From Curtobacterium sp. Leaf261 (GTDB lineage: Bacteria; Actinomycetota; Actinomycetes; Actinomycetales; Microbacteriaceae), in assembly GCF_001422205.1 (NCBI RefSeq), contig NZ_LMMJ01000008.1:486915-550914 (forward strand): DNA of 64,000 nucleotides, given 5' to 3'. The notes under the pieces are model-generated. The model was given only the letters and a program-made list of their open reading frames with translations, made no database searches and had not been told where the DNA came from. Position numbers and translations under genes: made by a program. This document shows, one piece after another, positions 1 to 64,000 of the stretch; position 1 is the first letter of the stretch, and each line of letters starts with the position of its first letter.

Positions 1-337
1 GATGCTCGAGACGCTCGACACCGACTACGTCCGGACGGCACGGGCGAAGGGGCTCGCCCCCGGCCGTGTCGTCGGCGTGCACGTGATGCGGAACTCCCTG
101 ATCCCGACCGCGACGTACCTGGCGACCGACCTCGGGTACCTGATGGGCGGCACCGTCATCGTCGAGGGCATCTTCAACCTGCCGGGCGTCGGCAACCTGC
201 TCTTCCAGGCGATCCGCTCGCACGAGGGCGCCACCGTCGTCGGGATCTCGACGGCGCTCATCCTCGTGTTCCTCGTCACGAGTGTCCTCGTGGACCTCCT
301 GCACGCCGCCCTCGACCCGAGAGTGAGACGACGATGA
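1..337 (+). CDS. ABC transporter permease, DppB/OppB type (3' end only)
   Basis: This is the C-terminal part of an inner-membrane permease of the peptide/nickel ABC family; the 5' end lies before the window. The visible 111 residues open with the EAA loop that contacts the ATPase (DTDYVRTARAKGL), followed by the typical FNLPGVGNLLFQAI segment and a last membrane helix ending near the stop. The stop overlaps the next start by 4 bases (ATGA), so the two permeases are translationally coupled. The substrate-binding protein is presumably just upstream, outside the window. Family assignment is firm; the substrate is not known. Confidence 0.92.
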   Translation, partial: MLETLDTDYVRTARAKGLAPGRVVGVHVMRNSLIPTATYLATDLGYLMGGTVIVEGIFNLPGVGNLLFQAIRSHEGATVVGISTALILVFLVTSVLVDLLHAALDPRVRRR

Positions 338-1224
338 CCGACTCCGCGCTCGCCGCGACCGTCGAGCCCGTGATCGGGCTCCGCCGTCGACCGCTCACCG
401 CAGCCCTCCGCACCCCGGGGTTCATCGTGCCCGCCGCCGTGCTGGCCGTCGTCCTCCTCATCGCGCTGTTCCCGTCGGCGTTCGCGGGGCTGTTCGGCCA
501 CGGCGACCCCCGGGTGTGCCAGCTCGGTCGGAGCGGGGAGTCGGCGACCTCCGGACATCCGTTCGGCTTCGACCTGCAGGGCTGCGACGTGTACGCGAAC
601 GTCATCTACGGCACCCGGACGTCGATCGCCGTCGGGGTCCTCACCACCGTGCTCGCGATGCTCGTCGCGGTCGTCGTCGGCACCGTCGCGGGGATGGCCG
701 GCGGGTGGGTCGACTCGGTGCTCTCGCGGCTCACGGACGTGTTCCTCGGATTCCCGTTCCTGCTCGGTGCCGTCGTCGTGCTGAACAGCGTCGGCACCAG
801 GTCGGTCCTCACCGTGTCGCTCGTCCTCGCACTGTTCGGCTGGCCGACGATGGCCCGGCTCGTCCGGGGGTCCGTCAGGAGCATCCGGCAGGCGGAGTTC
901 GTCCTGGCGGCACGGACGATGGGGCTCTCGACGTGGCGCATCACCACCCGCTACGTGCTGCCGTCGTCGATCTCGCCGCTCCTCGTGCTCGCCACCATCA
1001 CGGTCGGCGGGGTGATCGTGTCCGAGTCGTCGCTGACGTACCTGGGCATCGGGCTCGAGGCGCCGGCGATCTCGTGGGGACTGCAGCTGTCCGCGGCGAC
1101 GACGCAGTTCCAGCAGGCGCCGCACATGCTGCTGTTCCCGTCGCTGTTCCTCGTCGTGACGGTGCTCTCCGTGATCGGACTCGGGGACACCCTGCGGACG
1201 GCGCTCGACCCGCGGCACCGGTGA
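334..1224 (+). CDS. ABC transporter permease, DppC/OppC type
   Basis: Second permease subunit of the peptide-type importer, 296 residues. The N-terminus is cytoplasmic, with a first membrane helix near residues 30-50. The core shows about five more helices and a long periplasm-side loop near residues 55-90 containing two cysteines. The EAA coupling loop is at about residues 188-215 (EFVLAARTMGLSTWRI). The start overlaps the previous stop. Downstream come a hydrolase, a regulator and the fused ATPase on the same strand, so all probably serve one uptake system. Length fits DppC proteins. Confidence 0.93.
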   Translation: MTDSALAATVEPVIGLRRRPLTAALRTPGFIVPAAVLAVVLLIALFPSAFAGLFGHGDPRVCQLGRSGESATSGHPFGFDLQGCDVYANVIYGTRTSIAVGVLTTVLAMLVAVVVGTVAGMAGGWVDSVLSRLTDVFLGFPFLLGAVVVLNSVGTRSVLTVSLVLALFGWPTMARLVRGSVRSIRQAEFVLAARTMGLSTWRITTRYVLPSSISPLLVLATITVGGVIVSESSLTYLGIGLEAPAISWGLQLSAATTQFQQAPHMLLFPSLFLVVTVLSVIGLGDTLRTALDPRHR

Positions 1225-1253
1225 GGGGCCGGCTCCTCCGCCCTCGACCAGCC

Positions 1254-1311
1254 GATCTCTGCACCGCCCCGATCTCTGCACCGCCCCGATCTCTGCACCG
1301 CCCCGATCTCT
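1254..1311 (+). repeat. 17-bp tandem repeat, three copies plus a partial fourth
   Basis: The unit GATCTCTGCACCGCCCC occurs perfectly at 1254-1270, 1271-1287 and 1288-1304; GATCTCT begins a fourth unit at 1305. The array fills the gap between the permease and hydrolase genes, just upstream of the hydrolase start. It could be an operator array for the nearby MarR-type regulator or simply slipped-strand DNA; nothing in the sequence decides. Confidence 0.9.
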
Positions 1312-1367
1312 CCACAGTTCCGATGCGACCCGGCCACGGCGGCCGACGATCCGATGAAATGGACACC

Positions 1368-2822
1368 ATGAGCACCACCACGAACGACACGCGCACCACC
1401 GCCACCGACGCCACGACCCTCGCCGCCTACCACGCCACGTTCCCGTACATCCGCGACTGGATCGCCTACAAGGTCTGGCAGCTCCGGGTGCCGGGCGTCC
1501 AGGTCGCCGTCGGCTTCCGCGGCGAGGTCATCTGGACCGAGAGCTACGGGTACGCCGACGTCGAGGCCGGCCGGGCACTGACCGACGACGACATCTTCCG
1601 CATCGCGAGCCACTCCAAGACCTTCACCGCGACGACACTGCTCCTGCTCGCGGAACGCGGTGCGCTGCGGCTGGACGACACGGTCGGCACGTACGTCCCG
1701 GCGCTCACCGAGGCCGGGTCCCCGATCGCGGACGCCACCGTCCGCGAGCTCATGGAGCACGGTGCCGGGGTGCTGCGCGACGGGCTCGACGGCGACTACT
1801 GGTCCCTCACGCGGCCGTTCCCGGACGAGGACGAACTCCTCGCACTCGTGCTCGACGAGGGCTCGAAGGTGCCGGTCGGATCGAGCTTCAACTACTCGAA
1901 CCTCGGGTACTCGCTCCTCGGTCTGGTGATCGCGGCCGTGACGGGCACCTCCTTCAACGATGCCGTCCGCGAGCTCGTCGTCGAGCCGCTCGGGCTCCGG
2001 AACACCGGACCGGACTTCGACCCCGCCCGCGCGGAGGAGTTCGTCGTCGGCTACAGCGGCTTCGCGACCGACCGTGTCCGACACCGGCTGCCGCACGTCG
2101 ACACGCGTGCCATGGCGTCCGCCACCGGGTTCCACGGCACCGCCTCCGACCTGGTGCGGTACTTCTCGGCGCACGTGATCGGGCAGGGCGAGCTCCTCGA
2201 CGACCACTCCAAGCGGCTCGCACAGCGCAAGGCGTGGACGGCGCTCAAGGGCGCCGACGACGGGTACGGCATGGGCTTCGTCGTGGACGAGGTCGGCGAC
2301 CGCGGGGTCCGAGGACACTCAGGTGGGTTCCCCGGGCACATCACGCAGTCGCTGTTCGACCCGGAGTCCTCGCTCGTCGTGTCCGTCATGACGAGTGCGG
2401 CAGCCGGACCCGCCACCGTGATCGCCAAGGGCGTCATCCGGCTGCTCGACGCCGCGACGGACCCCGCTGCCACCGATGCCGGCACCGACGGCGTGCCGGT
2501 GGACGACGCGCTCCTCGACTCGCTCGCCGGCCGCTTCGGGAACCCGTGGGGTCTCGCGGACGTGGCGCGGATCGGCGACCGCCTCATCGAGATCGACCCG
2601 GTGGCACCGGACCCGATGGCGTCGGTCACCACGCTCCAGATCGTCGACCGCGACACCGTCCGGATGACCGCCGGCAACCGGTTCGGCTCGATCGACGAGG
2701 ACATCCGGTACGAGCGTGACGACGACGACCAGGTCGTCCGGGTGCGCGCCGGCGGCGGGATGTCGATGCTGCCGTGGTCGCTCCCGGACGAGTCGCCCGA
2801 GGTGGCGGCAGGCCTCGTCTAG
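1368..2822 (+). CDS. Serine hydrolase, beta-lactamase/PBP4* fold
   Basis: A 484-residue enzyme of the serine beta-lactamase-like superfamily (esterases, D-aminopeptidases, class C enzymes). The SxxK nucleophile motif is SHSK at about residues 81-84, the YxN motif is YSN at about 176-178, and the HSGG box at about 317 replaces the KTG triad, as in many esterase/peptidase members. There is no signal peptide or lipobox, so it should act in the cytoplasm, possibly on what the flanking peptide transporter imports. I chose ATG 1368 because TGAAAT lies 7 bases upstream (leaderless arrangement); an in-frame ATG at 1359 is an alternative. The C-terminal ~110 residues form an extra beta-rich region. 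Substrate unknown. Confidence 0.85.
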   Translation: MSTTTNDTRTTATDATTLAAYHATFPYIRDWIAYKVWQLRVPGVQVAVGFRGEVIWTESYGYADVEAGRALTDDDIFRIASHSKTFTATTLLLLAERGALRLDDTVGTYVPALTEAGSPIADATVRELMEHGAGVLRDGLDGDYWSLTRPFPDEDELLALVLDEGSKVPVGSSFNYSNLGYSLLGLVIAAVTGTSFNDAVRELVVEPLGLRNTGPDFDPARAEEFVVGYSGFATDRVRHRLPHVDTRAMASATGFHGTASDLVRYFSAHVIGQGELLDDHSKRLAQRKAWTALKGADDGYGMGFVVDEVGDRGVRGHSGGFPGHITQSLFDPESSLVVSVMTSAAAGPATVIAKGVIRLLDAATDPAATDAGTDGVPVDDALLDSLAGRFGNPWGLADVARIGDRLIEIDPVAPDPMASVTTLQIVDRDTVRMTAGNRFGSIDEDIRYERDDDDQVVRVRAGGGMSMLPWSLPDESPEVAAGLV

Positions 2823-2883
2823 CCTGGCCGCACGACGCCATCACCACGCGGCGAGGGACAGGACCGACAGGGAGCACCACACC

Positions 2884-3441
2884 ATGACCACCCATCACAC
2901 CGAGGCGCTCGGCACCGCCGCCGACGACGTCCTGCTCGACCCCGAGCGACAGGCGTTCGTCGAGGAGTTCGCGTTCATGCTGCAGCTCGCCGGGACGCCC
3001 CTGATGGACGGTCGGGTGCTCGGCTACCTGATGATGACCCGGACGCCGTACTCGTCCTCCGCCGACATCGCCGCCGCCCTCGCCGCATCGTCCGGATCGG
3101 TGTCGATGTCGACCAGGCGCCTCGTCGACTCGGGGTTCATCAAGCGGCACATGGTCCCCGGTGAGCGCAGCCACTACTTCCGTGCGGAGTCCGACGTCTG
3201 GGGGAGCTGGCTCGCGACGGAGCGGCGGTACCTCGGACGCCAGCGGGACGTCATCGCCAGGGGCCTCTCCGCGATCGAGGACTCCACCGACCCTGCGGAC
3301 CACGCCGTCCAGCAGCGGCTCGTGAACGGCCGCGACTACATGACGTGGCTGCAGAGCCACCACCACAAGATGCTCGAGGACTGGGAGGCGTTCAAGGCCG
3401 CCCGCGACGGCACCGCACCCCCGACCGATCCGGAGCAGTGA
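2884..3441 (+). CDS. MarR/GbsR-family transcriptional regulator
   Basis: A 185-residue winged-helix protein. The helix-turn-helix lies at about residues 55-85 (SSADIAAALAASSGSVSMSTRRLVDSGFI), followed by a wing around KRHMVPGERSHYF and a C-terminal helical dimerisation part. The SADIAxAL...SxSMSxRxLxxxG pattern resembles the GbsR/MarR branch. It stands 61 bases after the hydrolase and one base before the ATPase gene, so it likely controls this transport/hydrolase operon. The inducer may be the imported compound; that is inference. Start ATG 2884 is the first methionine before the conserved region. Confidence 0.85.
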   Translation: MTTHHTEALGTAADDVLLDPERQAFVEEFAFMLQLAGTPLMDGRVLGYLMMTRTPYSSSADIAAALAASSGSVSMSTRRLVDSGFIKRHMVPGERSHYFRAESDVWGSWLATERRYLGRQRDVIARGLSAIEDSTDPADHAVQQRLVNGRDYMTWLQSHHHKMLEDWEAFKAARDGTAPPTDPEQ

Positions 3442-3442
3442 C

Positions 3443-5134
3443 ATGGACACGACGACACCAGTCCTCAGCATCGACCACCTGACCGTCGCGTTCGACGTCG
3501 AGGGCGAGCGGGTCCTGGCGGTGGACGACGCCTCGTTCAGCATCGGGCACCGCGAGGTCGTCGCCGTCGTCGGGGAGTCCGGGTCCGGCAAGAGCATGAC
3601 GGCGATGACCGTGATGGGGATCGCGCCGGACGGGGCACAGGCGTCGGGGTCGGTGCGGATCGGTGACCTCGAGGTCCTCGCGGCGGGAGAGTCGGCCCTC
3701 CGCGCCGTCCGCGGTCGTCGGGTGTCGATGATCTTCCAGGACCCGTCCGCGGCCCTCAACCCGGTGTGGTCCATCGGGTTCCAGATCGCGGAGGCCGTGC
3801 GTCGTGCGATCCCGGACGGCGGTGACCGGCCAGACCGTGCCGAGGTCCGTGCTCGCTGCATCGAGCTCCTGCGCCTCGTCGAGGTCCCCGAGCCCGAGCG
3901 TCGTCTCCGCCAGTACCCGCACGAGCTCTCCGGCGGGCAGTGCCAGCGCGTGATGATCGCGATGGCGCTCGCCGCAGATCCGGACCTCCTGATCGCCGAC
4001 GAGCCGACCACCGCCCTCGACGTCACGGTGCAGGCCGAGGTCCTCGACGTGCTCCGGCGGCTCCGGGAGCGGACCGGCACGAGCATCCTGCTGATCACGC
4101 ACGACATGGGGGTCGTCGCCGACCTCGCGGACCGGGTCGTGGTGATGCGGAACGGGCGTGTGGTCGAGACCGGGGACGCGCAGGCGGTGTTCTCCACACC
4201 GGCCGCCGAGTACACGCGGGAACTCCTGGCGGCGGTGCCGCGGATGGGTGTCGGGAACGCGATCGCAGACCTTGTCGTGGGCGGTGCGCCACTCGGCGGT
4301 CCCGCCGACGGCGCGCTCGGCGGGCCTGCAGCCGTCCTGGAGGCCCGTGGGCTGGTCGTCGAGTACGGCAGGCTCGGCAGGCGGTTCCGTGCGGTCGACG
4401 ACGTCTCGTTCGAGGTCGGCCGGGGTGAGATCGTCGGTCTCGTGGGGGAGTCCGGGAGCGGCAAGACCACCATCGGCCGCGCCGCCGTCGGCCTCGCGCC
4501 GATCACCGGCGGGAGCATCGTGGTCAGTGGGACCGATGTCCAGGGCGCGTCGCGTGCCGAGCGGCAGGCCATGCGACGGAACGTCGGCGTGGTCTTCCAG
4601 AACCCGATGATGTCGCTGAACCCGCGGTACACCGTCGCCCAGACGATCGCGGAGCCGCTCCGGCAGATCCTCGGGCTCGGTGCCGGGGAGGCCGAAGCAC
4701 GGGTGGACCGGCTCCTCGCGGACGTCGGGCTCGGGTCGGCGTGGCGGCACCGCTACCCGCACGAGCTCTCCGGGGGGCAGCGGCAGCGCGTCGCGATCGC
4801 CCGCGCGGTCGCACTCGACCCCGCGCTCCTGATCGCCGACGAGCCGACGAGCGCCCTCGACGTGTCGGTCCAGGCCCGGGTGCTCGACGTGTTCCGTGAG
4901 CTGCAGGAGCGCCTCGGGTTCGCGTGCCTCTTCATCACCCACGACCTCGCCGTCGTCGACTCGCTGTGCGACCGCGTCGTGGTGCTCCGCAGCGGGCGGC
5001 TCGTCGAGCACGGGACGCGCGAGCGGATCCTCCGGGCGCCGGAGGACGAGTACACGCGCCGACTCATCGCCGCAGCGCCGGTGCCCGATCCGCACGAGCA
5101 GGCCGAGCGGCGGGCGATGCGCCTGGCGAGCTGA
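3443..5134 (+). CDS. Fused dipeptide ABC transporter ATP-binding protein (DppD-DppF)
   Basis: Two complete ATPase domains in one 563-residue chain energise the permeases at the window start. Domain 1 has Walker A GESGSGKS near residue 43, signature LSGGQCQR near 162 and Walker B LLIADEPTTALD near 182. Domain 2 has Walker A GESGSGKT near 335, signature LSGGQRQR near 442 and Walker B LLIADEPTSALD near 462. Each half ends with the C-terminal oligopeptide-transporter extension. The C in signature 1 (GGQCQR) is a common variant. ATG 3443 follows the regulator stop by one base. Such DppDF fusions are normal in actinobacteria. Confidence 0.95.
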   Translation: MDTTTPVLSIDHLTVAFDVEGERVLAVDDASFSIGHREVVAVVGESGSGKSMTAMTVMGIAPDGAQASGSVRIGDLEVLAAGESALRAVRGRRVSMIFQDPSAALNPVWSIGFQIAEAVRRAIPDGGDRPDRAEVRARCIELLRLVEVPEPERRLRQYPHELSGGQCQRVMIAMALAADPDLLIADEPTTALDVTVQAEVLDVLRRLRERTGTSILLITHDMGVVADLADRVVVMRNGRVVETGDAQAVFSTPAAEYTRELLAAVPRMGVGNAIADLVVGGAPLGGPADGALGGPAAVLEARGLVVEYGRLGRRFRAVDDVSFEVGRGEIVGLVGESGSGKTTIGRAAVGLAPITGGSIVVSGTDVQGASRAERQAMRRNVGVVFQNPMMSLNPRYTVAQTIAEPLRQILGLGAGEAEARVDRLLADVGLGSAWRHRYPHELSGGQRQRVAIARAVALDPALLIADEPTSALDVSVQARVLDVFRELQERLGFACLFITHDLAVVDSLCDRVVVLRSGRLVEHGTRERILRAPEDEYTRRLIAAAPVPDPHEQAERRAMRLAS

Positions 5135-5182
5135 CCCGACGGCGGTCGCGCGCTGGTGTGCCGGGGGTGGGTCGTGCCTCCC

Positions 5183-5222
5183 GTCCGCTCGCGACGACTC
5201 CGGTCCGCTCGCGATGACTCCC
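5183..5222 (+). repeat. 20-bp direct repeat, two copies
   Basis: GTCCGCTCGCGACGACTCCG (5183-5202) is followed directly by a copy with two changes (5203-5222). It lies between the ABC operon and the histidine kinase gene, just before a hairpin. No function can be assigned. Confidence 0.8.
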
Positions 5223-5230
5223 GCTCGACG

Positions 5231-5250
5231 GGGTGGGGGTAACCCCACCC
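5231..5250 (+). terminator. Short GC-rich hairpin with GTAA tetraloop
   Basis: GGGTGGGG-GTAA-CCCCACCC is a perfect 8-bp stem with a GNRA-type loop between the fused ATPase stop (5134) and the kinase start (5308). There is no T-run, so it could be a terminator of the intrinsic-like actinobacterial type or part of the kinase mRNA leader. Confidence 0.5.
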
Positions 5251-5307
5251 GCGATCCGGGAGCGGGCAGGATGGGTGCAGGCCTCTGGGATCGCGAGGCT
5301 TGGTGTC

Positions 5308-7041
5308 ATGAACAAGACGCTGCCCATCGACCAGGCGGAGACCGTGCCCATCCACCCATCGCCGCGAGCCGAGGGCGACTCGCCCGCGGACGCGCTGTCC
5401 CCGGAGCCACCGACGTCCACACGGGGTGGCGACGGCTCGGGCCGCGGTGGTGACTCCGGCGGTGGTGACTCCGGCGGTGGTGACCCGAGTGGCGCCGACT
5501 CGGGTCATGGTGGCGCCCCCGATGGTCCGCGCAGTGCCGTCCAGACCCGGCGGAGCTCCTTCTACCGTGAGTCCTGGCGGCGTCTGCCGCGCAACCTCGG
5601 GTACCTCGCGCTGACCGCGGTGCTCCTCGGCACCGTGTACTTCGCGTTCCCGACCGTGTTCCTGCGCGGCAACAGCAGCCTGTCCTCGCTGGTGACCCCC
5701 CTCGGCGTCGTGATGTTCTTCGTCGCGCTGTTCGTGGCGCGGTGGCTCGGGGCCTTCGAGAAGCTCCGCATCGGCTGGGCCGAGGACCGTCCGATCCGTC
5801 CGGTCGACTGGACACCGCGCTGGCAGCAGAACTGGTTCATGCGCGTCCTGTCCGCCGTGGCCAACCCGCACTACTGGCTGTACCTGCTGCACGGGCTCCT
5901 CGTCTACCCGCTGGCGGCGCTCGTGACCATCGGCGCCGGCGCCGCACTCGTCGCCGGGTTCTTCCTGCCGATCGGCGCCGGCATCACCGCCCTCGTCAAC
6001 GGCTGGCGGATCAACGAGTTCCTGCGTGAGTCCGGGGTGGACCAGGGATGGCCCTGGGTGCTCGCCGCGATCGCCTGCGCACTCGTGATGGCGTTGTGCG
6101 TCGTGCTGTTCCCCCTCTGGGCCCGCGGAGCGACGCTCGCGCACTACTGGATCGACCACGCCCTGCTCGGCGGCTTCGAGGCCGAGGTGCTCCAGCAGCG
6201 CGTCGTCGGCCTGCAGCGCTCCCGTGCCGGTGCCGTGACCGCGGAGGGTCAGGCGCTCCGGCAGATCGAGCGCGACCTGCACGACGGTCCACAGCAGCGG
6301 CTCGTGCGGTTGCGGATGGACCTCGCGGCCGCGGAACGTGCGCTCGACAAGGACCCCCAGAAGGCCAGGACCCTGATGTCCGAGGCGTCGACCCACGCCA
6401 AGGACGCCCTCGACGAGCTCCGCGCACTGTCGAGGGGGTTCGCACCGCCGATCCTGCTCGACCGCGGACTCGTCGCCGCACTCGAGGCGCTCGTCTCGAG
6501 GACCCCCATCCCGGTCGGACTGCGCATCGACCTGTCGTCGGAGCTCGTCCTGCCGACCGAGGTCGAACGGAACGTGTACTTCACGGTGAGCGAGCTCCTC
6601 ACGAACACCACGAAGCACGCCGGAGCATCGACGGCCGGCGTCTACCTCGGCCTCGTCGAGGACCCGTACGGGCAGACGGTGCTCACGGTGAGTGTCACCG
6701 ATGACGGCCGCGGCGGCGCGACGATCCGCGAGGGGCACGGCATCGAGGGGCTCATGGGCCGGATGCGTGCACTTGACGGCGAGCTCACGGTGTCGAGCCC
6801 CCTCGGCGGCCCGACCGAGGCGACCGCCAGGATCCCGCTCGGGGCGCTCCGGGGCGTGCCGACGAACGGTGTCGTCGATGCGCCCGCGCCCACCACCGAC
6901 CGGTACGGCTGGCCGATCAGGACCGCGGGGCCGAACGGGACCGCGGGGCCGAACGGGTCCGCGGGGCCGAACAAGACCGCGACGGGGCGGCTGCCGGGCC
7001 CGGCGCCGGTCCGGCCGCCGGGTCCGGTGCCTGATCCGTGA
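5308..7041 (+). CDS. Sensor histidine kinase (HisKA_3, two-component system)
   Basis: A 577-residue membrane sensor kinase that should phosphorylate the response regulator encoded 19 bases downstream. The first ~90 residues are Gly/Asp/Ser-rich and disordered. Residues ~95-290 hold four to five membrane helices like the 'putative sensor' domain of NarL-type actinobacterial kinases. The phosphoacceptor is His325 in ERDLHDGPQQRLVRLRMDL, the HisKA_3 signature; the N-box (ELLTNTTKHA) and G-box (DGRGGA, GHGIEGLMGRM) follow. The C-terminus is a low-complexity tail with three GPN repeats encoded by near-identical 18-bp units at about 6928-6980. ATG 5308 has GAGG nine bases upstream. The signal is unknown. 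Confidence 0.92.
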   Translation: MNKTLPIDQAETVPIHPSPRAEGDSPADALSPEPPTSTRGGDGSGRGGDSGGGDSGGGDPSGADSGHGGAPDGPRSAVQTRRSSFYRESWRRLPRNLGYLALTAVLLGTVYFAFPTVFLRGNSSLSSLVTPLGVVMFFVALFVARWLGAFEKLRIGWAEDRPIRPVDWTPRWQQNWFMRVLSAVANPHYWLYLLHGLLVYPLAALVTIGAGAALVAGFFLPIGAGITALVNGWRINEFLRESGVDQGWPWVLAAIACALVMALCVVLFPLWARGATLAHYWIDHALLGGFEAEVLQQRVVGLQRSRAGAVTAEGQALRQIERDLHDGPQQRLVRLRMDLAAAERALDKDPQKARTLMSEASTHAKDALDELRALSRGFAPPILLDRGLVAALEALVSRTPIPVGLRIDLSSELVLPTEVERNVYFTVSELLTNTTKHAGASTAGVYLGLVEDPYGQTVLTVSVTDDGRGGATIREGHGIEGLMGRMRALDGELTVSSPLGGPTEATARIPLGALRGVPTNGVVDAPAPTTDRYGWPIRTAGPNGTAGPNGSAGPNKTATGRLPGPAPVRPPGPVPDP

Positions 7042-7060
7042 TCCGGCTAGCATCGAGACC

Positions 7061-7738
7061 ATGACCGACGGCCCGGACGCACAGCGCATCCGGGCCGTCG
7101 TCGTCGACGACGCCGTGCTGCTGCGCGAAGGCCTCGCGCGGGTGCTCGACGAAGCGGGCATCGACGTCGTCGGCCAGTTCGGCGATGCGCGGTCGTTCCT
7201 CGACGCCCTGCAGGCCGAGGCTCAGCGGGGGAACGCACCCGACGTCGTGATCATGGACGTCCGGATGCCGCCGACGTTCTCGGACGAGGGGGTCCGCGCC
7301 GCGGTCGAGGCCCGTCGGATCGTCCCCGGGATCGCGGTCCTCCTGCTCTCCCAGTACGTCGAGGCCACCTATGCCGAGGACGTCATGGCCGGTGGCTCGG
7401 CGGGCATCGGGTACCTCCTGAAGGACCGTGTCACGCGGCTCGACGAGATCGACGATGCCGTCCGCCGCGTCGCGTCCGGCGGCAGCGTGCTCGACCCGGA
7501 GGTCGTGAGCGAGCTCATGGCCCGCCGCCGCAACCCGCTCGCGGCACTCACGCCCCGCGAGCGCGAGGTCCTCGCACTGATGGCCGAGGGGCGGACGAAC
7601 GCCGCGATCGCCAGGGCGATGGTCATCGGCATCGGTGCCGTCGAGAAGCACGTGTCGAGCATCTTCGGCAAGCTCGCACTCGAGGACACCGGCGACGACC
7701 ACCGCCGCGTCCTCGCCGTCCTCGCGTACCTCGGGTGA
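7061..7738 (+). CDS. LuxR/NarL-family response regulator
   Basis: A 225-residue two-component response regulator, the partner of the kinase just upstream. The receiver domain (residues ~6-130) has the phosphoacceptor Asp66 in VVIMDVRMPP; the DNA-binding LuxR-type HTH is at ~160-220 (LTPREREVLALMAEGRTNAAIA). ATG 7061 follows the -10-like TAGCAT (7048-7053) by seven bases, so besides read-through from the kinase gene there may be a leaderless internal promoter. The stop overlaps the GTG start of the exporter gene (GTGA), suggesting that the exporter belongs to the same regulon. Target genes are not evident beyond that. Confidence 0.93.
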   Translation: MTDGPDAQRIRAVVVDDAVLLREGLARVLDEAGIDVVGQFGDARSFLDALQAEAQRGNAPDVVIMDVRMPPTFSDEGVRAAVEARRIVPGIAVLLLSQYVEATYAEDVMAGGSAGIGYLLKDRVTRLDEIDDAVRRVASGGSVLDPEVVSELMARRRNPLAALTPREREVLALMAEGRTNAAIARAMVIGIGAVEKHVSSIFGKLALEDTGDDHRRVLAVLAYLG

Positions 7739-8634
7739 CCGTTCCCCCGGCCGACGCTCGGCCCGGTCTCCTCGATCGCGTCCCCGCACCCGCCCTCGCG
7801 ATCACCGCGATGGTGTCCGTGCAGCTCGGCGCCGCGATCGCCAAGAACCACTTCGACGAGGTCGGCTCGGTCGGTGCCGCGACGCTCCGCCTGACCGTCG
7901 GCGCCGTCGTCCTCGCGCTCGTCGTCCGCCCGCGGGTGTTCCGCTGGACGCGGTCCCAGTGGGTCGCGGCGATCGGACTCGGTCTCGCGCTCGGCGGCAT
8001 GAACGTGTTCATCTACGTGGCCTTCGCGACGATCCCGATCGGCGTCGCCGTCACGATCGAGTTCCTCGGTCCGCTCGCGCTGTCGCTGGTGCACACCCGT
8101 CGGTGGCGAGACGTCGTCTGGGCACTCCTCGCGCTCGTCGGGGTGGTGCTCCTCGGTTCGGGGTCGAGCGGCGCGACCGGGTTCGTCGGCGTGTTGTTCG
8201 CCGTCATGGCCGCGGTGTGCTGGGCGGGCTACATCGTGATGAACCGGTACGTCGGTGCGCGGATCCCGGGTGTCGACGGGCTCTGCGTCTCCCTCGTCGT
8301 GTCGATGCTCGTGTCGTTGCCGTTCGGCACGGCGTCCGCGGTGGACGGGGTGCGTGCCGCTCCGACCCTGCTGCTCGTGTTCCTCGGGGTCGGTGTGCTC
8401 TCGAGCGTGCTGCCGTACGCGCTCGAGATGCACGCGCTGCGACGGATCCCGACGCGCGTGTTCGGTGTCCTGCAGAGCCTCGGGCCAGCGATCGCCGCGC
8501 TCGCCGGGTTCGTCATCGTGGGGGAGGCCCTCACCCCGCTCGAACTCGTCGCACTCGCGAGCGTCAGCGTGGCGAGCATCGGCGTGACGATCAGCGGCCG
8601 GCGGGGCTACTCCTCGGTCAGGAAGTCCGCGTAG
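7735..8634 (+). CDS. EamA/DMT-superfamily exporter (RhtA-like)
   Basis: A 299-residue membrane protein with ten predicted helices arranged as two EamA repeats (about residues 10-140 and 150-290), close in pattern to the threonine/homoserine exporter RhtA: FIYVAFATIPIGVAVTIEFLGPL in repeat 1 and an LP-ALE-HALRRIPTRVFGVLQSLGPAIAALAGF segment in repeat 2. It probably exports amino acids or small metabolites across the cytoplasmic membrane. GTG 7735 overlaps the regulator stop, so translation is coupled to the two-component system. The substrate is not determined by sequence. Confidence 0.88.
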   Translation: MTVPPADARPGLLDRVPAPALAITAMVSVQLGAAIAKNHFDEVGSVGAATLRLTVGAVVLALVVRPRVFRWTRSQWVAAIGLGLALGGMNVFIYVAFATIPIGVAVTIEFLGPLALSLVHTRRWRDVVWALLALVGVVLLGSGSSGATGFVGVLFAVMAAVCWAGYIVMNRYVGARIPGVDGLCVSLVVSMLVSLPFGTASAVDGVRAAPTLLLVFLGVGVLSSVLPYALEMHALRRIPTRVFGVLQSLGPAIAALAGFVIVGEALTPLELVALASVSVASIGVTISGRRGYSSVRKSA

Positions 8635-8759
8635 GTCGGTTCGTGCTGTCCGCCCGACAGCAGCGCGGGGTCGTTCACGCGGCGTTCGACGTACGCGGCG
8701 ATGACCTCGGGCGGCGTGAGGAGATGCGCGACCCATGAGGTCGCGTCCTGCTTGGTCAT
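8607..8759 (-). CDS. Small hypothetical protein, 50 residues
   Basis: A short reading frame, below the usual length cut-off. The product begins MTKQDATSWVAHLLTPPEVI and ends with TYADFLTEE; it is mildly acidic, soluble and without membrane segments. Support: ATG at 8759 is preceded on the minus strand by a purine-rich Shine-Dalgarno (GAGGGGAG) and by three 15-bp direct repeats that could be its control region. Its last nine codons overlap the 3' end of the EamA gene in the opposite direction. I do not recognise a family. Confidence 0.6.
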   Translation of the reverse strand: MTKQDATSWVAHLLTPPEVIAAYVERRVNDPALLSGGQHEPTYADFLTEE

Positions 8760-8780
8760 GATGCCGTCTCCCCTCGAGGA

Positions 8781-8825
8781 GTGATGTCGCGACGAGAGAT
8801 GTCTCGACCAGAGATGTCTCGACGT
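8781..8825. repeat. Three 15-bp direct repeats upstream of the 50-residue gene
   Basis: Units at 8781-8795, 8796-8810 and 8811-8825 follow the pattern GAGATGTCTCGACNN (the first unit has three differences). Each unit contains TCTCGA, so neighbouring units form short TCTC/GAGA inverted pairs. The array sits directly upstream of the minus-strand gene starting at 8759, where operator iterons would be expected. Function is unproven. Confidence 0.7.
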
Positions 8826-8966
8826 GTGCGACTGCTTGATTTTCGAGGCGTGTTCGTGACGGTCACGATCCTCTGCGGAGGTCCTGGTGTCAATCGCCGT
8901 GTCTCCCGGTGTCCGATAGCCGTCTCGACGGTCGCTCCCGACCGTCCTCGTCGTCGCTCCCGACCG

Positions 8967-9278
8967 TCATGTCCGGCGTCCGTGACGGTCGTCGGTGCGG
9001 AGCGTCCGGTGCTTCACGGCGGAACGCCAGACCCACGCCGACGTCGGGTGTCCGAACTGGGCCCACTCCACGAGCACCGCATCCACGGTCCAGCTCCGCA
9101 CGAACCCCCGCACCCGGACGTGGAACGCGGGGAACTGGATCCACGCCCACACCGGGATCGGGTTCACCGCGTGGCAGACGTCGCCGCCGCGCGCGTCCTC
9201 GGACAGCGAGTAGGCATCGGGGCGCGGCGAGTCCGGGTGCTCCGGCGGCGACCACCGGTCCTCTCGACGTCGACCCAT
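8967..9278 (-). CDS. Small SOS-box-controlled protein of unknown function
   Basis: The product has 103 residues. It is rich in Trp and Arg, begins MGRRREDRWSPPEHPDSPRP and has central aromatic strands (NPIPVWAWIQFP, VRGFVRSWTVDAVLVEWAQFG). There is no signal or membrane segment. ATG 9278 was chosen over the upstream in-frame ATG because a -10 hexamer (TCGAAT, minus strand, 9285-9290) stands six bases before it and a LexA box lies between -10 and -35, which would put the upstream codon inside the operator. I do not recognise the family. A role in the DNA-damage response is inferred only from the promoter. Stand-alone gene. Confidence 0.7.
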   Translation of the reverse strand: MGRRREDRWSPPEHPDSPRPDAYSLSEDARGGDVCHAVNPIPVWAWIQFPAFHVRVRGFVRSWTVDAVLVEWAQFGHPTSAWVWRSAVKHRTLRTDDRHGRRT

Positions 9279-9284
9279 GGAGCC

Positions 9285-9314
9285 ATTCGAAACTATGTTC
9301 GAACGCTCCGTCAA
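9285..9314 (-). promoter_or_regulatory. LexA-controlled promoter with SOS box at 9287-9302
   Basis: On the minus strand: -35 TTGACG (9314-9309), 18-base spacer, -10 TCGAAT (9290-9285), then six bases to ATG 9278. The 16-bp TCGAACATAGTTTCGA (9302-9287) matches the actinobacterial LexA consensus TCGAAC-N4-GTTCGA at 11 of 12 fixed positions and overlaps the -10. Repression by LexA and damage induction are expected from this geometry. Confidence 0.75.
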
Positions 9315-9378
9315 GTCGGTGACCGCGTGTCGTGCAGCGTCGATCCCGCTCGACGCTCCGTCTCAGTAGGGTTGCGGC

Positions 9379-10008
9379 ATGTCGACCCGTGTTGCCGTGA
9401 TCATCCTCCGACTCGTCATGGCGGCGCTGTCGATCGCCGGGAGCGTGACGCAGTTCACCATCACGGTCATCGAGGGCCACTCGATCGCCAACTTCTTCAG
9501 CTACTTCACGATCCTCGGGAACATCTTCGCCGCGATCGTCTTCATCGTCGGAGCTGCCCGCCTCGTCCGGAGCCCGACCGGTGAGGTCTTGCCCGCCGTC
9601 CGCGGAGCGTCGGTGCTGTACATGGTGTTCGTGGGTGCCGTCTTCAACACCCTGCTCGTCGGAGCGGACCTCGGTGACCTGCAGCCCTGGATCAACGTCG
9701 TGCACCACATGCTCATGCCGCTGGTCGTCGTCGTGGACTGGCTCGTCTGGCCACCCCGGGGTCGCGTCACGATGCGGACGATGTGGTGGTGGATGGTCCC
9801 GGTCGCGGCGTACGTCGTGTACACGCTGGTCCGTGGTCCGATCGTCGGGTTCTACCCGTACCCGTTCTTCAACCCGGCCGCGGTCGGCGGGTACGGCGGC
9901 GTGACGCTCTACTGCGTCGCGATGCTCGTCGGCTTCGTCGTGCTCGCGTTCCTCGTGCGCTGGTCCGGCAACGCGCTCGGTGCGCGGCGGTGGGCGCGGG
10001 GCCGCTGA
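9379..10008 (+). CDS. Pr6Pr-type integral membrane protein
   Basis: A 209-residue protein with six predicted membrane helices. It carries the FSYFTILGNI segment and the Pro/His-containing loop around HHMLMPLVVVVDWLVWPPRG typical of the Pr6Pr (FAR-17a/AIG1-like) group; the GFYPYPFFNP turn near residue 160 is also characteristic. Membrane location is certain; the biochemical role of the family is not established. ATG 9379 follows TAGGGT (9367-9372) by six bases, a leaderless start. Single gene between the SOS-box gene and tRNA-Gly. Confidence 0.8.
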   Translation: MSTRVAVIILRLVMAALSIAGSVTQFTITVIEGHSIANFFSYFTILGNIFAAIVFIVGAARLVRSPTGEVLPAVRGASVLYMVFVGAVFNTLLVGADLGDLQPWINVVHHMLMPLVVVVDWLVWPPRGRVTMRTMWWWMVPVAAYVVYTLVRGPIVGFYPYPFFNPAAVGGYGGVTLYCVAMLVGFVVLAFLVRWSGNALGARRWARGR

Positions 10009-10099
10009 CGGACGCCGCACGGCTCGACACGGGGGCAGACGATCGCGGGGCGCAGCACGAGACGAGACGAGACGAGACCACCGAGAGGCGACTGGACGG

Positions 10100-10170
10100 A
10101 GGGGATGACGGGAATCGAACCCGCGTAATCAGTTTGGAAGACTGAGGCTCTACCATTGAGCTACATCCCC
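10100..10170 (-). tRNA. tRNA-Gly (anticodon TCC)
   Basis: On the minus strand the acceptor GGGGATG pairs with CATCCCC (7 bp). The anticodon stem TCAGT/ACTGA encloses CTTCCAA (anticodon TCC, reads GGA), and the T-loop is TTCGATT. The CCA end is not encoded. A pentanucleotide tract (ACGAG x4, 10057-10076) lies just beyond the 3' end. Confidence 0.95.
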
Positions 10171-10217
10171 GCGTGCATCCGCATCGGACGCAGCCACACC
10201 ATGGTAGCGGACCCAGA

Positions 10218-10266
10218 GCCGCACAAGCACCAGAGCCGCACAGGCACCAGGCCGCACAGGCACCAG
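10218..10266 (+). repeat. 16/17-bp tandem repeat, three copies
   Basis: GCCGCACAGGCACCAG occurs at 10235-10250 and 10251-10266, with a one-base-longer variant at 10218-10234. It lies between tRNA-Gly and the next small gene, outside coding sequence if the GTG 10339 start is right. Confidence 0.75.
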
Positions 10267-10338
10267 GGCACACAGGCCCGCGCACCACACGCACCAGCGC
10301 GACGGCCCACCGGACCCGCACCGACCTACACTCGCACT

Positions 10339-10695
10339 GTGCGCCTCCCGTCCGTCCCCGGCCCAGCCGTCTCCGGCCCAGCCGACCCGCAGACGGACCG
10401 TGCACGCCGGAGCCAACGACTCGTCCGGCGGAGCCGCGTGCTGTCCTACGTGCTCGCCGGGCTCGGAGTCGTGGTGCTGTCGTTCGCGCCGTCGGTCCTC
10501 GGGGAGCCGACCACGGACACCGGTCGGGTGCTCCTGCAGGTCGTGCGTCCGGTCGTCGCGGGGGTGCTGATCGTGGCCGCGCTCGCCGTGCAGGTGGTCG
10601 TCGGCATCACGTGGCGTCGGGACCTGCTGCAGCCGGCCGATCCGACCCCGGACGCTCCTGCAGACCCACCCGCACCCGGCTCTCCACAAGTCTGA
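10339..10695 (+). CDS. Small two-helix membrane protein, hypothetical
   Basis: 118 residues with a basic N-terminal region (RRSQRLVRRSR), two hydrophobic helices (about residues 37-58 and 67-92) and a short Pro/Asp-rich tail. GTG 10339 is preceded six bases upstream by a good -10 (TACACT, 10327-10332), which argues for a leaderless mRNA and against the longer reading frame running back into the repeat and tRNA. I do not recognise the family; similar short membrane proteins near tRNA genes are common in the group. Function unknown. Confidence 0.6.
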   Translation: MRLPSVPGPAVSGPADPQTDRARRSQRLVRRSRVLSYVLAGLGVVVLSFAPSVLGEPTTDTGRVLLQVVRPVVAGVLIVAALAVQVVVGITWRRDLLQPADPTPDAPADPPAPGSPQV

Positions 10696-10820
10696 ACACC
10701 CGCCAGGAACGAGCCGTGCGCACCCGCTAGACTCGTCGGGGTCATCGGGCCGGATCCGTCCTGCCCGAACACCTGGCCCGGCAATCCGTCTCGTACGGCA
10801 ATCCGTCCTCGACAACAGGG

Positions 10821-10897
10821 CGGGGCGTAGCTCAGCTTGGTAGAGCGCCCGCTTTGGGAGCGGGAGGTCGCAGGTTCAAATCCTGTCGCCCCGACCA
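10821..10897 (+). tRNA. tRNA-Pro (anticodon TGG), CCA encoded
   Basis: Acceptor CGGGGCG pairs with CGCCCCG. The D-arm holds the AGCTTGGTAGA loop, and anticodon stem CCCGC/GCGGG encloses TTTGGGA (anticodon TGG, reads CCA). The T-arm is GCAGG-TTCAAAT-CCTGT, discriminator A 10894, CCA 10895-10897. It lies 71 bases upstream of tig. Confidence 0.96.
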
Positions 10898-10968
10898 GGT
10901 CACACGACTGCTGAACAGCACGACACCTCTGAACAGCACCCAAAACGTCAATCTCAGGAGAACATCCC

Positions 10969-12321
10969 TTGGTCACCAGCAACGTCGACAAGGTCAGCCC
11001 CACCCGGGTCAAGCTCACGGTGAACGTGACGCCGGAGGAGCTCAAGCCGAGCATCGACCACGCCTACGCGCACATCGCCGAGCAGATCAACATCCCCGGC
11101 TTCCGCAAGGGAAAGGTCCCGCCGGCCATCGTCGACCAGCGCGTCGGCCGTCCGGAGGTCCTCAACCACGCCGTCGGTGACGCCATCGACACGTTCTACC
11201 GCCAGGCGGTGGAGGAGCAGGAGCTCCGCGTCCTCGGGCGTGCGGAGGCCGACGTGGCCGAGCTGCCGAGCGTCAAGGACTTCACCGGCGACCTCGTCCT
11301 CACGTTCGAGGTCGACGTCCGCCCCGAGTTCGACATCCCGAAGTACGACGGCCTCGAGCTCACCGTCGACGCGGTCGAGGTCTCCGACGACGAGATCGAC
11401 GAGGAGCTGCAGAACCTGCGCACCCGGTTCGGCACCCTCGTCACGGTCGACCGTCCGGCCGCCACGGGCGACTTCGTCCAGATCGACCTCGTCGCCACCA
11501 TCGGTACGGAAGAGGTCGACAACGCCACGGGCGTCTCCTACGAGCTCGGATCCGGCGACCTGATCGACGGCATCGACGAGGCACTCGAGTCCCTGACCGC
11601 GGACGAGGCGACGACCTTCGAGTCGAAGCTCCTCGGCGGCGACCACGAGGGCGAGACCGCCCAGATCGCGGTCACCGTCACCGCCGTCAAGGAGCGCGAG
11701 CTCCCCGACGCCGACGACGAGTTCGCGCAGATCGCCAGCCAGTTCGACACGATCGACGAGCTCAAGGTCGACCTGAAGGACCAGATCGTCAAGTCGAAGT
11801 CGTTCGGCCAGGGCGCCGCGGCACGCGACCAGCTCGTCGAGAAGCTCCTCGACTCGGTCGAGATCCCGATCTCCGACCAGCTCATCGAGGACGAGGTCAC
11901 GCGTCACCTCGAGCAGGAGAACCGCCTCGAGGACGACGAGCACCGTGCCGAGGTCGCCGAGTCGAGCCAGAAGGCCTTCAAGAGCCAGCTGCTCCTCGAC
12001 GCGATCGCCGAGCAGGAGAAGGTCCAGGTCTCCCAGGAAGAGCTGACCCAGTACCTCATCCAGGCCGCCGCCCAGTACGGCATGGAGCCCGGTGAGTTCA
12101 TCAAGGTCATCGACCAGAACGGCCAGATCCCCGGCATGGTCGGCGAGGTCGCCCGCTCGAAGGCCGTCGCCACGGTCCTCGCCAAGGCGAAGGTCGTCGA
12201 CACCGACGGCAAGCCCGTCGACCTCTCCGCGTTCACCGCTGGTGTCGCGCAGGACGACGCCGACACGACCGACGACGAGTCGGCCGACGCCACCGAGACG
12301 GCGGACGCGGACGCCAAGTAG
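10969..12321 (+). CDS. tig: Trigger factor, ribosome-associated chaperone and PPIase
   Basis: 450 residues. The ribosome-docking signature GFRKGKVPP is at about residues 44-52 of the N-terminal domain, an FKBP-like peptidyl-prolyl isomerase domain follows at about 160-245, and a helical substrate-cradling domain forms the rest, ending in an acidic tail ([22 protein letters not shown]). It binds nascent chains at the ribosome exit. The start is TTG 10969, fixed by AGGAG eight bases upstream and by the conserved [13 protein letters not shown] beginning; no ATG fits. It is followed by a terminator and then clpP1-clpP2, the usual actinobacterial order. Confidence 0.97.
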
Positions 12322-12371
12322 CGCGATCGCGGACGCTGCAGAGCGCGGGTCGCGAACGCGACAGCCATCCT

Positions 12372-12411
12372 GACGGGAGGCACGGTGCCAGCTGGCACCG
12401 TGCCTCCCGTC
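12372..12411 (+). terminator. Strong hairpin after tig
   Basis: An 18-bp perfect stem, GACGGGAGGCACGGTGCC paired with its complement around an AGCT loop, lies 50 bases after the tig stop. There is no U-run, as is usual in high-GC actinobacteria. It separates tig from the clpP operon. Confidence 0.8.
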
Positions 12412-12513
12412 CGTTGCATGGCGGGCCATGTATGCCCCTGGCGAACTCGTGCGAAACGCGCTGTTGCACCCGATAGGTTCGACAACAAGCGACAACTGAA
12501 CGGGAGCTATTCC

Positions 12514-13155
12514 ATGGCCGAAGCAACACTGAACCCCAGTGTTTTTGACCGCCTTCTGCGGGACCGTATCGTCTGGCTCGGTTCCGAGGTCCGCGACGAC
12601 AACTCCAACGAGATCGCGGCCAAGCTGCTGCTCCTCGCTGCTGAGGACCCCGAGAAGGACATCTACCTCTACATCAACTCGCCCGGTGGTTCGATCACCG
12701 CCGGCATGGCGATCTACGACACGATGCAGTTCGTGCCGAACGACATCGTCACCGTGGGCATCGGTCTCGCGGCGTCGATGGGGCAGTTCCTGCTCTCGTC
12801 GGGAACACCTGGCAAGCGATACATCACCCCGAACGCGCGCGTGCTCCTGCACCAGCCGTCCGGTGGGTTCGGTGGCACCGCGGCCGACATCCAGACGCAG
12901 GCCAAGGTCATCCTCGACATGAAGAAGCGCATGGCGGAGCTGACGGCCGAGCAGACCGGCAAGTCGATCGAGCAGATCCTGAAGGACAACGACCGCGACA
13001 ACTGGTTCTCCGCGCAGGAGGCCCTGGAGTACGGCTTCGTCGACCACCTCCGCGCGATGAGCTCCGAGGTCATCGGCGGCGGTGGGACGGTCGCCCCGGG
13101 CGACGCCCCGACCCCGGCCGCCGAGCCCGACGCCGCGGGCCCCGACCAGTCCTAG
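12514..13155 (+). CDS. clpP1: ATP-dependent Clp protease proteolytic subunit, ClpP1
   Basis: 213 residues. The Ser-His-Asp triad is visible as Ser88 (GLAASMGQF), His113 (ARVLLHQPS) and Asp162 (NDRDNWFS). The oligomerisation sensor [10 protein letters not shown] is near residue 50. The C-terminal 20 residues are a Pro/Ala/Gly tail. Actinobacteria make a mixed ClpP1P2 14-mer that works with ClpX or ClpC; clpP2 follows 27 bases later. ATG 12514 has GGGAG eight bases upstream. Confidence 0.96.
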
Positions 13156-13182
13156 CCCACCACCAAGAAAAGGAAATCGAGA

Positions 13183-13842
13183 ATGCATCTCCCAATGCTC
13201 GGTGGCGCGCAGAACGTCCCGGCCCCCACTGATCGGTACATCCTCCCGAGCTTCGAGGAGCGCACCGCCTACGGCTACAAGCGGCAGGACCCGTACGCCA
13301 AGCTCTTCGAGGACCGCATCGTGTTCCTCGGCGTGCAGGTGGACGACGCCTCGGCCGACGACGTCATGGCGCAGCTCCTGGTCCTCGAGTCGATGGACCC
13401 CGACCGCGACATCGTCATGTACATCAACTCACCGGGTGGCTCGTTCACCGCGATGACGGCGATCTACGACACGATGCAGTACATCCGCCCGCAGATCCAG
13501 ACCGTCTGCCTCGGTCAGGCGGCGTCGGCAGCCTCGGTGCTGCTCGCCGGCGGGACCCCGGGCAAGCGGCTCGCCCTGCCGAACGCCCGCGTGCTCATCC
13601 ACCAGCCTGCCGTGCAGCAGGGTGGCGGACAGGCGTCCGACATCGAGATCCAGGCGGCGGAGATCCTCCGGATGCGCACCTGGCTCGAGGAGACGCTGTC
13701 GAAGCACTCGAACAAGACGCCGGCGGAGATCAACCACGACATCGAGCGCGACAAGATCATGTCAGCGGCCGAGGCTGTGGAGTACGGTCTCATTGACCAG
13801 GTCCTGACGAGCCGGAAGAACCTGCCGGCCCTCGTCAAGTAG
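13183..13842 (+). CDS. clpP2: ATP-dependent Clp protease proteolytic subunit, ClpP2
   Basis: 219 residues, with triad Ser115 ([10 protein letters not shown]), His140 (VLIHQP) and Asp190 ([11 protein letters not shown]). The longer N-terminal stretch before [12 protein letters not shown], compared with ClpP1, is normal for ClpP2. It forms one heptameric ring of the ClpP1P2 protease, which is generally essential in actinobacteria. AAGGA precedes ATG 13183. It is co-transcribed with clpP1, and transcription should end at the hairpin beginning seven bases after the stop. clpX is not directly next: two minus-strand copper genes intervene. Confidence 0.96.
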
Positions 13843-13848
13843 GCACCG

Positions 13849-13884
13849 CGAAGGGCCCCTCTCCCGTGGGAGAGGGGCCCTTCG
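13849..13884 (+). terminator. Intrinsic-type terminator of clpP1P2
   Basis: A perfect 17-bp inverted repeat (CGAAGGGCCCCTCTCCC and its complement) with a GT centre starts seven bases after the clpP2 stop and is followed by TCATGC. It is one of the clearest terminator hairpins in the window. Confidence 0.9.
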
Positions 13885-13924
13885 TCATGCTCGGGTGCGG
13901 GTGGGGCCGGTGCTGACGCCGAAT

Positions 13925-13978
13925 GAGAAGTGCGTGTCTGTCGGGTCGCGCGTTGCACCCGACAGTCGGGCACTTCTC
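13925..13978. repeat. 54-bp palindromic repeat, copy 1
   Basis: Left arm GAGAAGTGCGTGTCTGTCG, 16-base centre, right arm CGACAGTCGGGCACTTCTC; the arms pair with three mismatches. It lies between the convergent clpP2 (+) and copC (-) ends. Copies 2 and 3 (24144-24197, 43621-43674) have the same length and layout. It may be a bidirectional terminator or a REP-like element. Confidence 0.85.
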
Positions 13979-13995
13979 GAGGCGCGTCCTGCGGG

Positions 13996-14802
13996 TCAGT
14001 CCTCGTGCTCGTCGTCCTCGTCGTCCGCGGCTGCCGTGGCCGGGCGGCGCAGGAGGAGCAGCACGACGACGACGAGTGCGATGACGACGACGCCCCCGCC
14101 GCCGATCCACAGGGCGTCGCCGAGGACGCCGTCCGATCCGCTCGTCGTCGATCCGCCGGCCGCGGGTGCACTCGCAGCGGCGGATTCGGCCGGGGTCGTC
14201 GCCCTGCCGCCGTCCGGGTCGTTCGTGGCACAGGTGGGTGGGGTCGTGGCGCCCTTCGACGGCACGAACGAGGCCGGCGCCTGCCACGTGAAGGAGTACG
14301 AGTCGGAGACCGTGTGGCCGTCCGCCGAGACGACCTGCCACTCGGCGGTGTACCTGCCGGACGGACCGAGCGCGGCCTTGGTGGTCATCGACGGGCCGTC
14401 GACGGACACGCAGCCGTTCTCGAAGTACCGACCGTCGTCGCCCGTGATGCGGAACGCGAACCCGGGGTTCGTGGCGCTGTCGATGTCGAGCAGCTTGTCG
14501 TTCGTGGTGATCTCGAACGACTTCGGGAGGCTCGTGATCGTGCCGTCCACCGCGGGGGTCGACGCGATCATGTAGTTGTGTGCCGACGCCGGTGCCGCGA
14601 GTCCGATGACGGCACCGCCTGCGAGTGCCGCACCGACGGCGGCGGCTGCAGCGAGCCTCCAGACCGATCGGCGACCAGCTGCCGGACGTGCGGACGGCTC
14701 CGGACGTGCGGACGGCTCCGGACGGGTGCGGGTCCCGCTGCGCGGCGGCCGGGAGGCGCGGGTCGCCTCGTCTGCAGAGCGTCCGTTCCGGAGTGTGGTC
14801 AC
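13996..14802 (-). CDS. copC: CopC-domain copper-binding protein, membrane anchored
   Basis: 268 residues. A basic N-terminal tail with ARPEPS repeats precedes a signal segment (about residues 45-70) ending ...PASAHNYM, so the mature chain starts with His as in CopC proteins, where the N-terminal His binds copper. A CopC-type beta-sandwich follows (STPAVDGTITSLPKSFEI..., GRYTAEWQVVSADGHTVSDSYSFTW). The C-terminus has one membrane helix and an acidic tail (DDEDDEHED). It overlaps ycnI by 4 bases. The extracytoplasmic copper-handling role follows from the family. Confidence 0.88.
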   Translation of the reverse strand: MTTLRNGRSADEATRASRPPRSGTRTRPEPSARPEPSARPAAGRRSVWRLAAAAAVGAALAGGAVIGLAAPASAHNYMIASTPAVDGTITSLPKSFEITTNDKLLDIDSATNPGFAFRITGDDGRYFENGCVSVDGPSMTTKAALGPSGRYTAEWQVVSADGHTVSDSYSFTWQAPASFVPSKGATTPPTCATNDPDGGRATTPAESAAASAPAAGGSTTSGSDGVLGDALWIGGGGVVVIALVVVVLLLLRRPATAAADDEDDEHED

Positions 14803-15542
14803 CGGGTGCGCTTCCGTGCGGTGGCGACCGCGCTGACGATCCCGACGGCCCCGACGACGAGCCCGGCGATCCCGAGTCCGCGCGCGACGTTGTCCGGGGT
14901 GGCCGTGGCCTCGCCGGTGGGGGCTGCGCTGCCGGACGCCTCGTCGGACGCGTGCTCGGCCGCGTGGTCGTCGTCGTCGTCCGCGCCGGTGATCGCCGAC
15001 GTCAGGGTGACGCTCGGCGCGGGGTGCTCCGGCTCGTCCTCACCGGCCTTCTGCTGCTGGTCCCACTCGGTCGAGCCCTGCTCGCACGTCTGGGTCACCG
15101 GGAACTCCACGAGGTCACCGGCCTTGCCGTCCGGCAGGGACAGGGAGAGCTGGAACGTGTCGCGCTCGTCGGCCGGGAGTGGGGTGGCGGCGGTGTAGGT
15201 GACGCTCGTGACGCGGGTGCCAGCGTCCTCGGGGTTCTCGTCGTCGGCACTCGCGGACTTGCTCGTGTACGGCTCGGTCGCCTTCGTGATCGTCCAGTTC
15301 GGGTTGACGGTGGGAGTGACCTCGATGACCGGCTCCGGGACGTGGAACGTGAGCGCGGTGGTGGGGGAGCCGTCGCAGCCGTGCGGCACCGAGAAGGTCA
15401 GCGTCGTGTACGAGTTCGCCGCCGTGTCGGTGGCGTCGGCCGAGATGTGCGCGCTCGCCGCGACCGCGGTGCCGAGGACGATGGCCGCGGCGATGCCTGC
15501 CGTGGCGGTGACGCCCGTGACGAGTCGACGGCGCTGCTGCAT
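14799..15542 (-). CDS. ycnI: YcnI-family (DUF1775) copper-binding membrane protein
   Basis: 247 residues. The signal peptide (MQQRRRLVTGVTATAGIAAA) is cut before AHISADATDT, giving the N-terminal His expected of YcnI's monohistidine copper site. The DUF1775 domain (about residues 30-185) contains the PHGCDGSPTT stretch and conserved Trp in NPNWTI. An Asp/His-rich linker and a C-terminal membrane helix follow. Start ATG 15542 is supported by GAGAGGAT just upstream; longer in-frame starts run through the promoter. First gene of a two-gene copper operon, likely regulated through the dyad at 15561-15575. Confidence 0.88.
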   Translation of the reverse strand: MQQRRRLVTGVTATAGIAAAIVLGTAVAASAHISADATDTAANSYTTLTFSVPHGCDGSPTTALTFHVPEPVIEVTPTVNPNWTITKATEPYTSKSASADDENPEDAGTRVTSVTYTAATPLPADERDTFQLSLSLPDGKAGDLVEFPVTQTCEQGSTEWDQQQKAGEDEPEHPAPSVTLTSAITGADDDDDHAAEHASDEASGSAAPTGEATATPDNVARGLGIAGLVVGAVGIVSAVATARKRTR

Positions 15543-15560
15543 GGATGGATCCTCTCGATT

Positions 15561-15589
15561 TCTACAACTTGTAGAGTGCTTGCCGCCAA
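15561..15589 (-). promoter_or_regulatory. ycnI promoter with a perfect 15-bp dyad operator
   Basis: TCTACAACTTGTAGA (15561-15575) is a perfect palindrome around a single central C. On the minus strand it overlaps the proposed -10 (TGTAGA, 15566-15561); TTGGCG (15589-15584) stands 17 bases upstream as -35. A repressor bound here would block the copper operon. The TACA...TGTA core recalls BlaI/CopY-type sites but with a 3-base rather than 2-base centre. Confidence 0.6.
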
Positions 15590-15767
15590 ACGTAGTCGGC
15601 GTCGGTGACGAACACAATTCGCGTGGTGCCGTCGGCGAACTCGGCCGTGGATCACGGCAGGGCGTCACTCGCAGTGTCGCCGGGAGCGATTAGGCTCGAC
15701 TGCACGACGATCCCGTGTACCACGGCCACCTCACCAGGCCGTGTGCACCAGACCAAGGAGGCCGGGC

Positions 15768-17048
15768 ATGGCGCGTATCGGAGAGAGCGGCGATCTCCTC
15801 AAGTGCTCGTTCTGCGGCAAGAGCCAGAAGCAGGTCCAGCAGCTCATCGCGGGTCCGGGCGTCTACATCTGCGACGAGTGCGTCGAGCTCTGCAACGAGA
15901 TCATCGAGGAGCGTCTCGCCGAGGCCGGCGAAGAGTCCGCCGGCGGGGACTTCGAGCTCCCCAAGCCCCGTGAGATCTTCCAGTTCCTCGAGCAGTACGT
16001 CATCGGCCAGGACCCCGCCAAGAAGGCCCTCAGCGTCGCCGTCTACAACCACTACAAGCGCATCCGTGCGCAGGGTGCGCTCACCGCGGCGGAGAACCGC
16101 GGGGACGAGATCGAGATCGCCAAGTCGAACATCCTGCTCATCGGCCCGACCGGCTGCGGCAAGACCTACCTGGCGCAGACGCTCGCCAAGCGCCTCAACG
16201 TGCCGTTCGCCGTCGCGGACGCCACCGCCCTGACGGAGGCCGGCTACGTCGGCGAAGACGTCGAGAACATCCTCCTCAAGCTGATCCAGGCCGCCGACTA
16301 CGACGTCAAGCGGGCCGAGACCGGCATCATCTACATCGACGAGGTCGACAAGATCGCCCGCAAGGCGGAGAACCCCTCGATCACCAGGGACGTCTCCGGC
16401 GAAGGCGTCCAGCAGGCGCTCCTCAAGATCCTCGAGGGCACGACCGCATCGGTCCCGCCGCAGGGCGGTCGGAAGCACCCGCACCAGGAGTTCATCCAGA
16501 TCGACACGACGAACGTCCTGTTCATCGTGGCCGGTGCGTTCGCGGGCCTCGAGGAGATCATCTCGTCGCGCGTCGGCAAGCGCGGCATCGGCTTCGGCGC
16601 CCCCCTCCACAACCCGCTCGACCACGCGGACCTCTACGCCGAGGTCCTGCCGGAGGACCTCCACAAGTTCGGGCTCATCCCGGAGTTCATCGGCCGGCTG
16701 CCCGTCGTCACCACGGTGTCACCGCTCGACCAGGCCGCGCTGATGCAGATCCTGACCGAGCCGAAGAACGCGCTCGTCAAGCAGTACCAGCGGATGTTCG
16801 AGATCGACGGGGTCGAGCTCGAGTTCGACCAGGCCGCGCTCGAGTCCATCGCCGACCTCGCAGTGCTCCGACAGACGGGTGCTCGCGGGCTCCGCGCCAT
16901 CCTCGAAGAGGTCCTCGGGCCGATCATGTTCGACGTCCCCTCGGACGCCGATGTCGCCCGGGTGGTCGTGACGCAGGCCACGGTGCTCGAGAACGCTGCG
17001 CCGACGATCGTGCCGCGGGCGCCGAAGCGCGTCGAGAAGTCCGCGTAG
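15768..17048 (+). CDS. clpX: ClpX, ATPase and substrate-recognition subunit of the Clp protease
   Basis: 426 residues. The N-terminal zinc finger has four cysteines (Cys13, Cys16 and the CDECVELC pair near 36-39). The AAA+ core has Walker A GPTGCGKT near residue 125 and Walker [11 protein letters not shown] near 188; the pore-loop region and sensor 2 (TGARGLRAI) follow. ClpX unfolds tagged proteins and feeds them to ClpP1P2. ATG 15768 follows AAGGAG by seven bases. Its own promoter must lie in the 225-base gap shared with ycnI. The gene ends before a long hairpin facing dcp. Confidence 0.97.
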
Positions 17049-17091
17049 GCGCGGCGAACGCGGCCGGGCCGGACGCGGCTTGCGCTGGCGC

Positions 17092-17165
17092 GTGTTCTGA
17101 ACACGCCCGTCCACGCTGAACACCTGCATCCCGGTGTTCCCCGTGGACGGCCGTGTTCAGAACAC
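17092..17165. repeat. 74-base long inverted repeat between clpX and the M3 peptidase gene
   Basis: Arms of 33 bases pair almost perfectly: left arm begins GTGTTCTGAACACG and ends CTGAACACC; right arm is its complement with a few mismatches; the 8-base loop is TGCATCCC. The outer GTGTTC-T-GAACAC is itself palindromic. It sits between two converging genes and probably ends transcription from both sides. Confidence 0.85.
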
Positions 17166-17189
17166 CACGACAGACCCGGCCGTCCGGGC

Positions 17190-19214
17190 CTACTCCAGCC
17201 CGCGGCGACGCAGCAGCGGTCCGACCTCGGCGTCGCGCCCACGGAAGTCGCGGTAGGCCTCGAGCGGATCGCGTGACCCGCCGACGCCGAGCACGAGCGT
17301 GGCGAAGCGCTTGCCGGCGGTGCGTGACAGCCCGCCGTTCTCCCGGAACCACTCCACGGTGTCGGCGTCGAGCACCTCGCTCCAGATGTAGCCGTAGTAG
17401 CCGGCGTCGTACCCGCCCGCGAACGTGTGCGCGAAGTACGTCGATGAGTACCGCGTCGGGACCGCTGCGACGTCGAGCCCGGACACCGCGAGTGCCGCCG
17501 CCTCGAACGCGTCGACGTCGTCGACCTCGGCGGCCTGCGCCGCACTGAGCGAGTGCCAGGCCTGGTCGAGGACCGCCGCTGCCAGGTACTCGGTGGTGGA
17601 GAACCCCTCGTTGAACCCGTCGGTGTCGCTCAGCCCGAGCACGAGTTCCGCGGGCATCGGCTCACCGGTGTCGACGTGCCTGGCATAGTTCGCCAGGACC
17701 TCGGGCCAGGCGGTCCACATCTCGTTGACCTGGCTCGGGAACTCGACGAAGTCCCGCTCGACGTTGGTCCCGGAGAACCGCGGGTAGATGGTGCGCGCGA
17801 TGAGCCCGTGCAGCGCGTGGCCGAACTCGTGGAACAGCGTCTCGAGCTCGTCCTGGGTCAGCAGCGTCGAGGACCCCGCCGCGGGCTTGGGGATGTTCAG
17901 GTTGTTGATCACGACGGGCAGGGTCCCGATCAGCGACGACTGCTCGACGATGGGGTTCATCCACGCCCCACCCCGCTTGCCGTCCCGTGTGTAGAGGTCG
18001 AGCAGGTAGAGCCCGACCGCGGCGCCGTCCTCGTCGGCGACCTCGAAGACCCGGACCTCGTCGTTGTACCCCCGCAGGTCTTCGCGCTCGCTGAACCGGA
18101 GGCCGTAGAGCACGCCGGCTGCGAAGAACACGCCGTCGCGGAGGACCCGTTCGACCTCGAAGTACGGGCGCATGGCGGCGGAGTCGGCCGCGAACTGCTC
18201 GGAACGGAGGATCTCCGTGGCGTACGCCCAGTCCCAGGACTCCACCTCGTACCCGACCACCCGCGACCGTTCGTCATGCTCCGTCGCGGCGTTGGCTGCC
18301 GCCGCCGGAGCGAGCGAGGACAGCAGTCCCGCGACGGCCTCCGGGGACCCTGCGGTCTCGTCGGCGGTCACGGCGGCCGCGTGGGAGCGGAAGCCGAGGA
18401 GCTCGGCGCGCTCGGCACGGAGCCGCACGATGCGGAGCACCAGGTCGCGGTTGTCCCACTGGTTGCCGCGGCGACCTCGGGACAGCGACGCGCGCATGAT
18501 CCGTTCGCGGACGTCGCGGTTCACGAGCGACGCCAGGTACGGGTGTCCGGTGTACAGGGGCAGGGTGATGAGCCAGCCGTCGAGCCCCCTGGTCTCCGCG
18601 GCACCACGGGTCGCGGAGCGTGCGCCGTCGTCGAGGCCCTCGAGCTCGGCCTCGTCGGTGATCAGGACGGCGAGGTCGTTGGTGTCGTCGAGCAGGTTCC
18701 GCTCGAACTTCGTGGTGAGGGTCGAGAGCTCCTGGTTGAGCGCGGTGAGACGTTCCTTGCCGGTGTCATCGAGGCCGGCGCCGGCGAGGGTCATCTCGGT
18801 GTGGGTGCGTTCGACGAGCCGCAGGCTCTCGCCCCGGAGCCCGATGGCCTCGCGCTGCTCGTGGATCGCGGCGACCCGAGCGTAGAGCCGCGAGTCGAGG
18901 GTGATCGCGTCCCGATGCGCTGCGAGGAGCGGGGAGATCTCGGCCTCGAGGTCGTGCAGCGCATCCGTGGCGTCGGCGCCGGACACCGTGAAGAACACCA
19001 TGCCGACGCGGGAGAGCAGCTGACCAGATCGTTCGAGCGCGACGAGCGTGTTGTCGAAGGTGGGCTCACCGGTGTTCGTGGCGATGGCCTCGACCTCGGC
19101 GCGCTGGTCGCGCATGCCCTGCTCGAACGCCGGCCGGTAGTGCTCGACCCGGATGTCCCGGAACGGGGGGAGTGCGAAGGGGAGCGTGCTCTGGACGTCG
19201 AGTGGAGTGACCAT
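17190..19214 (-). CDS. dcp: M3-family zinc metallopeptidase (peptidyl-dipeptidase Dcp-like)
   Basis: 674 residues, the usual length for M3A enzymes. The zinc motif is HEFGH in LFHEFGHALHGL near residue 460, with the downstream Glu expected in the following helix. The N-terminal helical lobe and the SGTNVERDFVEFPSQ and GYDAGYYGYIWSEVLDAD stretches are hallmark regions. It degrades short peptides in the cytoplasm. ATG 19214 is six bases after TAGGCT (minus strand, 19226-19221), so a leaderless mRNA is likely. Dcp versus oligopeptidase A cannot be separated by eye. Confidence 0.9.
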   Translation of the reverse strand: MVTPLDVQSTLPFALPPFRDIRVEHYRPAFEQGMRDQRAEVEAIATNTGEPTFDNTLVALERSGQLLSRVGMVFFTVSGADATDALHDLEAEISPLLAAHRDAITLDSRLYARVAAIHEQREAIGLRGESLRLVERTHTEMTLAGAGLDDTGKERLTALNQELSTLTTKFERNLLDDTNDLAVLITDEAELEGLDDGARSATRGAAETRGLDGWLITLPLYTGHPYLASLVNRDVRERIMRASLSRGRRGNQWDNRDLVLRIVRLRAERAELLGFRSHAAAVTADETAGSPEAVAGLLSSLAPAAAANAATEHDERSRVVGYEVESWDWAYATEILRSEQFAADSAAMRPYFEVERVLRDGVFFAAGVLYGLRFSEREDLRGYNDEVRVFEVADEDGAAVGLYLLDLYTRDGKRGGAWMNPIVEQSSLIGTLPVVINNLNIPKPAAGSSTLLTQDELETLFHEFGHALHGLIARTIYPRFSGTNVERDFVEFPSQVNEMWTAWPEVLANYARHVDTGEPMPAELVLGLSDTDGFNEGFSTTEYLAAAVLDQAWHSLSAAQAAEVDDVDAFEAAALAVSGLDVAAVPTRYSSTYFAHTFAGGYDAGYYGYIWSEVLDADTVEWFRENGGLSRTAGKRFATLVLGVGGSRDPLEAYRDFRGRDAEVGPLLRRRGLE

Positions 19215-19239
19215 CGCCCCAGCCTAGAGACCGGGACCT

Positions 19240-19315
19240 TCCGCAAAACGCCAGGTTGGCCGCATCTCGCAGGGGTATTTCCCTGCGCGGACCGGCCAAC
19301 CTGGTGTTTTGCGGA
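19240..19315. repeat. 76-base long inverted repeat
   Basis: Left arm starts TCCGCAAAACGCCAGGTTGG and the right arm ends with its complement; a second inner stem GCAGGG/CCCTGC closes around GTATTT. It lies between the 83-residue gene (ending at 19342) and the start of the M3 peptidase gene on the same strand, so it likely separates two transcripts. A doubled TGCGGAGGAGT (19310-19331) flanks it. Confidence 0.85.
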
Positions 19316-19341
19316 GGAGTTGCGGAGGAGTTACCGGGGGG

Positions 19342-19593
19342 TCAGTCCTCTTCCGGGGCGTCGTCCGGGTTCGTGATCGCTGCCTCGCCGCGGGCGTCCA
19401 GGCGGATCGCCGTGCCGTCGTCGAGCTCCACCACGGGCTTCCGCTCGAGCCACGTCAACGTCCAGCGCCACGTCGATGCGTCCACCCCGTCACGCGAGAG
19501 CTCCGCCTCGACCTGTCGCACGGCGTCGACCACCGTCGCCGGCAGGTCGGACGGCGCCGCCTGCCCGACGCTCCATCGTGTGCCCAACTGCAT
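19342..19593 (-). CDS. Small conserved-type protein next to valS, 83 residues
   Basis: The product begins MQLGTRWSVGQAAPSDLPAT and ends with an acidic NPDDAPEED. It has a Trp-rich middle (STWRWTLTWLERKPVVELDDG) and no membrane segment. ATG 19593 is preceded by GGAGG at a good distance; that Shine-Dalgarno belongs to a copy of the dispersed word GTGCCTCCAGTCCG read on the other strand. It follows valS on the same strand by 68 bases and is probably co-transcribed with it. I do not recognise a characterised family; the compact beta-like pattern suggests a small cytosolic domain. Confidence 0.75.
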   Translation of the reverse strand: MQLGTRWSVGQAAPSDLPATVVDAVRQVEAELSRDGVDASTWRWTLTWLERKPVVELDDGTAIRLDARGEAAITNPDDAPEED

Positions 19594-19661
19594 CCGTGCC
19601 TCCAGTCCGTGTGCTGCTCGGGGTGCACCGGACGCGATGCCCGCGTCCGGTGCGGGACCGC

Positions 19662-22286
19662 CTACGCGGCGTCCGGATCCTCGAGCTCGATCTCGACGAC
19701 CGCCAGGTCCGGGCCGTCGACGAACGACAGGGCCTGGATCCGCCCCACGGCCGCGAGGTCCACGGCGGCCTGCTCGAGCAGCTCGCGGACACCACCCGGT
19801 GCCGCGATGACCGCACGCGTCACGGGGGTCTTCTGCGATGCCTTGGCGGCGGTCTTCGCCCCGCGGATCCCGATGAGCGCCTGTCCGACGACGTCGAGCA
19901 GACCCGTCGTGCCGGTGGTCACCGACCCGGCCGACGCCGACCCCGCCGCGTCGGTGAGCGACGCAGACGTCGGCCAGGAGGCACGGTGCACGCTGTCGTC
20001 GTGGGTCCAGGACCACACTTCCTCGGTCGCGAACGGGAGGAACGGTGCGAGCAGACGGAGCAGCGCATCGATCGCAACGCGGAGCGCGAGCACCGCGCTC
20101 GCCTGGGTCTCGTGCGTCGCGTCCGGTGCGGTGCCGTACGCGCGCTCCTTGACGAGCTCGAGGTAGTCGTCGCAGAACGTCCAGAAGAACCGCTCGGTCT
20201 GCTCGAGGGCGCGGGCGTGGTCGTAGCCCTCGAACGCCGTCGTCGCCTGGTCGATCACGGTGCCCAAGCTCGCGAGCATGTCGATGTCGAGTGCCTCGGT
20301 GACCGCGTGTGCGCCGGCGGGGACCTCGAACGAGTAGACGAACTTGGCCGCGTTCAGGACCTTGATCGCGAGACGACGGCCGACCTTGATCTGCTTCGGG
20401 TTCTGCGGGTCGAACGCCGCGTCGACGCCGAGGCGGGAAGACGCCGCCCAGTAGCGGACCGCGTCGGCGCCGTGCGCCTCGAGCATGCTGAGCGGCGTGA
20501 CGACGTTGCCCTTGGACTTCGACATCTTCTTGCGGTCGGGGTCGACGATGAACCCGGACACCGACGCGTTCGCCCACGGGGCCACGCCGTCCTCGAGCTG
20601 CGCGCGGAGGGCGGTGGTGAACAGCCAGGTGCGGATGATGTCCTGCGCCTGCGGGCGGACGTCGTACGGGTAGACCATCCCGAAGAGCTCCGGGTCCTGC
20701 TCCCACTTGCCGGCGAGCTGCGGGGTCAGGGACGAGGTCGCCCAGGTGTCCATGACGTCGAGCTCCCCGACGAAGCCGCCGGCGACACCGCGCTGGGACT
20801 CGTCGTACCCGGGGGCCGCGTCGGACGCCGGGTCGACCGGGAGCTGCGCCTCGGTCGGCACGATGGGCTGGTCGAACACCGGGTTGCCGTCACCGTCGAG
20901 CGGGTACCAGACCGGGATCGGCACGCCGAAGAAGCGCTGGCGGCTGATGAGCCAGTCGCCGGCCAGGCCCTTCACCCAGTTCTCGTAGCGGACCCGCATG
21001 AAGTCGGGGTGGAACGCGATCTGTTCGCCGCGCTCGAGGAGTGTGTCCTTGAGCGCCGCGTCGCGGGAGCCGTTCACGATGTACCACTGCCGGGTCGACA
21101 CGATCTCGAGCGGCTTGTCGCCCTTCTCGAAGAACTTGACCGGGTGGGTGATCTTCTTGATCTCGCCGACGAGCTCACCGGAGGCGGTGAGGGCGTCCAC
21201 GACGACCTGCTTGGCCGAGAACACGGTCTTGCCGGCCATCTCGCCGTACACCCGCTGGCCCTGCTCGCTCGTGATCCAGTCGGGCTGCTCGCTCCGCACG
21301 CGTCCGTCGAACCCGAGCACCGAGCGGTTCGGGAGCTGCAGCTCGCGCCACCACACCACGTCGGTCGTGTCGCCGAACGTGCAGATCATCGCGATGCCGG
21401 CACCCTTGTCCTGCTGCGCGAGGTGGTGTGCGAGCACCGGGACCTCGACGTCGAACAGGGGGGAGCGGACCGTCGTGCCGAAGAGGTCCTGGAACCGCTC
21501 GTCGTCCGGGTGCGCGACGAGGGCGACGCACGCCGGCAGGAGCTCCGGGCGGGTGGTCTGGATGACGATGTCGCCGCTGCCGTCGGACTTGTGGAACGCG
21601 ATGCCGTGGTACGCCCCCGGCATGTCCTTGTCCTCGAGCTCCGCCTGCGCGACCGCGGTGCGGAACGTCACGTCCCAGAGGGTCGGGGCGTCGGCCTGGT
21701 ACGCCTCGCCGCGGGCGAGGTTCCGGAGGAAGGCCTTCTGCGCGATCGCCTGGGAGTCGTCGCCGATGGTGCGGTACGTCTGCGTCCAGTCGACCGAGAG
21801 GCCGAGGGTGCGCCAGACCTCCTCGAACTGCTGCTCGTCCTCGACGGTGAGGCGCTCGCAGAGCTCGATGAAGTTGCGGCGCGAGATCGCGATCTGGTCG
21901 GCGGCCTTGGAGGACTTGCCGTCACCGCCCTCGAACGGCGGCGTGAAGTCGGCGTCGTACGGCAGGGACGGGTCGCAGCGGACGCCGTAGTAGTTCTGCA
22001 CGCGACGCTCGGTCGGCAGGCCGTTGTCGTCCCAGCCCATCGGGTAGAAGACGCGCTTGCCGCGCATCCGCTCGAAGCGGGCCTTGACGTCGGTGTGCGT
22101 GTACGAGAACACGTGGCCGATGTGCAGCGAGCCGGAGGCGGTCGGTGGCGGGGTGTCGATCGAGAAGACGTCGGCACGGGTCGCACCGTCGCGGTCGAAG
22201 CGGTAGGTGCCGTCCTGCTCCCACTGCGGGCCCCAGACCTGCTCGAGTCCGTCGACGCTGGGCTTGTCGGGCATGGGCTTGGTCAT
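19662..22286 (-). CDS. valS: Valyl-tRNA synthetase
   Basis: 874 residues, class Ia aminoacyl-tRNA synthetase that charges tRNA-Val in the cytoplasm. The HIGH motif is LHIGHVF near residue 55, the editing (CP1) domain lies in the middle (TTRPELLPACVALVAHPDDERF), KMSKS appears exactly (DRKKMSKSKGNVV) near residue 585, and an anticodon-binding helical domain follows. The short C-terminal coiled-coil arm seems reduced. ATG 22286 is supported by GGAAGG upstream; longer starts lack a site. No T-box is seen in the 258-base gap shared with the divergent MHS transporter gene, unlike ileS in this window. Confidence 0.96.
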   Translation of the reverse strand: MTKPMPDKPSVDGLEQVWGPQWEQDGTYRFDRDGATRADVFSIDTPPPTASGSLHIGHVFSYTHTDVKARFERMRGKRVFYPMGWDDNGLPTERRVQNYYGVRCDPSLPYDADFTPPFEGGDGKSSKAADQIAISRRNFIELCERLTVEDEQQFEEVWRTLGLSVDWTQTYRTIGDDSQAIAQKAFLRNLARGEAYQADAPTLWDVTFRTAVAQAELEDKDMPGAYHGIAFHKSDGSGDIVIQTTRPELLPACVALVAHPDDERFQDLFGTTVRSPLFDVEVPVLAHHLAQQDKGAGIAMICTFGDTTDVVWWRELQLPNRSVLGFDGRVRSEQPDWITSEQGQRVYGEMAGKTVFSAKQVVVDALTASGELVGEIKKITHPVKFFEKGDKPLEIVSTRQWYIVNGSRDAALKDTLLERGEQIAFHPDFMRVRYENWVKGLAGDWLISRQRFFGVPIPVWYPLDGDGNPVFDQPIVPTEAQLPVDPASDAAPGYDESQRGVAGGFVGELDVMDTWATSSLTPQLAGKWEQDPELFGMVYPYDVRPQAQDIIRTWLFTTALRAQLEDGVAPWANASVSGFIVDPDRKKMSKSKGNVVTPLSMLEAHGADAVRYWAASSRLGVDAAFDPQNPKQIKVGRRLAIKVLNAAKFVYSFEVPAGAHAVTEALDIDMLASLGTVIDQATTAFEGYDHARALEQTERFFWTFCDDYLELVKERAYGTAPDATHETQASAVLALRVAIDALLRLLAPFLPFATEEVWSWTHDDSVHRASWPTSASLTDAAGSASAGSVTTGTTGLLDVVGQALIGIRGAKTAAKASQKTPVTRAVIAAPGGVRELLEQAAVDLAAVGRIQALSFVDGPDLAVVEIELEDPDAA

Positions 22287-22544
22287 GGGGAGCCTTCCGT
22301 TCCTGTGTGCGGCACCGAGTCGGTGAAGAGGTGCCTGAGTGTCACGCGCGCTGCGTGGACCGGTCGGCACGCATGCACCGACCGGGTCGTCCCAGGGTAG
22401 CGGGCGGCGTTCGTTACCGGTGCATTTCGTACCGCTGTGTGATCCCTGGTAAGCTCCTCAGGTTTGTTCGGCGGGTCCTGGCCCGCGAGACTCCGCACCG
22501 CCGCGCCCGTCGGGCTCCACCACGTCACCCGACCCCGGAGGATC

Positions 22545-24131
22545 ATGCCGAAACGACCGAACGACACCCAGCAGAGCACCGGACCGTCCGCCCCGGACGC
22601 CGCCCCGTCCCGGCCGATCAGGTCGAAGGGCGCCGCCAAGCGCGCACGCCGGAAGCTCACGCCCGACGACGTCACGGTGGTCGAGGAGTCGCTCCTGAAG
22701 CGAGCCGTCGCCGCCGCAGCCCTCGGCAACGCGATGGAGTGGTTCGACTTCGGTGTGTTCGCCTACCTCGCCACGACGCTCGGCAGGGTGTTCTTCCCGT
22801 CGGACGACCCGACCGCCTCGACGCTGTCCGCGCTCGCGACGTTCACGGCGGCGTTCGTCGTCCGGCCGATCGGTGGCGCGTTCTTCGGACCGCTCGGTGA
22901 CCGCATCGGGCGTCAGAAGGTGCTCGCGCTGACGATGATCCTGATGGCCGCCGGCACGTTCGCCATCGGCCTGCTGCCCGGCTACACCCAGGTCGGTGTC
23001 TGGGCGGCCGTGCTGCTCCTGCTCGCCCGACTGCTCCAGGGGTTCTCGACGGGTGGTGAGTACGGCGGTGCTGCGACCTTCATCGCGGAGTACTCCCCGG
23101 ACAAGCGACGCGGGTTCATGGGCTCGTGGCTCGAGTTCGGCACACTCGCCGGGTACGTCCTCGGCGCCTCGCTCGTCACGGCCCTGCAGTTCGGCCTCTC
23201 CGAGGACGCCATGCTCGGCTGGGGCTGGCGGATCCCGTTCCTCGTCGCCGGTCCGCTCGGCATCGTCGGGCTCTACCTCCGGCTGAAGCTCGAGGAGACC
23301 CCCGCGTTCCAGAAGCAGCAGGAGCAGGCCGCCGAGCGCGAGCAGCAGAAGACCCCGGTGCTCCGGCTGTTCGGTGAGCACTGGCGCGCACTCGTGGTGT
23401 GCATCGGCCTCGTGCTGGTGTTCAACGTCACCGACTACATGCTGCTGTCGTACATGCCGACGTACCTGTCCGAGACGCTCGGTGGTGACGCCACGATCGG
23501 CCTCCTGCTCATCGTGATCGTGATGATCGTGATGATGGTCGTGATCACCTTCGGCGGCAAGATCTCGGACAAGTTCGGTCGTCGGCCGGTCCTCTTCGCC
23601 GGCTGCATCGGGTTCTTCGTGCTGTCCTGGCCGGCGCTCAAGCTCATCCAGAGCGGCAGCGACCTCGGGGTCTTCGCGGGGCTGCTCATCCTCGGCCTGG
23701 TGCTCGTCACGTTCACCTCGACGATGCCGTCCACGCTCCCCGCGCTGTTCCCGACGATCATCCGCTACGGGGCCCTCGCCGTCGCGTTCAACGTGTCCGT
23801 GTCGCTCTTCGGTGGGACGACCCCGCTCTTCACCGAGGCGCTCGTCAAGGCCGCGAGCGACGCCGGGTACGCCTGGGCGTCGGACATCCCGGCGTTCTAC
23901 CTGATGGCCGCGGCGCTCATCGGGCTCGTCGCGGTGTTCTTCACGAAGGAGACCGCGAAGGAGCCGCTCCTCGGGTCCGGGCCGACGGTCGGTTCCGAGG
24001 AGGACGCCCGCGATCTCATCGAGCAGTACGACGACCCGTCGAGCGAGTTCGCCCGGTCGGACTGGGCAAAGGACTTCGCGACGAGCCAGATGGACGTCGT
24101 CCCGCCGCAGGAGGCGTCGACCTCGAAGTAG
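22545..24131 (+). CDS. MFS transporter, metabolite:H+ symporter (ProP/ShiA-like)
   Basis: 528 residues, 12 membrane helices. The MHS-family start GNAMEWFDFGVFAYLATTLGRVFFP is at about residues 58-82, with the RPIGG...GDRIGRQKVL loop between helices 2 and 3 and a GGEYGGAATFIAEYSPDKRRGF segment. Basic and acidic hydrophilic tails extend at both ends (~55 residues before helix 1, ~60 after helix 12). Likely proton-coupled uptake of an osmolyte or organic acid; the substrate is unresolved. ATG 22545 follows CGGAGGA. Divergent from valS; ends at a 54-bp palindrome. Confidence 0.9.
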   Translation: MPKRPNDTQQSTGPSAPDAAPSRPIRSKGAAKRARRKLTPDDVTVVEESLLKRAVAAAALGNAMEWFDFGVFAYLATTLGRVFFPSDDPTASTLSALATFTAAFVVRPIGGAFFGPLGDRIGRQKVLALTMILMAAGTFAIGLLPGYTQVGVWAAVLLLLARLLQGFSTGGEYGGAATFIAEYSPDKRRGFMGSWLEFGTLAGYVLGASLVTALQFGLSEDAMLGWGWRIPFLVAGPLGIVGLYLRLKLEETPAFQKQQEQAAEREQQKTPVLRLFGEHWRALVVCIGLVLVFNVTDYMLLSYMPTYLSETLGGDATIGLLLIVIVMIVMMVVITFGGKISDKFGRRPVLFAGCIGFFVLSWPALKLIQSGSDLGVFAGLLILGLVLVTFTSTMPSTLPALFPTIIRYGALAVAFNVSVSLFGGTTPLFTEALVKAASDAGYAWASDIPAFYLMAAALIGLVAVFFTKETAKEPLLGSGPTVGSEEDARDLIEQYDDPSSEFARSDWAKDFATSQMDVVPPQEASTSK

Positions 24132-24143
24132 TGGATCGGGGTT

Positions 24144-24197
24144 GAGAAGTGCCCATCCGTCGCCTGCCGTCCGGCACCCGACAGATGGGCACTTCTC
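24144..24197. repeat. 54-bp palindromic repeat, copy 2
   Basis: Left arm GAGAAGTGCCCATCCGTCG, 16-base centre with its own TGCC/GGCA stem, right arm CGACAGATGGGCACTTCTC. The right arm is identical to that of copy 3. It lies between the convergent MHS transporter and peptide ABC ATPase genes; its last two bases fall in the ATPase stop codon. Confidence 0.88.
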
Positions 24198-26007
24198 ACG
24201 CGGTTCCCGAGGCGGTTCCCGGGGCCGGGGCGGGGGCGGGGCCGGGCGTGCGCAGGCGCTCGGCGGCCGCGAGCAGGGCCGCCGTCACGGGGTGCGACGG
24301 CTGCGCGAGGACCGTCGCCGCCGGCCCGGCCTCCACCACCACGCCCGCGTCCATGACGAGCACGTCGTCACTCATCCGGCGCACGGCATCGAGGTCGTGC
24401 GACACGAACACCATCGCCGTCCCGGTCTCCCGCTGCAGCCGTTCCAGGAGCCCCAGCACCGAGTCCTGCACGGCGGCATCGAGTGCGGTGACGGGTTCGT
24501 CGAGCACGAGGACGCCCGGCTCGGTGGCGAGTGCCCGAGCGATCGCGAGTCGCTGTCGCTGCCCGCCTGACAGCGAGACGGGGGAGCGGTGTCGGAGTGC
24601 GGGGTCGAGGTCGACCCGCACGAGGGCCGCGTCGACCGCGTCGGACACCGCACCCGAGGCGCGACGGGCCCGGCCACCGGTCAGGACGTCCACGAGGACC
24701 CGTTCGACGTCCCACCGCTCGTCGAACGTCGCTCCGGGGTCCTGCACGACGGCAGCGATCCGGTGCCGGCGCGCACGACGATCCGCCTCGGCGAGGGGTG
24801 CCCACGGCTCGTCGTCGAGGGTCACGGAGCCCCTGTCCGGCGCGTGCAACCCGAGGAGCATCCGCACGAGCGTCGTCTTGCCGGAGCCGGAGGCCCCCAC
24901 GACGCCGAGCGTCCGGCCCCGGCGTGCGACGAGTTCGACGTCGGCGACGACCGGACGACCGTCGAACGACGCGCCGAGACCGGTCCCGCGCAGCACAACG
25001 TCGGCCTGGAGGCCCGGGCCCGCGTCCGCCCCGTCGCGCACGTCCCGCGCACCCCACGCACCCCGCACACCGGTTGCGCCCCGCGCGTCCTGCGGGCCCC
25101 GCGCGTCGACGGTGCCGCGCGCGTCCCGCAGACCCCGCGCATCCGACCGCCCGGACGCCGCCGCGGCGACGAGCGCCCGCGTGACCGGGTGCACGGGGGA
25201 CTCGAGGACGGTGGCGGTGCTGCCGGTCTCCACGATCCTCCCGTCCGACACCACCGCGACCCGGTCCGCCCACCCGGCCACGAGCCCCATGTCGTGCGTG
25301 ATGAGCAGGACCCCCGCCCCCGCCTCCTGCGCGGCGCGGAGGGTCTCCATCACCGTGACCGACACCCCCGCGTCGAGCGCGGTGGTCGGCTCGTCGGCCA
25401 CGAGGAGCGTCGGTTCGCCGACGATCGCCGCTGCGATGAGCGCCCGTTGGCGCATGCCTCCGGACAGCGTCCCGGCGCGGCGACCGTTCGACGCGAGCGC
25501 CGGGTCGAGCCCGACCTGCTCGAGGACGGCCCCGACCCGGTCGGCTCGCTCGCGCGCGCTGAGACGGGTGTGCAGGCGGAGGGCGTCGGCGACCTCGCGG
25601 CCGACGGGGCGCAGCGGGTCGAGGGCGCCGAGGGCCTCCTGGCCGACGTACCCGACGCTCGTGCCACGGATCCGCCGCCACTCGCGTTCCGTTGCCCGCC
25701 GGAGGTCCCGCCCCTCGACGGCGAGTCGATCGGCCGCCACGGACGCGCCGGGCGCCGAGAGCCCGAGGGCGGCGCGCGCCGTGACGGACTTGCCGGACCC
25801 CGACGGCCCGACGAGCGCGACACACTCGCCACGAGCGACGCTCAGGTCGATGCCGCCGACGATCTCGGTGCCGTCGATCCGGACGCTCAGCCCGACGATG
25901 TCGAGCACGGGAACACCGTCATCCGGGGAGAACACCCGGACGGGAGTGTCCCTGTCGGATCCGCGTGTGCGACTGCCGCGCACGGGTTCGCCCGACGCCG
26001 CGCTCAC
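24196..26007 (-). CDS. Fused peptide ABC transporter ATP-binding protein (second system)
   Basis: 603 residues with two ATPase domains. Domain 1: Walker A GPSGSGKS, signature LSGGMRQR, Walker B LLVADEPTTALD. Domain 2: Walker A GASGSGKT, signature LSGGQRQR, Walker B VLVLDEPVTALD. The linker is unusual: a run of DARG/ARGxxD-like repeats (about residues 290-325, DNA 25030-25145). GTG 26007 overlaps the DppC stop (GTGA); the longer frame upstream would overlap the permease gene. Last gene of a four-gene peptide or nickel importer operon. Confidence 0.93.
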   Translation of the reverse strand: MSAASGEPVRGSRTRGSDRDTPVRVFSPDDGVPVLDIVGLSVRIDGTEIVGGIDLSVARGECVALVGPSGSGKSVTARAALGLSAPGASVAADRLAVEGRDLRRATEREWRRIRGTSVGYVGQEALGALDPLRPVGREVADALRLHTRLSARERADRVGAVLEQVGLDPALASNGRRAGTLSGGMRQRALIAAAIVGEPTLLVADEPTTALDAGVSVTVMETLRAAQEAGAGVLLITHDMGLVAGWADRVAVVSDGRIVETGSTATVLESPVHPVTRALVAAAASGRSDARGLRDARGTVDARGPQDARGATGVRGAWGARDVRDGADAGPGLQADVVLRGTGLGASFDGRPVVADVELVARRGRTLGVVGASGSGKTTLVRMLLGLHAPDRGSVTLDDEPWAPLAEADRRARRHRIAAVVQDPGATFDERWDVERVLVDVLTGGRARRASGAVSDAVDAALVRVDLDPALRHRSPVSLSGGQRQRLAIARALATEPGVLVLDEPVTALDAAVQDSVLGLLERLQRETGTAMVFVSHDLDAVRRMSDDVLVMDAGVVVEAGPAATVLAQPSHPVTAALLAAAERLRTPGPAPAPAPGTASGTA

Positions 26008-26945
26008 CGCGGTGTCCCGAGAGTGCGGAGCGACCGGCCGAGGACCGTGACCGCGGTGGCCGTGACGACGATCGCGAGCCCGGGGAAGGTGCTCATCCAC
26101 GGTGCCGTCTGCAGGTACGTGCGGCCGTCGGCGAGCATCGCGCCCCACTCCGGTGCCGGTGGCGGGGTGCCGACCCCGAGGTAGCTCAGCGCGGACGCCC
26201 ACACCACGGCCTGCCCGACGCCGAGGGTCCCGACGGCGACGATCGGCCAGAGCGCCGACGGCAGCACGTGGTGCACGACGATCCACGCCGGACGACGCCC
26301 GAGCAGCACGGCGGTCTCGGCGACGTCGGAGGCCCGGGCGCTCCGCACGAGTCCGCGCACGATGCGGCCGTACCCCGGTGCCGTCGCGAGGCCCACCGCG
26401 ATCGTCGCGGGCACCGGTCCCGGACCGGTCACCGCGATCACCACCAGCGCGACGAGGAGGATCGGCAGTGCGAAGCCGACCTCCATCACCCGGCCGACGG
26501 CACCGTCCACGAAGCGCCCGACGGGTCCGGAGCCGCTCAGCCCCGCGACGAGCCCGAGTGCGATGCCGAGCACGCCGCCGACGAGCGTCGCGACCACGCC
26601 GACCACGAGCGAGGCCCTGGTGCCGGCGACGACCCGGGCGAGGACGTCGCGACCGGACTCGTCGGTGCCGAACAGGTGCCGGGAGTCCGGTGCGAGGAGG
26701 GCTTCGGTCGGGTGGACGGCGAGCGGGTGGGTGCCACCGAGGAGCGGCGGCCACACCGCGGCCACGACGGCCACGAGCACCACGAGGCCGGCCACGGCAC
26801 CGGCCGTCCCGATGCGCCCGCCACGACCACGTCGAGCGGCGCGCGATCGGCCGGGCCCGCCGGCGGTCTCCGCGGTGCCGTCGGCGTCGGTGGCGTCCGT
26901 CGCGTCCGTACCGGCCGGGAGGCGCGGGTCGAGCAGGCCGCTCAC
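26004..26945 (-). CDS. ABC transporter permease, DppC type (second system)
   Basis: 313 residues. A ~50-residue N-terminal tail contains an ATDATDAD repeat and a basic stretch before helix 1. Six helices and the HLFGTDESGRDVLARVV motif of DppC/OppC/NikC proteins follow; the coupling loop is DVAETAVLLGRRPAWIVVHHVLP. GTG 26945 overlaps the DppB stop, and the gene's own stop overlaps the ATPase start, so all three are translationally coupled. Confidence 0.93.
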   Translation of the reverse strand: MSGLLDPRLPAGTDATDATDADGTAETAGGPGRSRAARRGRGGRIGTAGAVAGLVVLVAVVAAVWPPLLGGTHPLAVHPTEALLAPDSRHLFGTDESGRDVLARVVAGTRASLVVGVVATLVGGVLGIALGLVAGLSGSGPVGRFVDGAVGRVMEVGFALPILLVALVVIAVTGPGPVPATIAVGLATAPGYGRIVRGLVRSARASDVAETAVLLGRRPAWIVVHHVLPSALWPIVAVGTLGVGQAVVWASALSYLGVGTPPPAPEWGAMLADGRTYLQTAPWMSTFPGLAIVVTATAVTVLGRSLRTLGTPR

Positions 26946-27910
26946 CGCGCGCTCCGGAGACCCGCACGCGGGTCGACGAGACGTTCGACGACGTCGGCGA
27001 CGGCGAGCACGACGACGTACGCCAGCGCCGACACGATCGCGATCCCGGTGACGAGCGGCATGTCCCGCTGGGTGACCGCCGTGACGAGCGACCGGCCGAT
27101 CCCCGGCAGTGCGAACACCGACTCGACGACGACCGCGCCGGACACGAGCGACCCGAACGCCCAGGCGCTCAGTGCGATCCCGGGGAGTGCCGCGTGCCGG
27201 AGGAGGTGCCGCCCGAAGACCCCGGCGGGCGACTCGCCACGGGACCTGGCGGCGAGGGCGAACGCGGACCGGTCGGCATCGAGCACGCCGTCGCGGACGG
27301 TCTGCGCGAGGTACCCGGCCACCGGCACCGCGACCGTGATCGCCGGGAGCACCCAGCCGCCGACCGTGCCGTCGCTCACCGCGGGAGCCCAGCCGAGCCC
27401 GGTCGCGAACACCACGATGAGGACGCTGCCGAGCCAGAAGTGCGGCGTGACGCTCGCGGCGATGGCGATGCCGTCGGTCAGCGCGGCCGCGACCCGACCC
27501 GGGCGCGTCGACCACCACGCCGCCACGATCGCGAGCGCCCAGGCGAGCACGAGCCCGACGACGGCGAGGGTCAGGGTGACGGGGAGCTCCTCGGCCAGGA
27601 GTGTCGACACCGGGGTCCGGAGGGCGTACGAGTCCCCGAGGTCGCCTGTGGCGAGTCGCCCGAGGAACACCAGGTACTGCACGAACACCGGGCGGTCGAG
27701 GCCGTACTCCGCCCGGACGTGCGCCAGGGCCGCTGCCGACGCCTGGGACCCCGGACCGCCGAGGATCGCCTGGGCCGGGTCGCCCGGGATCGCCCGGATC
27801 GCGACGAACACGATCGTGGCGACCGCCCAGAGCACCCCGACGGCGCCGAGCACCCGACGGACGAGCCACCGGACCCAGCCCGACCACCCTCGGGACGCGC
27901 GCGTCGTCAC
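26942..27910 (-). CDS. ABC transporter permease, DppB type (second system)
   Basis: 322 residues. The classic N-terminal RRVLGAVGVLWAVATIVFVAIRAIPGDPA segment is followed by the LGLDRP-like EYGLDRPVFVQYLVFLGRLATGDLG stretch, six helices and a coupling loop (DADRSAFALAARSRG). GTG 27910 is the only sensible start; no clear Shine-Dalgarno is seen, and GGGAGG lies rather far upstream. Much longer in-frame readings run into the binding-protein gene and are artefacts. Confidence 0.92.
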   Translation of the reverse strand: MTTRASRGWSGWVRWLVRRVLGAVGVLWAVATIVFVAIRAIPGDPAQAILGGPGSQASAAALAHVRAEYGLDRPVFVQYLVFLGRLATGDLGDSYALRTPVSTLLAEELPVTLTLAVVGLVLAWALAIVAAWWSTRPGRVAAALTDGIAIAASVTPHFWLGSVLIVVFATGLGWAPAVSDGTVGGWVLPAITVAVPVAGYLAQTVRDGVLDADRSAFALAARSRGESPAGVFGRHLLRHAALPGIALSAWAFGSLVSGAVVVESVFALPGIGRSLVTAVTQRDMPLVTGIAIVSALAYVVVLAVADVVERLVDPRAGLRSAR

Positions 27911-27993
27911 CGGAGGTGCACCGGGCCTCCCGTCCGTCCTGTCCGTGTCATCGGCCGCGGCGCCTGTCGCGGCGCCTGTCGCGCCGTCCGCGG

Positions 27994-29637
27994 TCAGCGG
28001 TCGATCCACGCGGTGCCGAACGACGGCGTCGAGACGGCTGTCGTCCGGATGCCGTGCACGCTCGACCGGTACAGGAAGTGGTTCTGCTGGTCGTAGAGCG
28101 GCAGGACCGTTCCACTGGCGAGGATGATCTTCTGCGCGTCGGTGTACAGCTGCTTCCGTTCGGCGTCGTCGGTCGCGGCGGCCGCCTGCTCGAGGTCGGC
28201 GTCGAGCTTCGTGTCCGACAGCTGCGCGAGGTTCGCGAAGTAGCCCGAGGGTGCCGGCGTGATGCTCGCGGTGTCGTAGAGGATCCGGAGGACGTCGGGG
28301 CCGACCTTGGTGTACGGGGCACTCACGACGTCGTACTGGTTCTCGGCGAGTGCGGCGTACCAGCTGGACAGGTCGAGCTGCTTGATCGTGACGTCGAACC
28401 CGACCGACTTCTCGGAGGCCTGGATCTGCTCGAACAGACTCCGCTCGGCCGGCACCGACTGGTTCGTGGAGACCGGGAACGCGACCGTCAGACGCTTGCC
28501 GTCCTTCGTGCGGATGCCGTCCGAGCCCTTCTTCCACCCGGCGGCGTCGAGGAGCTTCGCGGCATGCTGCGGGTCGTACTCGAACAGGCTCTCGTCGCTG
28601 ACGCCGAGCGGTTCGACGCTCGACAGCACCGAGTACGAGCGCTTCGCGGTGCCGAGGAACAGCGACTGCAGGCCGGGGTCGATGCGCGCGCCGGCGATGA
28701 ACGCCTTGCGCACGGACTCGTCCTGGAAGACGCCGTGGCCGGAGTTCAGCTCGAGGCGGTTCGACGCCCCGGGGCGGGGTGCGTCGAGGTCCCGGATGTC
28801 GCCGTTCCCGGATGCGGCCCTGAGCTGGTCGGGCTGGGCGTTGTCGATGACGTCGACCTGGCCGGACTTGAGCGCCGCGTACCGGCTCGTCGAGTCGGGG
28901 AGGAAGCGCCAGGTGATCCCGGCGAGCCGCGGCTTCGTCGTGGAGCCGTCGAGCGGCGTGTGGTCCGTGTTCCGCTCGAGCGTGACGCGGTCGCCGTGCT
29001 TCCAGTTCGTCACCGCGAACGGGCCCGTTCCGACGGGGGACTCGCAGTTGACCTTCTGCGAACGGTCGAGGGCCTTCGGTGACTCGATGCCGACCCACGG
29101 CTGCGACAGGGACTCGAGGAGCGCGGAGTCCGGGCGGCTGAGCGCGAGGGTCACGGTGTGGTCGTCGGTCGCCGTGGCCTTGTCGATCGCCCCGAGGGCC
29201 AGGTAGCCCGTGCTCGACGCCGTCGCCGGGTCCTGCACGTGCTCGATGTTCCGGACGACGGATGCTGCGTCGAAGGCCGTGCCGTCGGTGAAGGTCACCC
29301 CGCGCCGGAGCGTGAACGTCCACGTGCGGCCATCGGCGCTCGTGGACCACTTCGTGGCGAGGGCCGGGACGATCTTCCGGTCGGCGTCCATCGCCGTGAG
29401 CGTCTCGATGTACTGCGTCGACAGGAGTGCCTGCGGGTAGTTGCCGCCGACGTGGGGGTCGAGGCAGGTCGGCTCGGCGTCGCCGGAGGCGTAGGTCAGC
29501 GTGCCGCCCGACACGGGCGTCGTGCTCGCGGACGGGGTGCCGCTCGAGCACGCGGCGACGGACAGGAGGATCGTGGCTGCGCCCGCAACGGCGGTCGCGA
29601 TTCGGGTACGGCGTTTCTGCACTGGGTCCAAGAACAT
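27994..29637 (-). CDS. Peptide/nickel-type solute-binding lipoprotein (family 5)
   Basis: 547 residues. The signal peptide ends in a lipobox (LLSVAAC, Cys about 30), so it is tethered to the outer face of the membrane and delivers ligand to the DppBC permeases encoded next. Family-5 features: GGTLTYASGDAEPTCLDPH at the start of the mature domain, WTFTLRRGVTFTDGTAFDAASVV near residue 110 and a C-terminal LPLYDQQNHFLYRSSVHG. The start is 9 bases after a TAGGCT hexamer. Ligand (oligopeptide or other) unknown. First gene of the operon. Confidence 0.93.
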   Translation of the reverse strand: MFLDPVQKRRTRIATAVAGAATILLSVAACSSGTPSASTTPVSGGTLTYASGDAEPTCLDPHVGGNYPQALLSTQYIETLTAMDADRKIVPALATKWSTSADGRTWTFTLRRGVTFTDGTAFDAASVVRNIEHVQDPATASSTGYLALGAIDKATATDDHTVTLALSRPDSALLESLSQPWVGIESPKALDRSQKVNCESPVGTGPFAVTNWKHGDRVTLERNTDHTPLDGSTTKPRLAGITWRFLPDSTSRYAALKSGQVDVIDNAQPDQLRAASGNGDIRDLDAPRPGASNRLELNSGHGVFQDESVRKAFIAGARIDPGLQSLFLGTAKRSYSVLSSVEPLGVSDESLFEYDPQHAAKLLDAAGWKKGSDGIRTKDGKRLTVAFPVSTNQSVPAERSLFEQIQASEKSVGFDVTIKQLDLSSWYAALAENQYDVVSAPYTKVGPDVLRILYDTASITPAPSGYFANLAQLSDTKLDADLEQAAAATDDAERKQLYTDAQKIILASGTVLPLYDQQNHFLYRSSVHGIRTTAVSTPSFGTAWIDR

Positions 29638-29690
29638 GGTCGTGCCAGCCTAGACCGTCGTCGTCTGCGATCCGCCCGGGCTCTCGAGGG

Positions 29691-30452
29691 TCAGCCCCGC
29701 CCGACGAACGGCATGCCAGTCGGCATGATCGTCAGGCTCGGGACGTTCACCCCGCGCGGCAGGCCCGCCATGTACCGCACGGCACGACCGGTCTCCTCGA
29801 CGTCGATCGTCGCCTCCGGCCGGATGGAGCCGTCCGCCTGCATCGTCCCGGCCGCGGTGCGGGCGGCCATCGGGGTGACTGCGTTGCCGATGTCGATCTG
29901 ACCGCACGCGATGCCGAACGGCCGACCGTCGAGCTGGAGCTGCTTCGTGAGGCCGAGCACGGCGTGCTTCGCCACGGTGTACGGCGCCGACAGCGGACGC
30001 GGAGAATGCGCCGAGATGGAGCCGTTGTTGATGATCCGCCCACCCTGGGGGTCCTGTGACCGCATCACCCGGAAGGCTTCTCGCGCGCACAGGAACGAAC
30101 CGGTCAGCGTGGTCGCCATCACGGTGGTCCACGTCTCCAGTGTCAGCTCGTCGAACTGCGTCGCCGGCGCGCCGACACCGGCGTTGTTGAACAGCAGGTC
30201 GACCCGTCCGAACCGCGCGACGGTCTGGTCGAACAGGTCCCGGACATCGGTCTCGTCGGAGACGTCGGCGACGATCGGGACGATCCCCGACGCGAGTGCG
30301 GCGACCTCGTCGAGGGCTGCGATGCGGCGGCCGGCGACGACGACCGTCCAGCCGTCGTCGACCAGGGCGAGCGCTGCCGCCCGGCCGATGCCGCTGCCCC
30401 CTCCCGTGACGACGGCGATCTTCTGATCCAGGGGAAGCGGGTTGCTGTTCAC
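29691..30452 (-). CDS. SDR-family oxidoreductase
   Basis: 253 residues, classical short-chain dehydrogenase/reductase. Cofactor motif TGGGSGIG is near residues 16-23, the NNAG motif near 89-92, and catalytic Ser and YxxxK are at GSISAHS and YTVAK. The arginine in AGRR after strand 2 suggests NADP(H) preference. Substrate unknown. GTG 30452 is six bases downstream of TAGCGT (minus strand, 30464-30459), a leaderless start. It stands alone, divergent from the sugar ABC operon, sharing a 238-base regulatory gap. Confidence 0.9.
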
Positions 30453-30574
30453 ATGCGCACGCTACCGCGCCGAAGTGGCATCGAGACCGCATTCCGCGCG
30501 GTGCGATCCGGAGGAACGGGCTGCATCATCGGGCCGTCCGGACCACGAACCTGTGTGATCTCTCACCCGTTCGA

Positions 30575-30588
30575 TGCAACCGTTTGCG
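30575..30588. promoter_or_regulatory. LacI-family-type operator (cre-like)
   Basis: TGCAACCGTTTGCG is an imperfect palindrome around a central CG with the AA..TT spacing typical of LacI/CcpA-family sites. It lies about 20 bases upstream of the proposed -35 of the sugar ABC operon. No LacI gene occurs in the window, so the regulator would be encoded elsewhere. Confidence 0.55.
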
Positions 30589-30607
30589 ACGCCGCCGAAC
30601 TGGGTTG

Positions 30608-30636
30608 TTGACGAGTGTCACGCGGCGGGATAACTT
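30608..30636 (+). promoter_or_regulatory. Putative sigma-70 promoter of the sugar ABC operon
   Basis: TTGACG (30608-30613), 17-base spacer, TAACTT (30631-30636), giving a leader of about 50 bases before ATG 30691. The -35 is strong, the -10 moderate. Confidence 0.55.
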
Positions 30637-30690
30637 CCCCTGGAACCACGAGAACGAGGTTCACCCCTGAGACAACGACGGAGTCGTCCC

Positions 30691-31992
30691 ATGCCGCACC
30701 CGACCACAGCACAGTTCAGCCGCAGAGGCCTCCTCAGCGGCATCGGCGCCGGAGCCCTCGGGCTCATGGTCGCCCCGACCCTCGCCTCCTGCTCGACCGG
30801 AGGTGGATCCAGCGCCGGCGGCTCCGGTGCGACCGGATCGCTCACCTTCGGCTCGAACGCGTCGGACCCGATCCCGAAGAAGGCGTACGCCGCATTCGTG
30901 TCGGCCTTCGAGAAGAAGTCGAGCGACAAGGTCAGCATCAACACGAGCGACCACAACGGCTTCCAGAACAAGATCACCAACTACCTCCAGGGCAGCCCGG
31001 ACGACTCGTTCACGTGGTTCGCCGGGTACCGCATGCGCTACTACGCCAAGAAGGGCCTCGTCGCCGACGTCAGCGACGTCTGGGACAAGATCGGCGACAA
31101 CTTCACCCCGGCGCTGAAGAAGGCGTCGACGGCGGATGACGGCAAGCAGTACTTCGTGCCGAACTACAACTACCCCTGGGGCTTCTTCTACCGGAAGTCG
31201 CTCTGGACGGAGAAGGGCTACGAGGTCCCCCAGACCTGGGACGACCTGATCACCCTCGCGAAGAAGATGAAGACGGACGGGCTCATCCCCGTCGGCTTCG
31301 CGGACAAGGACACCTGGCCCGCCTGCGGCACGTTCGACTACCTGAACATGCGTCTCAACGGCTACCAGTTCCACGTCGACCTCTGCGCGCACAAGGAGTC
31401 GTGGAACTCCTCGAAGGTCAACGACGTCTTCGACACCTGGAAGGAACTGCTGCCGTACCAGGACCCGAACGCCGCCGGTCTGACGTGGCAGGAGGGCGCG
31501 CAGAAGCTCGCCGACAAGAAGTCCGGCATGATGCTGCTCGGGTCGTTCATCACCCAGCAGTTCACCGACGCGACCGTGCTCGCCGACATCGACTTCTTCC
31601 CGTTCCCCGAGGTCAAGGTCGAGGGCACCGAGTCCGTCGAGGCCCCGATCGACGGCCTCATGCTGTCCAAGAAGGGCGGTTCGTCCGACCCCGCGAAGGC
31701 GATGCTGCAGTTCATGGGGACCGGCAAGGGCCAGGAGGCCTACTACAGCGTCGACAAGTCCAACATCATGACCGCGAAGGACGCCGACACGTCCGGGTAC
31801 TCGGACTTCACCAAGAAGCTCGCCGGCGTGATCTCCGACGCCAAGAACATCAGCCAGTTCTTCGACCGTGACGCGCTGCCCGCCATGGCGGGCAACGTGC
31901 TCGAGCCCGCGATGCTCGACTTCATCAAGGGCGGCTCGATCGACCTGAAGAACATCGAGTCGCAGGCGAAGACGCTCTACGCACAGCAGTGA
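30691..31992 (+). CDS. Sugar ABC transporter solute-binding lipoprotein (family 1)
   Basis: 433 residues. The N-terminus combines a twin-arginine motif (SRRGLLSG) with a lipobox-like ending (TLASC, Cys about 34), suggesting Tat export and lipid anchoring. The mature part has the family-1 fold (VSAFEKKSSDKVSINTSDHNGFQNKI..., GFADKDTWPACGTFDYLNMRLNG). It binds a sugar and passes it to the two permeases that follow with overlapping starts. ATG 30691 has GGAG eight bases upstream. The sugar is unknown. Confidence 0.9.
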   Translation: MPHPTTAQFSRRGLLSGIGAGALGLMVAPTLASCSTGGGSSAGGSGATGSLTFGSNASDPIPKKAYAAFVSAFEKKSSDKVSINTSDHNGFQNKITNYLQGSPDDSFTWFAGYRMRYYAKKGLVADVSDVWDKIGDNFTPALKKASTADDGKQYFVPNYNYPWGFFYRKSLWTEKGYEVPQTWDDLITLAKKMKTDGLIPVGFADKDTWPACGTFDYLNMRLNGYQFHVDLCAHKESWNSSKVNDVFDTWKELLPYQDPNAAGLTWQEGAQKLADKKSGMMLLGSFITQQFTDATVLADIDFFPFPEVKVEGTESVEAPIDGLMLSKKGGSSDPAKAMLQFMGTGKGQEAYYSVDKSNIMTAKDADTSGYSDFTKKLAGVISDAKNISQFFDRDALPAMAGNVLEPAMLDFIKGGSIDLKNIESQAKTLYAQQ

Positions 31993-32915
31993 CGACACAG
32001 CTCGAGCGGCGCCGGGCCCCCCGGCGCCGCCTCAGTCAACTGACCACGCGCGACAAGGGCGTCCTCGGTGTGATGATCGGCCTGCCGACGCTCATCCAGG
32101 CCGTCCTGGTGTGGCTGCCGCTGATCGCGTCCATCATCCTGTCGTTCATGAAGTGGGACGGGCTGTCGCTCGGTGGCTTCCACTTCAACGGGCTGACGAA
32201 CTACAAGTTCGCCCTCGAACAGTCGCCGCAGTTCTGGCCGGCTGTCCTGCACAACGTCATCTGGCTGCTGTTCCTCGCGGTGATCGGTACCCCGTTGGGG
32301 CTGCTGCTCGCGGTGCTCCTCGACCAGAACATCCGGGGCAGCCGCATCTACCAGTCGATCTTCTTCCTGCCGGTGATGCTGTCGCTGGCACTGATCGGGA
32401 TCATCTGGGAGCTCATGTACTCCCAGGACAACGGCCTCATCAACAACGTGCTCGGCACCGCCGGGACGTCGCGGGCGATCGACTGGTACGGCAACTCGAA
32501 CGTGAACCTGTGGGCAGCGATGGTCGCGGCGACCTGGCGGCACACCGGGTACATCATGATCCTGTACTTAGCGGGACTGAAGGGTGTCGACCCGAGTCTG
32601 CGTGAGGCAGCCTCGCTCGACGGCGCGAACGCCCGGCAGACCTTCTTCCGGGTGGTGTTCCCCGCGATGGCCCCGACGAACGTCATCATCGTGGTGATCA
32701 CGATCATCGAGTCGCTCCGAGCGTTCGACATCGTGTACGTCATCAACGGCGGCACGAACGGGCTGGAACTCCTCAGTGTCCTGGTCGTGAAGTACCTGGT
32801 CGGCGAGACGCAGGTGATCGGCATCGGCAGCGCGTTCGCGGTGGTCCTGCTCGTCATCTCGCTCGTGCCGATCGTGTTCTACCTGGCGCGCACCTTCCGG
32901 AAGGCAGAACGATGA
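31989..32915 (+). CDS. Sugar ABC transporter permease, MalF/UgpA type
   Basis: 308 residues, six membrane helices after a basic N-terminus. The coupling loop is LREAASLDGANARQTFFRVVFPAM near residue 205. GTG 31989 overlaps the binding-protein stop (GTGA). No ATPase gene is present in this operon; as in many actinobacteria a shared MsiK-type ATPase encoded elsewhere would energise it (inference). Confidence 0.93.
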   Translation: MTTQLERRRAPRRRLSQLTTRDKGVLGVMIGLPTLIQAVLVWLPLIASIILSFMKWDGLSLGGFHFNGLTNYKFALEQSPQFWPAVLHNVIWLLFLAVIGTPLGLLLAVLLDQNIRGSRIYQSIFFLPVMLSLALIGIIWELMYSQDNGLINNVLGTAGTSRAIDWYGNSNVNLWAAMVAATWRHTGYIMILYLAGLKGVDPSLREAASLDGANARQTFFRVVFPAMAPTNVIIVVITIIESLRAFDIVYVINGGTNGLELLSVLVVKYLVGETQVIGIGSAFAVVLLVISLVPIVFYLARTFRKAER

Positions 32916-33859
32916 CCGCGAGCGAGACGACCGGGCGGTCACTCGCCCCGACACCCGCCCGGGCCGCACGCGCGGACCGGGTCAGTCGGTCGGCGACGGC
33001 CGGTCCCGTGGGGCGGCCGAAGTACGGCACGCACGTGTTCCTGGTCGTGATGAGCGTGATGTGGCTCGTGCCGCTGCTCTGGGCGATCTACACCGCACTG
33101 CGGCCGAAGGCGGACACCGACAAGTTCGGCTACTTCTCCTTCGGCGGCAGCTTCGGGTTCGAGAACTTCGTGAACGCGTGGACCCAGGGCGGGTTCTCGC
33201 GCTACTTCGGGAATTCGGCGCTCATCACCATCCCCACGGTGCTGCTGACGCTGCTCTTCGCGTCGATGATGGCGTTCGCGGTGAGCCGGTTCTCGTGGAA
33301 GTTCAACGTGACCCTGCTCATCATGTTCACCGCGGGGAACCTGCTGCCCCCGCAGGTGCTCGCGGCGCCGATCTTCGAGCTGTTCAAGCTGATCCACCTG
33401 CCGTACTCGATCTCGGACTCGGGGTCGCTGCTGAACCAGGTGACGGCGGTGATCCTGGCGAACACCGGGTTCCAGATCGGGTTCTGCACGTTCGTCCTGT
33501 CGAACTACATGAAGGCGATCCCGATGGAGCTGTCCGAGGCGGCCCGTGTCGACGGCGCCGGCGTGTGGACGCAGTTCTGGCGGGTGATCATGCCGCTGAC
33601 CAGGCCCGCACTGGCGGCACTCGGCACGCTCGAGATCATCTTCATCTACAACGACTACTTCTGGCCGTTGATCCTCATCCAGTCCGGCGACCGTCTGCCG
33701 GTCACGACCGCCATCAACAACCTGCAGGGGCAGTTCCTGTCGAACTACAACCTGCTCGCTGCCGGTGCGATCATCACCGTCATCCCGACGCTCGTCATCT
33801 ACCTCGCGCTGCAGCGGCAGTTCGTCGCGGGGCTGACCCTCGGGGCGAGCAAGGGCTGA
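32912..33859 (+). CDS. Sugar ABC transporter permease, MalG/UgpE type
   Basis: 315 residues. A ~35-residue Ala/Arg-rich cytoplasmic tail precedes six helices. The coupling loop is MELSEAARVDGAGVWTQFWRVIMPLTRPA near residues 198-226, and the protein ends in the common QRQFVAGLTLGASKG. ATG 32912 overlaps the first permease stop. A perfect terminator hairpin follows 46 bases after the stop. Confidence 0.93.
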   Translation: MTASETTGRSLAPTPARAARADRVSRSATAGPVGRPKYGTHVFLVVMSVMWLVPLLWAIYTALRPKADTDKFGYFSFGGSFGFENFVNAWTQGGFSRYFGNSALITIPTVLLTLLFASMMAFAVSRFSWKFNVTLLIMFTAGNLLPPQVLAAPIFELFKLIHLPYSISDSGSLLNQVTAVILANTGFQIGFCTFVLSNYMKAIPMELSEAARVDGAGVWTQFWRVIMPLTRPALAALGTLEIIFIYNDYFWPLILIQSGDRLPVTTAINNLQGQFLSNYNLLAAGAIITVIPTLVIYLALQRQFVAGLTLGASKG

Positions 33860-33905
33860 CGCTCCGTACGGGCCGGGGCTGGTCCCCGGTCGCCGACGTC
33901 ACCAG

Positions 33906-33943
33906 CCCGACCGCCGGACGCACACGTGCGTCCGGCGGTCGGG
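33906..33943 (+). terminator. Terminator of the sugar ABC operon
   Basis: An 18-bp perfect stem (CCCGACCGCCGGACGCAC with its complement) with a 2-base centre, 28 bases upstream of the TetR gene. It ends the ABC operon and makes an independent promoter for the regulator necessary. Confidence 0.85.
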
Positions 33944-33970
33944 CCGTCCCAGGACCTGTTGAATGGAGTG

Positions 33971-34666
33971 ATGACGACGCCCGATGGACCACCGGCCGAT
34001 CCGGCTCGCGAGCCGGATCCGACTTGGAAGCCCGCTGACGCCGCCGGGCACGTCGGGAACTCCAGTGCCGCCGCGGCGGTGCGCCGCGGCGGACGACCAC
34101 GACGCTCGTCCGCCGAGGTCCTCGCCGACGCCGCCGCCGAGCTGTTCCTCGAGCAGGGGTACGCGCGCACCACCGTCGACCAGATCGCGGTCCGCGCCGG
34201 GGTGAGCCGCGCGACGTTCTTCAACTACTTCCAGGCGAAGTCGGACGTGCTCTGGCTGGATCTCGACGCTGCCGTCGGAGCGATCCCGGGGCTGCTCGCC
34301 GGCTCGACCGAGGCCTCCGCCGTGCGGGCCGTCGAGGGGGCGCTCCTCGCTGCCGCCAGGGCACACGACCCGGAGCGGGTACCACTGGCGATCGGCCAGG
34401 CCGACGTCATGGAGATCGGGCCGGCGCTCGTCGAGAGCGCGGCCGCGCGGATCCAGGTGCAGCACGCGGTCGTCGCGTCGTTCGTCGCGACACGGACGTC
34501 GTCGTCAGCGCGCGAGCTGTGGCCCCAGACGGTCAGCGGGGCGATGCTCGGAGCGGCCGCTGCTGCCGTCGGCGTGTGGGTCGGCGCCGGTGTCGGGCGG
34601 CGGCCGCTCGCGGACTACGTCGGTACGGCCCTCGCGCCCGTGGCGGCCGGGCTCGACGCACGCTGA
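33971..34666 (+). CDS. TetR-family transcriptional regulator
   Basis: 231 residues. A ~40-residue disordered start is followed by the TetR HTH at about residues 45-92 (AEVLADAAAELFLEQGYARTTVDQIAVRAGVSRATFFNYFQAKSDVLWLDLD) and a helical ligand domain with an AcrR-like 17-kDa C-terminal pattern. ATG 33971 comes six bases after TTGAAT (33959-33964), a leaderless arrangement. It is separated from the sugar operon by a terminator, and the only operator seen at that operon looks LacI-type, so its target may be elsewhere, including itself. Confidence 0.88.
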   Translation: MTTPDGPPADPAREPDPTWKPADAAGHVGNSSAAAAVRRGGRPRRSSAEVLADAAAELFLEQGYARTTVDQIAVRAGVSRATFFNYFQAKSDVLWLDLDAAVGAIPGLLAGSTEASAVRAVEGALLAAARAHDPERVPLAIGQADVMEIGPALVESAAARIQVQHAVVASFVATRTSSSARELWPQTVSGAMLGAAAAAVGVWVGAGVGRRPLADYVGTALAPVAAGLDAR

Positions 34667-34791
34667 CCCGGACGCTGACCCGGACGCGTACGCGGACCCG
34701 GACCCGGACCGGACCCGGACCCGGGCCCAGACCCAAACGCTGACCCGGACCCGGACCCGGACCCGGACCCGGACCCGGACGCGGACCCGGA
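34664..34791 (+). repeat. Hexanucleotide (GACCCG)n tract
   Basis: About 128 bases made almost wholly of GACCCG units with occasional GACGCG/GACGCT variants; the longest pure run is around 34742-34775. It fills the gap between the convergent TetR and phosphotransferase genes and starts at the TetR stop codon. Such tracts are prone to slippage. Confidence 0.9.
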
Positions 34792-34807
34792 GCGCGGGAG
34801 GACCGCC

Positions 34808-35635
34808 TCAGAGCGCGGCGTTCCATGCGTCGAGACGCTGCCGGAGCACCGGGCCCGTGAGGTCCGTGCGGCCGATGCCGACGTAGTTCGGGGCCCAGGT
34901 CTCGACGCGGTCCTCCGCACTCGCTGCGGCCTGCACGTCCCACGCGCCGATGTCCGCGACGACCTGGCCGGTGATGCCCTCGTACTCGCGCAGCAGCAGG
35001 TCCGCGGCGGCGGGTGCACCGAGCAGCACGAGGTCCTGGCGGCACCAGGCGAGGTCGACCCCGCGGGGACCCGTGCTCGCGCTCGTCCAGTCGACGATCC
35101 CGGTGATCTCGCCACCGACCCAGAGGGCGTTCCCGCACCAGAAGTCGCGGTGGGTGAGCACCGGGGCGCTCAGGTCGAGGGCAGACCATTCGGCACGGGC
35201 GCGGCGGGCGAGCGGCCCGTCGCCGATGCGCGGCGCGGAGGGGGTCGACGGCAGGACCCCGGTGCCGACGGGAACGGCATGGACGAGTGCGAGCGCGGCC
35301 GCCATCGCGGTGGCGATCCGATCGGCGGTGAGGTCCGGCGGGGGAGCGCCCCCGGGCAGCAGCGTCGTCACGATGACCGGCTGCTCGGCACCGCCACCGG
35401 ACGCGACGACCTGCGGGACGAGGTCCCCGAGCGGCGCGATGACGGGGAACGCCGCGAGCTCGAGCCCGACGGCGTCGTCACCGGGCGGGAACCTGCGGAC
35501 CACGAGCGGACGATCGCCGTCCCGCACCACGATCGTCACCGCGTGCGTGCCACCGAGCAGCTCCCGCTCGAAGCGGACCGGACGCCCGAGCACCGTCCGG
35601 GCGGCGCGGACCAGGTCGTCGATCGCGGTGTCCAT
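34808..35635 (-). CDS. Aminoglycoside/choline phosphotransferase-family protein
   Basis: 275 residues with the APH-type kinase fold. Catalytic loop THRDFWCGNALW (Asp164, Asn169) and metal-binding GIVDW (Asp182) are intact, and the ATP-site beta strands lie in the first 60 residues. It phosphorylates a small molecule; nothing shows that it is an antibiotic-resistance enzyme, and homoserine/choline-type substrates are equally possible. ATG 35635 is six bases after CATGCT, a weak leaderless signal. Stand-alone gene. Confidence 0.85.
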   Translation of the reverse strand: MDTAIDDLVRAARTVLGRPVRFERELLGGTHAVTIVVRDGDRPLVVRRFPPGDDAVGLELAAFPVIAPLGDLVPQVVASGGGAEQPVIVTTLLPGGAPPPDLTADRIATAMAAALALVHAVPVGTGVLPSTPSAPRIGDGPLARRARAEWSALDLSAPVLTHRDFWCGNALWVGGEITGIVDWTSASTGPRGVDLAWCRQDLVLLGAPAAADLLLREYEGITGQVVADIGAWDVQAAASAEDRVETWAPNYVGIGRTDLTGPVLRQRLDAWNAAL

Positions 35636-35750
35636 GGTGCAAGCATGGCGTGCGCGGACGCCGCCGCGTGACGCACCCGCCCGCGCCGCACACCCGCCCG
35701 CGCCGCACACCCGCTCGCCGCGTGTCGGCCCGCGCCGTCTGCCCATCCGC

Positions 35751-36818
35751 CTACGCGCGGAGCGTCCCCGCACCGTCGGACGCCACGTCCTCGAGCGTCC
35801 CGTCCCTGATCGTCTCCGGCAGCTCGCCGTCGCCCCGCGGCACGAGGCTCACGTCGCCGGGCTGGGACAGCGTCAGGACGGCCTCCTCGACGTACTCGCT
35901 CGCCTCGAGCTGTTCCTCGACACGTCGGAGTCGCACGGCGAGTGCGTCCTCGACGTCGTTGCCCGCCATGTCGATCGCGGCGACGAGGTACACCCGCGAC
36001 GGCCCGACGAACTCCAGGTGCAGGTAGGTGACTCGCGAGACCTCCGGCTTGCCGAGGATCTCCACGAGCACGGCGTCCTCGAGTTCCGGCGAGGTGGACT
36101 CGCCGAGCAGGAACCGCCGGTTCCGGTCGATGAGGATGATCGCGACGACGCCGAGCAGCACACCGACCGCGATCGACCCGAGGGCGTCCCATATCGCCGA
36201 GCCGGTGATCTGGTGGAGGAAGAGCCCGAGGAACGCCAGGAACAACCCGACGAGCGCCGCAGCGTCCTCGGCGAACACTGCTCGGAGCGTCGGGTTGGAG
36301 GACTGCAGGACATGCCGGAGCACCGGCACGCGACGCTTCGTGGCGGCCCCGTGCGCCTGGCGGTAGGCCTGCAGGAAGCTGGTGCCCTCGAGGACTGCCG
36401 AGACCGCGAGCACGATGTACCCGATCAGGAGATCCCGCGGCGGCTCGTTCGAGCCGAGCTCGGAGATGCCGTGGTAGATCGACACGATGGCACCGGCGGT
36501 GAAGAGTCCGAACGCGGCGAACATCGACCAGATGTAGGTCTCGCGCCCGTAGCCGAGCGGGTGCGCTGCGTCCCGCTTCCGGCCGCCCCGACGCTCGGCG
36601 ATGAGCAGGAAGATCTCGTTGCCGGTGTCCGCCCAGGAGTGCGCGGCCTCGGCGACCATGGATGCGGATCCGGTGAGCAGGGACGCGATCGTCTTCGCGA
36701 CCGCGACGAGCAGGTTCGCACCGAACGCGATGACGACCGTCAGGATGGAGCTGTTGTCGGACTTGTCGGACGGGTCGGACGCACCAGGAGCGTCGGCGTC
36801 GCGGGGTTCAGCGGGCAT
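35751..36818 (-). CDS. Cation diffusion facilitator (CDF) metal transporter
   Basis: 355 residues, six membrane helices. The first metal-binding site is HSWAD (His60, Asp64) in AAHSWADTGNEIFLL, and the second half carries AEDAAALVGLFLA. The HPLGYGRETYIWSMFAAFGLF loop and the RFLLGESTSPELED C-terminal domain resemble the SLC30A9/ZnT9-like CDF branch. It should exchange Zn2+, Mn2+ or similar for protons. ATG 36818 was preferred because CAGACT lies six bases upstream. The N-terminal 20 residues are Asp/Ser-rich. Confidence 0.88.
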   Translation of the reverse strand: MPAEPRDADAPGASDPSDKSDNSSILTVVIAFGANLLVAVAKTIASLLTGSASMVAEAAHSWADTGNEIFLLIAERRGGRKRDAAHPLGYGRETYIWSMFAAFGLFTAGAIVSIYHGISELGSNEPPRDLLIGYIVLAVSAVLEGTSFLQAYRQAHGAATKRRVPVLRHVLQSSNPTLRAVFAEDAAALVGLFLAFLGLFLHQITGSAIWDALGSIAVGVLLGVVAIILIDRNRRFLLGESTSPELEDAVLVEILGKPEVSRVTYLHLEFVGPSRVYLVAAIDMAGNDVEDALAVRLRRVEEQLEASEYVEEAVLTLSQPGDVSLVPRGDGELPETIRDGTLEDVASDGAGTLRA

Positions 36819-36877
36819 GCATCCAGTCTGCGCCTCGCACGACCGCGCTGCGCACCCCGCCGATCCGGCGAGTGCCC

Positions 36878-36913
36878 CCGATCCGTCAGATGCCACCGAT
36901 CCGTCAGATGCCG
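36878..36913 (+). repeat. 18-bp direct repeat, two copies
   Basis: CCGATCCGTCAGATGCCA (36878-36895) is repeated with one change at 36896-36913, in the gap between the GtrA and CDF genes, upstream of the CDF gene on its strand. An operator pair is possible but unproven. Confidence 0.75.
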
Positions 36914-36923
36914 CGGTTCCAGC

Positions 36924-37475
36924 TCAGGGCTGCGCCGGCTCCTGCACGGGCACGGAGTCCGTCCCGGTGTAGGCCGCCTGCTCGACGGCCTCGGGGGAGC
37001 CCTTGCGGCCCGTGCGCCCGAAGACCCACCACTCCATGGCGACGTACCGGAAACCCATCGCGATGATGGTGCCGATGATCGGTCCGGAGATGAAGTCGGC
37101 GATCTCCTGCGTGGAGACGCTCACGTTCGGCGTACCGAGGTGGAACACGTAGCGCGACACCCAGTACGGCGCGGAGTTCAGGACGATGCCGATCCCGCTG
37201 ACGATCGCGAACCGGAGCATGTCCCAGTTCCAGATCCCGGCGACCTGCTGGCCGAAGGTCCACCGGCGGTTCAGGAAGTACGAGATCACCGTGGTGATCA
37301 CCGTGGCGATGAGGAACGCGATGACCGGCTTGTGGCTGAGCACCGTGAACTTCAGTGCGTAGTTGATGAGCAGTGTCAGGACGAAGCAGAGTCCGCCGAC
37401 GCCGAGGAACCGGACGAGGCTGCCGTCGCGGAGTCCCATGCCCCAGTTCCAGAGGCGTCGCACGTTTCCGATCAC
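36924..37475 (-). CDS. GtrA-family membrane protein
   Basis: 183 residues, four membrane helices in the GtrA pattern: [22 protein letters not shown], then [17 protein letters not shown] (the family's NRxWTF signature), then [18 protein letters not shown] and a last helix before [11 protein letters not shown]. Likely helps move a lipid-linked sugar across the membrane for cell-envelope glycosylation. GTG 37475 follows TATCGT (minus strand, 37488-37483) by seven bases; ATG 37440 is an alternative. Upstream on the other strand lies the ileS leader. Confidence 0.88.
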
Positions 37476-37541
37476 GTCCGAGACGATACCCGCTGCGCTC
37501 CGGAACACCCTGGCCGTCTCCCCGAAGTCCCGCGCGGACGG

Positions 37542-37547
37542 TACGAT
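37542..37547 (+). promoter_or_regulatory. Proposed -10 of the ileS leader transcript
   Basis: TACGAT lies just before the T-box start. The -35 is not clear. Confidence 0.4.
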
Positions 37548-37554
37548 GATCCGT

Positions 37555-37797
37555 ACAGGCATCGATCCGGCATCACCGGGGAGCCTTCGGAAGAACCCCC
37601 GGTGCGCGCGGACGCAGGCCGTGTGCGGCGGGGCAGTAGAACCGAACGGGTCGGGTCCGTCACAACCTGAGCAACGAGCGGCGATCCGCGCGACGGGAGC
37701 AGTGCCTCCAGTCCGGTGGTCGCAAGCGAGGTGGTACCGCGTCGGCCGAACGGCCGCCGTCCTCGTCAACGATCATCCGACCGTCGAGGAGCACCGA
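37555..37797 (+). promoter_or_regulatory. T-box riboswitch of ileS (ultrashort Stem I, Ile specifier)
   Basis: The T-box core GAGGTGGTACCGCG is at 37728-37741. A very short Stem I, CCGG-CATCA-CCGG (37567-37579), presents the Ile codon ATC at 37572-37574, followed by GGAGCCTTCGGAAGAAC, as in actinobacterial ileS T-boxes. Uncharged tRNA-Ile would be read at the specifier and at the T-box bulge. The ileS Shine-Dalgarno (GAGGAG, ~37785-37790) can pair with CCTC at 37761-37764, and there is no U-run terminator, so control is probably translational. It contains one copy of the dispersed 14-bp word (37702-37715). Confidence 0.85.
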
Positions 37798-40700
37798 ATG
37801 CCCTACCCCCGCACCAGCGCCAGCACGCAGACCGGTTCCGCACCCGTCGGCGGTGTCAGCCCGTCGCCGTCGTTCCCGGACGTCGAGCAGGGCATCCTGG
37901 CCTTCTGGAAGCGCGACGACACCTTCCAGGCGTCGATCGAGGCACGACAGGGGTGCGACGAGTGGGTGTTCTACGACGGCCCGCCGTTCGCGAACGGGCT
38001 CCCGCACTACGGGCACCTGCTGACCGGCTACGCCAAGGACGTCTTCCCGCGGTTCCAGACGATGCGCGGCAAGCAGGTCCACCGCCGGTTCGGCTGGGAC
38101 ACCCACGGACTTCCCGCCGAGCTCGAGGCGATGCGTCAGCTCGGCATCACCGAGAAGCACGAGATCGACGACATGGGGATCGACGTGTTCAACGCGGCGG
38201 CCCGGAAGTCCGTCCTGCAGTACACCGACGACTGGCAGCAGTACGTCACGCGCCAGGCGCGGTGGGTCGACTTCGACAACGGGTACAAGACGCTCGACAC
38301 CACCTTCATGGAGAGCGTGCTGTGGGCGTTCGGGCAGCTCTGGGACAAGGGCCTCGCGTACGAGGGCTTCCGGGTCCTGCCGTACTGCTGGAACGACCAG
38401 ACGCCGCTGTCGAACCACGAGCTGCGGATGGACGACGACGTCTACAAGACGCGTCAGGACCAGTCGGTCACGGTGGCGTTCCCGTTCACCGGACCGCGGG
38501 CCGTCGAACTGGGTCTCGACGGTGTGCGGGCGCTCGCCTGGACGACGACCCCGTGGACGCTCCCGACGAACGTCGCGCTGGCCGTCGGTCCGTCGATCGC
38601 CTACGCCGTGGTGCCCGCCGGTCCGGCGGGTGGTGCGGACACGCGGCCGGGAGGAACGGCTGACGACCTTCGCGCCGGCTCGGGTCCCGCAGACGAACCG
38701 GTCTCCTACCTGCTCGCCGCCGACACGGTCGCGGCGCACGCCAAGGACCTCGGGTACGACTCCGCCGAGGACGCCGTCGCCGCGGTGACCCGCACGGTCG
38801 TGGGCGCCGAGCTCGACGGTGTCCGCTACGAGCCGCTGTTCGACTTCTACACGGACACCGAGGCGTGGGGCACCGAGAACGCCTGGCAGGTCCTGGTCGC
38901 GGAGTACGTCGCCACGGGCGAGGGCACCGGCGTCGTCCACCAGGCGCCCGCGTACGGCGAGGAGGACCAGCAGGTCTGCGCCGCGGCCGGCATCCCGGTG
39001 ATCCTGTCCGTCGACGATGGCGGACGGTTCCTGCCGCAGGTCGACATCGTCGCCGGGCAGCTCTGGTCGGATGCGAACAAGCCCCTCACCGCCGCTGTCC
39101 GGGCGGCGGGGCGTCTGCTCCGCCAGGCGTCGTACGAGCACAGCTACCCGCACTGCTGGCGCTGCCGGAACCCGCTCATCTACAAGGCGGTCTCGAGCTG
39201 GTTCATCAGGGTCACCGCGATCCGCGACCGGATGGGTGCGCTGAACGAGCAGATCAACTGGGTCCCGGAGAACGTCAAGGACGGGCAGTTCGGCAAGTGG
39301 GTCGCCGGTGCGCGCGACTGGTCGATCTCGCGGAACCGGTACTGGGGCTCGCCGATCCCGGTCTGGAAGAGCGACGACCCGGAGTACCCGCGCACCGACG
39401 TCTACGGGTCCCTCGCCGACCTCGAGCGCGACTTCGGGCGGCTCCCGCTGAACGAGGCGGGCGAGCCGGACCTGCACCGGCCGTACATCGACGACCTCAC
39501 GCGGCCGAACCCGGACGACCCCACCGGCCGGTCCACGATGCGCCGGATCACCGACGTGTTCGACGTCTGGTTCGACTCCGGGTCGATGCCGTACGCCCAG
39601 GTGCACTACCCGTTCGAGAACCGGGAGTGGTTCGACACGCACAACCCGGCGGACTTCATCGTCGAGTACATCGGGCAGGCGCGTGGCTGGTTCTACGTCA
39701 TGCACGTGCTCGCCACGGCGCTGTTCGATCGACCCGCTTTCTCGAACGTCGTCAGCCACGGCATCGTGCTCGGCTCCGACGGCCAGAAGATGTCCAAGTC
39801 GCTCCGGAACTACCCGGACGTCAACGAGGTGTTCGACCGCGACGGCGCCGACGCCATGCGCTGGTTCCTCATGTCGTCGTCGGTGATCCGCGGTGGGAAC
39901 CTGGTCGTGACCGAGGAGGGCATCCGGCAGGGTGTCCGCGAGTTCCTGCTGCCGCTCTGGAGCACCTACTACTTCTTCACCCTGTACGCGAACGCCTCGG
40001 GCGACTCCGGGTACGAGGCGTCGTGGCGGACCGACTCGACCGACGTGCTCGACCGGTACCTGCTCGCCAAGACCCATGCGCTCGTCGTCGACGTCACGGC
40101 GCACCTCGAGGCGCTCGACACCCCGCTCGCGGCGAACGCGGTCCGCGACTTCGCCGACGTGCTGACGAACTGGTACGTCCGGCGTTCCCGCGACCGGTTC
40201 TGGGCCGGCGCAGGGTCGTCCGAGGCCGCCCGCGACGCCTTCGACACGCTGTACACCGTCCTCGAGACGCTGACGCGTGTCGCCGCCCCGCTCGCCCCGC
40301 TCGTGACCGAGGAGGTCTGGAGGGGCCTGACCGGCGGCCGGAGCGTGCACCTCGAGGACTTCCCGTCCGCCGACGCGTTCCCCGACGACGACGCCCTCGT
40401 CGCCGCGATGGACCGCGTCCGCGACGTCGCCTCGAAGGGCCTCGCACTGCGGAAGGCGACCGGGAACCGCGTCCGCCTGCCCCTCGCGACGATCACCGTC
40501 GTGACCGACGACGCCCGGGAGCTGTCGCGGTTCGCCGACATCCTCCGTGACGAGCTCAACGTCAAGCAGGTCGTGCTCGAGGCCCAGGACGAGGGCTCGC
40601 TCGCGGCGTACGGCATCGAGCGGAAGCTCACGGTGAACGCCCGCGTCGCCGGTCCCCGCATCGGCAAGGCCGTCCAGCAGGTGATCCCGGCCGCCAAGCG

Positions 40701-41133
40701 CGGCGAGTGGACCGCGGCCGACGACGGCGTGACGGTGGGCGGCGTCGACCTCGTCGCGGGGGAGTTCTCCCTCGACCTGACCGTGTCCGACTCCGCGATC
40801 GCCGTGGCGTTCCTCGACGGCGGGGGCTTCACCGTGCTCGACACGACGACCACGCCGGAGCTCGAGGCGGAGGGGCTGGCACGCGACGTCGTCCGAGCCG
40901 TCCAGCAGGCCCGGAAGGACGCGGGCCTCGACGTCAGTGACCGCATCGACCTGCGCCTCGAGGCCGATCCCGCCGCGGAAGGCGCGATCGGGGAGCACCA
41001 TGAACTCATCGCCTCGGAGACGCTCAGCACCGCGCTGGAGACCGTCCCCGCAGCACTCACGAAGGAGACCCCGGGAGCGATCGGCGTCGGCGACGGCGCG
41101 TTCGTCCGGGTGGAGGTGACCCGCATTGGCTGA
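37798..41133 (+). CDS. ileS: Isoleucyl-tRNA synthetase
   Basis: 1111 residues, class Ia synthetase charging tRNA-Ile. The HIGH-equivalent is [12 protein letters not shown] near residue 70, the editing domain is in the middle ([17 protein letters not shown]), and KMSKS is [10 protein letters not shown] near 661. The anticodon domain and a ~200-residue C-terminal extension without zinc cysteines fit the eukaryote-like IleRS2 type common in actinobacteria. ATG 37798 is set by the T-box leader and its Shine-Dalgarno. The stop overlaps the folC start by eight bases. Confidence 0.96.
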
Positions 41134-42589
41134 GATCGGCAACGGACCGACCCCGAACGAGCCCACACCGTACGGCGCGGAGACCGACGAGGTCGCCAGG
41201 GTCGAGGCGGAGCTCTACGCCCGCATCGGCGAGCAGGCACCGGAGCGGCGGCTGACGGCGACGCGCCGGGCGGCGGAACTGCTCGGCGACCCGCACCTGG
41301 CATACCCCGTGATCCACATCACCGGGACGAACGGCAAGACGTCGACGGCCAGGATGATCGAGAGCATCGTCCGCGCGCACGGACTCCGCACCGGGCTGAT
41401 GACGAGCCCGCACCTCGTGTCCATCCGGGAGCGGATCGTCATCGACGGCGAGCCGATCCGCCCGGACGCGTTCGTGGAGAACTGGCGGGACATCCAGCCG
41501 TACCTCGCGATGACCGACAAGGAGTTCACCGACCGCGGTGAGCAGCCGCTGACGTTCTTCGAAGCGCTCACGGTCCTCGCGCTCGCCTGCTTCGCGGACG
41601 CCCCGGTCGACGTCGCCGTGATCGAGGTCGGCATGGGCGGGGAGTGGGACTCCACGAACATCGTCGACGGGCAGGTCGCGGTGTTCGCCCCGATCGCCAT
41701 CGACCACGCCAAGCAGCTCGGGAACACCGTCGCCGAGATCGCCCGCACCAAGGCCGGCATCATCAAGCCGTCCGCGGCCGTGGTGAGTGCCGCGCAGGTG
41801 CCGGACGCCCTCGCCGAGCTGACCCGAGCGGCCGAGCTCATGGAGGCGTCGCTCGCCGTCGAGGGTGCCGAGGACCAGCCGGGGTTCCGCCTGGTGTCGA
41901 ACGTCCCGGCGGTCGGCGGACAGCTCGTGACGGTGCAGGGCGTCGCCGGACGCTACGAGGACCTGTTCGTGCCGCTGTTCGGCGCACACCAGGCCCGGAA
42001 CGCCGCCCTCGCGATCGCCGCCGTCGAGTCCTTCCTCGGCCGCGGATCGCAGCCCCTCGACGTCGACGTCCTGTCCGAGGGCCTCGCGGCCGCGACCTCG
42101 CCGGGGCGCCTGCAGCCGATCGCGACCGGTCCGACCGTCGTGGTGGACGCGGCGCACAACCCGCACGGTGCGAAGGCCCTCGCCGAGGCACTCCCGATCG
42201 CGTTCCCGTCGGCCCACGTCGTCGCCGTGGTCGGGATCCTCGAGGGCAAGGACGCGCGCGGTGTCATCCGCGCGCTCGCGCCCGTCGTCGAGACCTTCGT
42301 GGTGACGACCCCGCCGGGAGACCGGGCATTGGACGCCGACGCCTTCGCGACGATCGTCGTGGACGAGGTCGGCGCGGACCGGGTGGTCGTCGAGCCCGAG
42401 GTCGCCGCGGCCCTGGCCGAGGCGCGCACGATCGCGGAGGACGCCGACGCCGACGCCGCAGCGACCGACGGCGACGGCGATGCCGCAGCGCCGGAGCGTG
42501 CCACGCCGGCCATGGTGCTCGTCGCCGGGTCGATCGTGCTCATCGGGCAGGTCATGGACCTGGTGCATGCCGAGGGCGGGTCGAAGTGA
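41126..42589 (+). CDS. folC: Folylpolyglutamate/dihydrofolate synthase
   Basis: 487 residues, Mur-ligase-like ATP enzyme that adds glutamate to folates. The P-loop is [17 protein letters not shown] near residue 66. The omega loop and the second-domain [16 protein letters not shown] are clear. The region before the last strand has a low-complexity Asp/Ala insertion ([17 protein letters not shown]). The start is TTG 41126, with GGAGG nine bases upstream and inside the end of ileS, so translation is coupled. Order ileS-folC-DUF4233-ndk is typical of actinobacteria. Confidence 0.94.
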
Positions 42590-43074
42590 CGGACGCGAGC
42601 CGTGCCTCCAGTCCGGATCCTGACCGGGTCGACGGACCGGCGGCCGACGGGTCGGACGGTGCGCTCCCGCCGCTCCCGCGCGGCATGCGCTACAAGAAGC
42701 CACGCCGTCCCCGTGGTGCCCGGGAGAGCCTGCTCTCGATCGTCCTGATCCTCGAGGCGGTGATGTTCTTCTTCCCGACCCTCGTGGTGTTCGGCAAGCA
42801 CGAGATCCCCACCGGGTGGGCGATCGGCGGGGGTCTCGGGTTCATGGTGCTGCTCGCGCTGGCGTCGCGGATGACCAGCACGGCGCCCGGTGTATGGTTC
42901 GGGTGGCTGCTGCAGGCGGCCATCCTCGCCACCGGGTTCGTCGAGCGGTTCATGTTCGTCGTCGGCGTGCTGTTCGTCGCGATGTGGGTCTACTGCTTCG
43001 TCAAGGGCGGGCAGCTCGACCGACAGAACGCCGCCGCCCGTGCCGCGTGGGAAGCCGAGAACGGCGCCGGGTGA
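42586..43074 (+). CDS. DUF4233-domain membrane protein
   Basis: 162 residues. A ~45-residue hydrophilic start leads to RESLLSIVLILEAVMFFFPTLVVFG and four membrane helices; the GxxxG-rich FVERFMFVVGVLFVAMWVYCFVKGGQLD is typical of DUF4233, nearly always encoded between folC and ndk in actinobacteria. Function unknown. GTG 42586 overlaps the folC stop. Codons near the start include a copy of the 14-bp word (42602-42615, read as RASSP). Confidence 0.9.
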   Translation: MTDASRASSPDPDRVDGPAADGSDGALPPLPRGMRYKKPRRPRGARESLLSIVLILEAVMFFFPTLVVFGKHEIPTGWAIGGGLGFMVLLALASRMTSTAPGVWFGWLLQAAILATGFVERFMFVVGVLFVAMWVYCFVKGGQLDRQNAAARAAWEAENGAG

Positions 43075-43134
43075 CCGCGCGCCGCTCGCCTGCGGCCACA
43101 AGACCACATCCACCCCGAACCAAGGGAGACCTGC

Positions 43135-43554
43135 GTGTCCGACCTCGAAGAGACCCTCGTCCTCGTCAAGCCCGACGGCGTCGCCCGCCGGCTCACGGGG
43201 GAGATCCTCCGCCGCATCGAGGCGAAGGGCTACGAGATCGTCGATCTCAGGATGCTCACCGCCGACCGCGACCTGCTGAGCGCGCACTACGAGGAGCACC
43301 AGGGCAAGCCGTTCTTCGAGCCGCTGGTCGCGTTCATGGAGTCCGGGCCCGTCGTGGCCGTCCGGGTCGCGGGCAACGCCGCCATCGCGGGGTTCCGCTC
43401 GCTCGCCGGCACCACCGATCCGACGTCGGCCGCCCCGGGGACGATCCGTGGGGACCTCGGTCGCGACTGGGGCCTCAAGGTGCAGCAGAACCTCGTGCAC
43501 GGGAGCGACTCGGTGGAGTCCGCGCAGCGCGAGCTCGCCCTCTGGTTCGCCTGA
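43135..43554 (+). CDS. ndk: Nucleoside diphosphate kinase
   Basis: 139 residues, matching the family. Catalytic His122 lies in NLVHGSDSVESAQREL, with the LVKPDGVARR start and the AGNAAIAGFRSLAGTTDPTSAAPGTIRGD loop. It balances NTP pools by phosphate transfer. GTG 43135 follows a GGGAGA Shine-Dalgarno. Last gene of the ileS cluster; a 54-bp palindrome follows before the convergent DsbA-like gene. Confidence 0.97.
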   Translation: MSDLEETLVLVKPDGVARRLTGEILRRIEAKGYEIVDLRMLTADRDLLSAHYEEHQGKPFFEPLVAFMESGPVVAVRVAGNAAIAGFRSLAGTTDPTSAAPGTIRGDLGRDWGLKVQQNLVHGSDSVESAQRELALWFA

Positions 43555-43620
43555 CGCCGGGCGCGTGACGCGAAGCGCCGGCCGCGGCGCGCCGCTCGCG
43601 CCGCTCGCGCCGCGCCGCGT

Positions 43621-43674
43621 GAGAAGTGCCTATCTGTCGTCGGACATCTCCGACTCGACAGATGGGCACTTCTC
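43621..43674. repeat. 54-bp palindromic repeat, copy 3
   Basis: Left arm GAGAAGTGCCTATCTGTCG, 16-base centre with TCGGA/TCCGA pairing, right arm CGACAGATGGGCACTTCTC followed by ACGCGG as in copy 2. It lies between the convergent ndk and DsbA-like genes. The arms pair almost fully, with one G-T position. Confidence 0.9.
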
Positions 43675-43726
43675 ACGCGGGGGCGGGAGCCAGGGCCCGA
43701 GCCAGGGCCCGAGCCAGGGCCCCGCG

Positions 43727-44626
43727 TCAGCCGGCGGAGGGCGACGGCGTCGTCGTCGCACCGCCGAGCGACGCCTCCGCCGCCTGCTCCACGAAGGACG
43801 CGAACGCGGTGGCGTCCGTCAGCGATCCGGTGTACTGCTTGCCGTCCACGAGCACGAGCGGGGTGCCCGTGAGCTTCTTGACCGTCGAGTTCGGGATCTT
43901 CTGGGTCAGGGCACGGTTCGTCGCGTCGGCGACCCATCCCGTGAACGTGCCGTCGGTGATGCAGCTCGGGATGTTCGCGTTCGTCGCGCCGGCCTTCTGG
44001 ACGAGGGACACGATCTGCGCGTTCGTCAGGCCCCGTGTGCCCTCGCTCGGCTGCTTGGCGTAGAAGGCGGTGTTGACGTCGAGGAACTCGTCCGGCTGGT
44101 AGTTCGCGACGCATGCGGCGGCGTTCGCGGACCGGGTGGAGTACTTCGACCCGAGCGAGGACGCATCGAGCAGGTTGAACGGGTGCAGCTCGAGGGTCGC
44201 GGAGCCCGCGGTGACCCACTGCTTGATCTGCGTCATGTTCGAGGTCTCGAACTGGTTGCAGTACGGGCAGAGGTAGTCCTCGTACACGACGATGTTCACG
44301 GTGTCCGCATGTGCGGCGGTGCTGGTGGCCGTCGGCTCTCCGTCGGCCTTCACCGCGGCGGTCTCGACGGCGCTGATCGACGATCCGTTGCCCTGGAGCA
44401 GGATGCCGTCGCTGGCCATGTTCTTCGGACCGGGGCCGGCCGGCTGCACCGAGTTCACGACGACGAGCGTCACGATCGCGGCAGCCGCGAGGACCGCGAT
44501 GCCGATCCCGCCCTGCAGGAACCAGCGGTTGCGCCGCTTGCGCTGCTGCTCCTTCTCGCGGGTGGCTCGTGCGCGCTCTCGCGCGGCGTCGCGCCGCGCC
44601 TTCCGGGAACCCTCGTCGCTGCTCAT
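43727..44626 (-). CDS. DsbA-like membrane-anchored thiol-disulfide oxidoreductase
   Basis: 299 residues. A highly basic N-terminus (ARRDAARERARATREKEQQRKRR) leads to one membrane helix at about 35-60. The extracytoplasmic thioredoxin-fold domain has active site CPYC (Cys120, Cys123) in YEDYLCPYCNQFE and cis-Pro region TGTPLVLVDG. It would oxidise cysteines in exported proteins, recycled by the VKOR protein encoded next. ATG 44626 follows TACGGT by seven bases. Confidence 0.92.
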   Translation of the reverse strand: MSSDEGSRKARRDAARERARATREKEQQRKRRNRWFLQGGIGIAVLAAAAIVTLVVVNSVQPAGPGPKNMASDGILLQGNGSSISAVETAAVKADGEPTATSTAAHADTVNIVVYEDYLCPYCNQFETSNMTQIKQWVTAGSATLELHPFNLLDASSLGSKYSTRSANAAACVANYQPDEFLDVNTAFYAKQPSEGTRGLTNAQIVSLVQKAGATNANIPSCITDGTFTGWVADATNRALTQKIPNSTVKKLTGTPLVLVDGKQYTGSLTDATAFASFVEQAAEASLGGATTTPSPSAG

Positions 44627-44751
44627 CGGGTCAACCGTAACCGCCCGATCCGGCCTGGAGGCGCGGCCTGGCTGACAAGATCCACAGAAGTTGGTGACGT
44701 GTCACTGGGCGATCAGCGGTCAGGACACCCGGCTCGGGAGCGGGGGTCGGC

Positions 44752-45360
44752 TCAGAACAGGAGCGTTCGGACCGTCGGGAACTTGACGAGGATCACGACG
44801 GCGATGACCGCGTAGTTCGTGAGCACGATGAGCCACGCGTACGGCAGGACCGCCGCACCGACGCGCCGGCCCCGCTCCCCGAGGGGCAGCCCGCCGCGAG
44901 CGAGGTTCCAGGACGTGAAGATCCAGAACATCGGGATCGTCATGGCCCACACGAGCATGCACCACGGGCACAGCGCGCCGATGAACCAGACGGTCTGGGT
45001 GAAGAGCCACGTGACGAACACCCACGCCACGAACACGCCGGCGTTGAAGGCGGTCCAGAACCACCGCGCCGCGACGAGCCCCGCCAGCATCATGATCGCG
45101 ACGGCGACCGGCGCCACGAACCCCATGACGCCGAGGATCGGGTTCGGGAACCCCAGCAGATGCGCCTGCGGACTGTTCATCACGTTGGAGCAGCTGATGA
45201 ACGGGTTGACGTCGCACCCGAGGTTCTGCTTGGGATGCTCGAGCAGCTGGTACTCGTCCACCACGAGCTTGAACGCCCCGAACAGGCCTCCGAGGCCGGT
45301 GACGAGCAGGAACACGGCCATGGCGAAGGGCGGTCTGGCGAGGGTGTCTCGAGAGGTCAC
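44752..45360 (-). CDS. VKOR-family membrane protein (DsbB-like function)
   Basis: 202 residues with four to five helices. The active-site CPWC is Cys131/Cys134 in FIGALCPWCMLVW, and the loop pair is Cys49/Cys57 (GCDVNPFISCSNV), the standard VKOR set. It reoxidises DsbA-like partners using quinone. GTG 45360 is the start; GAGAAT sits five bases upstream. It precedes the DsbA-like gene on the same strand with a 125-base gap, making a coherent disulfide-forming pair. Confidence 0.92.
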   Translation of the reverse strand: MTSRDTLARPPFAMAVFLLVTGLGGLFGAFKLVVDEYQLLEHPKQNLGCDVNPFISCSNVMNSPQAHLLGFPNPILGVMGFVAPVAVAIMMLAGLVAARWFWTAFNAGVFVAWVFVTWLFTQTVWFIGALCPWCMLVWAMTIPMFWIFTSWNLARGGLPLGERGRRVGAAVLPYAWLIVLTNYAVIAVVILVKFPTVRTLLF

Positions 45361-45407
45361 CGGGCAATTCTCACACGGGCCTACGACGCACTGCTGGGCG
45401 AGCGTGC

Positions 45408-45644
45408 GATAATCGAGGCGTCGGTGGTCGAGATGGCCGGCGACAAGGAGCTTTCCGGGACGCGGCGCCGCCGATGACCCGGACGAAATGGGCGCTGTGA
45501 GAGAGCGTCGCGGCCGGACGCATGGTCACTCCCGATCGTGCGACGGTCGCACTGAGCGAGCGCGGGGGCGTTGACGCCACCCGCCCGAGAATTCCCGCCG
45601 GTCACACGGTGACCAGGCAGGGGCCTGAGGAGTGCACCAGTTCC
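45408..45644 (+). promoter_or_regulatory. rne promoter and long 5' leader
   Basis: Extended -10 TGCGATAAT (GATAAT at 45408-45413) predicts transcription from about 45420 and a leader of ~225 bases before ATG 45645. Long structured leaders on RNase E mRNAs allow self-regulation in enterobacteria; whether this applies here is inference. No gene is visible in this stretch. Confidence 0.5.
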
Positions 45645-48600
45645 ATGGTGGAGCAGAACGACAACAACAACGAAGAAGCACCGAAGCGCAGGACCAGGCT
45701 GTTCGGTGGGCGTCGCGCCCGCTCCGGCGGCCAGGAGGCCCGTGCGGACGTCACCGAGACCGGGACGGGTGCCGACGTGGTCGCGCCCGGAGCGCATCCG
45801 GACGCGCTCGCGCTGAGCGCGGCTGCGCCGAGCGCGGCTGATCCGGGCACGGCCGAGCCGAGCGTGTCGGACACCGTCGCGGAGACGGTGTCGCTCGAGG
45901 TGGACACCACTGCGAACGCGACCGCGGATCCGCACGACGTGAGCACGCTGACGGGCGATCTGCCCGTGGTGCAGAGTGACGCACTGACCGACGCGGGCGG
46001 CGACGCCACCGTGGAGACGGCTGACGCAGCGCCGTCTGACCCGGCAGCCGATGGTGCTCCCGCCGCGGCCCCGGTGGCCGAGGACGTCCCTGTCGCCAGC
46101 GCACCGGCAGCGGCCGAGCCCGAGCAGCCGTTCGTCCCCGTGGCGACGAGCACCACGAGCCTCATCTTCCACGCGCCCGTGCTCCCGGTGCTGCCCGAGC
46201 GTCCGTTCACCGAGCGCTCGCGTGACCGGTTCGCCGACCGCGCCGTGCGCCCGGACGACGACGACGACCGCCCCGACAGCCCGATCGAGGACGACCAGGG
46301 CGACCAGCCGACGGGCCGACGCCGGTCTCGTCGTCGCGGTGGTGCCTCCCAGCAGGACGACGCCCCGGACGACCGTCAGCAGCGTCGTGAGCCGCGGCAG
46401 CGTCGCGAGCCCGAGCTGATCACCGAGCCACAGCGCATCAAGGGATCCACGCGGCTCGAGGCGAAGAAGCAGCGGCGCCGCGACGGCCGCGATGCCGGTC
46501 GCCGTCGCACCGTCATCACCGAGGACGAGTTCCTCGCCCGCCGCGAGAGCGTCGACCGCCAGATGATCGTCCGATCGCACTCCGACACGATCGAGATCGG
46601 CGTGCTCGAGGACGGGTCGCTCGCGGAGCACTACCTCACCAAGAACCACAACGTCTCGCTCATCGGGAACGTCTACCTCGGCAAGGTGCAGAACGTCCTG
46701 CCCAGCATGGAGGCGGCGTTCGTCGACATCGGCCGCGGGCGGAACGCGGTGCTCTACTCGGGCGAGGTGGACTGGAACTCGCTCGAGACCGGCAACCAGC
46801 CGCGTCGCATCGAGCTCGCGCTGAAGCCGGGCGACAAGGTCCTGGTCCAGGTCACGAAGGACCCGGTCGGCCACAAGGGTGCCAGGCTCACCAGCCAGAT
46901 CTCGCTGCCGGGCCGGTACCTGGTCTACGTGCCGAACGGTTCGATGAACGGCATCTCGCGGAAGCTCCCGGACACCGAGCGCTCGCGGCTCAAGAAGATC
47001 CTCAAGGAGGTCCTCCCGGAGCACGCCGGCGTCATCGTCCGCACGGCTGCCGAGGGTGCCACCGAAGAGCAGCTCACCCGCGACGTCAGCCGCCTCACGA
47101 ACCAGTGGGAGGCGATCCAGAAGAAGGTCGCCGGCGGACAGGCTCCGGTCCAGCTGCACTCCGAGCCGGACCTGCTCGTCAAGATCGTCCGCGACGTCTT
47201 CAACGAGGACTTCACGAAGCTGATCATCGACGGCGAGGCAGCGCACGCCGTCATCGACGAGTACCTCTCGGCCGTCGCACCGGACCTCAAGGACCGGGTC
47301 GAGACCTACCAGGGGCCCGACTCCTTCGAGGAGCACCGTCTCAACGAGCAGATCGAGAAGGCGCTCGACCGCAAGGTCTGGCTGCCGTCCGGTGGTTCGC
47401 TCGTGATCGACCGCACCGAGGCCATGACCGTGGTCGACGTCAACACGGGCAAGTTCGTCGGCTCCGGGGGCAACCTCGAGGAGACCGTCACCAAGAACAA
47501 CCTCGAGGCGGCCGAGGAGCTGGTCCGCCAGCTCCGACTCCGCGACATCGGCGGCATCATCGTGGTCGACTTCATCGACATGGTGCTCGAGACGAACCGC
47601 GACCTCGTGCTCCGACGCCTCGTCGAGTGCCTGAGCCGCGACCGGACCAAGCACCAGGTCGCCGAGGTGACGTCGCTCGGGCTCGTGCAGATGACCCGGA
47701 AGAAGATCGGCGTCGGGCTCCAGGAGTCCCTCGACGAGGTCAACGCCCGCGTCAACGACAACACTGCCGAGTCCTCGCCGAAGGGTGCCAGGAGCGGTCG
47801 GAAGGGTCGGAGCGGCAACGGCAACGGCAACAGCGGCGGCGGGAACTCCGGCAACGGCGGGTCCGCCCACGGGAACAACGGCGGGTCGTCCGCGCACGCG
47901 CACCAGATCACCGCGGACGTGACGAACGCCCTGTCGCGGATCGCCGCCTCGACGATCGCGCACGAGGGTCAGTCGACGAGCGCCCCATCGAAGGAGGCGC
48001 CGGCCGAGCCGGCCGTCGCCGCGGGATCACCGGAGCCGACGGCCGCAGTGACGCCCGGTTCGAACGGTGCCGAGTCGACCGATGGCGGTCAGACGTCCGG
48101 CCAGGGCGACCGTCCGTCGCGTCGGAGTCGTCGGAGCCGTCGCGGCGCCGAGGCCCCCTCGGAGTCGGCTGCCGTGAGCGAGCAGGCTCCCGTGGACGCG
48201 TCCAGGGTCGAGACCGTCACGACCCCGGTCGCCGAGGCCCCGGTCGACGCGACCCCGGACGACGCGACCCCGGAGGCCGCGGTCGAGGAGGCCCCGGCCG
48301 CACCGCAGCGTGCATCGGAGCCGTCCGCGGCCAGTGCGCCACGGACGGCGAAGCGCTCCGCATCGGTGTCGCGACGTGTCTCGACGTCGGCGCCGGTCGC
48401 GCCGTCCGAGACCCAGGTCGCGATCTTCGACATCCCCGTGGTGACGGCGAAGCGTGAGCCGCGGAAGGTCGACCCCGAGGCCGCGGAGTCCATCCTCGAC
48501 TCGGTGCTCTCGGCCCTGCCGGAACCGAAGCAGCCCGGACAGGGCCGGAGCCGTTCGCGCCGTGTCTCGTCGGGGAGCATCAGCGCGCCGGCGACCACGG

Positions 48601-48650
48601 AGGCGTCCTCCTCCGACGGTCCCGACGACGCGGTGATCGTCGGCAGCTGA
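45645..48650 (+). CDS. rne: Ribonuclease E/G, actinobacterial type, without visible Zn-link
   Basis: 1001 residues. The catalytic core (about 305-705) has an S1-like domain (IGNVYLGKVQNVLPSMEAAFVDIGRGRNAVLY) and the metal-binding aspartates Asp598 (VVDVNTGKF) and Asp642 (VVDFIDM). It is flanked by ~300 residues of disordered, acidic then Arg-rich sequence and a ~280-residue low-complexity tail with Arg-rich patches, as in actinobacterial RNase E. Oddly, after MTRKKIGVG, where a CxxCxG Zn-link is expected, there is only LQESLDEVNARVNDNTAES with no cysteine. It processes and decays mRNA and rRNA. ATG 45645 has GAGGAG 12 bases upstream. Confidence 0.93.
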   Translation: MVEQNDNNNEEAPKRRTRLFGGRRARSGGQEARADVTETGTGADVVAPGAHPDALALSAAAPSAADPGTAEPSVSDTVAETVSLEVDTTANATADPHDVSTLTGDLPVVQSDALTDAGGDATVETADAAPSDPAADGAPAAAPVAEDVPVASAPAAAEPEQPFVPVATSTTSLIFHAPVLPVLPERPFTERSRDRFADRAVRPDDDDDRPDSPIEDDQGDQPTGRRRSRRRGGASQQDDAPDDRQQRREPRQRREPELITEPQRIKGSTRLEAKKQRRRDGRDAGRRRTVITEDEFLARRESVDRQMIVRSHSDTIEIGVLEDGSLAEHYLTKNHNVSLIGNVYLGKVQNVLPSMEAAFVDIGRGRNAVLYSGEVDWNSLETGNQPRRIELALKPGDKVLVQVTKDPVGHKGARLTSQISLPGRYLVYVPNGSMNGISRKLPDTERSRLKKILKEVLPEHAGVIVRTAAEGATEEQLTRDVSRLTNQWEAIQKKVAGGQAPVQLHSEPDLLVKIVRDVFNEDFTKLIIDGEAAHAVIDEYLSAVAPDLKDRVETYQGPDSFEEHRLNEQIEKALDRKVWLPSGGSLVIDRTEAMTVVDVNTGKFVGSGGNLEETVTKNNLEAAEELVRQLRLRDIGGIIVVDFIDMVLETNRDLVLRRLVECLSRDRTKHQVAEVTSLGLVQMTRKKIGVGLQESLDEVNARVNDNTAESSPKGARSGRKGRSGNGNGNSGGGNSGNGGSAHGNNGGSSAHAHQITADVTNALSRIAASTIAHEGQSTSAPSKEAPAEPAVAAGSPEPTAAVTPGSNGAESTDGGQTSGQGDRPSRRSRRSRRGAEAPSESAAVSEQAPVDASRVETVTTPVAEAPVDATPDDATPEAAVEEAPAAPQRASEPSAASAPRTAKRSASVSRRVSTSAPVAPSETQVAIFDIPVVTAKREPRKVDPEAAESILDSVLSALPEPKQPGQGRSRSRRVSSGSISAPATTEASSSDGPDDAVIVGS

Positions 48651-48671
48651 GTCCGCCGAGCCATCGGTCTC

Positions 48672-48710
48672 GGAACACGCCGTCTCCCACTGCGGGAGGC
48701 GGCGTGTTCC
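48672..48710 (+). terminator. Terminator after rne
   Basis: GGAACACGCCGTCTCCC pairs with GGGAGGCGGCGTGTTCC (17 bp, one G-T) around a 5-base loop, 21 bases after the rne stop. Confidence 0.85.
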
Positions 48711-48833
48711 ACGTCACGGGACATCTCTGTCCATCGCGTTCCTGGCGAATCGCGGTAGCGTTTCCTGGCCGGACGTGTGACCGGTATCGACGATCCGAGG
48801 CGGGGTCGTCGTCGCGACTCTCGAGGAGACACC

Positions 48834-50084
48834 GTGTCGAACCCCTACGACGACCAGGGCCGCGGCCCTGCCGGTGATGCATCCGGCCCGGCCGAGGGTG
48901 CTCCGGACACCCGCGGCTACTACGGCGCACCGCGGAGCCCGCAGCGTGCGTCCGCGCAGCCGTCTCAGCAGCAGCCCGGCCAGCAGCAGCCCGGCCAGCA
49001 GCAGTCCGGGCAGCCGCAGTCCGGCCAGCCGCAGTACGGCCCGCCGTCGCAGTACGGCCAGCCGCAGTCGAGCCAGCCGACGCAGTACGGGCAGCCGTCG
49101 CAGTACGGCCAGCCGTCCCAGTACGGCCAGCCGGGTCCGTGGGGCCCGCCACCACGTCCGGGCCAGCTCGGCGCCCAGGGTCCCTACGGAGCACCCCAGC
49201 GCCAGCCACGTCGGCCCGTGAGCCCGACGAGCACCTTCGCGCCGCAGCGCTCCCGGAGCACCGTGCAGAGCGCGCTCACGGCGGTGCTCACCATCGCCGC
49301 CGTCCTGTTCGTGTCGGCGCTCCTCAGCTTCCTCGGCACCGTGTCCTACGCCGCACCGACCGAGGGTGCTGAGCAGGGGTTCCTCGCCACGCCGATCGGC
49401 TACTTCGTCGGGTACTGGCTGCTCACGCCGCTGCCGTTCTACGTCGTCGCGTTCGCCATGCTCGCGTTCATCACCCCGATCGTCCGCCAGAGTCCGCTCC
49501 CGACGGTCCTCCGTCGCGCGGTCGTGGCGGGTGCCGCCGGAACGGTCGGCATGATGCTCGTCGGCATCGTGATGGGGTTCTACCACTCGATCCGCGACAC
49601 CACGTGGACCTGGCTGCTGACCGACATCCTCACCGACCCGCTGTCGTACGGCGTCGAGTACACGCTCATGCTCGTCGGCGCGGCGACGGTCGCGTGGCTG
49701 TGGCTCGGGCGTCCCGGTCGCGACCGCCGTCCGACCGTGACCGCCGGCATGCCGGGAACCGTCCAGCGCGCGGACGCGATGCCACCGGCCACCCTCGCCG
49801 GTCCGGCGCACGGAGCGCCGTCGCAGCCGGTCGGATCGCAGTCCGCGCCGACACGGACCGGAGGCTCGCAGCAGCCCGCCCCGACACCCGCCTGGGGTGC
49901 TCCCCAACCATCCATGCCCCAGCCGCCCGCGCCCCAGCCGCCCGCGCCCCAGCAGCCGGGCGCGCAGCAGCCGGCCGCACATCAGGCCTTCGCGCCCCAG
50001 CAGCCGGCCGCGCAGCCCGGACAGGCGGACCAGTCGCAGTGGGCGCCGCCGTCCCAGGACGGCAACGCACCCGACGGACGCTGA
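48834..50084 (+). CDS. Gln/Pro-rich membrane protein of unknown function
   Basis: 416 residues. Residues ~35-130 are repeats of QPGQQ and SQYGQP type; residues ~145-285 hold four membrane helices (VLTIAAVLFVSALLSFLG, FVGYWLLTPLPFYVVAFAMLAF, AGAAGTVGMMLVGIVMGF, YTLMLVGAATVAWLWLG); the tail is Pro/Gln/Ala-rich (PQPPAPQ). Such low-complexity, membrane-anchored proteins are common between rne and rplU in the family. No enzyme motif is seen. GTG 48834 is chosen for its GAGGAG Shine-Dalgarno. Confidence 0.8.
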   Translation: MSNPYDDQGRGPAGDASGPAEGAPDTRGYYGAPRSPQRASAQPSQQQPGQQQPGQQQSGQPQSGQPQYGPPSQYGQPQSSQPTQYGQPSQYGQPSQYGQPGPWGPPPRPGQLGAQGPYGAPQRQPRRPVSPTSTFAPQRSRSTVQSALTAVLTIAAVLFVSALLSFLGTVSYAAPTEGAEQGFLATPIGYFVGYWLLTPLPFYVVAFAMLAFITPIVRQSPLPTVLRRAVVAGAAGTVGMMLVGIVMGFYHSIRDTTWTWLLTDILTDPLSYGVEYTLMLVGAATVAWLWLGRPGRDRRPTVTAGMPGTVQRADAMPPATLAGPAHGAPSQPVGSQSAPTRTGGSQQPAPTPAWGAPQPSMPQPPAPQPPAPQQPGAQQPAAHQAFAPQQPAAQPGQADQSQWAPPSQDGNAPDGR

Positions 50085-50129
50085 CCGGGCCTCCAGGCCG
50101 ACGTCCACGGACCGAGCCGCCGGCCGGCC

Positions 50130-50399
50130 TCAGCGATGTTTGTCGCGCTGCGCGACCCGGAGTCCACTCCGGATGAGGCGGAGGACCAGCTCGCGACCGG
50201 TCACCGCCGTCGCCCCCAGCTCGAGCATCTCGGCGTACCGGGACTCGGGGATGTCGTAGTGGTCGTGGTCGAACGCCCGGCGGGGGAGCCCGGCGCGCTC
50301 GGCGAAGGCATGGAGCTCGTCGGATGAGCTGTCGCTCACCAGGTGCGACCAGATCGTGCCGTGCGCGGGCCACACGGGAGGGTCGATGAGCACGGTCAC
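50130..50399 (-). CDS. DUF4031-family small protein
   Basis: 89 residues with the DUF4031 pattern: VLIDPPVWPAHGTIWSHLVSD at the start, then LHAFAERAGLPRRAFDHDHYDIPESRY and a conserved end (GATAVTGRELVLRLIRSGLR). Function unknown. GTG 50399 is six bases downstream of a strong -10, TACTAT (minus strand, 50411-50406), so the mRNA is probably leaderless. It converges on the Gln/Pro-rich protein gene and diverges from rplU. Confidence 0.85.
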   Translation of the reverse strand: MTVLIDPPVWPAHGTIWSHLVSDSSSDELHAFAERAGLPRRAFDHDHYDIPESRYAEMLELGATAVTGRELVLRLIRSGLRVAQRDKHR

Positions 50400-50452
50400 G
50401 ATCCGATAGTATGGGCACACCTGCGCGGCCGGTTCCCCGGCGTGGCGCGCGT

Positions 50453-50482
50453 TTGACCAGGGGCGGACCCATCGAGTATCCT
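50453..50482 (+). promoter_or_regulatory. rplU-rpmA promoter
   Basis: TTGACC (50453-50458), 18-base spacer, TATCCT (50477-50482). Transcription would begin near 50489, giving a ~75-base leader that may carry an L21-type autoregulatory structure; that part is inference. Confidence 0.55.
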
Positions 50483-50563
50483 CGATTGTTGGTGTCCGCG
50501 GGCGGTTCTGTCTGCGATGGAACACCCGAGACTTCCCTCGAGCAGAGTACGTAAGGAATCCAC

Positions 50564-50872
50564 GTGGTTTACGCAGTAGTGCGCGCCGGCGGCCGTCAGG
50601 AAAAGGTCGAGGTCGGCACGATCCTCCACATCGATCGCATCAAGAGCGACGAGAACGGCAACATCGCGCTCGCGCCGGTGCTCCTCGTGGACGGTGACAA
50701 GGTCACCTCCGCAGCGAGCGACCTCGCCAAGGTGTCGGTCACGGCCGAGGTCCTGAACGACCTCCGCGGCCCGAAGATCGTCATCCAGAAGTTCAAGAAC
50801 AAGACCGGGTACAAGAAGCGTCAGGGCCACCGCTCGGAGCTCACCCGCGTCAAGATCACCAAGATCGCGTAA
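50564..50872 (+). CDS. rplU: 50S ribosomal protein L21
   Basis: 102 residues, exact length for L21. It begins [17 protein letters not shown] and carries the signature [15 protein letters not shown] near the C-terminus. GTG 50564 follows TAAGGAAT. First gene of the rplU-rpmA-obgE-proB run. Confidence 0.98.
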
Positions 50873-50884
50873 GGCGGACGAACA

Positions 50885-51136
50885 ATGGCACACAAGAAGG
50901 GTGCGAGTTCCACTCGCAACGGTCGTGACTCCAACGCGCAGCGCCTCGGCGTGAAGCGCTTCGGTGGGCAGGTCGTCAACGCTGGCGAGATCATCGTCCG
51001 CCAGCGCGGCACCCACTTCCACCCGGGCGCCAACGTCGGCCGTGGTGGCGACGACACGCTGTTCGCCCTCGCCGCAGGTGCGGTCGAGTTCGGCGCGAAG
51101 GGCGGCCGCAAGGTCGTCAACATCGTCCTGGCGTAG
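50885..51136 (+). CDS. rpmA: 50S ribosomal protein L27
   Basis: 83 residues with the L27 start [21 protein letters not shown] and the [14 protein letters not shown] core. Its N-terminus reaches the peptidyl-transferase centre; no cleavable leader is present. ATG 50885 lies 12 bases after the rplU stop. A terminator follows. Confidence 0.98.
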
Positions 51137-52771
<1,635 letters not shown>

Positions 52772-52782
52772 ATCGACGCCCG

Positions 52783-53598
52783 ATGACCGACCTGACCATG
52801 CCACCCCTCGGACCCGTCGTGCGCCGCGAGGACATCCCCCGGGCGCACCGTGTGGTGGTGAAGGTCGGGTCGTCGTCGATCAGCGGTGCGAACGTCGGGC
52901 AGATCGATCCCCTCGTCGACGCGCTCGCAGCGGCCTACGGGCGCGGGACCGAGGTCGTGCTCGTGTCGTCCGGAGCGATCTCGACGGGCTTCCCGTTCCT
53001 CGGGATCGACACCCGGCCGGAGGACCTCGCGACGCAGCAGGCGGCGGCCGCGACCGGGCAGAACGTCCTGATGTTCCGCTACCAGCAGAGCCTCGAGCGG
53101 CACCGCATCGTCGCGGCGCAGATCCTGCTGACCGCGGGGGACCTGCAGAACCCCACGCACCGGGTCAACGCCCAGCGCGCGATGGACCGGCTGCTCGCGC
53201 TGCGGGTGCTGCCGATCGTCAACGAGAACGACACCGTGGCGACCCACGAGATCCGGTTCGGCGACAACGACCGGCTGGCCGCCCTGGTGGCGCGCCTGCT
53301 CGAGGCCGATCTCCTCGTGCTGCTCTCGGACGTCGACGCGCTGTACACGAAGCCGCCCGAGCTGCCCGGCGCGGAGCGGATCGACGAGGTGCCCTTCGGT
53401 GACGAGCTCGCCGGGGTCACGTTCGGTTCGGTCGGCAGGGCCGGCGTCGGGACCGGTGGTGCCGGGACGAAGGTCGCCGCCGCGCGGCTCGCGGCGGAGG
53501 CGGGGACGAGCGTGCTCGTCACCGCGACCTCGCTGGTCGGCCGCGCGCTCGCCGGTGACGCGATCGGGACGTGGTTCGGGGCGGCGCCCCGCGCCTGA
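52783..53598 (+). CDS. proB: Glutamate 5-kinase
   Basis: 271 residues, first step of proline synthesis. The amino-acid-kinase domain is complete (RVVVKVGSSSI, VSSGAISTGF, INENDTVATHEIRFGDNDRLAALVA, GVGTGGAGTKVAAARLA). There is no C-terminal PUA domain, so this is the short form. ATG 52783 is 11 bases after the obgE stop; ATG 52798 is possible. proA follows with its own promoter. Confidence 0.95.
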   Translation: MTDLTMPPLGPVVRREDIPRAHRVVVKVGSSSISGANVGQIDPLVDALAAAYGRGTEVVLVSSGAISTGFPFLGIDTRPEDLATQQAAAATGQNVLMFRYQQSLERHRIVAAQILLTAGDLQNPTHRVNAQRAMDRLLALRVLPIVNENDTVATHEIRFGDNDRLAALVARLLEADLLVLLSDVDALYTKPPELPGAERIDEVPFGDELAGVTFGSVGRAGVGTGGAGTKVAAARLAAEAGTSVLVTATSLVGRALAGDAIGTWFGAAPRA

Positions 53599-53695
53599 GG
53601 CAGCAGCGCCTGTCGGACTGGAGGCGCGGTGCCCGCCCGCCCCGTTCCTCCCGTCCGTCGCTCCTCGCGCTCCGACCCCGACCTAGAATCGGGAC

Positions 53696-54961
53696 ATGAC
53701 GATCACCGAGGTCCGACCGTCGCTCGTCGACCGGCTCGTCGCGGCGCGTTCGGCGTCGACGGCGCTCGCGACCGCGACGACCGACGTCAAGGACGCCGCG
53801 CTCCTCGCGATCGCGGAGGGTCTCGGTCGTGCCGCCGACGACGTCCTGCGGGCGAATGTGCTCGACCTCGAAGCGGGCGAGCGGAACGCGCTGTCGACGG
53901 GACTGCTCGACCGTCTGCGGCTCGATCCAGCACGCATCGACGCGCTCGCGGCGGCCGTCCGCCACGTCGCGACGCTCACGGACCCCGTCGGGCAGACCGT
54001 CCGCGGATCGGCGCTCCCGAACGGCATCCAGCTCACGCAGGTGCGCGTGCCGTTCGGCGTCGTCGGAGCGATCTACGAAGCGCGACCGAACGTCACGGTG
54101 GACATCGCCAGCCTCGCACTGAAGAGCGGGAACGCGGTCGTGCTCCGGGGCGGATCCGCGGCCGAGCAGACGAACCGGGTGCTCGTCGCGACCATCCAGG
54201 ACGCGGTCGCGAGCGTCGGCCTGCCGCGCGGTCTCGTGCAGACCATCGACGAGTTCGGCCGTGACGGCGCCACCGAGCTGATGCGCGCTCGAGGACTCGT
54301 GGACGTCCTCGTCCCGCGGGGGAGCGCCGGCCTGATCCAGACCGTCGTGACCGAGTCCCAGGTCCCCGTCATCGAGACCGGGGCCGGGGTCGTGCACGTC
54401 TACCTCGACGCCAGCGCACCGGAGGACTGGGCGGTCGACATCGTCCTCAACAGCAAGGTGCAGCGACCGAGCGTGTGCAACGCCCTCGAGACCCTGCTGG
54501 TCCACGAGTCCGCAGCACCGCGGCTCCTGCCCGTCGTCGCTGCGCGGCTGCTCGACGCCGGCGTGACCCTGCGGGGTGACGACGCGACGCGCGCACTCGT
54601 GCCGGAGGCGATCCCGGTGACGGAGGAGGACTGGGCGACCGAGTCGATGGACCTCGACCTGTCGATCCGCGTCGTGCCCGATGTCGACGCCGCGATGGCG
54701 CACATCAGACGGTGGTCGACACACCACACCGAGTCCATCGTGACGAACGACCTCCGGACCGCGGATCGGTTCCTCGCCGAGGTCGACTCCGCGGTCGTGA
54801 TGGTGAACGCCTCGACACGGTTCACCGACGGCGGGGAGTTCGGCTTCGGTGCGGAGGTCGGGATCTCGACCCAGAAACTGCACGCACGCGGCCCGATGGG
54901 GCTGCCGGAGCTCACGAGCACCAAGTGGATCGTCCGCGGCACCGGGCAGGTCCGTCCCTAG
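53696..54961 (+). CDS. proA: Glutamate-5-semialdehyde dehydrogenase (gamma-glutamyl phosphate reductase)
   Basis: 421 residues, second step of proline synthesis. The catalytic Cys is in RPSVCNALETLLVH near residue 261, with the family stretch VPFGVVGAIYEARPNVTVDIASLALKSGNAVVLRGG. ATG 53696 lies six bases after the near-consensus -10 TAGAAT (53684-53689), a clear leaderless start, so proA can be expressed apart from proB. Confidence 0.97.
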   Translation: MTITEVRPSLVDRLVAARSASTALATATTDVKDAALLAIAEGLGRAADDVLRANVLDLEAGERNALSTGLLDRLRLDPARIDALAAAVRHVATLTDPVGQTVRGSALPNGIQLTQVRVPFGVVGAIYEARPNVTVDIASLALKSGNAVVLRGGSAAEQTNRVLVATIQDAVASVGLPRGLVQTIDEFGRDGATELMRARGLVDVLVPRGSAGLIQTVVTESQVPVIETGAGVVHVYLDASAPEDWAVDIVLNSKVQRPSVCNALETLLVHESAAPRLLPVVAARLLDAGVTLRGDDATRALVPEAIPVTEEDWATESMDLDLSIRVVPDVDAAMAHIRRWSTHHTESIVTNDLRTADRFLAEVDSAVVMVNASTRFTDGGEFGFGAEVGISTQKLHARGPMGLPELTSTKWIVRGTGQVRP

Positions 54962-55049
54962 GCGGAGACCACCACGCGTCACGGTGCACGAACGATCATC
55001 CGGTCGCGGGTAGACTCCAGGAAGCCGTCCCGGAACGATCGGAGCATCC

Positions 55050-55256
55050 ATGTCGCACGTCCTGCTCGCAGCAGCAGAAGAGATCCAGCTCATCGCGCCA
55101 CCGATCGTCTTCCCGCTGGTTGCAGCCGCCGTGTTCGTCATGCTCGGCTTCGTCACCTGGAGCTTCCGCGACGTCGCGTACCGCCACTCGCAGAAGTTCG
55201 AGGCGACTCGCACGCACGAGACCGGTGTGGACGAGTTCGGCCACACCAAGATCTGA
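55050..55256 (+). CDS. Small membrane protein, 68 residues
   Basis: One N-terminal hydrophobic helix ([21 protein letters not shown], about 19-39), then a hydrophilic tail [36 protein letters not shown] hexamer near 55011 and GGAG before ATG 55050 support expression. Small proteins of this look lie between proA and nadD in related actinobacteria; function unknown. Confidence 0.75.
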
Positions 55257-55267
55257 CCGCGCGCTCC

Positions 55268-55867
55268 ATGCTCGAGAGCACGGGTCGCCCGCGGATCGGC
55301 GTGATGGGTGGGACGTTCGACCCCATCCACCACGGTCACCTGGTGGCGGCGAGTGAAGTCGCGAACTCGTTCGGCCTGGACGAGGTGGTGTTCGTCCCGA
55401 CGGGCGAGCCCTACATGAAGTCAGCGGTGTCGGACGCCGAGCACCGCTACCTGATGACGGTCATCGCGACGGCCTCGAACCCGTCGTTCACCGTCAGCCG
55501 CGTGGACATCGACCGCCAGGGTCCGACGTACACGATCGACACCCTCCGCGACCTGCACGACCAGCGGCCGGACGCACAGCTGGTGTTCATCTCCGGGGCC
55601 GATGCCGTCGCGCAGATCCTCGACTGGAAGGACCACGACGAGATGTGGGAACTGGCCCACTTCGTCGCTGTGACTCGTCCGGGACACGACCTCAGCGTCA
55701 CGGGATTGCCGGAGCGGGACGTAAGCTTGCTCGAAGTCCCCGCACTGGCGATCTCATCGACCGATTGTCGCAGCCGGGTGAGCCGGGGATTCCCCGTGTG
55801 GTACTTGGTTCCGGATGGCGTCGTTCAGTACATCTCCAAGCACCACCTGTATCGGAGCGTTGCATGA
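55268..55867 (+). CDS. nadD: Nicotinate-nucleotide adenylyltransferase
   Basis: 199 residues, makes deamido-NAD+. Nucleotidyltransferase motif [12 protein letters not shown] is near residue 15 and the C-terminal [13 protein letters not shown] (ISSTxIR-like) near 157. ATG 55268 follows the small membrane protein by 11 bases without a good Shine-Dalgarno, implying coupling. Its stop overlaps the next start (ATGA). Confidence 0.95.
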
Positions 55868-57558
55868 GTTCGTCCGACTCGCAGCCGCCCCTCACGCGCC
55901 GTCAGGCGCGTGAGCGCGAGCGTGCTTCCGAGGGCGGCGCCCAGCCCGTGTCCCCTCCCGCCACCGTGTCACCGGCGTCCGTCCCGGTGGCGTCGGTCCC
56001 CGTCGGCTCGTCGTCCGGAGCCTCGGCACCCCGTCCGTCCGACTCCGCGGATACCGTGGCCGAGCCGCCCGCACGTCGTCGACCGGGCTCGCATGCGGCA
56101 CCCTCCCGCTCGGCACCCGCACAGGCGAAGGCGCAGCCCCCGGTCCAGCCTGCGCCGCAGGGTCTCGACGAGCCGCCCGCGTCCGCGACGGAGATCGTCC
56201 CCGGGACCGGCATGACCCGCCGCGAACTCCGGCTGCACCGCGCTGCGCAGTCGCCGGAGGCGTCGCGTCCGGTCCCGCTCCAGTCCCCGACCCCGCAGTC
56301 GTCCGATCGAACCGTGGCCGACGTGCTCGGGAGCGTCGCCGCGATCGAGGACCAGCGAGACGCCGACGCACCCGAACCCATGCCCGACGCCGCTGCGATC
56401 GAGCAGGCCACGGCGGCCGACGGCTCGCCGGAGGCCATCGAGCCCTTCGTGGACGCCGTTGCGCACGGCGATGAACCGCGTCGGCACCGGTCCACGTGGT
56501 CACCGCCCCCGGGTGCATCTGGTTCGGTGCGCACGGACTCCGAGTCCACCGGACCGTCCGAGTCCGCGCCGTCGGACTCCCGCTCGAACGTCGACTCGGC
56601 CGCGGACGCCGACGCGGACGACGCGGTGTCGTCCGACGTGCGAGACAGGTCGGACGCGCGGGACGACAGTGCACAGCCGGGCACCACGGGTGTCGTCGAC
56701 GGCCCCACGGGTGTCGGCCCGTTCTCCGAGACCGGCGGGATCCCCGGACTCCCGGACCTCGGTGGGGCCAGGGGTGCACGGACGCCCGGTGTGTTCCCGC
56801 TCGATCTGGACTCCGACACGAACGAGGTGCCGATGGTCGCGGGCGACCCACGCGCGTCCGCCGACACCGCTCGTACCGATCCTGCTGAGCTGTCCACCGG
56901 GACCGCACGTCCCGCGTCGGAGCTCTTCACCGGTGAGTCGGCCGCGAACGCATCGGCTCCGGCTGGGTTGTCTGGTTCCGGTGCAGCGAACGCTCCCCAG
57001 GCGTCCTACACACCGGCGGCCGAGTCGGCGGGGGTGGGTCGTGCCTCCAGTCCGGTCGAGCCGAAGCCGGTCACGACGGCGTTCGATGCGCCGGCCGGCC
57101 ACTGGAGCCGTCAGGCGGAGGTCGTGGACGACCACGTGCACGACCCGGAGACCGGGGTCGTCCGCGGCACCGAGACGCAGGCGAACGCGCTCATCATGCC
57201 GAACTCGGCGCTGACCGACGTGACCGGGGCGTTGAACGCGACCGGCGAGGTCATCATCACCGGTTCCATCGACCTGCCGAAGGCGCTCGCGTCGACGGGC
57301 TCGCACCGTCCGATCGACGGCGTCGAGGTCGACCGCCTGCTCGAGCAGCACGATGCGGAGGCACCGTCCTCGGATGCGACGCCCGTCCGCGCGAGTCGTG
57401 CGGTGTCGAGTCACACGTCCACGCGGGCCGTCGTGCTCGCAGCGGCGAAGCCCAAGCAGTCCAAGGTGCCGACCGTGCTCGCGGTCAGTGCGGCGAGCGT
57501 CGGGGTCGCCGGCGTCGTGGCGATCGTCGTCGCGTTCTTCGCGCTGCACCTGGTCTGA
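55864..57558 (+). CDS. Large disordered protein with one C-terminal membrane helix
   Basis: 564 residues. The N-terminus has [14 protein letters not shown], and [13 protein letters not shown] recurs near residue 118; such TRRE/RRQ motifs occur in several Microbacteriaceae membrane-associated proteins. The middle is Ser/Asp/Pro-rich and disordered; the region around [24 protein letters not shown] and [32 protein letters not shown] is more ordered. One helix near 535-560 anchors the C-terminus. ATG 55864 overlaps the nadD stop, with rsfS next. Function unknown. It contains one copy of the 14-bp word (57041-57054, RASSP). Confidence 0.8.
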
Positions 57559-57683
57559 TCGATCAGCCGCACAGTTCCGTGGCCTGAGCCGAGCCGCTCG
57601 GGCTGGTCGCTGTCGGCGGGTTGGCTTACAATCAACAGGCATCGCGCACCGATCCCCGGTGCGTCGCCGACAAGAAGGAATCC

Positions 57684-58064
57684 GTGACCGCTTCTCCTCG
57701 CGCACTCGAACTCGTCCAGATCGCTGCGACCGCAGCCGATGCCAAGCAGGCGGACGACCTCGTCGCGCTCGACGTCACGGGTCCGCTCCCGCTCACCGAC
57801 GTGTTCCTGCTCGCGACCGGTCGGAACGAACGGAACGTCCTCTCGATCGCCGACGAGGTCGAAGACCGCATGATCGCAGCCGGTGCCAAGCCGCTGCGGC
57901 GAGAAGGTCGGAGCGAGGGCCGCTGGGTCCTCATCGACTTCGGCGACATCGTCGTGCACGTATTCCACGAGGAAGACCGCCAGTACTACTCGCTCGAGCG
58001 GCTCTGGTCCGACTGCCCGGCGATCAGCCTGCAGATCGCGGCCGACCAGGTCTCCGTCGACTGA
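57684..58064 (+). CDS. rsfS: Ribosomal silencing factor RsfS
   Basis: 126 residues, DUF143/Iojap fold. It has the conserved DDLVALDVTGPLPLTDVFLLATGRNERNV start and the EGRSEGRWVLIDFGDIVVHVFHEEDRQYYSLERLW core. It binds L14 and blocks subunit joining in starvation. GTG 57684 follows AGAAGGA; a longer reading upstream lacks a site. TACAAT near 57627 may be its promoter. Confidence 0.95.
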   Translation: MTASPRALELVQIAATAADAKQADDLVALDVTGPLPLTDVFLLATGRNERNVLSIADEVEDRMIAAGAKPLRREGRSEGRWVLIDFGDIVVHVFHEEDRQYYSLERLWSDCPAISLQIAADQVSVD

Positions 58065-58161
58065 TCACCCGTGACACCCCCGGGCGTCGGCACCGTGTTC
58101 AGTCGACCGCTCCCGGTGGTGTACGCTTGACTGGTTGCTTCCGCACGGGAGACAACAGTCT

Positions 58162-58234
58162 GGGTCTGTGGCGCAGCTGGTAGCGCACCTGCATGGCATG
58201 CAGGGGGTCAGGGGTTCGAGTCCCCTCAGATCCA
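58162..58234 (+). tRNA. tRNA-Ala (anticodon GGC)
   Basis: Acceptor GGGTCTG pairs with CAGATCC (one G-T). Anticodon stem CCTGC/GCAGG encloses ATGGCAT (anticodon GGC); T-loop TTCGAGT. CCA is not encoded (CCC follows). Confidence 0.95.
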
Positions 58235-58274
58235 CCCAGAACGGCCCGAACCTCGTGGTTCGGAGTCACGCGAC

Positions 58275-58294
58275 GGCCCCGCTCCGGCGGGGCC
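58275..58294 (+). terminator. Terminator after tRNA-Ala
   Basis: GGCCCCGC-TCCG-GCGGGGCC, an 8-bp stem followed by TTCTGC, about 40 bases after the tRNA. Confidence 0.8.
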
Positions 58295-58377
58295 TTCTGC
58301 ATGGACGGGGTCTCTCCGGACCGGGCTCGACGGTTCGCGGTCGGGCCCGACGCTGCAGCGATCGATAGCCTCAGAGG

Positions 58378-59328
58378 ATGACCCTCTCGAACGAGTCCGT
58401 GTCGGACGATGCCGTCCGACCACTGTCCGGCACCTACCTCACCATCCGCAGCGGAGACACGGTCGCATCGATCGCGACCGTCGGCGCAACACTCCGAGCG
58501 CTGCAGTACGGCGGTCGCGACCTCATCGTGCCGTTCGACACCGACACCGTCCGCCCGGCGTTCCGCGGCGCCGTGCTCGCACCCTGGCCGAACCGGGTCG
58601 TCGACGGCCGCTACCGGTTCGGCGGGGTGGATCACGAACTCGCGCTCACCGAGCCGCGTCGTGGCCACGCACTGCACGGGCTCGTCGTCTGGTCCGACTT
58701 CGCCGTCATCACGCAGGCCGATGATCGTGTCGTGCTCGGCGTGACCATCCCAGCGCAGATCGGGTACCCGTTCCGGGTGGACGTGCTCGTCGAGTACCGC
58801 GTCGACGAGGACGGCCTGCACACCACGGTCACCGGCACGAACACCGGACCCGACGCCGCCCCGTGGGGGACCGCGCCGCACCCGTACCTCGTGGGCGGTC
58901 CGGGTCGGGTCGACGACTGGACGCTGACCCTGCCGGCGGACTCGGTGCTCGAGGTGACCGAGGACCGACTCATCCCCACGGGGATCGCACCCGTGTCGGC
59001 CGAGTTCGACATGCGAGCTCCGACCCGGATCGGGGAGCGGTTCATCGACCACGCGTTCACCGACATCACGCGCGCGTCGGACGGGCTCGCGACGATCACG
59101 CTCGTCGCCGATGACGGGCACGGGGTCCGGATGCAGTTCGGGACCGAGTGCCCGTGGGTGCAGGTGCACACCGCCGACCAGCCGGAGCCGAGCATCGACC
59201 GTCTCGGTCTCGCCGTGGAGCCGATGACGTGCGCGCCGGACGCGTTCAACGCGGGCGAGGAGCGCGGCATGGTCGTGCTCGCGCCGGGTGAGTCCGCTGC
59301 GGCGTCCTGGACGATCAGCGGGTTCTGA
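58378..59328 (+). CDS. Aldose 1-epimerase family protein
   Basis: 316 residues, galactose mutarotase-like beta-sandwich. Conserved His residues are in RRGHALHGLVVWSDF (about 97-108) and TAPHPYLVGG (about 165); the catalytic Glu is probably in VEPMTCAPDAFN near the end. It interconverts sugar anomers or acts on a phosphosugar; the substrate is open. ATG 58378 is six bases after TAGCCT (58366-58371), though AGAGG just before it could also serve as a Shine-Dalgarno. Confidence 0.88.
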   Translation: MTLSNESVSDDAVRPLSGTYLTIRSGDTVASIATVGATLRALQYGGRDLIVPFDTDTVRPAFRGAVLAPWPNRVVDGRYRFGGVDHELALTEPRRGHALHGLVVWSDFAVITQADDRVVLGVTIPAQIGYPFRVDVLVEYRVDEDGLHTTVTGTNTGPDAAPWGTAPHPYLVGGPGRVDDWTLTLPADSVLEVTEDRLIPTGIAPVSAEFDMRAPTRIGERFIDHAFTDITRASDGLATITLVADDGHGVRMQFGTECPWVQVHTADQPEPSIDRLGLAVEPMTCAPDAFNAGEERGMVVLAPGESAAASWTISGF

Positions 59329-59371
59329 GGAGGGTGCCGACGGGCGGGCTCCGAGCTGCGATGATCGTGCG

Positions 59372-61129
59372 ATGCGGATCGAGGTACGGCGGATCGACGG
59401 GGTCGTCGACCCGGCAGCCGTCGCAGTCACGCTCGACACCGGGACCGGTGACGTCATCTGGCTCGACTCTGCGCGGGCCGGTTCGAACGGTCTGAGTCAC
59501 ACCGGCGGCCGGCGTGGTCAGGGTCAGGGAGATGGCCAGGCGAGTGATCAGGCGGGTGATCAGGCGGACCGAGCGCGATGGTCGATCGTCGCCGCTGTGG
59601 ACGGTCCCTTCGGAGCGACGTTCGTCCATGACCGGGGTCTCCCCGAGGTCGCTGCCCAGCCCGCGGCCGAACCGTGGTTCCGGCAGGTGATCGATGCGAT
59701 CTCGGGACGGAGAGCCGCGGACGGTGGCGTCGGGCGTGACGGTGGCCTCGGGCGTGACGGCAGCGGCGGGGTGCCCGACGAGCAGGACGAGTTCTTCGCG
59801 GTCCTCGAGCAGGTGCTGGATGCCACTCCTGCCGTTGCCGGAGCGCCGGTTCCGGGCTGCGGCTTCGCGCTCGGGTGGATCGGGTACATCGGGTACGAGC
59901 TCGGTCGGGAGCCCCGCGGCCCGATGCGGTTCGCGGACGGACATCCTGACGGCGCGCTCCGGTTCGTCGACCGTGCCGTCCTGCTCGACGCTCGTGACGG
60001 CGTCTGCTGGGTGCTCGCGCTCGTGGACGACACCGGTTCCACGAGCGCGTCGTCGCAGGGGGCATCCGCGACGAATCGGACATGGCTCGCAGCGACGGCC
60101 GTCGCGGTCGGAGACCTCGCCGCGGAGACTCGACCAACCGCGCTGTCCGGAGACGCGACCAACCCGGATCTGCCGACCACGGGCCTCCCGGCTGCGGGGC
60201 GCGTGTCGCGCGCCCGGTACGAACGTGACGTCGACGCCTGCCGAGCGGAGATCCGTGACGGCAACGCGTTCCAGGTCTGTCTCACGACGTCGTTCTCGGT
60301 CGCCGCGCCGCGCGCGGTGGCGGGGACGCCCCGTTCCGGGGTGTCCGACGCCCGGCTCTCCGGGACCGAGGCGTCCGAGACCGGGGTGCCAGGGCCGCTC
60401 GCCCGGGATCCGGAGTTCGCCGAGTACCTGCGGCTCAGGACGGCCGACCCGGTGCCGTTCGGGAGCTTCGTGCGGCTCGGGCGCGTCACGATCGCGAGCA
60501 GGTCTCCCGAGCGGTTCGTCGCGGTGTCGGCAGCCGGACGGGTGGTCGCCGAGCCGATCAAGGGCACGCGTCCACGCGGCCGGACTCCGGGCGAGGACGA
60601 CGGGCTCCTGCAGGAGCTGACGACGAGTGCCAAGGACCGTGCCGAGAACGTCATGATCGTGGATCTGCTGCGCAACGACCTGCTGCGGACCGCGATCCCG
60701 GGCAGCGTGCGCGTCGAGCGACTGTGTGCGATCGAGTCGTACGCGACCGTGCACCAGATGGTGTCCACGGTCGTCGGGACGGTGCGTCCCGGTGTCTCCC
60801 CGGCGGCGGTCGTGCGAGCCGCGTTCCCGCCGGGATCGATGACGGGCGCCCCGAAGATCAGCGCGATGGCGATCGCCGACCGACTCGAGGGCGCTCCGCG
60901 GGGCGTGTACTCCGGTGCGATCGGGTACTTCTCGACCGACGGCGCGGTCGATCTGGCGGTCGCGATCAGGACCCTGGTGTCCGTGCGGCACGCCGATGCC
61001 GGTGTGGTCCGGTCGCTCGGTGCGGGTGGAGCGGTGACCTGGTCGTCGTCGGCGCATGACGAGGCGGACGAGGTCGAGACGAAGACGCGATCGGTGCTCG
61101 GCACGCTCGGATCCGCCGCCGTGTGGTGA
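59372..61129 (+). CDS. pabB: Aminodeoxychorismate synthase component I-like chorismate enzyme
   Basis: 585 residues. The N-terminal ~250 residues contain an insertion of Gln/Asp-Gly repeats (QGQGDGQASDQAGDQAD, near residue 50). The C-terminal chorismate-binding domain has SPERFVAVS, the PIKGTRPRG loop, ENVMIVDLLRNDLLR and PPGSMTGAPKISAM. The KGT-R motif fits PabB better than TrpE. No glutaminase domain is fused. It starts folate PABA synthesis. ATG 59372 follows GATGAT by six bases. Confidence 0.88.
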   Translation: MRIEVRRIDGVVDPAAVAVTLDTGTGDVIWLDSARAGSNGLSHTGGRRGQGQGDGQASDQAGDQADRARWSIVAAVDGPFGATFVHDRGLPEVAAQPAAEPWFRQVIDAISGRRAADGGVGRDGGLGRDGSGGVPDEQDEFFAVLEQVLDATPAVAGAPVPGCGFALGWIGYIGYELGREPRGPMRFADGHPDGALRFVDRAVLLDARDGVCWVLALVDDTGSTSASSQGASATNRTWLAATAVAVGDLAAETRPTALSGDATNPDLPTTGLPAAGRVSRARYERDVDACRAEIRDGNAFQVCLTTSFSVAAPRAVAGTPRSGVSDARLSGTEASETGVPGPLARDPEFAEYLRLRTADPVPFGSFVRLGRVTIASRSPERFVAVSAAGRVVAEPIKGTRPRGRTPGEDDGLLQELTTSAKDRAENVMIVDLLRNDLLRTAIPGSVRVERLCAIESYATVHQMVSTVVGTVRPGVSPAAVVRAAFPPGSMTGAPKISAMAIADRLEGAPRGVYSGAIGYFSTDGAVDLAVAIRTLVSVRHADAGVVRSLGAGGAVTWSSSAHDEADEVETKTRSVLGTLGSAAVW

Positions 61130-61137
61130 CGGTACGG

Positions 61138-61188
61138 TTGTCGGCACCGGGATCACCCCGTACACTCGCGATTCGAACATGTGTTCGA
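61138..61188 (+). promoter_or_regulatory. Promoter with perfect SOS box at 61173-61188
   Basis: TTGTCG (61138-61143), 17-base spacer, TACACT (61161-61166), then a perfect LexA box TCGAACATGTGTTCGA over the expected start site. LexA would block transcription of the 99-residue gene at 61212. Confidence 0.8.
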
Positions 61189-61211
61189 TTGTCTCATGAG
61201 GTGGTGATGTC

Positions 61212-61511
61212 GTGCTGGTTCGTCAGGCGGAGGTCGTGCAGGTCGGAACGACGACCTCCGGGTCCCCGCGGAGCCTCACCTGGGACGGCGTCCGGTACCG
61301 TGTGAGCGATCGACCGACACGCTGGAGCGGTCGCGGTGACGGCTGGGACTTCGGGCCGGATCCGGTGGCGGTGCGGTCCGCGGATGCTGATCCCTCCGCC
61401 GGTCTGTCGCTCTGGCGCTTCCAGGCGACGCCGGTCGACGGGGGTCCGAGCGTCGTCGTGGACGTCGTCTGCGCCGACGGTGGCTGGGTGCTCCTCGGCG
61501 TCGTGCGCTAG
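61212..61511 (+). CDS. Small SOS-controlled protein, DUF6504-like
   Basis: 99 residues. The pattern SPRSLTWDGVRYRVSDRPTRW followed by LWRFQATPV...VVDVVCADGGWVLLGVVR recalls DUF6504, a small beta-rich family often encoded near Y-family polymerases in actinobacteria; recognition is tentative. GTG 61212 has GAGGTGG eight bases upstream. A perfect LexA box precedes it, and the imuA'-imuB operon starts 113 bases after its stop with a second box, so it likely shares the DNA-damage response. No catalytic motif is visible. Confidence 0.65.
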   Translation: MLVRQAEVVQVGTTTSGSPRSLTWDGVRYRVSDRPTRWSGRGDGWDFGPDPVAVRSADADPSAGLSLWRFQATPVDGGPSVVVDVVCADGGWVLLGVVR

Positions 61512-61589
61512 CACCTCGGCGTGCAGGCCCGCGCTGTGTCCGGCTCGGCACGCATCCCGGCCCGGCTCTCCACAGGATGTCGGACCGCA

Positions 61590-61618
61590 TTGACATCATC
61601 GAACACATGTTCGAATAT
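61590..61618 (+). promoter_or_regulatory. imuA' promoter with perfect SOS box at 61599-61614
   Basis: Consensus -35 TTGACA (61590-61595), 17-base spacer, -10 GAATAT (61613-61618), then six bases to ATG 61625. The perfect LexA box TCGAACACATGTTCGA fills the spacer and touches the -10. This fixes the imuA' start and predicts a leaderless, tightly LexA-repressed transcript. Confidence 0.88.
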
Positions 61619-61624
61619 GGCCAG

Positions 61625-62533
61625 ATGCAGACGGCAGCGGATCTCCTCGCGACGCGGACCTCGGGACGCGGTTCCCGCAGCGCGCCCGCGGACCGCGCTG
61701 CGGTGGTCGGCGCCGTGGCCGGGGGTGCGGCCGGTGCTGCGAGGCCGGCCCGTTCCGGCGTCGACCACATCGAGGAGGCCCGTGCCGCACTCGATCGCAT
61801 CACCGCGCTGCGCTCCCGGATCGACGACATGCAGGAGACGCGGGTCGACACCGGCGCACTCCCGACCGCTCCGGCGCTCGCTCCGCTCCTGGCCGGTGGA
61901 GCGATCCGGTCCGGGTCGACCTCCGTGGTGCACGAGTCGGTCCTCCTCGCGATGACCATGCTGCAGGGCGCGTCGGCGTCCGGGGCGTGGTGCGCGGTCG
62001 TCGGCGTGCCGTCCTTCGGGATCGAAGCCGCTGCGGCGATGGGCATCGACCTCGAGCGGCTGGTGCTCGTCCCGGATCCCGGCGAACAGTGGCTGGCGGT
62101 GACCGCGGCGATGGCGGACGTCGCGACGATCGTGCTCACCCGTCCGCTCGGTCGGGTCCGGCCGAGCGACGAGGCCCGGTTGTCCGCGCGGCTCAGGCAG
62201 CGTGGTGCGGCACTGGTGTCGCTCGGCAGCTGGCCGGGGGCGGACACGACGCTCCGGGTGACCGAGTCGTCCTGGACTGGGATCGGTCGTGGACACGGGT
62301 ACCTGTCGGAGCGGCGTGCGACCGTCGCGGCGCATGGCCGGGCCGGGGCAGGGCGACCGCTGCAGGCGGAGCTGATGCTGCCGGCAGCCGACGGGACCGT
62401 CCGGCTCGCGGACGTCGGCGCGCGGGCCGGCACCGGTGACGCGACCCGGCTCGGCGGTGCTCCCGGCGTGCCCGCGTCGAGCCAGCGGCCCACCGCGGTC
62501 CCGATCGCGGTCCCCATCGCGGTGGCGTCGTGA
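61625..62533 (+). CDS. imuA': ImuA'-like mutasome accessory protein
   Basis: 302 residues. It resembles actinobacterial ImuA' (RecA-like fold): GGAIRSGSTSVVHESVLLAMTMLQGASASGAWCAVVGVPSFGIEAAAAMGIDLERLVLVPDPGEQW is the core. The P-loop is degenerate (GSTSVV), as usual in ImuA'. The C-terminus ends in repeats of PIAV. It works with ImuB and DnaE2 in error-prone translesion synthesis after DNA damage. ATG 61625 was chosen over in-frame ATGs at 61577 and 61607, which lie upstream of or inside the promoter and LexA box. The stop overlaps imuB (GTGA). Confidence 0.88.
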   Translation: MQTAADLLATRTSGRGSRSAPADRAAVVGAVAGGAAGAARPARSGVDHIEEARAALDRITALRSRIDDMQETRVDTGALPTAPALAPLLAGGAIRSGSTSVVHESVLLAMTMLQGASASGAWCAVVGVPSFGIEAAAAMGIDLERLVLVPDPGEQWLAVTAAMADVATIVLTRPLGRVRPSDEARLSARLRQRGAALVSLGSWPGADTTLRVTESSWTGIGRGHGYLSERRATVAAHGRAGAGRPLQAELMLPAADGTVRLADVGARAGTGDATRLGGAPGVPASSQRPTAVPIAVPIAVAS

Positions 62534-64000
62534 GCGGCGGACGGCGGACCGCGACGACGGCCGCCCGGACCACGCACCCCGGAGCCCCGACGTCTTCGGC
62601 CTCGGTCTCGGCCTCGAGCGGCCGTTCCGCACTGCCCGACGCGCCTCCCACGCGGTCACTCGTGCTCTGGTGCCCGGACTGGCCGGTGATCGCCGCGACG
62701 ACCGCGACCGGAGCTGACCCCGCACGACCGTTCGCACTCGTGGCGAAGGGGCTCGTGTACGCCTGCTCGGCTGCGGCCAGGGCAGACGGCGTCACCAGGG
62801 GACTCCGCATCCGCGAGGCGCAGGCGCGCTGTTCGACACTCGTGGTCCAGCCGTACGACGAGGCACTCGACCACAGGATGTTCGAGCCGGTCATCCGCGC
62901 GGTCGAGGCTGCTGCGCCCGGGGTGCACGTCCTGCGCCCCGGGACCATCGCGATCCGATCGAGGGGGCCTGCGCGCTACTACGGCGGTGAGCGTGCGGCA
63001 GCGATCACACTGGCGGGGATCGCAGCGGACAGCGGTGCCCCGGACGTGCGGGTCGGGGTCGCCGACACGCCGTTCGCCGCGGAGCAGGCGGCGCGTGCCG
63101 GGGGATCCGAGCGGTTCCGGGTCGTCCGCGCCGGGGGATCGCCGGAGTTCCTCGCGCCGCTGCCCGTGTCGATCCTCGGCCGCGACGACCTCACGACCGT
63201 CCTCGGTCGTCTCGGCATCACGAGTCTCGGTGACTTCGCGACGCTCACCGACGAGCAGGTCCGCGACCGGTTCGGGGCGGAGGGCGCGTTCCTGCACCGG
63301 CTCGCCGGCGGACGCGATCCACGCGAGGTGTCGGCGCGGGACGTCCCACCGGATCTCGCCGTCGACGCTCCGTTCGAGCCGCCCCTCGACCGGGCGGACC
63401 AGGTGGCCTTCGCCTTCCGGCGCTCGGCGGACACGTTCATGGAGCGGCTCGGTGCGGCGGGGCTCGTCGCGACGGCCATCCGGATCGACGTGACCGACGA
63501 CAACGGCATCTGTCTCGACCGGACGTGGGCGCACCCCCGGTGGTTCGACGCCGCGGACATCGTCGACCGGGTCCGCTGGCAGCTGCAGGGCGGGACCGGC
63601 CCGAGCGGGCTCGAAGCAGCCGTCGCGCACATCCGCCTCGAGGCGGACGCCGTGGACTCCGTCGACAACCACGAGCGGGGGCTGTGGGGCGCAGGACCCG
63701 ACGAGCGCGTGCATCACGGGCTCGCCCGGATCCAGGGCATGGTCGGCCACGACGGTGTCGTCACCGCACGGATCGGTGGGGGACGCACGCTCGCGGAACG
63801 GACGGTGCTCGTGCCGTGGGGAGACACCCCGGCCGGGGGCGAGCGCGCGCTGGCCGTCGCGCGTGCCCGGCCATGGCCCGGGGCCCTGCCGGGGGTGGCG
63901 CCCGGGACCGTCCTCGACCGCCCCCGTCCGGTCGACGTGGTCACCGCGGACGGCATCGCGGTCGACGTCGACCCACGTGGCACCCTGACGGCCGAACCGG
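62530..64000 (+). CDS. imuB: ImuB, catalytically inactive Y-family polymerase-like protein (3' end beyond window)
   Basis: An open frame of 490 codons runs off the window edge without a stop. The ImuB hallmark LVLWCPDWPVIA (about residues 44-55) replaces the first catalytic Asp region of Y-family polymerases. The usual SIDE motif is replaced by GTIAIRSRGPARYYGGE near 140-155, so both acidic sites are missing, as known for ImuB. A helix-hairpin-helix region (LGRLGITSLGDFATL) and the little-finger domain follow. ImuB links the beta clamp, ImuA' and DnaE2. GTG 62530 overlaps the imuA' stop. dnaE2 may follow outside the window. Confidence 0.92.
   Translation, partial: MSGGRRTATTAARTTHPGAPTSSASVSASSGRSALPDAPPTRSLVLWCPDWPVIAATTATGADPARPFALVAKGLVYACSAAARADGVTRGLRIREAQARCSTLVVQPYDEALDHRMFEPVIRAVEAAAPGVHVLRPGTIAIRSRGPARYYGGERAAAITLAGIAADSGAPDVRVGVADTPFAAEQAARAGGSERFRVVRAGGSPEFLAPLPVSILGRDDLTTVLGRLGITSLGDFATLTDEQVRDRFGAEGAFLHRLAGGRDPREVSARDVPPDLAVDAPFEPPLDRADQVAFAFRRSADTFMERLGAAGLVATAIRIDVTDDNGICLDRTWAHPRWFDAADIVDRVRWQLQGGTGPSGLEAAVAHIRLEADAVDSVDNHERGLWGAGPDERVHHGLARIQGMVGHDGVVTARIGGGRTLAERTVLVPWGDTPAGGERALAVARARPWPGALPGVAPGTVLDRPRPVDVVTADGIAVDVDPRGTLTAEP

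Follow-up and report, generated by a model that had tools for sequence, protein, structure and literature searches.

A small Curtobacterium gene with a conserved predicted LexA box, candidate SOS member of an unnamed family of Actinomycetes

Is a 103-residue gene of Curtobacterium sp. Leaf261 controlled by the SOS repressor LexA, and what might its product do? The gene lies in the window, by which we mean the whole 64-kb stretch of DNA that was analysed. The gene and its promoter are composed of the following features.

8967..9278, minus strand: coding sequence of 103 amino acids (P0001), an open reading frame translation closed by a stop codon; member of an unnamed family
9285..9290, minus strand: -10-like hexamer TCGAAT, six bases ahead of the start codon
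9287..9302, minus strand: predicted LexA box TCGAACATAGTTTCGA, matching 11 of 12 fixed positions and overlapping the -10; orthologous box in 24/24 fetched loci
9309..9314, minus strand: -35 hexamer TTGACG; TTGAC in 25/25 upstream sequences

The two hexamers are separated by a spacer of 18 bases (9308-9291, minus strand), and GGCTCC at 9284-9279 separates the -10 from the ATG at 9278-9276. The initial annotation had described exactly this arrangement of TTGACG, spacer, TCGAAT, six bases and ATG, and all of its elements were found. Its count for the LexA box is also borne out: the box spans 9302-9287, and its single mismatch to the consensus TCGAACNNNNGTTCGA is at position 9292. We take TCGAACNNNNGTTCGA to be the actinobacterial LexA consensus and used its 12 fixed bases for scoring. 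The box had been placed between the -35 and the -10; it is located in that region, but extends over the first four bases of the -10. LexA sites starting TCGAAC are listed in PMC9380542. A generic scanner for sigma-70 promoters made no call in 8600-9500, as it requires an A at the second -10 position and this promoter has TCGAAT. The distance of only six bases between the -10 and the start codon points to a leaderless transcript. A 115-residue reading of the gene from a TTG codon was rejected, since its start would fall within the promoter and since the alignment with the orthologues begins at the ATG or GTG of 9278.

The sequence of the box alone is not exceptional and is barely above chance, and its conservation is decisive. 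The core of ten fixed bases occurs 96 times in the window with up to two mismatches, versus a mean of 64 in shuffled sequences. TCGAACNNNNGTTCGA is present within one mismatch at 59 places of the genome, four of them perfect, versus 5 for the reversed control. Orthologous loci were found by protein similarity, and the 24 that were fetched belong to 23 Curtobacterium and one Microbacteriaceae bacterium. In all 24, TCGAACACACGTTCGA is positioned at -24 or -25 from the start, so the box is kept ahead of every fetched orthologue, the check that the initial annotation had proposed. Together with the window, these loci provide 25 distinct upstream sequences, in which 16 of the 19 columns of the site TTCGAAC....TTCGAAT are invariant and the other three agree in 24 of 25. 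TTGAC precedes the 19-base site by 5-6 bases in all 25 sequences; columns farther upstream agree in only 8-20 of them.

Of the 24 Curtobacterium genomes scanned, 22 (the gene's own genome and 21 of 23 relatives) have the extended site TTCGAACANNNNTTCGAAT immediately 5' of the gene; this set of genomes may share species with the 24 loci. The two exceptions, G004 and G010, have neither the site nor a strong orthologue. Curtobacterium genomes contain zero to three copies of TTCGAACANNNNTTCGAAT, and its reversed control is absent from all 39 genomes scanned (the 24 Curtobacterium and 15 of other genera). Outside Curtobacterium, two of the 15 genomes have one TTCGAACANNNNTTCGAAT site each, unconnected with this gene. 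Within the genus, strong orthologues occur in 31 of 35 genomes. LexA (SOS) control of the 103-residue gene is strong as a prediction, because the box is kept in 24/24 loci and 22/24 genomes.

A conserved open reading frame of 50 residues (SWVAHLLTPPEVI...) is located on the same strand downstream of the gene (8607-8759, minus strand). It is present in at least 21 of the 24 orthologous loci, mostly about 100 bases downstream, and is preceded by a conserved promoter-like stretch, TTGAC...GAGGATCG. An operon of the two genes was left out of the interpretation, as this stretch suggests that the 50-residue gene has its own promoter.

The genome encodes a LexA repressor (LexA_DNA_bind match, E 6.3e-23), and the region upstream of lexA contains the box TCGAACGTATGTTCGG, which is of the same type. 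In this region (L201), the box lies towards the gene divergent from lexA, which we take to resemble the usual actinobacterial LysM-type SOS division inhibitor. Perfect boxes of the genome include the following three, listed with a coding sequence behind one of them.

61173..61188, plus strand: perfect LexA box of a DUF6504-like gene (G000:C8:548087)
61212..61511, plus strand: DUF6504-like coding sequence of 99 amino acids, whose relatives adjoin family members in other genera
61599..61614, plus strand: perfect LexA box of the imuA' promoter (G000:C8:548513)
G000:C9:230455-230470: perfect LexA box ahead of a radical-SAM-type gene (locus L037)

The DUF6504-like gene at 61212 precedes imuA', imuB and dnaE2, and its box is separate from that of imuA'. 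The name imuA' was given in the initial annotation, and the two genes downstream of it are presumably imuB and dnaE2, as judged by their sequence features. The promoter of the 103-residue gene had been called nearly identical in layout to that of imuA'; the two are only similar, with gaps between -35 and box of 6 and 3 bases, respectively. The promoter of the radical-SAM-type gene is nearer in layout. The only other perfect TTCGAACANNNNTTCGAAT of the genome has the leaderless arrangement TTGACC, 4 bases, TTCGAACACATGTTCGAAT, six bases and ATG. The gene behind the box at G000:C9:230455 contains the motif CSHACVYC; its presumed radical-SAM label is based on the CxxxCxxC pattern, and the gene is probably of a known kind of SOS repair gene. 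Since PMC9380542 lists a LexA target resembling DNA-repair enzymes of the radical-SAM type, the gene provides an internal positive control for this promoter layout. A malate:quinone-oxidoreductase-like gene was rejected as the target of this box, which is faced by the end of that gene and not by its start.

The link to LexA extends to distant relatives of the gene. We compared 64 distinct members with 385 other genes called in the same DNA stretches, which numbered 60 and came from other genera of the order. Members were required to have a domain E ≤ 1e-6, and one duplicate was merged (65 to 64). None of the controls lies within 500 bases of a member, because such genes can share an operator. 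A perfect box is located just upstream of 9/64 members versus 0/385 controls, a box within one mismatch of 19/64 versus 1/385, and a box within two mismatches of 32/64 versus 7/385. With a wider search range and most of the member-adjacent genes kept as controls, the counts within one mismatch are 20/66 and 6/398. Eleven of 19 genera have a member with a box within one mismatch, versus 0.13 expected from drawn control genes. Such boxes were found in families f1, f3, f6, f9 and f14. The more distant family f38 has a box within two mismatches less than 60 bases upstream at 6 of 8 loci in an uncontrolled count, for example GCGAACATATGTTCTA. The boxed distant members belong to several other families of the order and to one more family of the class.

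Homologues without the box, which the initial annotation regarded as evidence against LexA control, were not encountered among the orthologues. They do occur elsewhere: none of the 26 Curtobacterium paralogues examined and only half of the 64 distant members have a box within two mismatches, and none of the 12 members of subgroup g36 has a box. The family is present in 53 of 396 genomes of the order, a patchy spread. Judged from these sequences, the family is Actinomycetes-wide and SOS-linked, and thus wider than the SOS function in Microbacteriaceae that had been proposed; the part of that proposal calling the function undescribed agrees with the lack of a convincing library match. At L050, L053, L063 and other paralogue loci of Curtobacterium, two subtypes of the family form tandem pairs with overlapping stop and start codons, and the 184-residue protein P0025 is a fusion of both subtypes.

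P0001 has no match in Pfam (E up to 1), NCBIfam or PHROGs, in line with the earlier statement that the product fits no recognised family. The absence includes profile matches to the SRAP domain (PF02586) and DUF6504 (PF20114), and a Pfam match to LysM. Scanning 80 relatives in the same three libraries provided nothing convincing; their scattered matches (best E 0.00017, at most three members per family) were judged to be due to chance. A sequence search of the PDB for the family (query A1) returned two chains, designed by name, at E 0.016 and 0.2, which were rejected. Three family members had no tblastn match in phage records.

P0001 is basic, with a pI of 10.5 (family median 9.6), and has a conserved aromatic strand, W82-V83-W84, and a basic tail. 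The AlphaFold2 model contains an SH3/Tudor-like barrel of five strands in residues 35-91 (mean pLDDT 85). This predicted barrel is the basis of the likeness to the Tudor domains of SGF29, TDRD3, PHF1 and 53BP1 and to the C-terminal domain of retroviral integrase. The best structure matches to SGF29, TDRD3 and PHF1 align 48-57 residues with an rmsd of 1.3-2.4 Å and are all weak; other Tudor matches, such as 53BP1, are looser. The top Foldseek match, the FtsZ regulator ZapC, is weak as well (E 0.14-0.22), as are the ribosomal matches. Among viral folds, the only match with E ≤ 0.001 is BFVD A0A3G3M4X2, an uncharacterised protein of Arthrobacter phage Seahorse (E 4.7e-4).

Named partners of the family were searched for at 59 loci, using some queries that came from the same loci and counting without a control. 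An SRAP gene is located within 2 kb at 8/59 loci, one of which (L116) was included by a weak match (E 3e-6). Pfam confirmed SRAP in the four genes submitted (L102, L127, L142 and L192). The SRAP gene is divergent from the family gene across a LexA-like box at three f6 loci (L102-L104), and is downstream on the same strand at L127 and L142. In the genome of Curtobacterium sp. Leaf261, the SRAP gene is on another contig. P0001 itself is less than half the size of SRAP (YedK, HMCES).

A DUF6504-like gene is located within 260 bases of the family gene at 10/59 loci. Its Pfam match is below the Pfam cut-off at L134 (E 3.4e-4) and has E values of 0.007 to 0.05 in four plasmid genes. The corresponding genes of L126, L136, L146 and L147 and of the window have no Pfam match, and those of L146 and L147 resemble the gene of the window (35 and 39 percent in BLASTP). 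The putative DUF6504 label of these neighbours is weaker than the SRAP label. DUF6504 proteins are similar in size to the family proteins, LexA-linked and adjacent to them at these 10 loci; homology of the two was rejected, as the profile-profile comparison by hhalign gave a probability of 0.1 (A2 versus A4). A gene resembling Y-family polymerases is present within 2.8 kb at 2/59 loci; at L179 the distance is about 0.5 kb on the upstream side, and a gene on the opposite strand was called in between. Boxes with one or two mismatches are located between divergent genes at L102-L104, L146, L147 and L151, and may serve both genes. The neighbours suggest a role of the family in DNA-damage tolerance.

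Many members of the family are carried by plasmids. P0001 is matched by 29 plasmid records, 20 of them from Curtobacterium, and the member at L102 by 34, of which 19 were typed as conjugative. The members of a Cryobacterium plasmid and of Curtobacterium pC1c have boxes with one and two mismatches, respectively. A 20-base overlap of the family gene with a DUF6504-like gene is found in all five Arthrobacter-group plasmids that were opened. Four of these have the box TCGAACATATATTCTA or TCGAATATATGTTCTA, with two mismatches, and the box of the fifth has three; on one of the five, SRAP follows at a distance of about 2.1 kb. Among the neighbours are ParA-like genes, resolvases, transposases and a gene of the ArdC type, identified by Pfam ArdcN. 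One more neighbour, without a Pfam match, we take to be ParB-like.

We consider it rather probable that the 103-residue gene is LexA-repressed and damage-induced, and that its barrel binds either DNA or a protein at sites of DNA damage and thereby aids damage tolerance. LexA bound over the -10 would block RNA polymerase, as its site overlaps the -10. Upon DNA damage, RecA-stimulated self-cleavage of LexA would free the promoter, and the leaderless mRNA would start at or near the start codon. The barrel, the basic tail and the W82-V83-W84 strand might then make the protein an accessory at blocked replication forks or abasic sites, where it might act beside SRAP or the translesion set of ImuA'B-DnaE2 and DUF6504. 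The regulatory half of this explanation is strong, and the biochemical half we infer. A damage-tolerance accessory that binds DNA or a partner at such sites would be the best-supported role. More tentatively, we speculate that the family comprises undescribed, class-wide, SOS-induced Tudor-like barrels that recognize damaged or abasic DNA, or the proteins bound to it, and recruit the SRAP shield or the mutasome of ImuA'B-DnaE2 and DUF6504.

It is also possible, if doubtful, that the family primarily serves plasmids or other mobile elements, for example in the establishment, anti-defence or damage tolerance of an incoming element, and uses the host SOS response as a cue. The Curtobacterium chromosomal gene would then be a domesticated copy. 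The plasmid records matching P0001 and L102 (19 of the latter conjugative), the ArdC-type, ParA-like, resolvase, transposase and presumed ParB-like neighbours, and the presence in only 53/396 genomes of the order are consistent with such a function. However, an orthologue in 31/35 genomes of the genus, with the box retained in every case inspected, fits a host function, and the lack of the box in the Curtobacterium paralogues (0/26) also speaks against a mobile-element role. A chance origin of the palindrome, with the gene outside LexA control, is highly improbable: the 59 genomic places within one mismatch make such a coincidence conceivable, but not the retention of the box in 24/24 loci and 22/24 genomes or its enrichment ahead of distant members.

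Two further readings concern the protein. Modules of the CarD and Mfd type are Tudor-like and interact with RNA polymerase, and the predicted fold with its conserved aromatic residues could similarly bind the polymerase and couple transcription to repair. We regard this as unlikely, as there is no sequence match; no CarD or Mfd chain is among the 50 fold matches listed, which excludes nothing. The small size, the predicted SOS control and the top Foldseek match to ZapC, even at E 0.14-0.22, would suit a checkpoint protein of the SOS response, one that slows down division or growth as small SOS division inhibitors do in other bacteria. This is quite unlikely, since the protein has no LysM or other Pfam match, the recurrent neighbours are damage-response genes, and the gene divergent from lexA presumably already encodes the usual LysM-type inhibitor.

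The 103-residue gene adds a new candidate to the SOS genes, and its kind of regulation is a known one. Its operator is of the same type as those of actinobacterial LexA/SOS genes (imuA'-imuB-dnaE2, lexA; Streptomyces venezuelae regulon, PMC9380542) and likewise overlaps a promoter. PMC9380542 reports LexA targets of unknown function, among them a plasmid operon in which a hypothetical protein is encoded together with DNA polymerase IV. Unlike the named genes of LexA/SOS regulons, the family of the 103-residue protein is neither named nor described in the sources covered, and no description of it was found in the open-licence PMC literature. By sequence comparison, none of the libraries searched (Pfam, NCBIfam and PHROGs) contains the family, which spans the class.

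In actinobacteria, the response to DNA damage depends on the ImuA'-ImuB-DnaE2 mutasome and SRAP. To our knowledge, the accessory parts of the mutasome are incompletely known, and little is known of the partners of bacterial SRAP. Being small, LexA-linked and repeatedly found next to SRAP and DUF6504-like genes, the family is a direct candidate for such a missing part. It is also an example of a probable damage-tolerance gene that plasmids carry under an SOS switch of the host type. If the speculation on lesion recognition is true, the family would be a bacterial lesion reader on chromosomes and conjugative plasmids alike.
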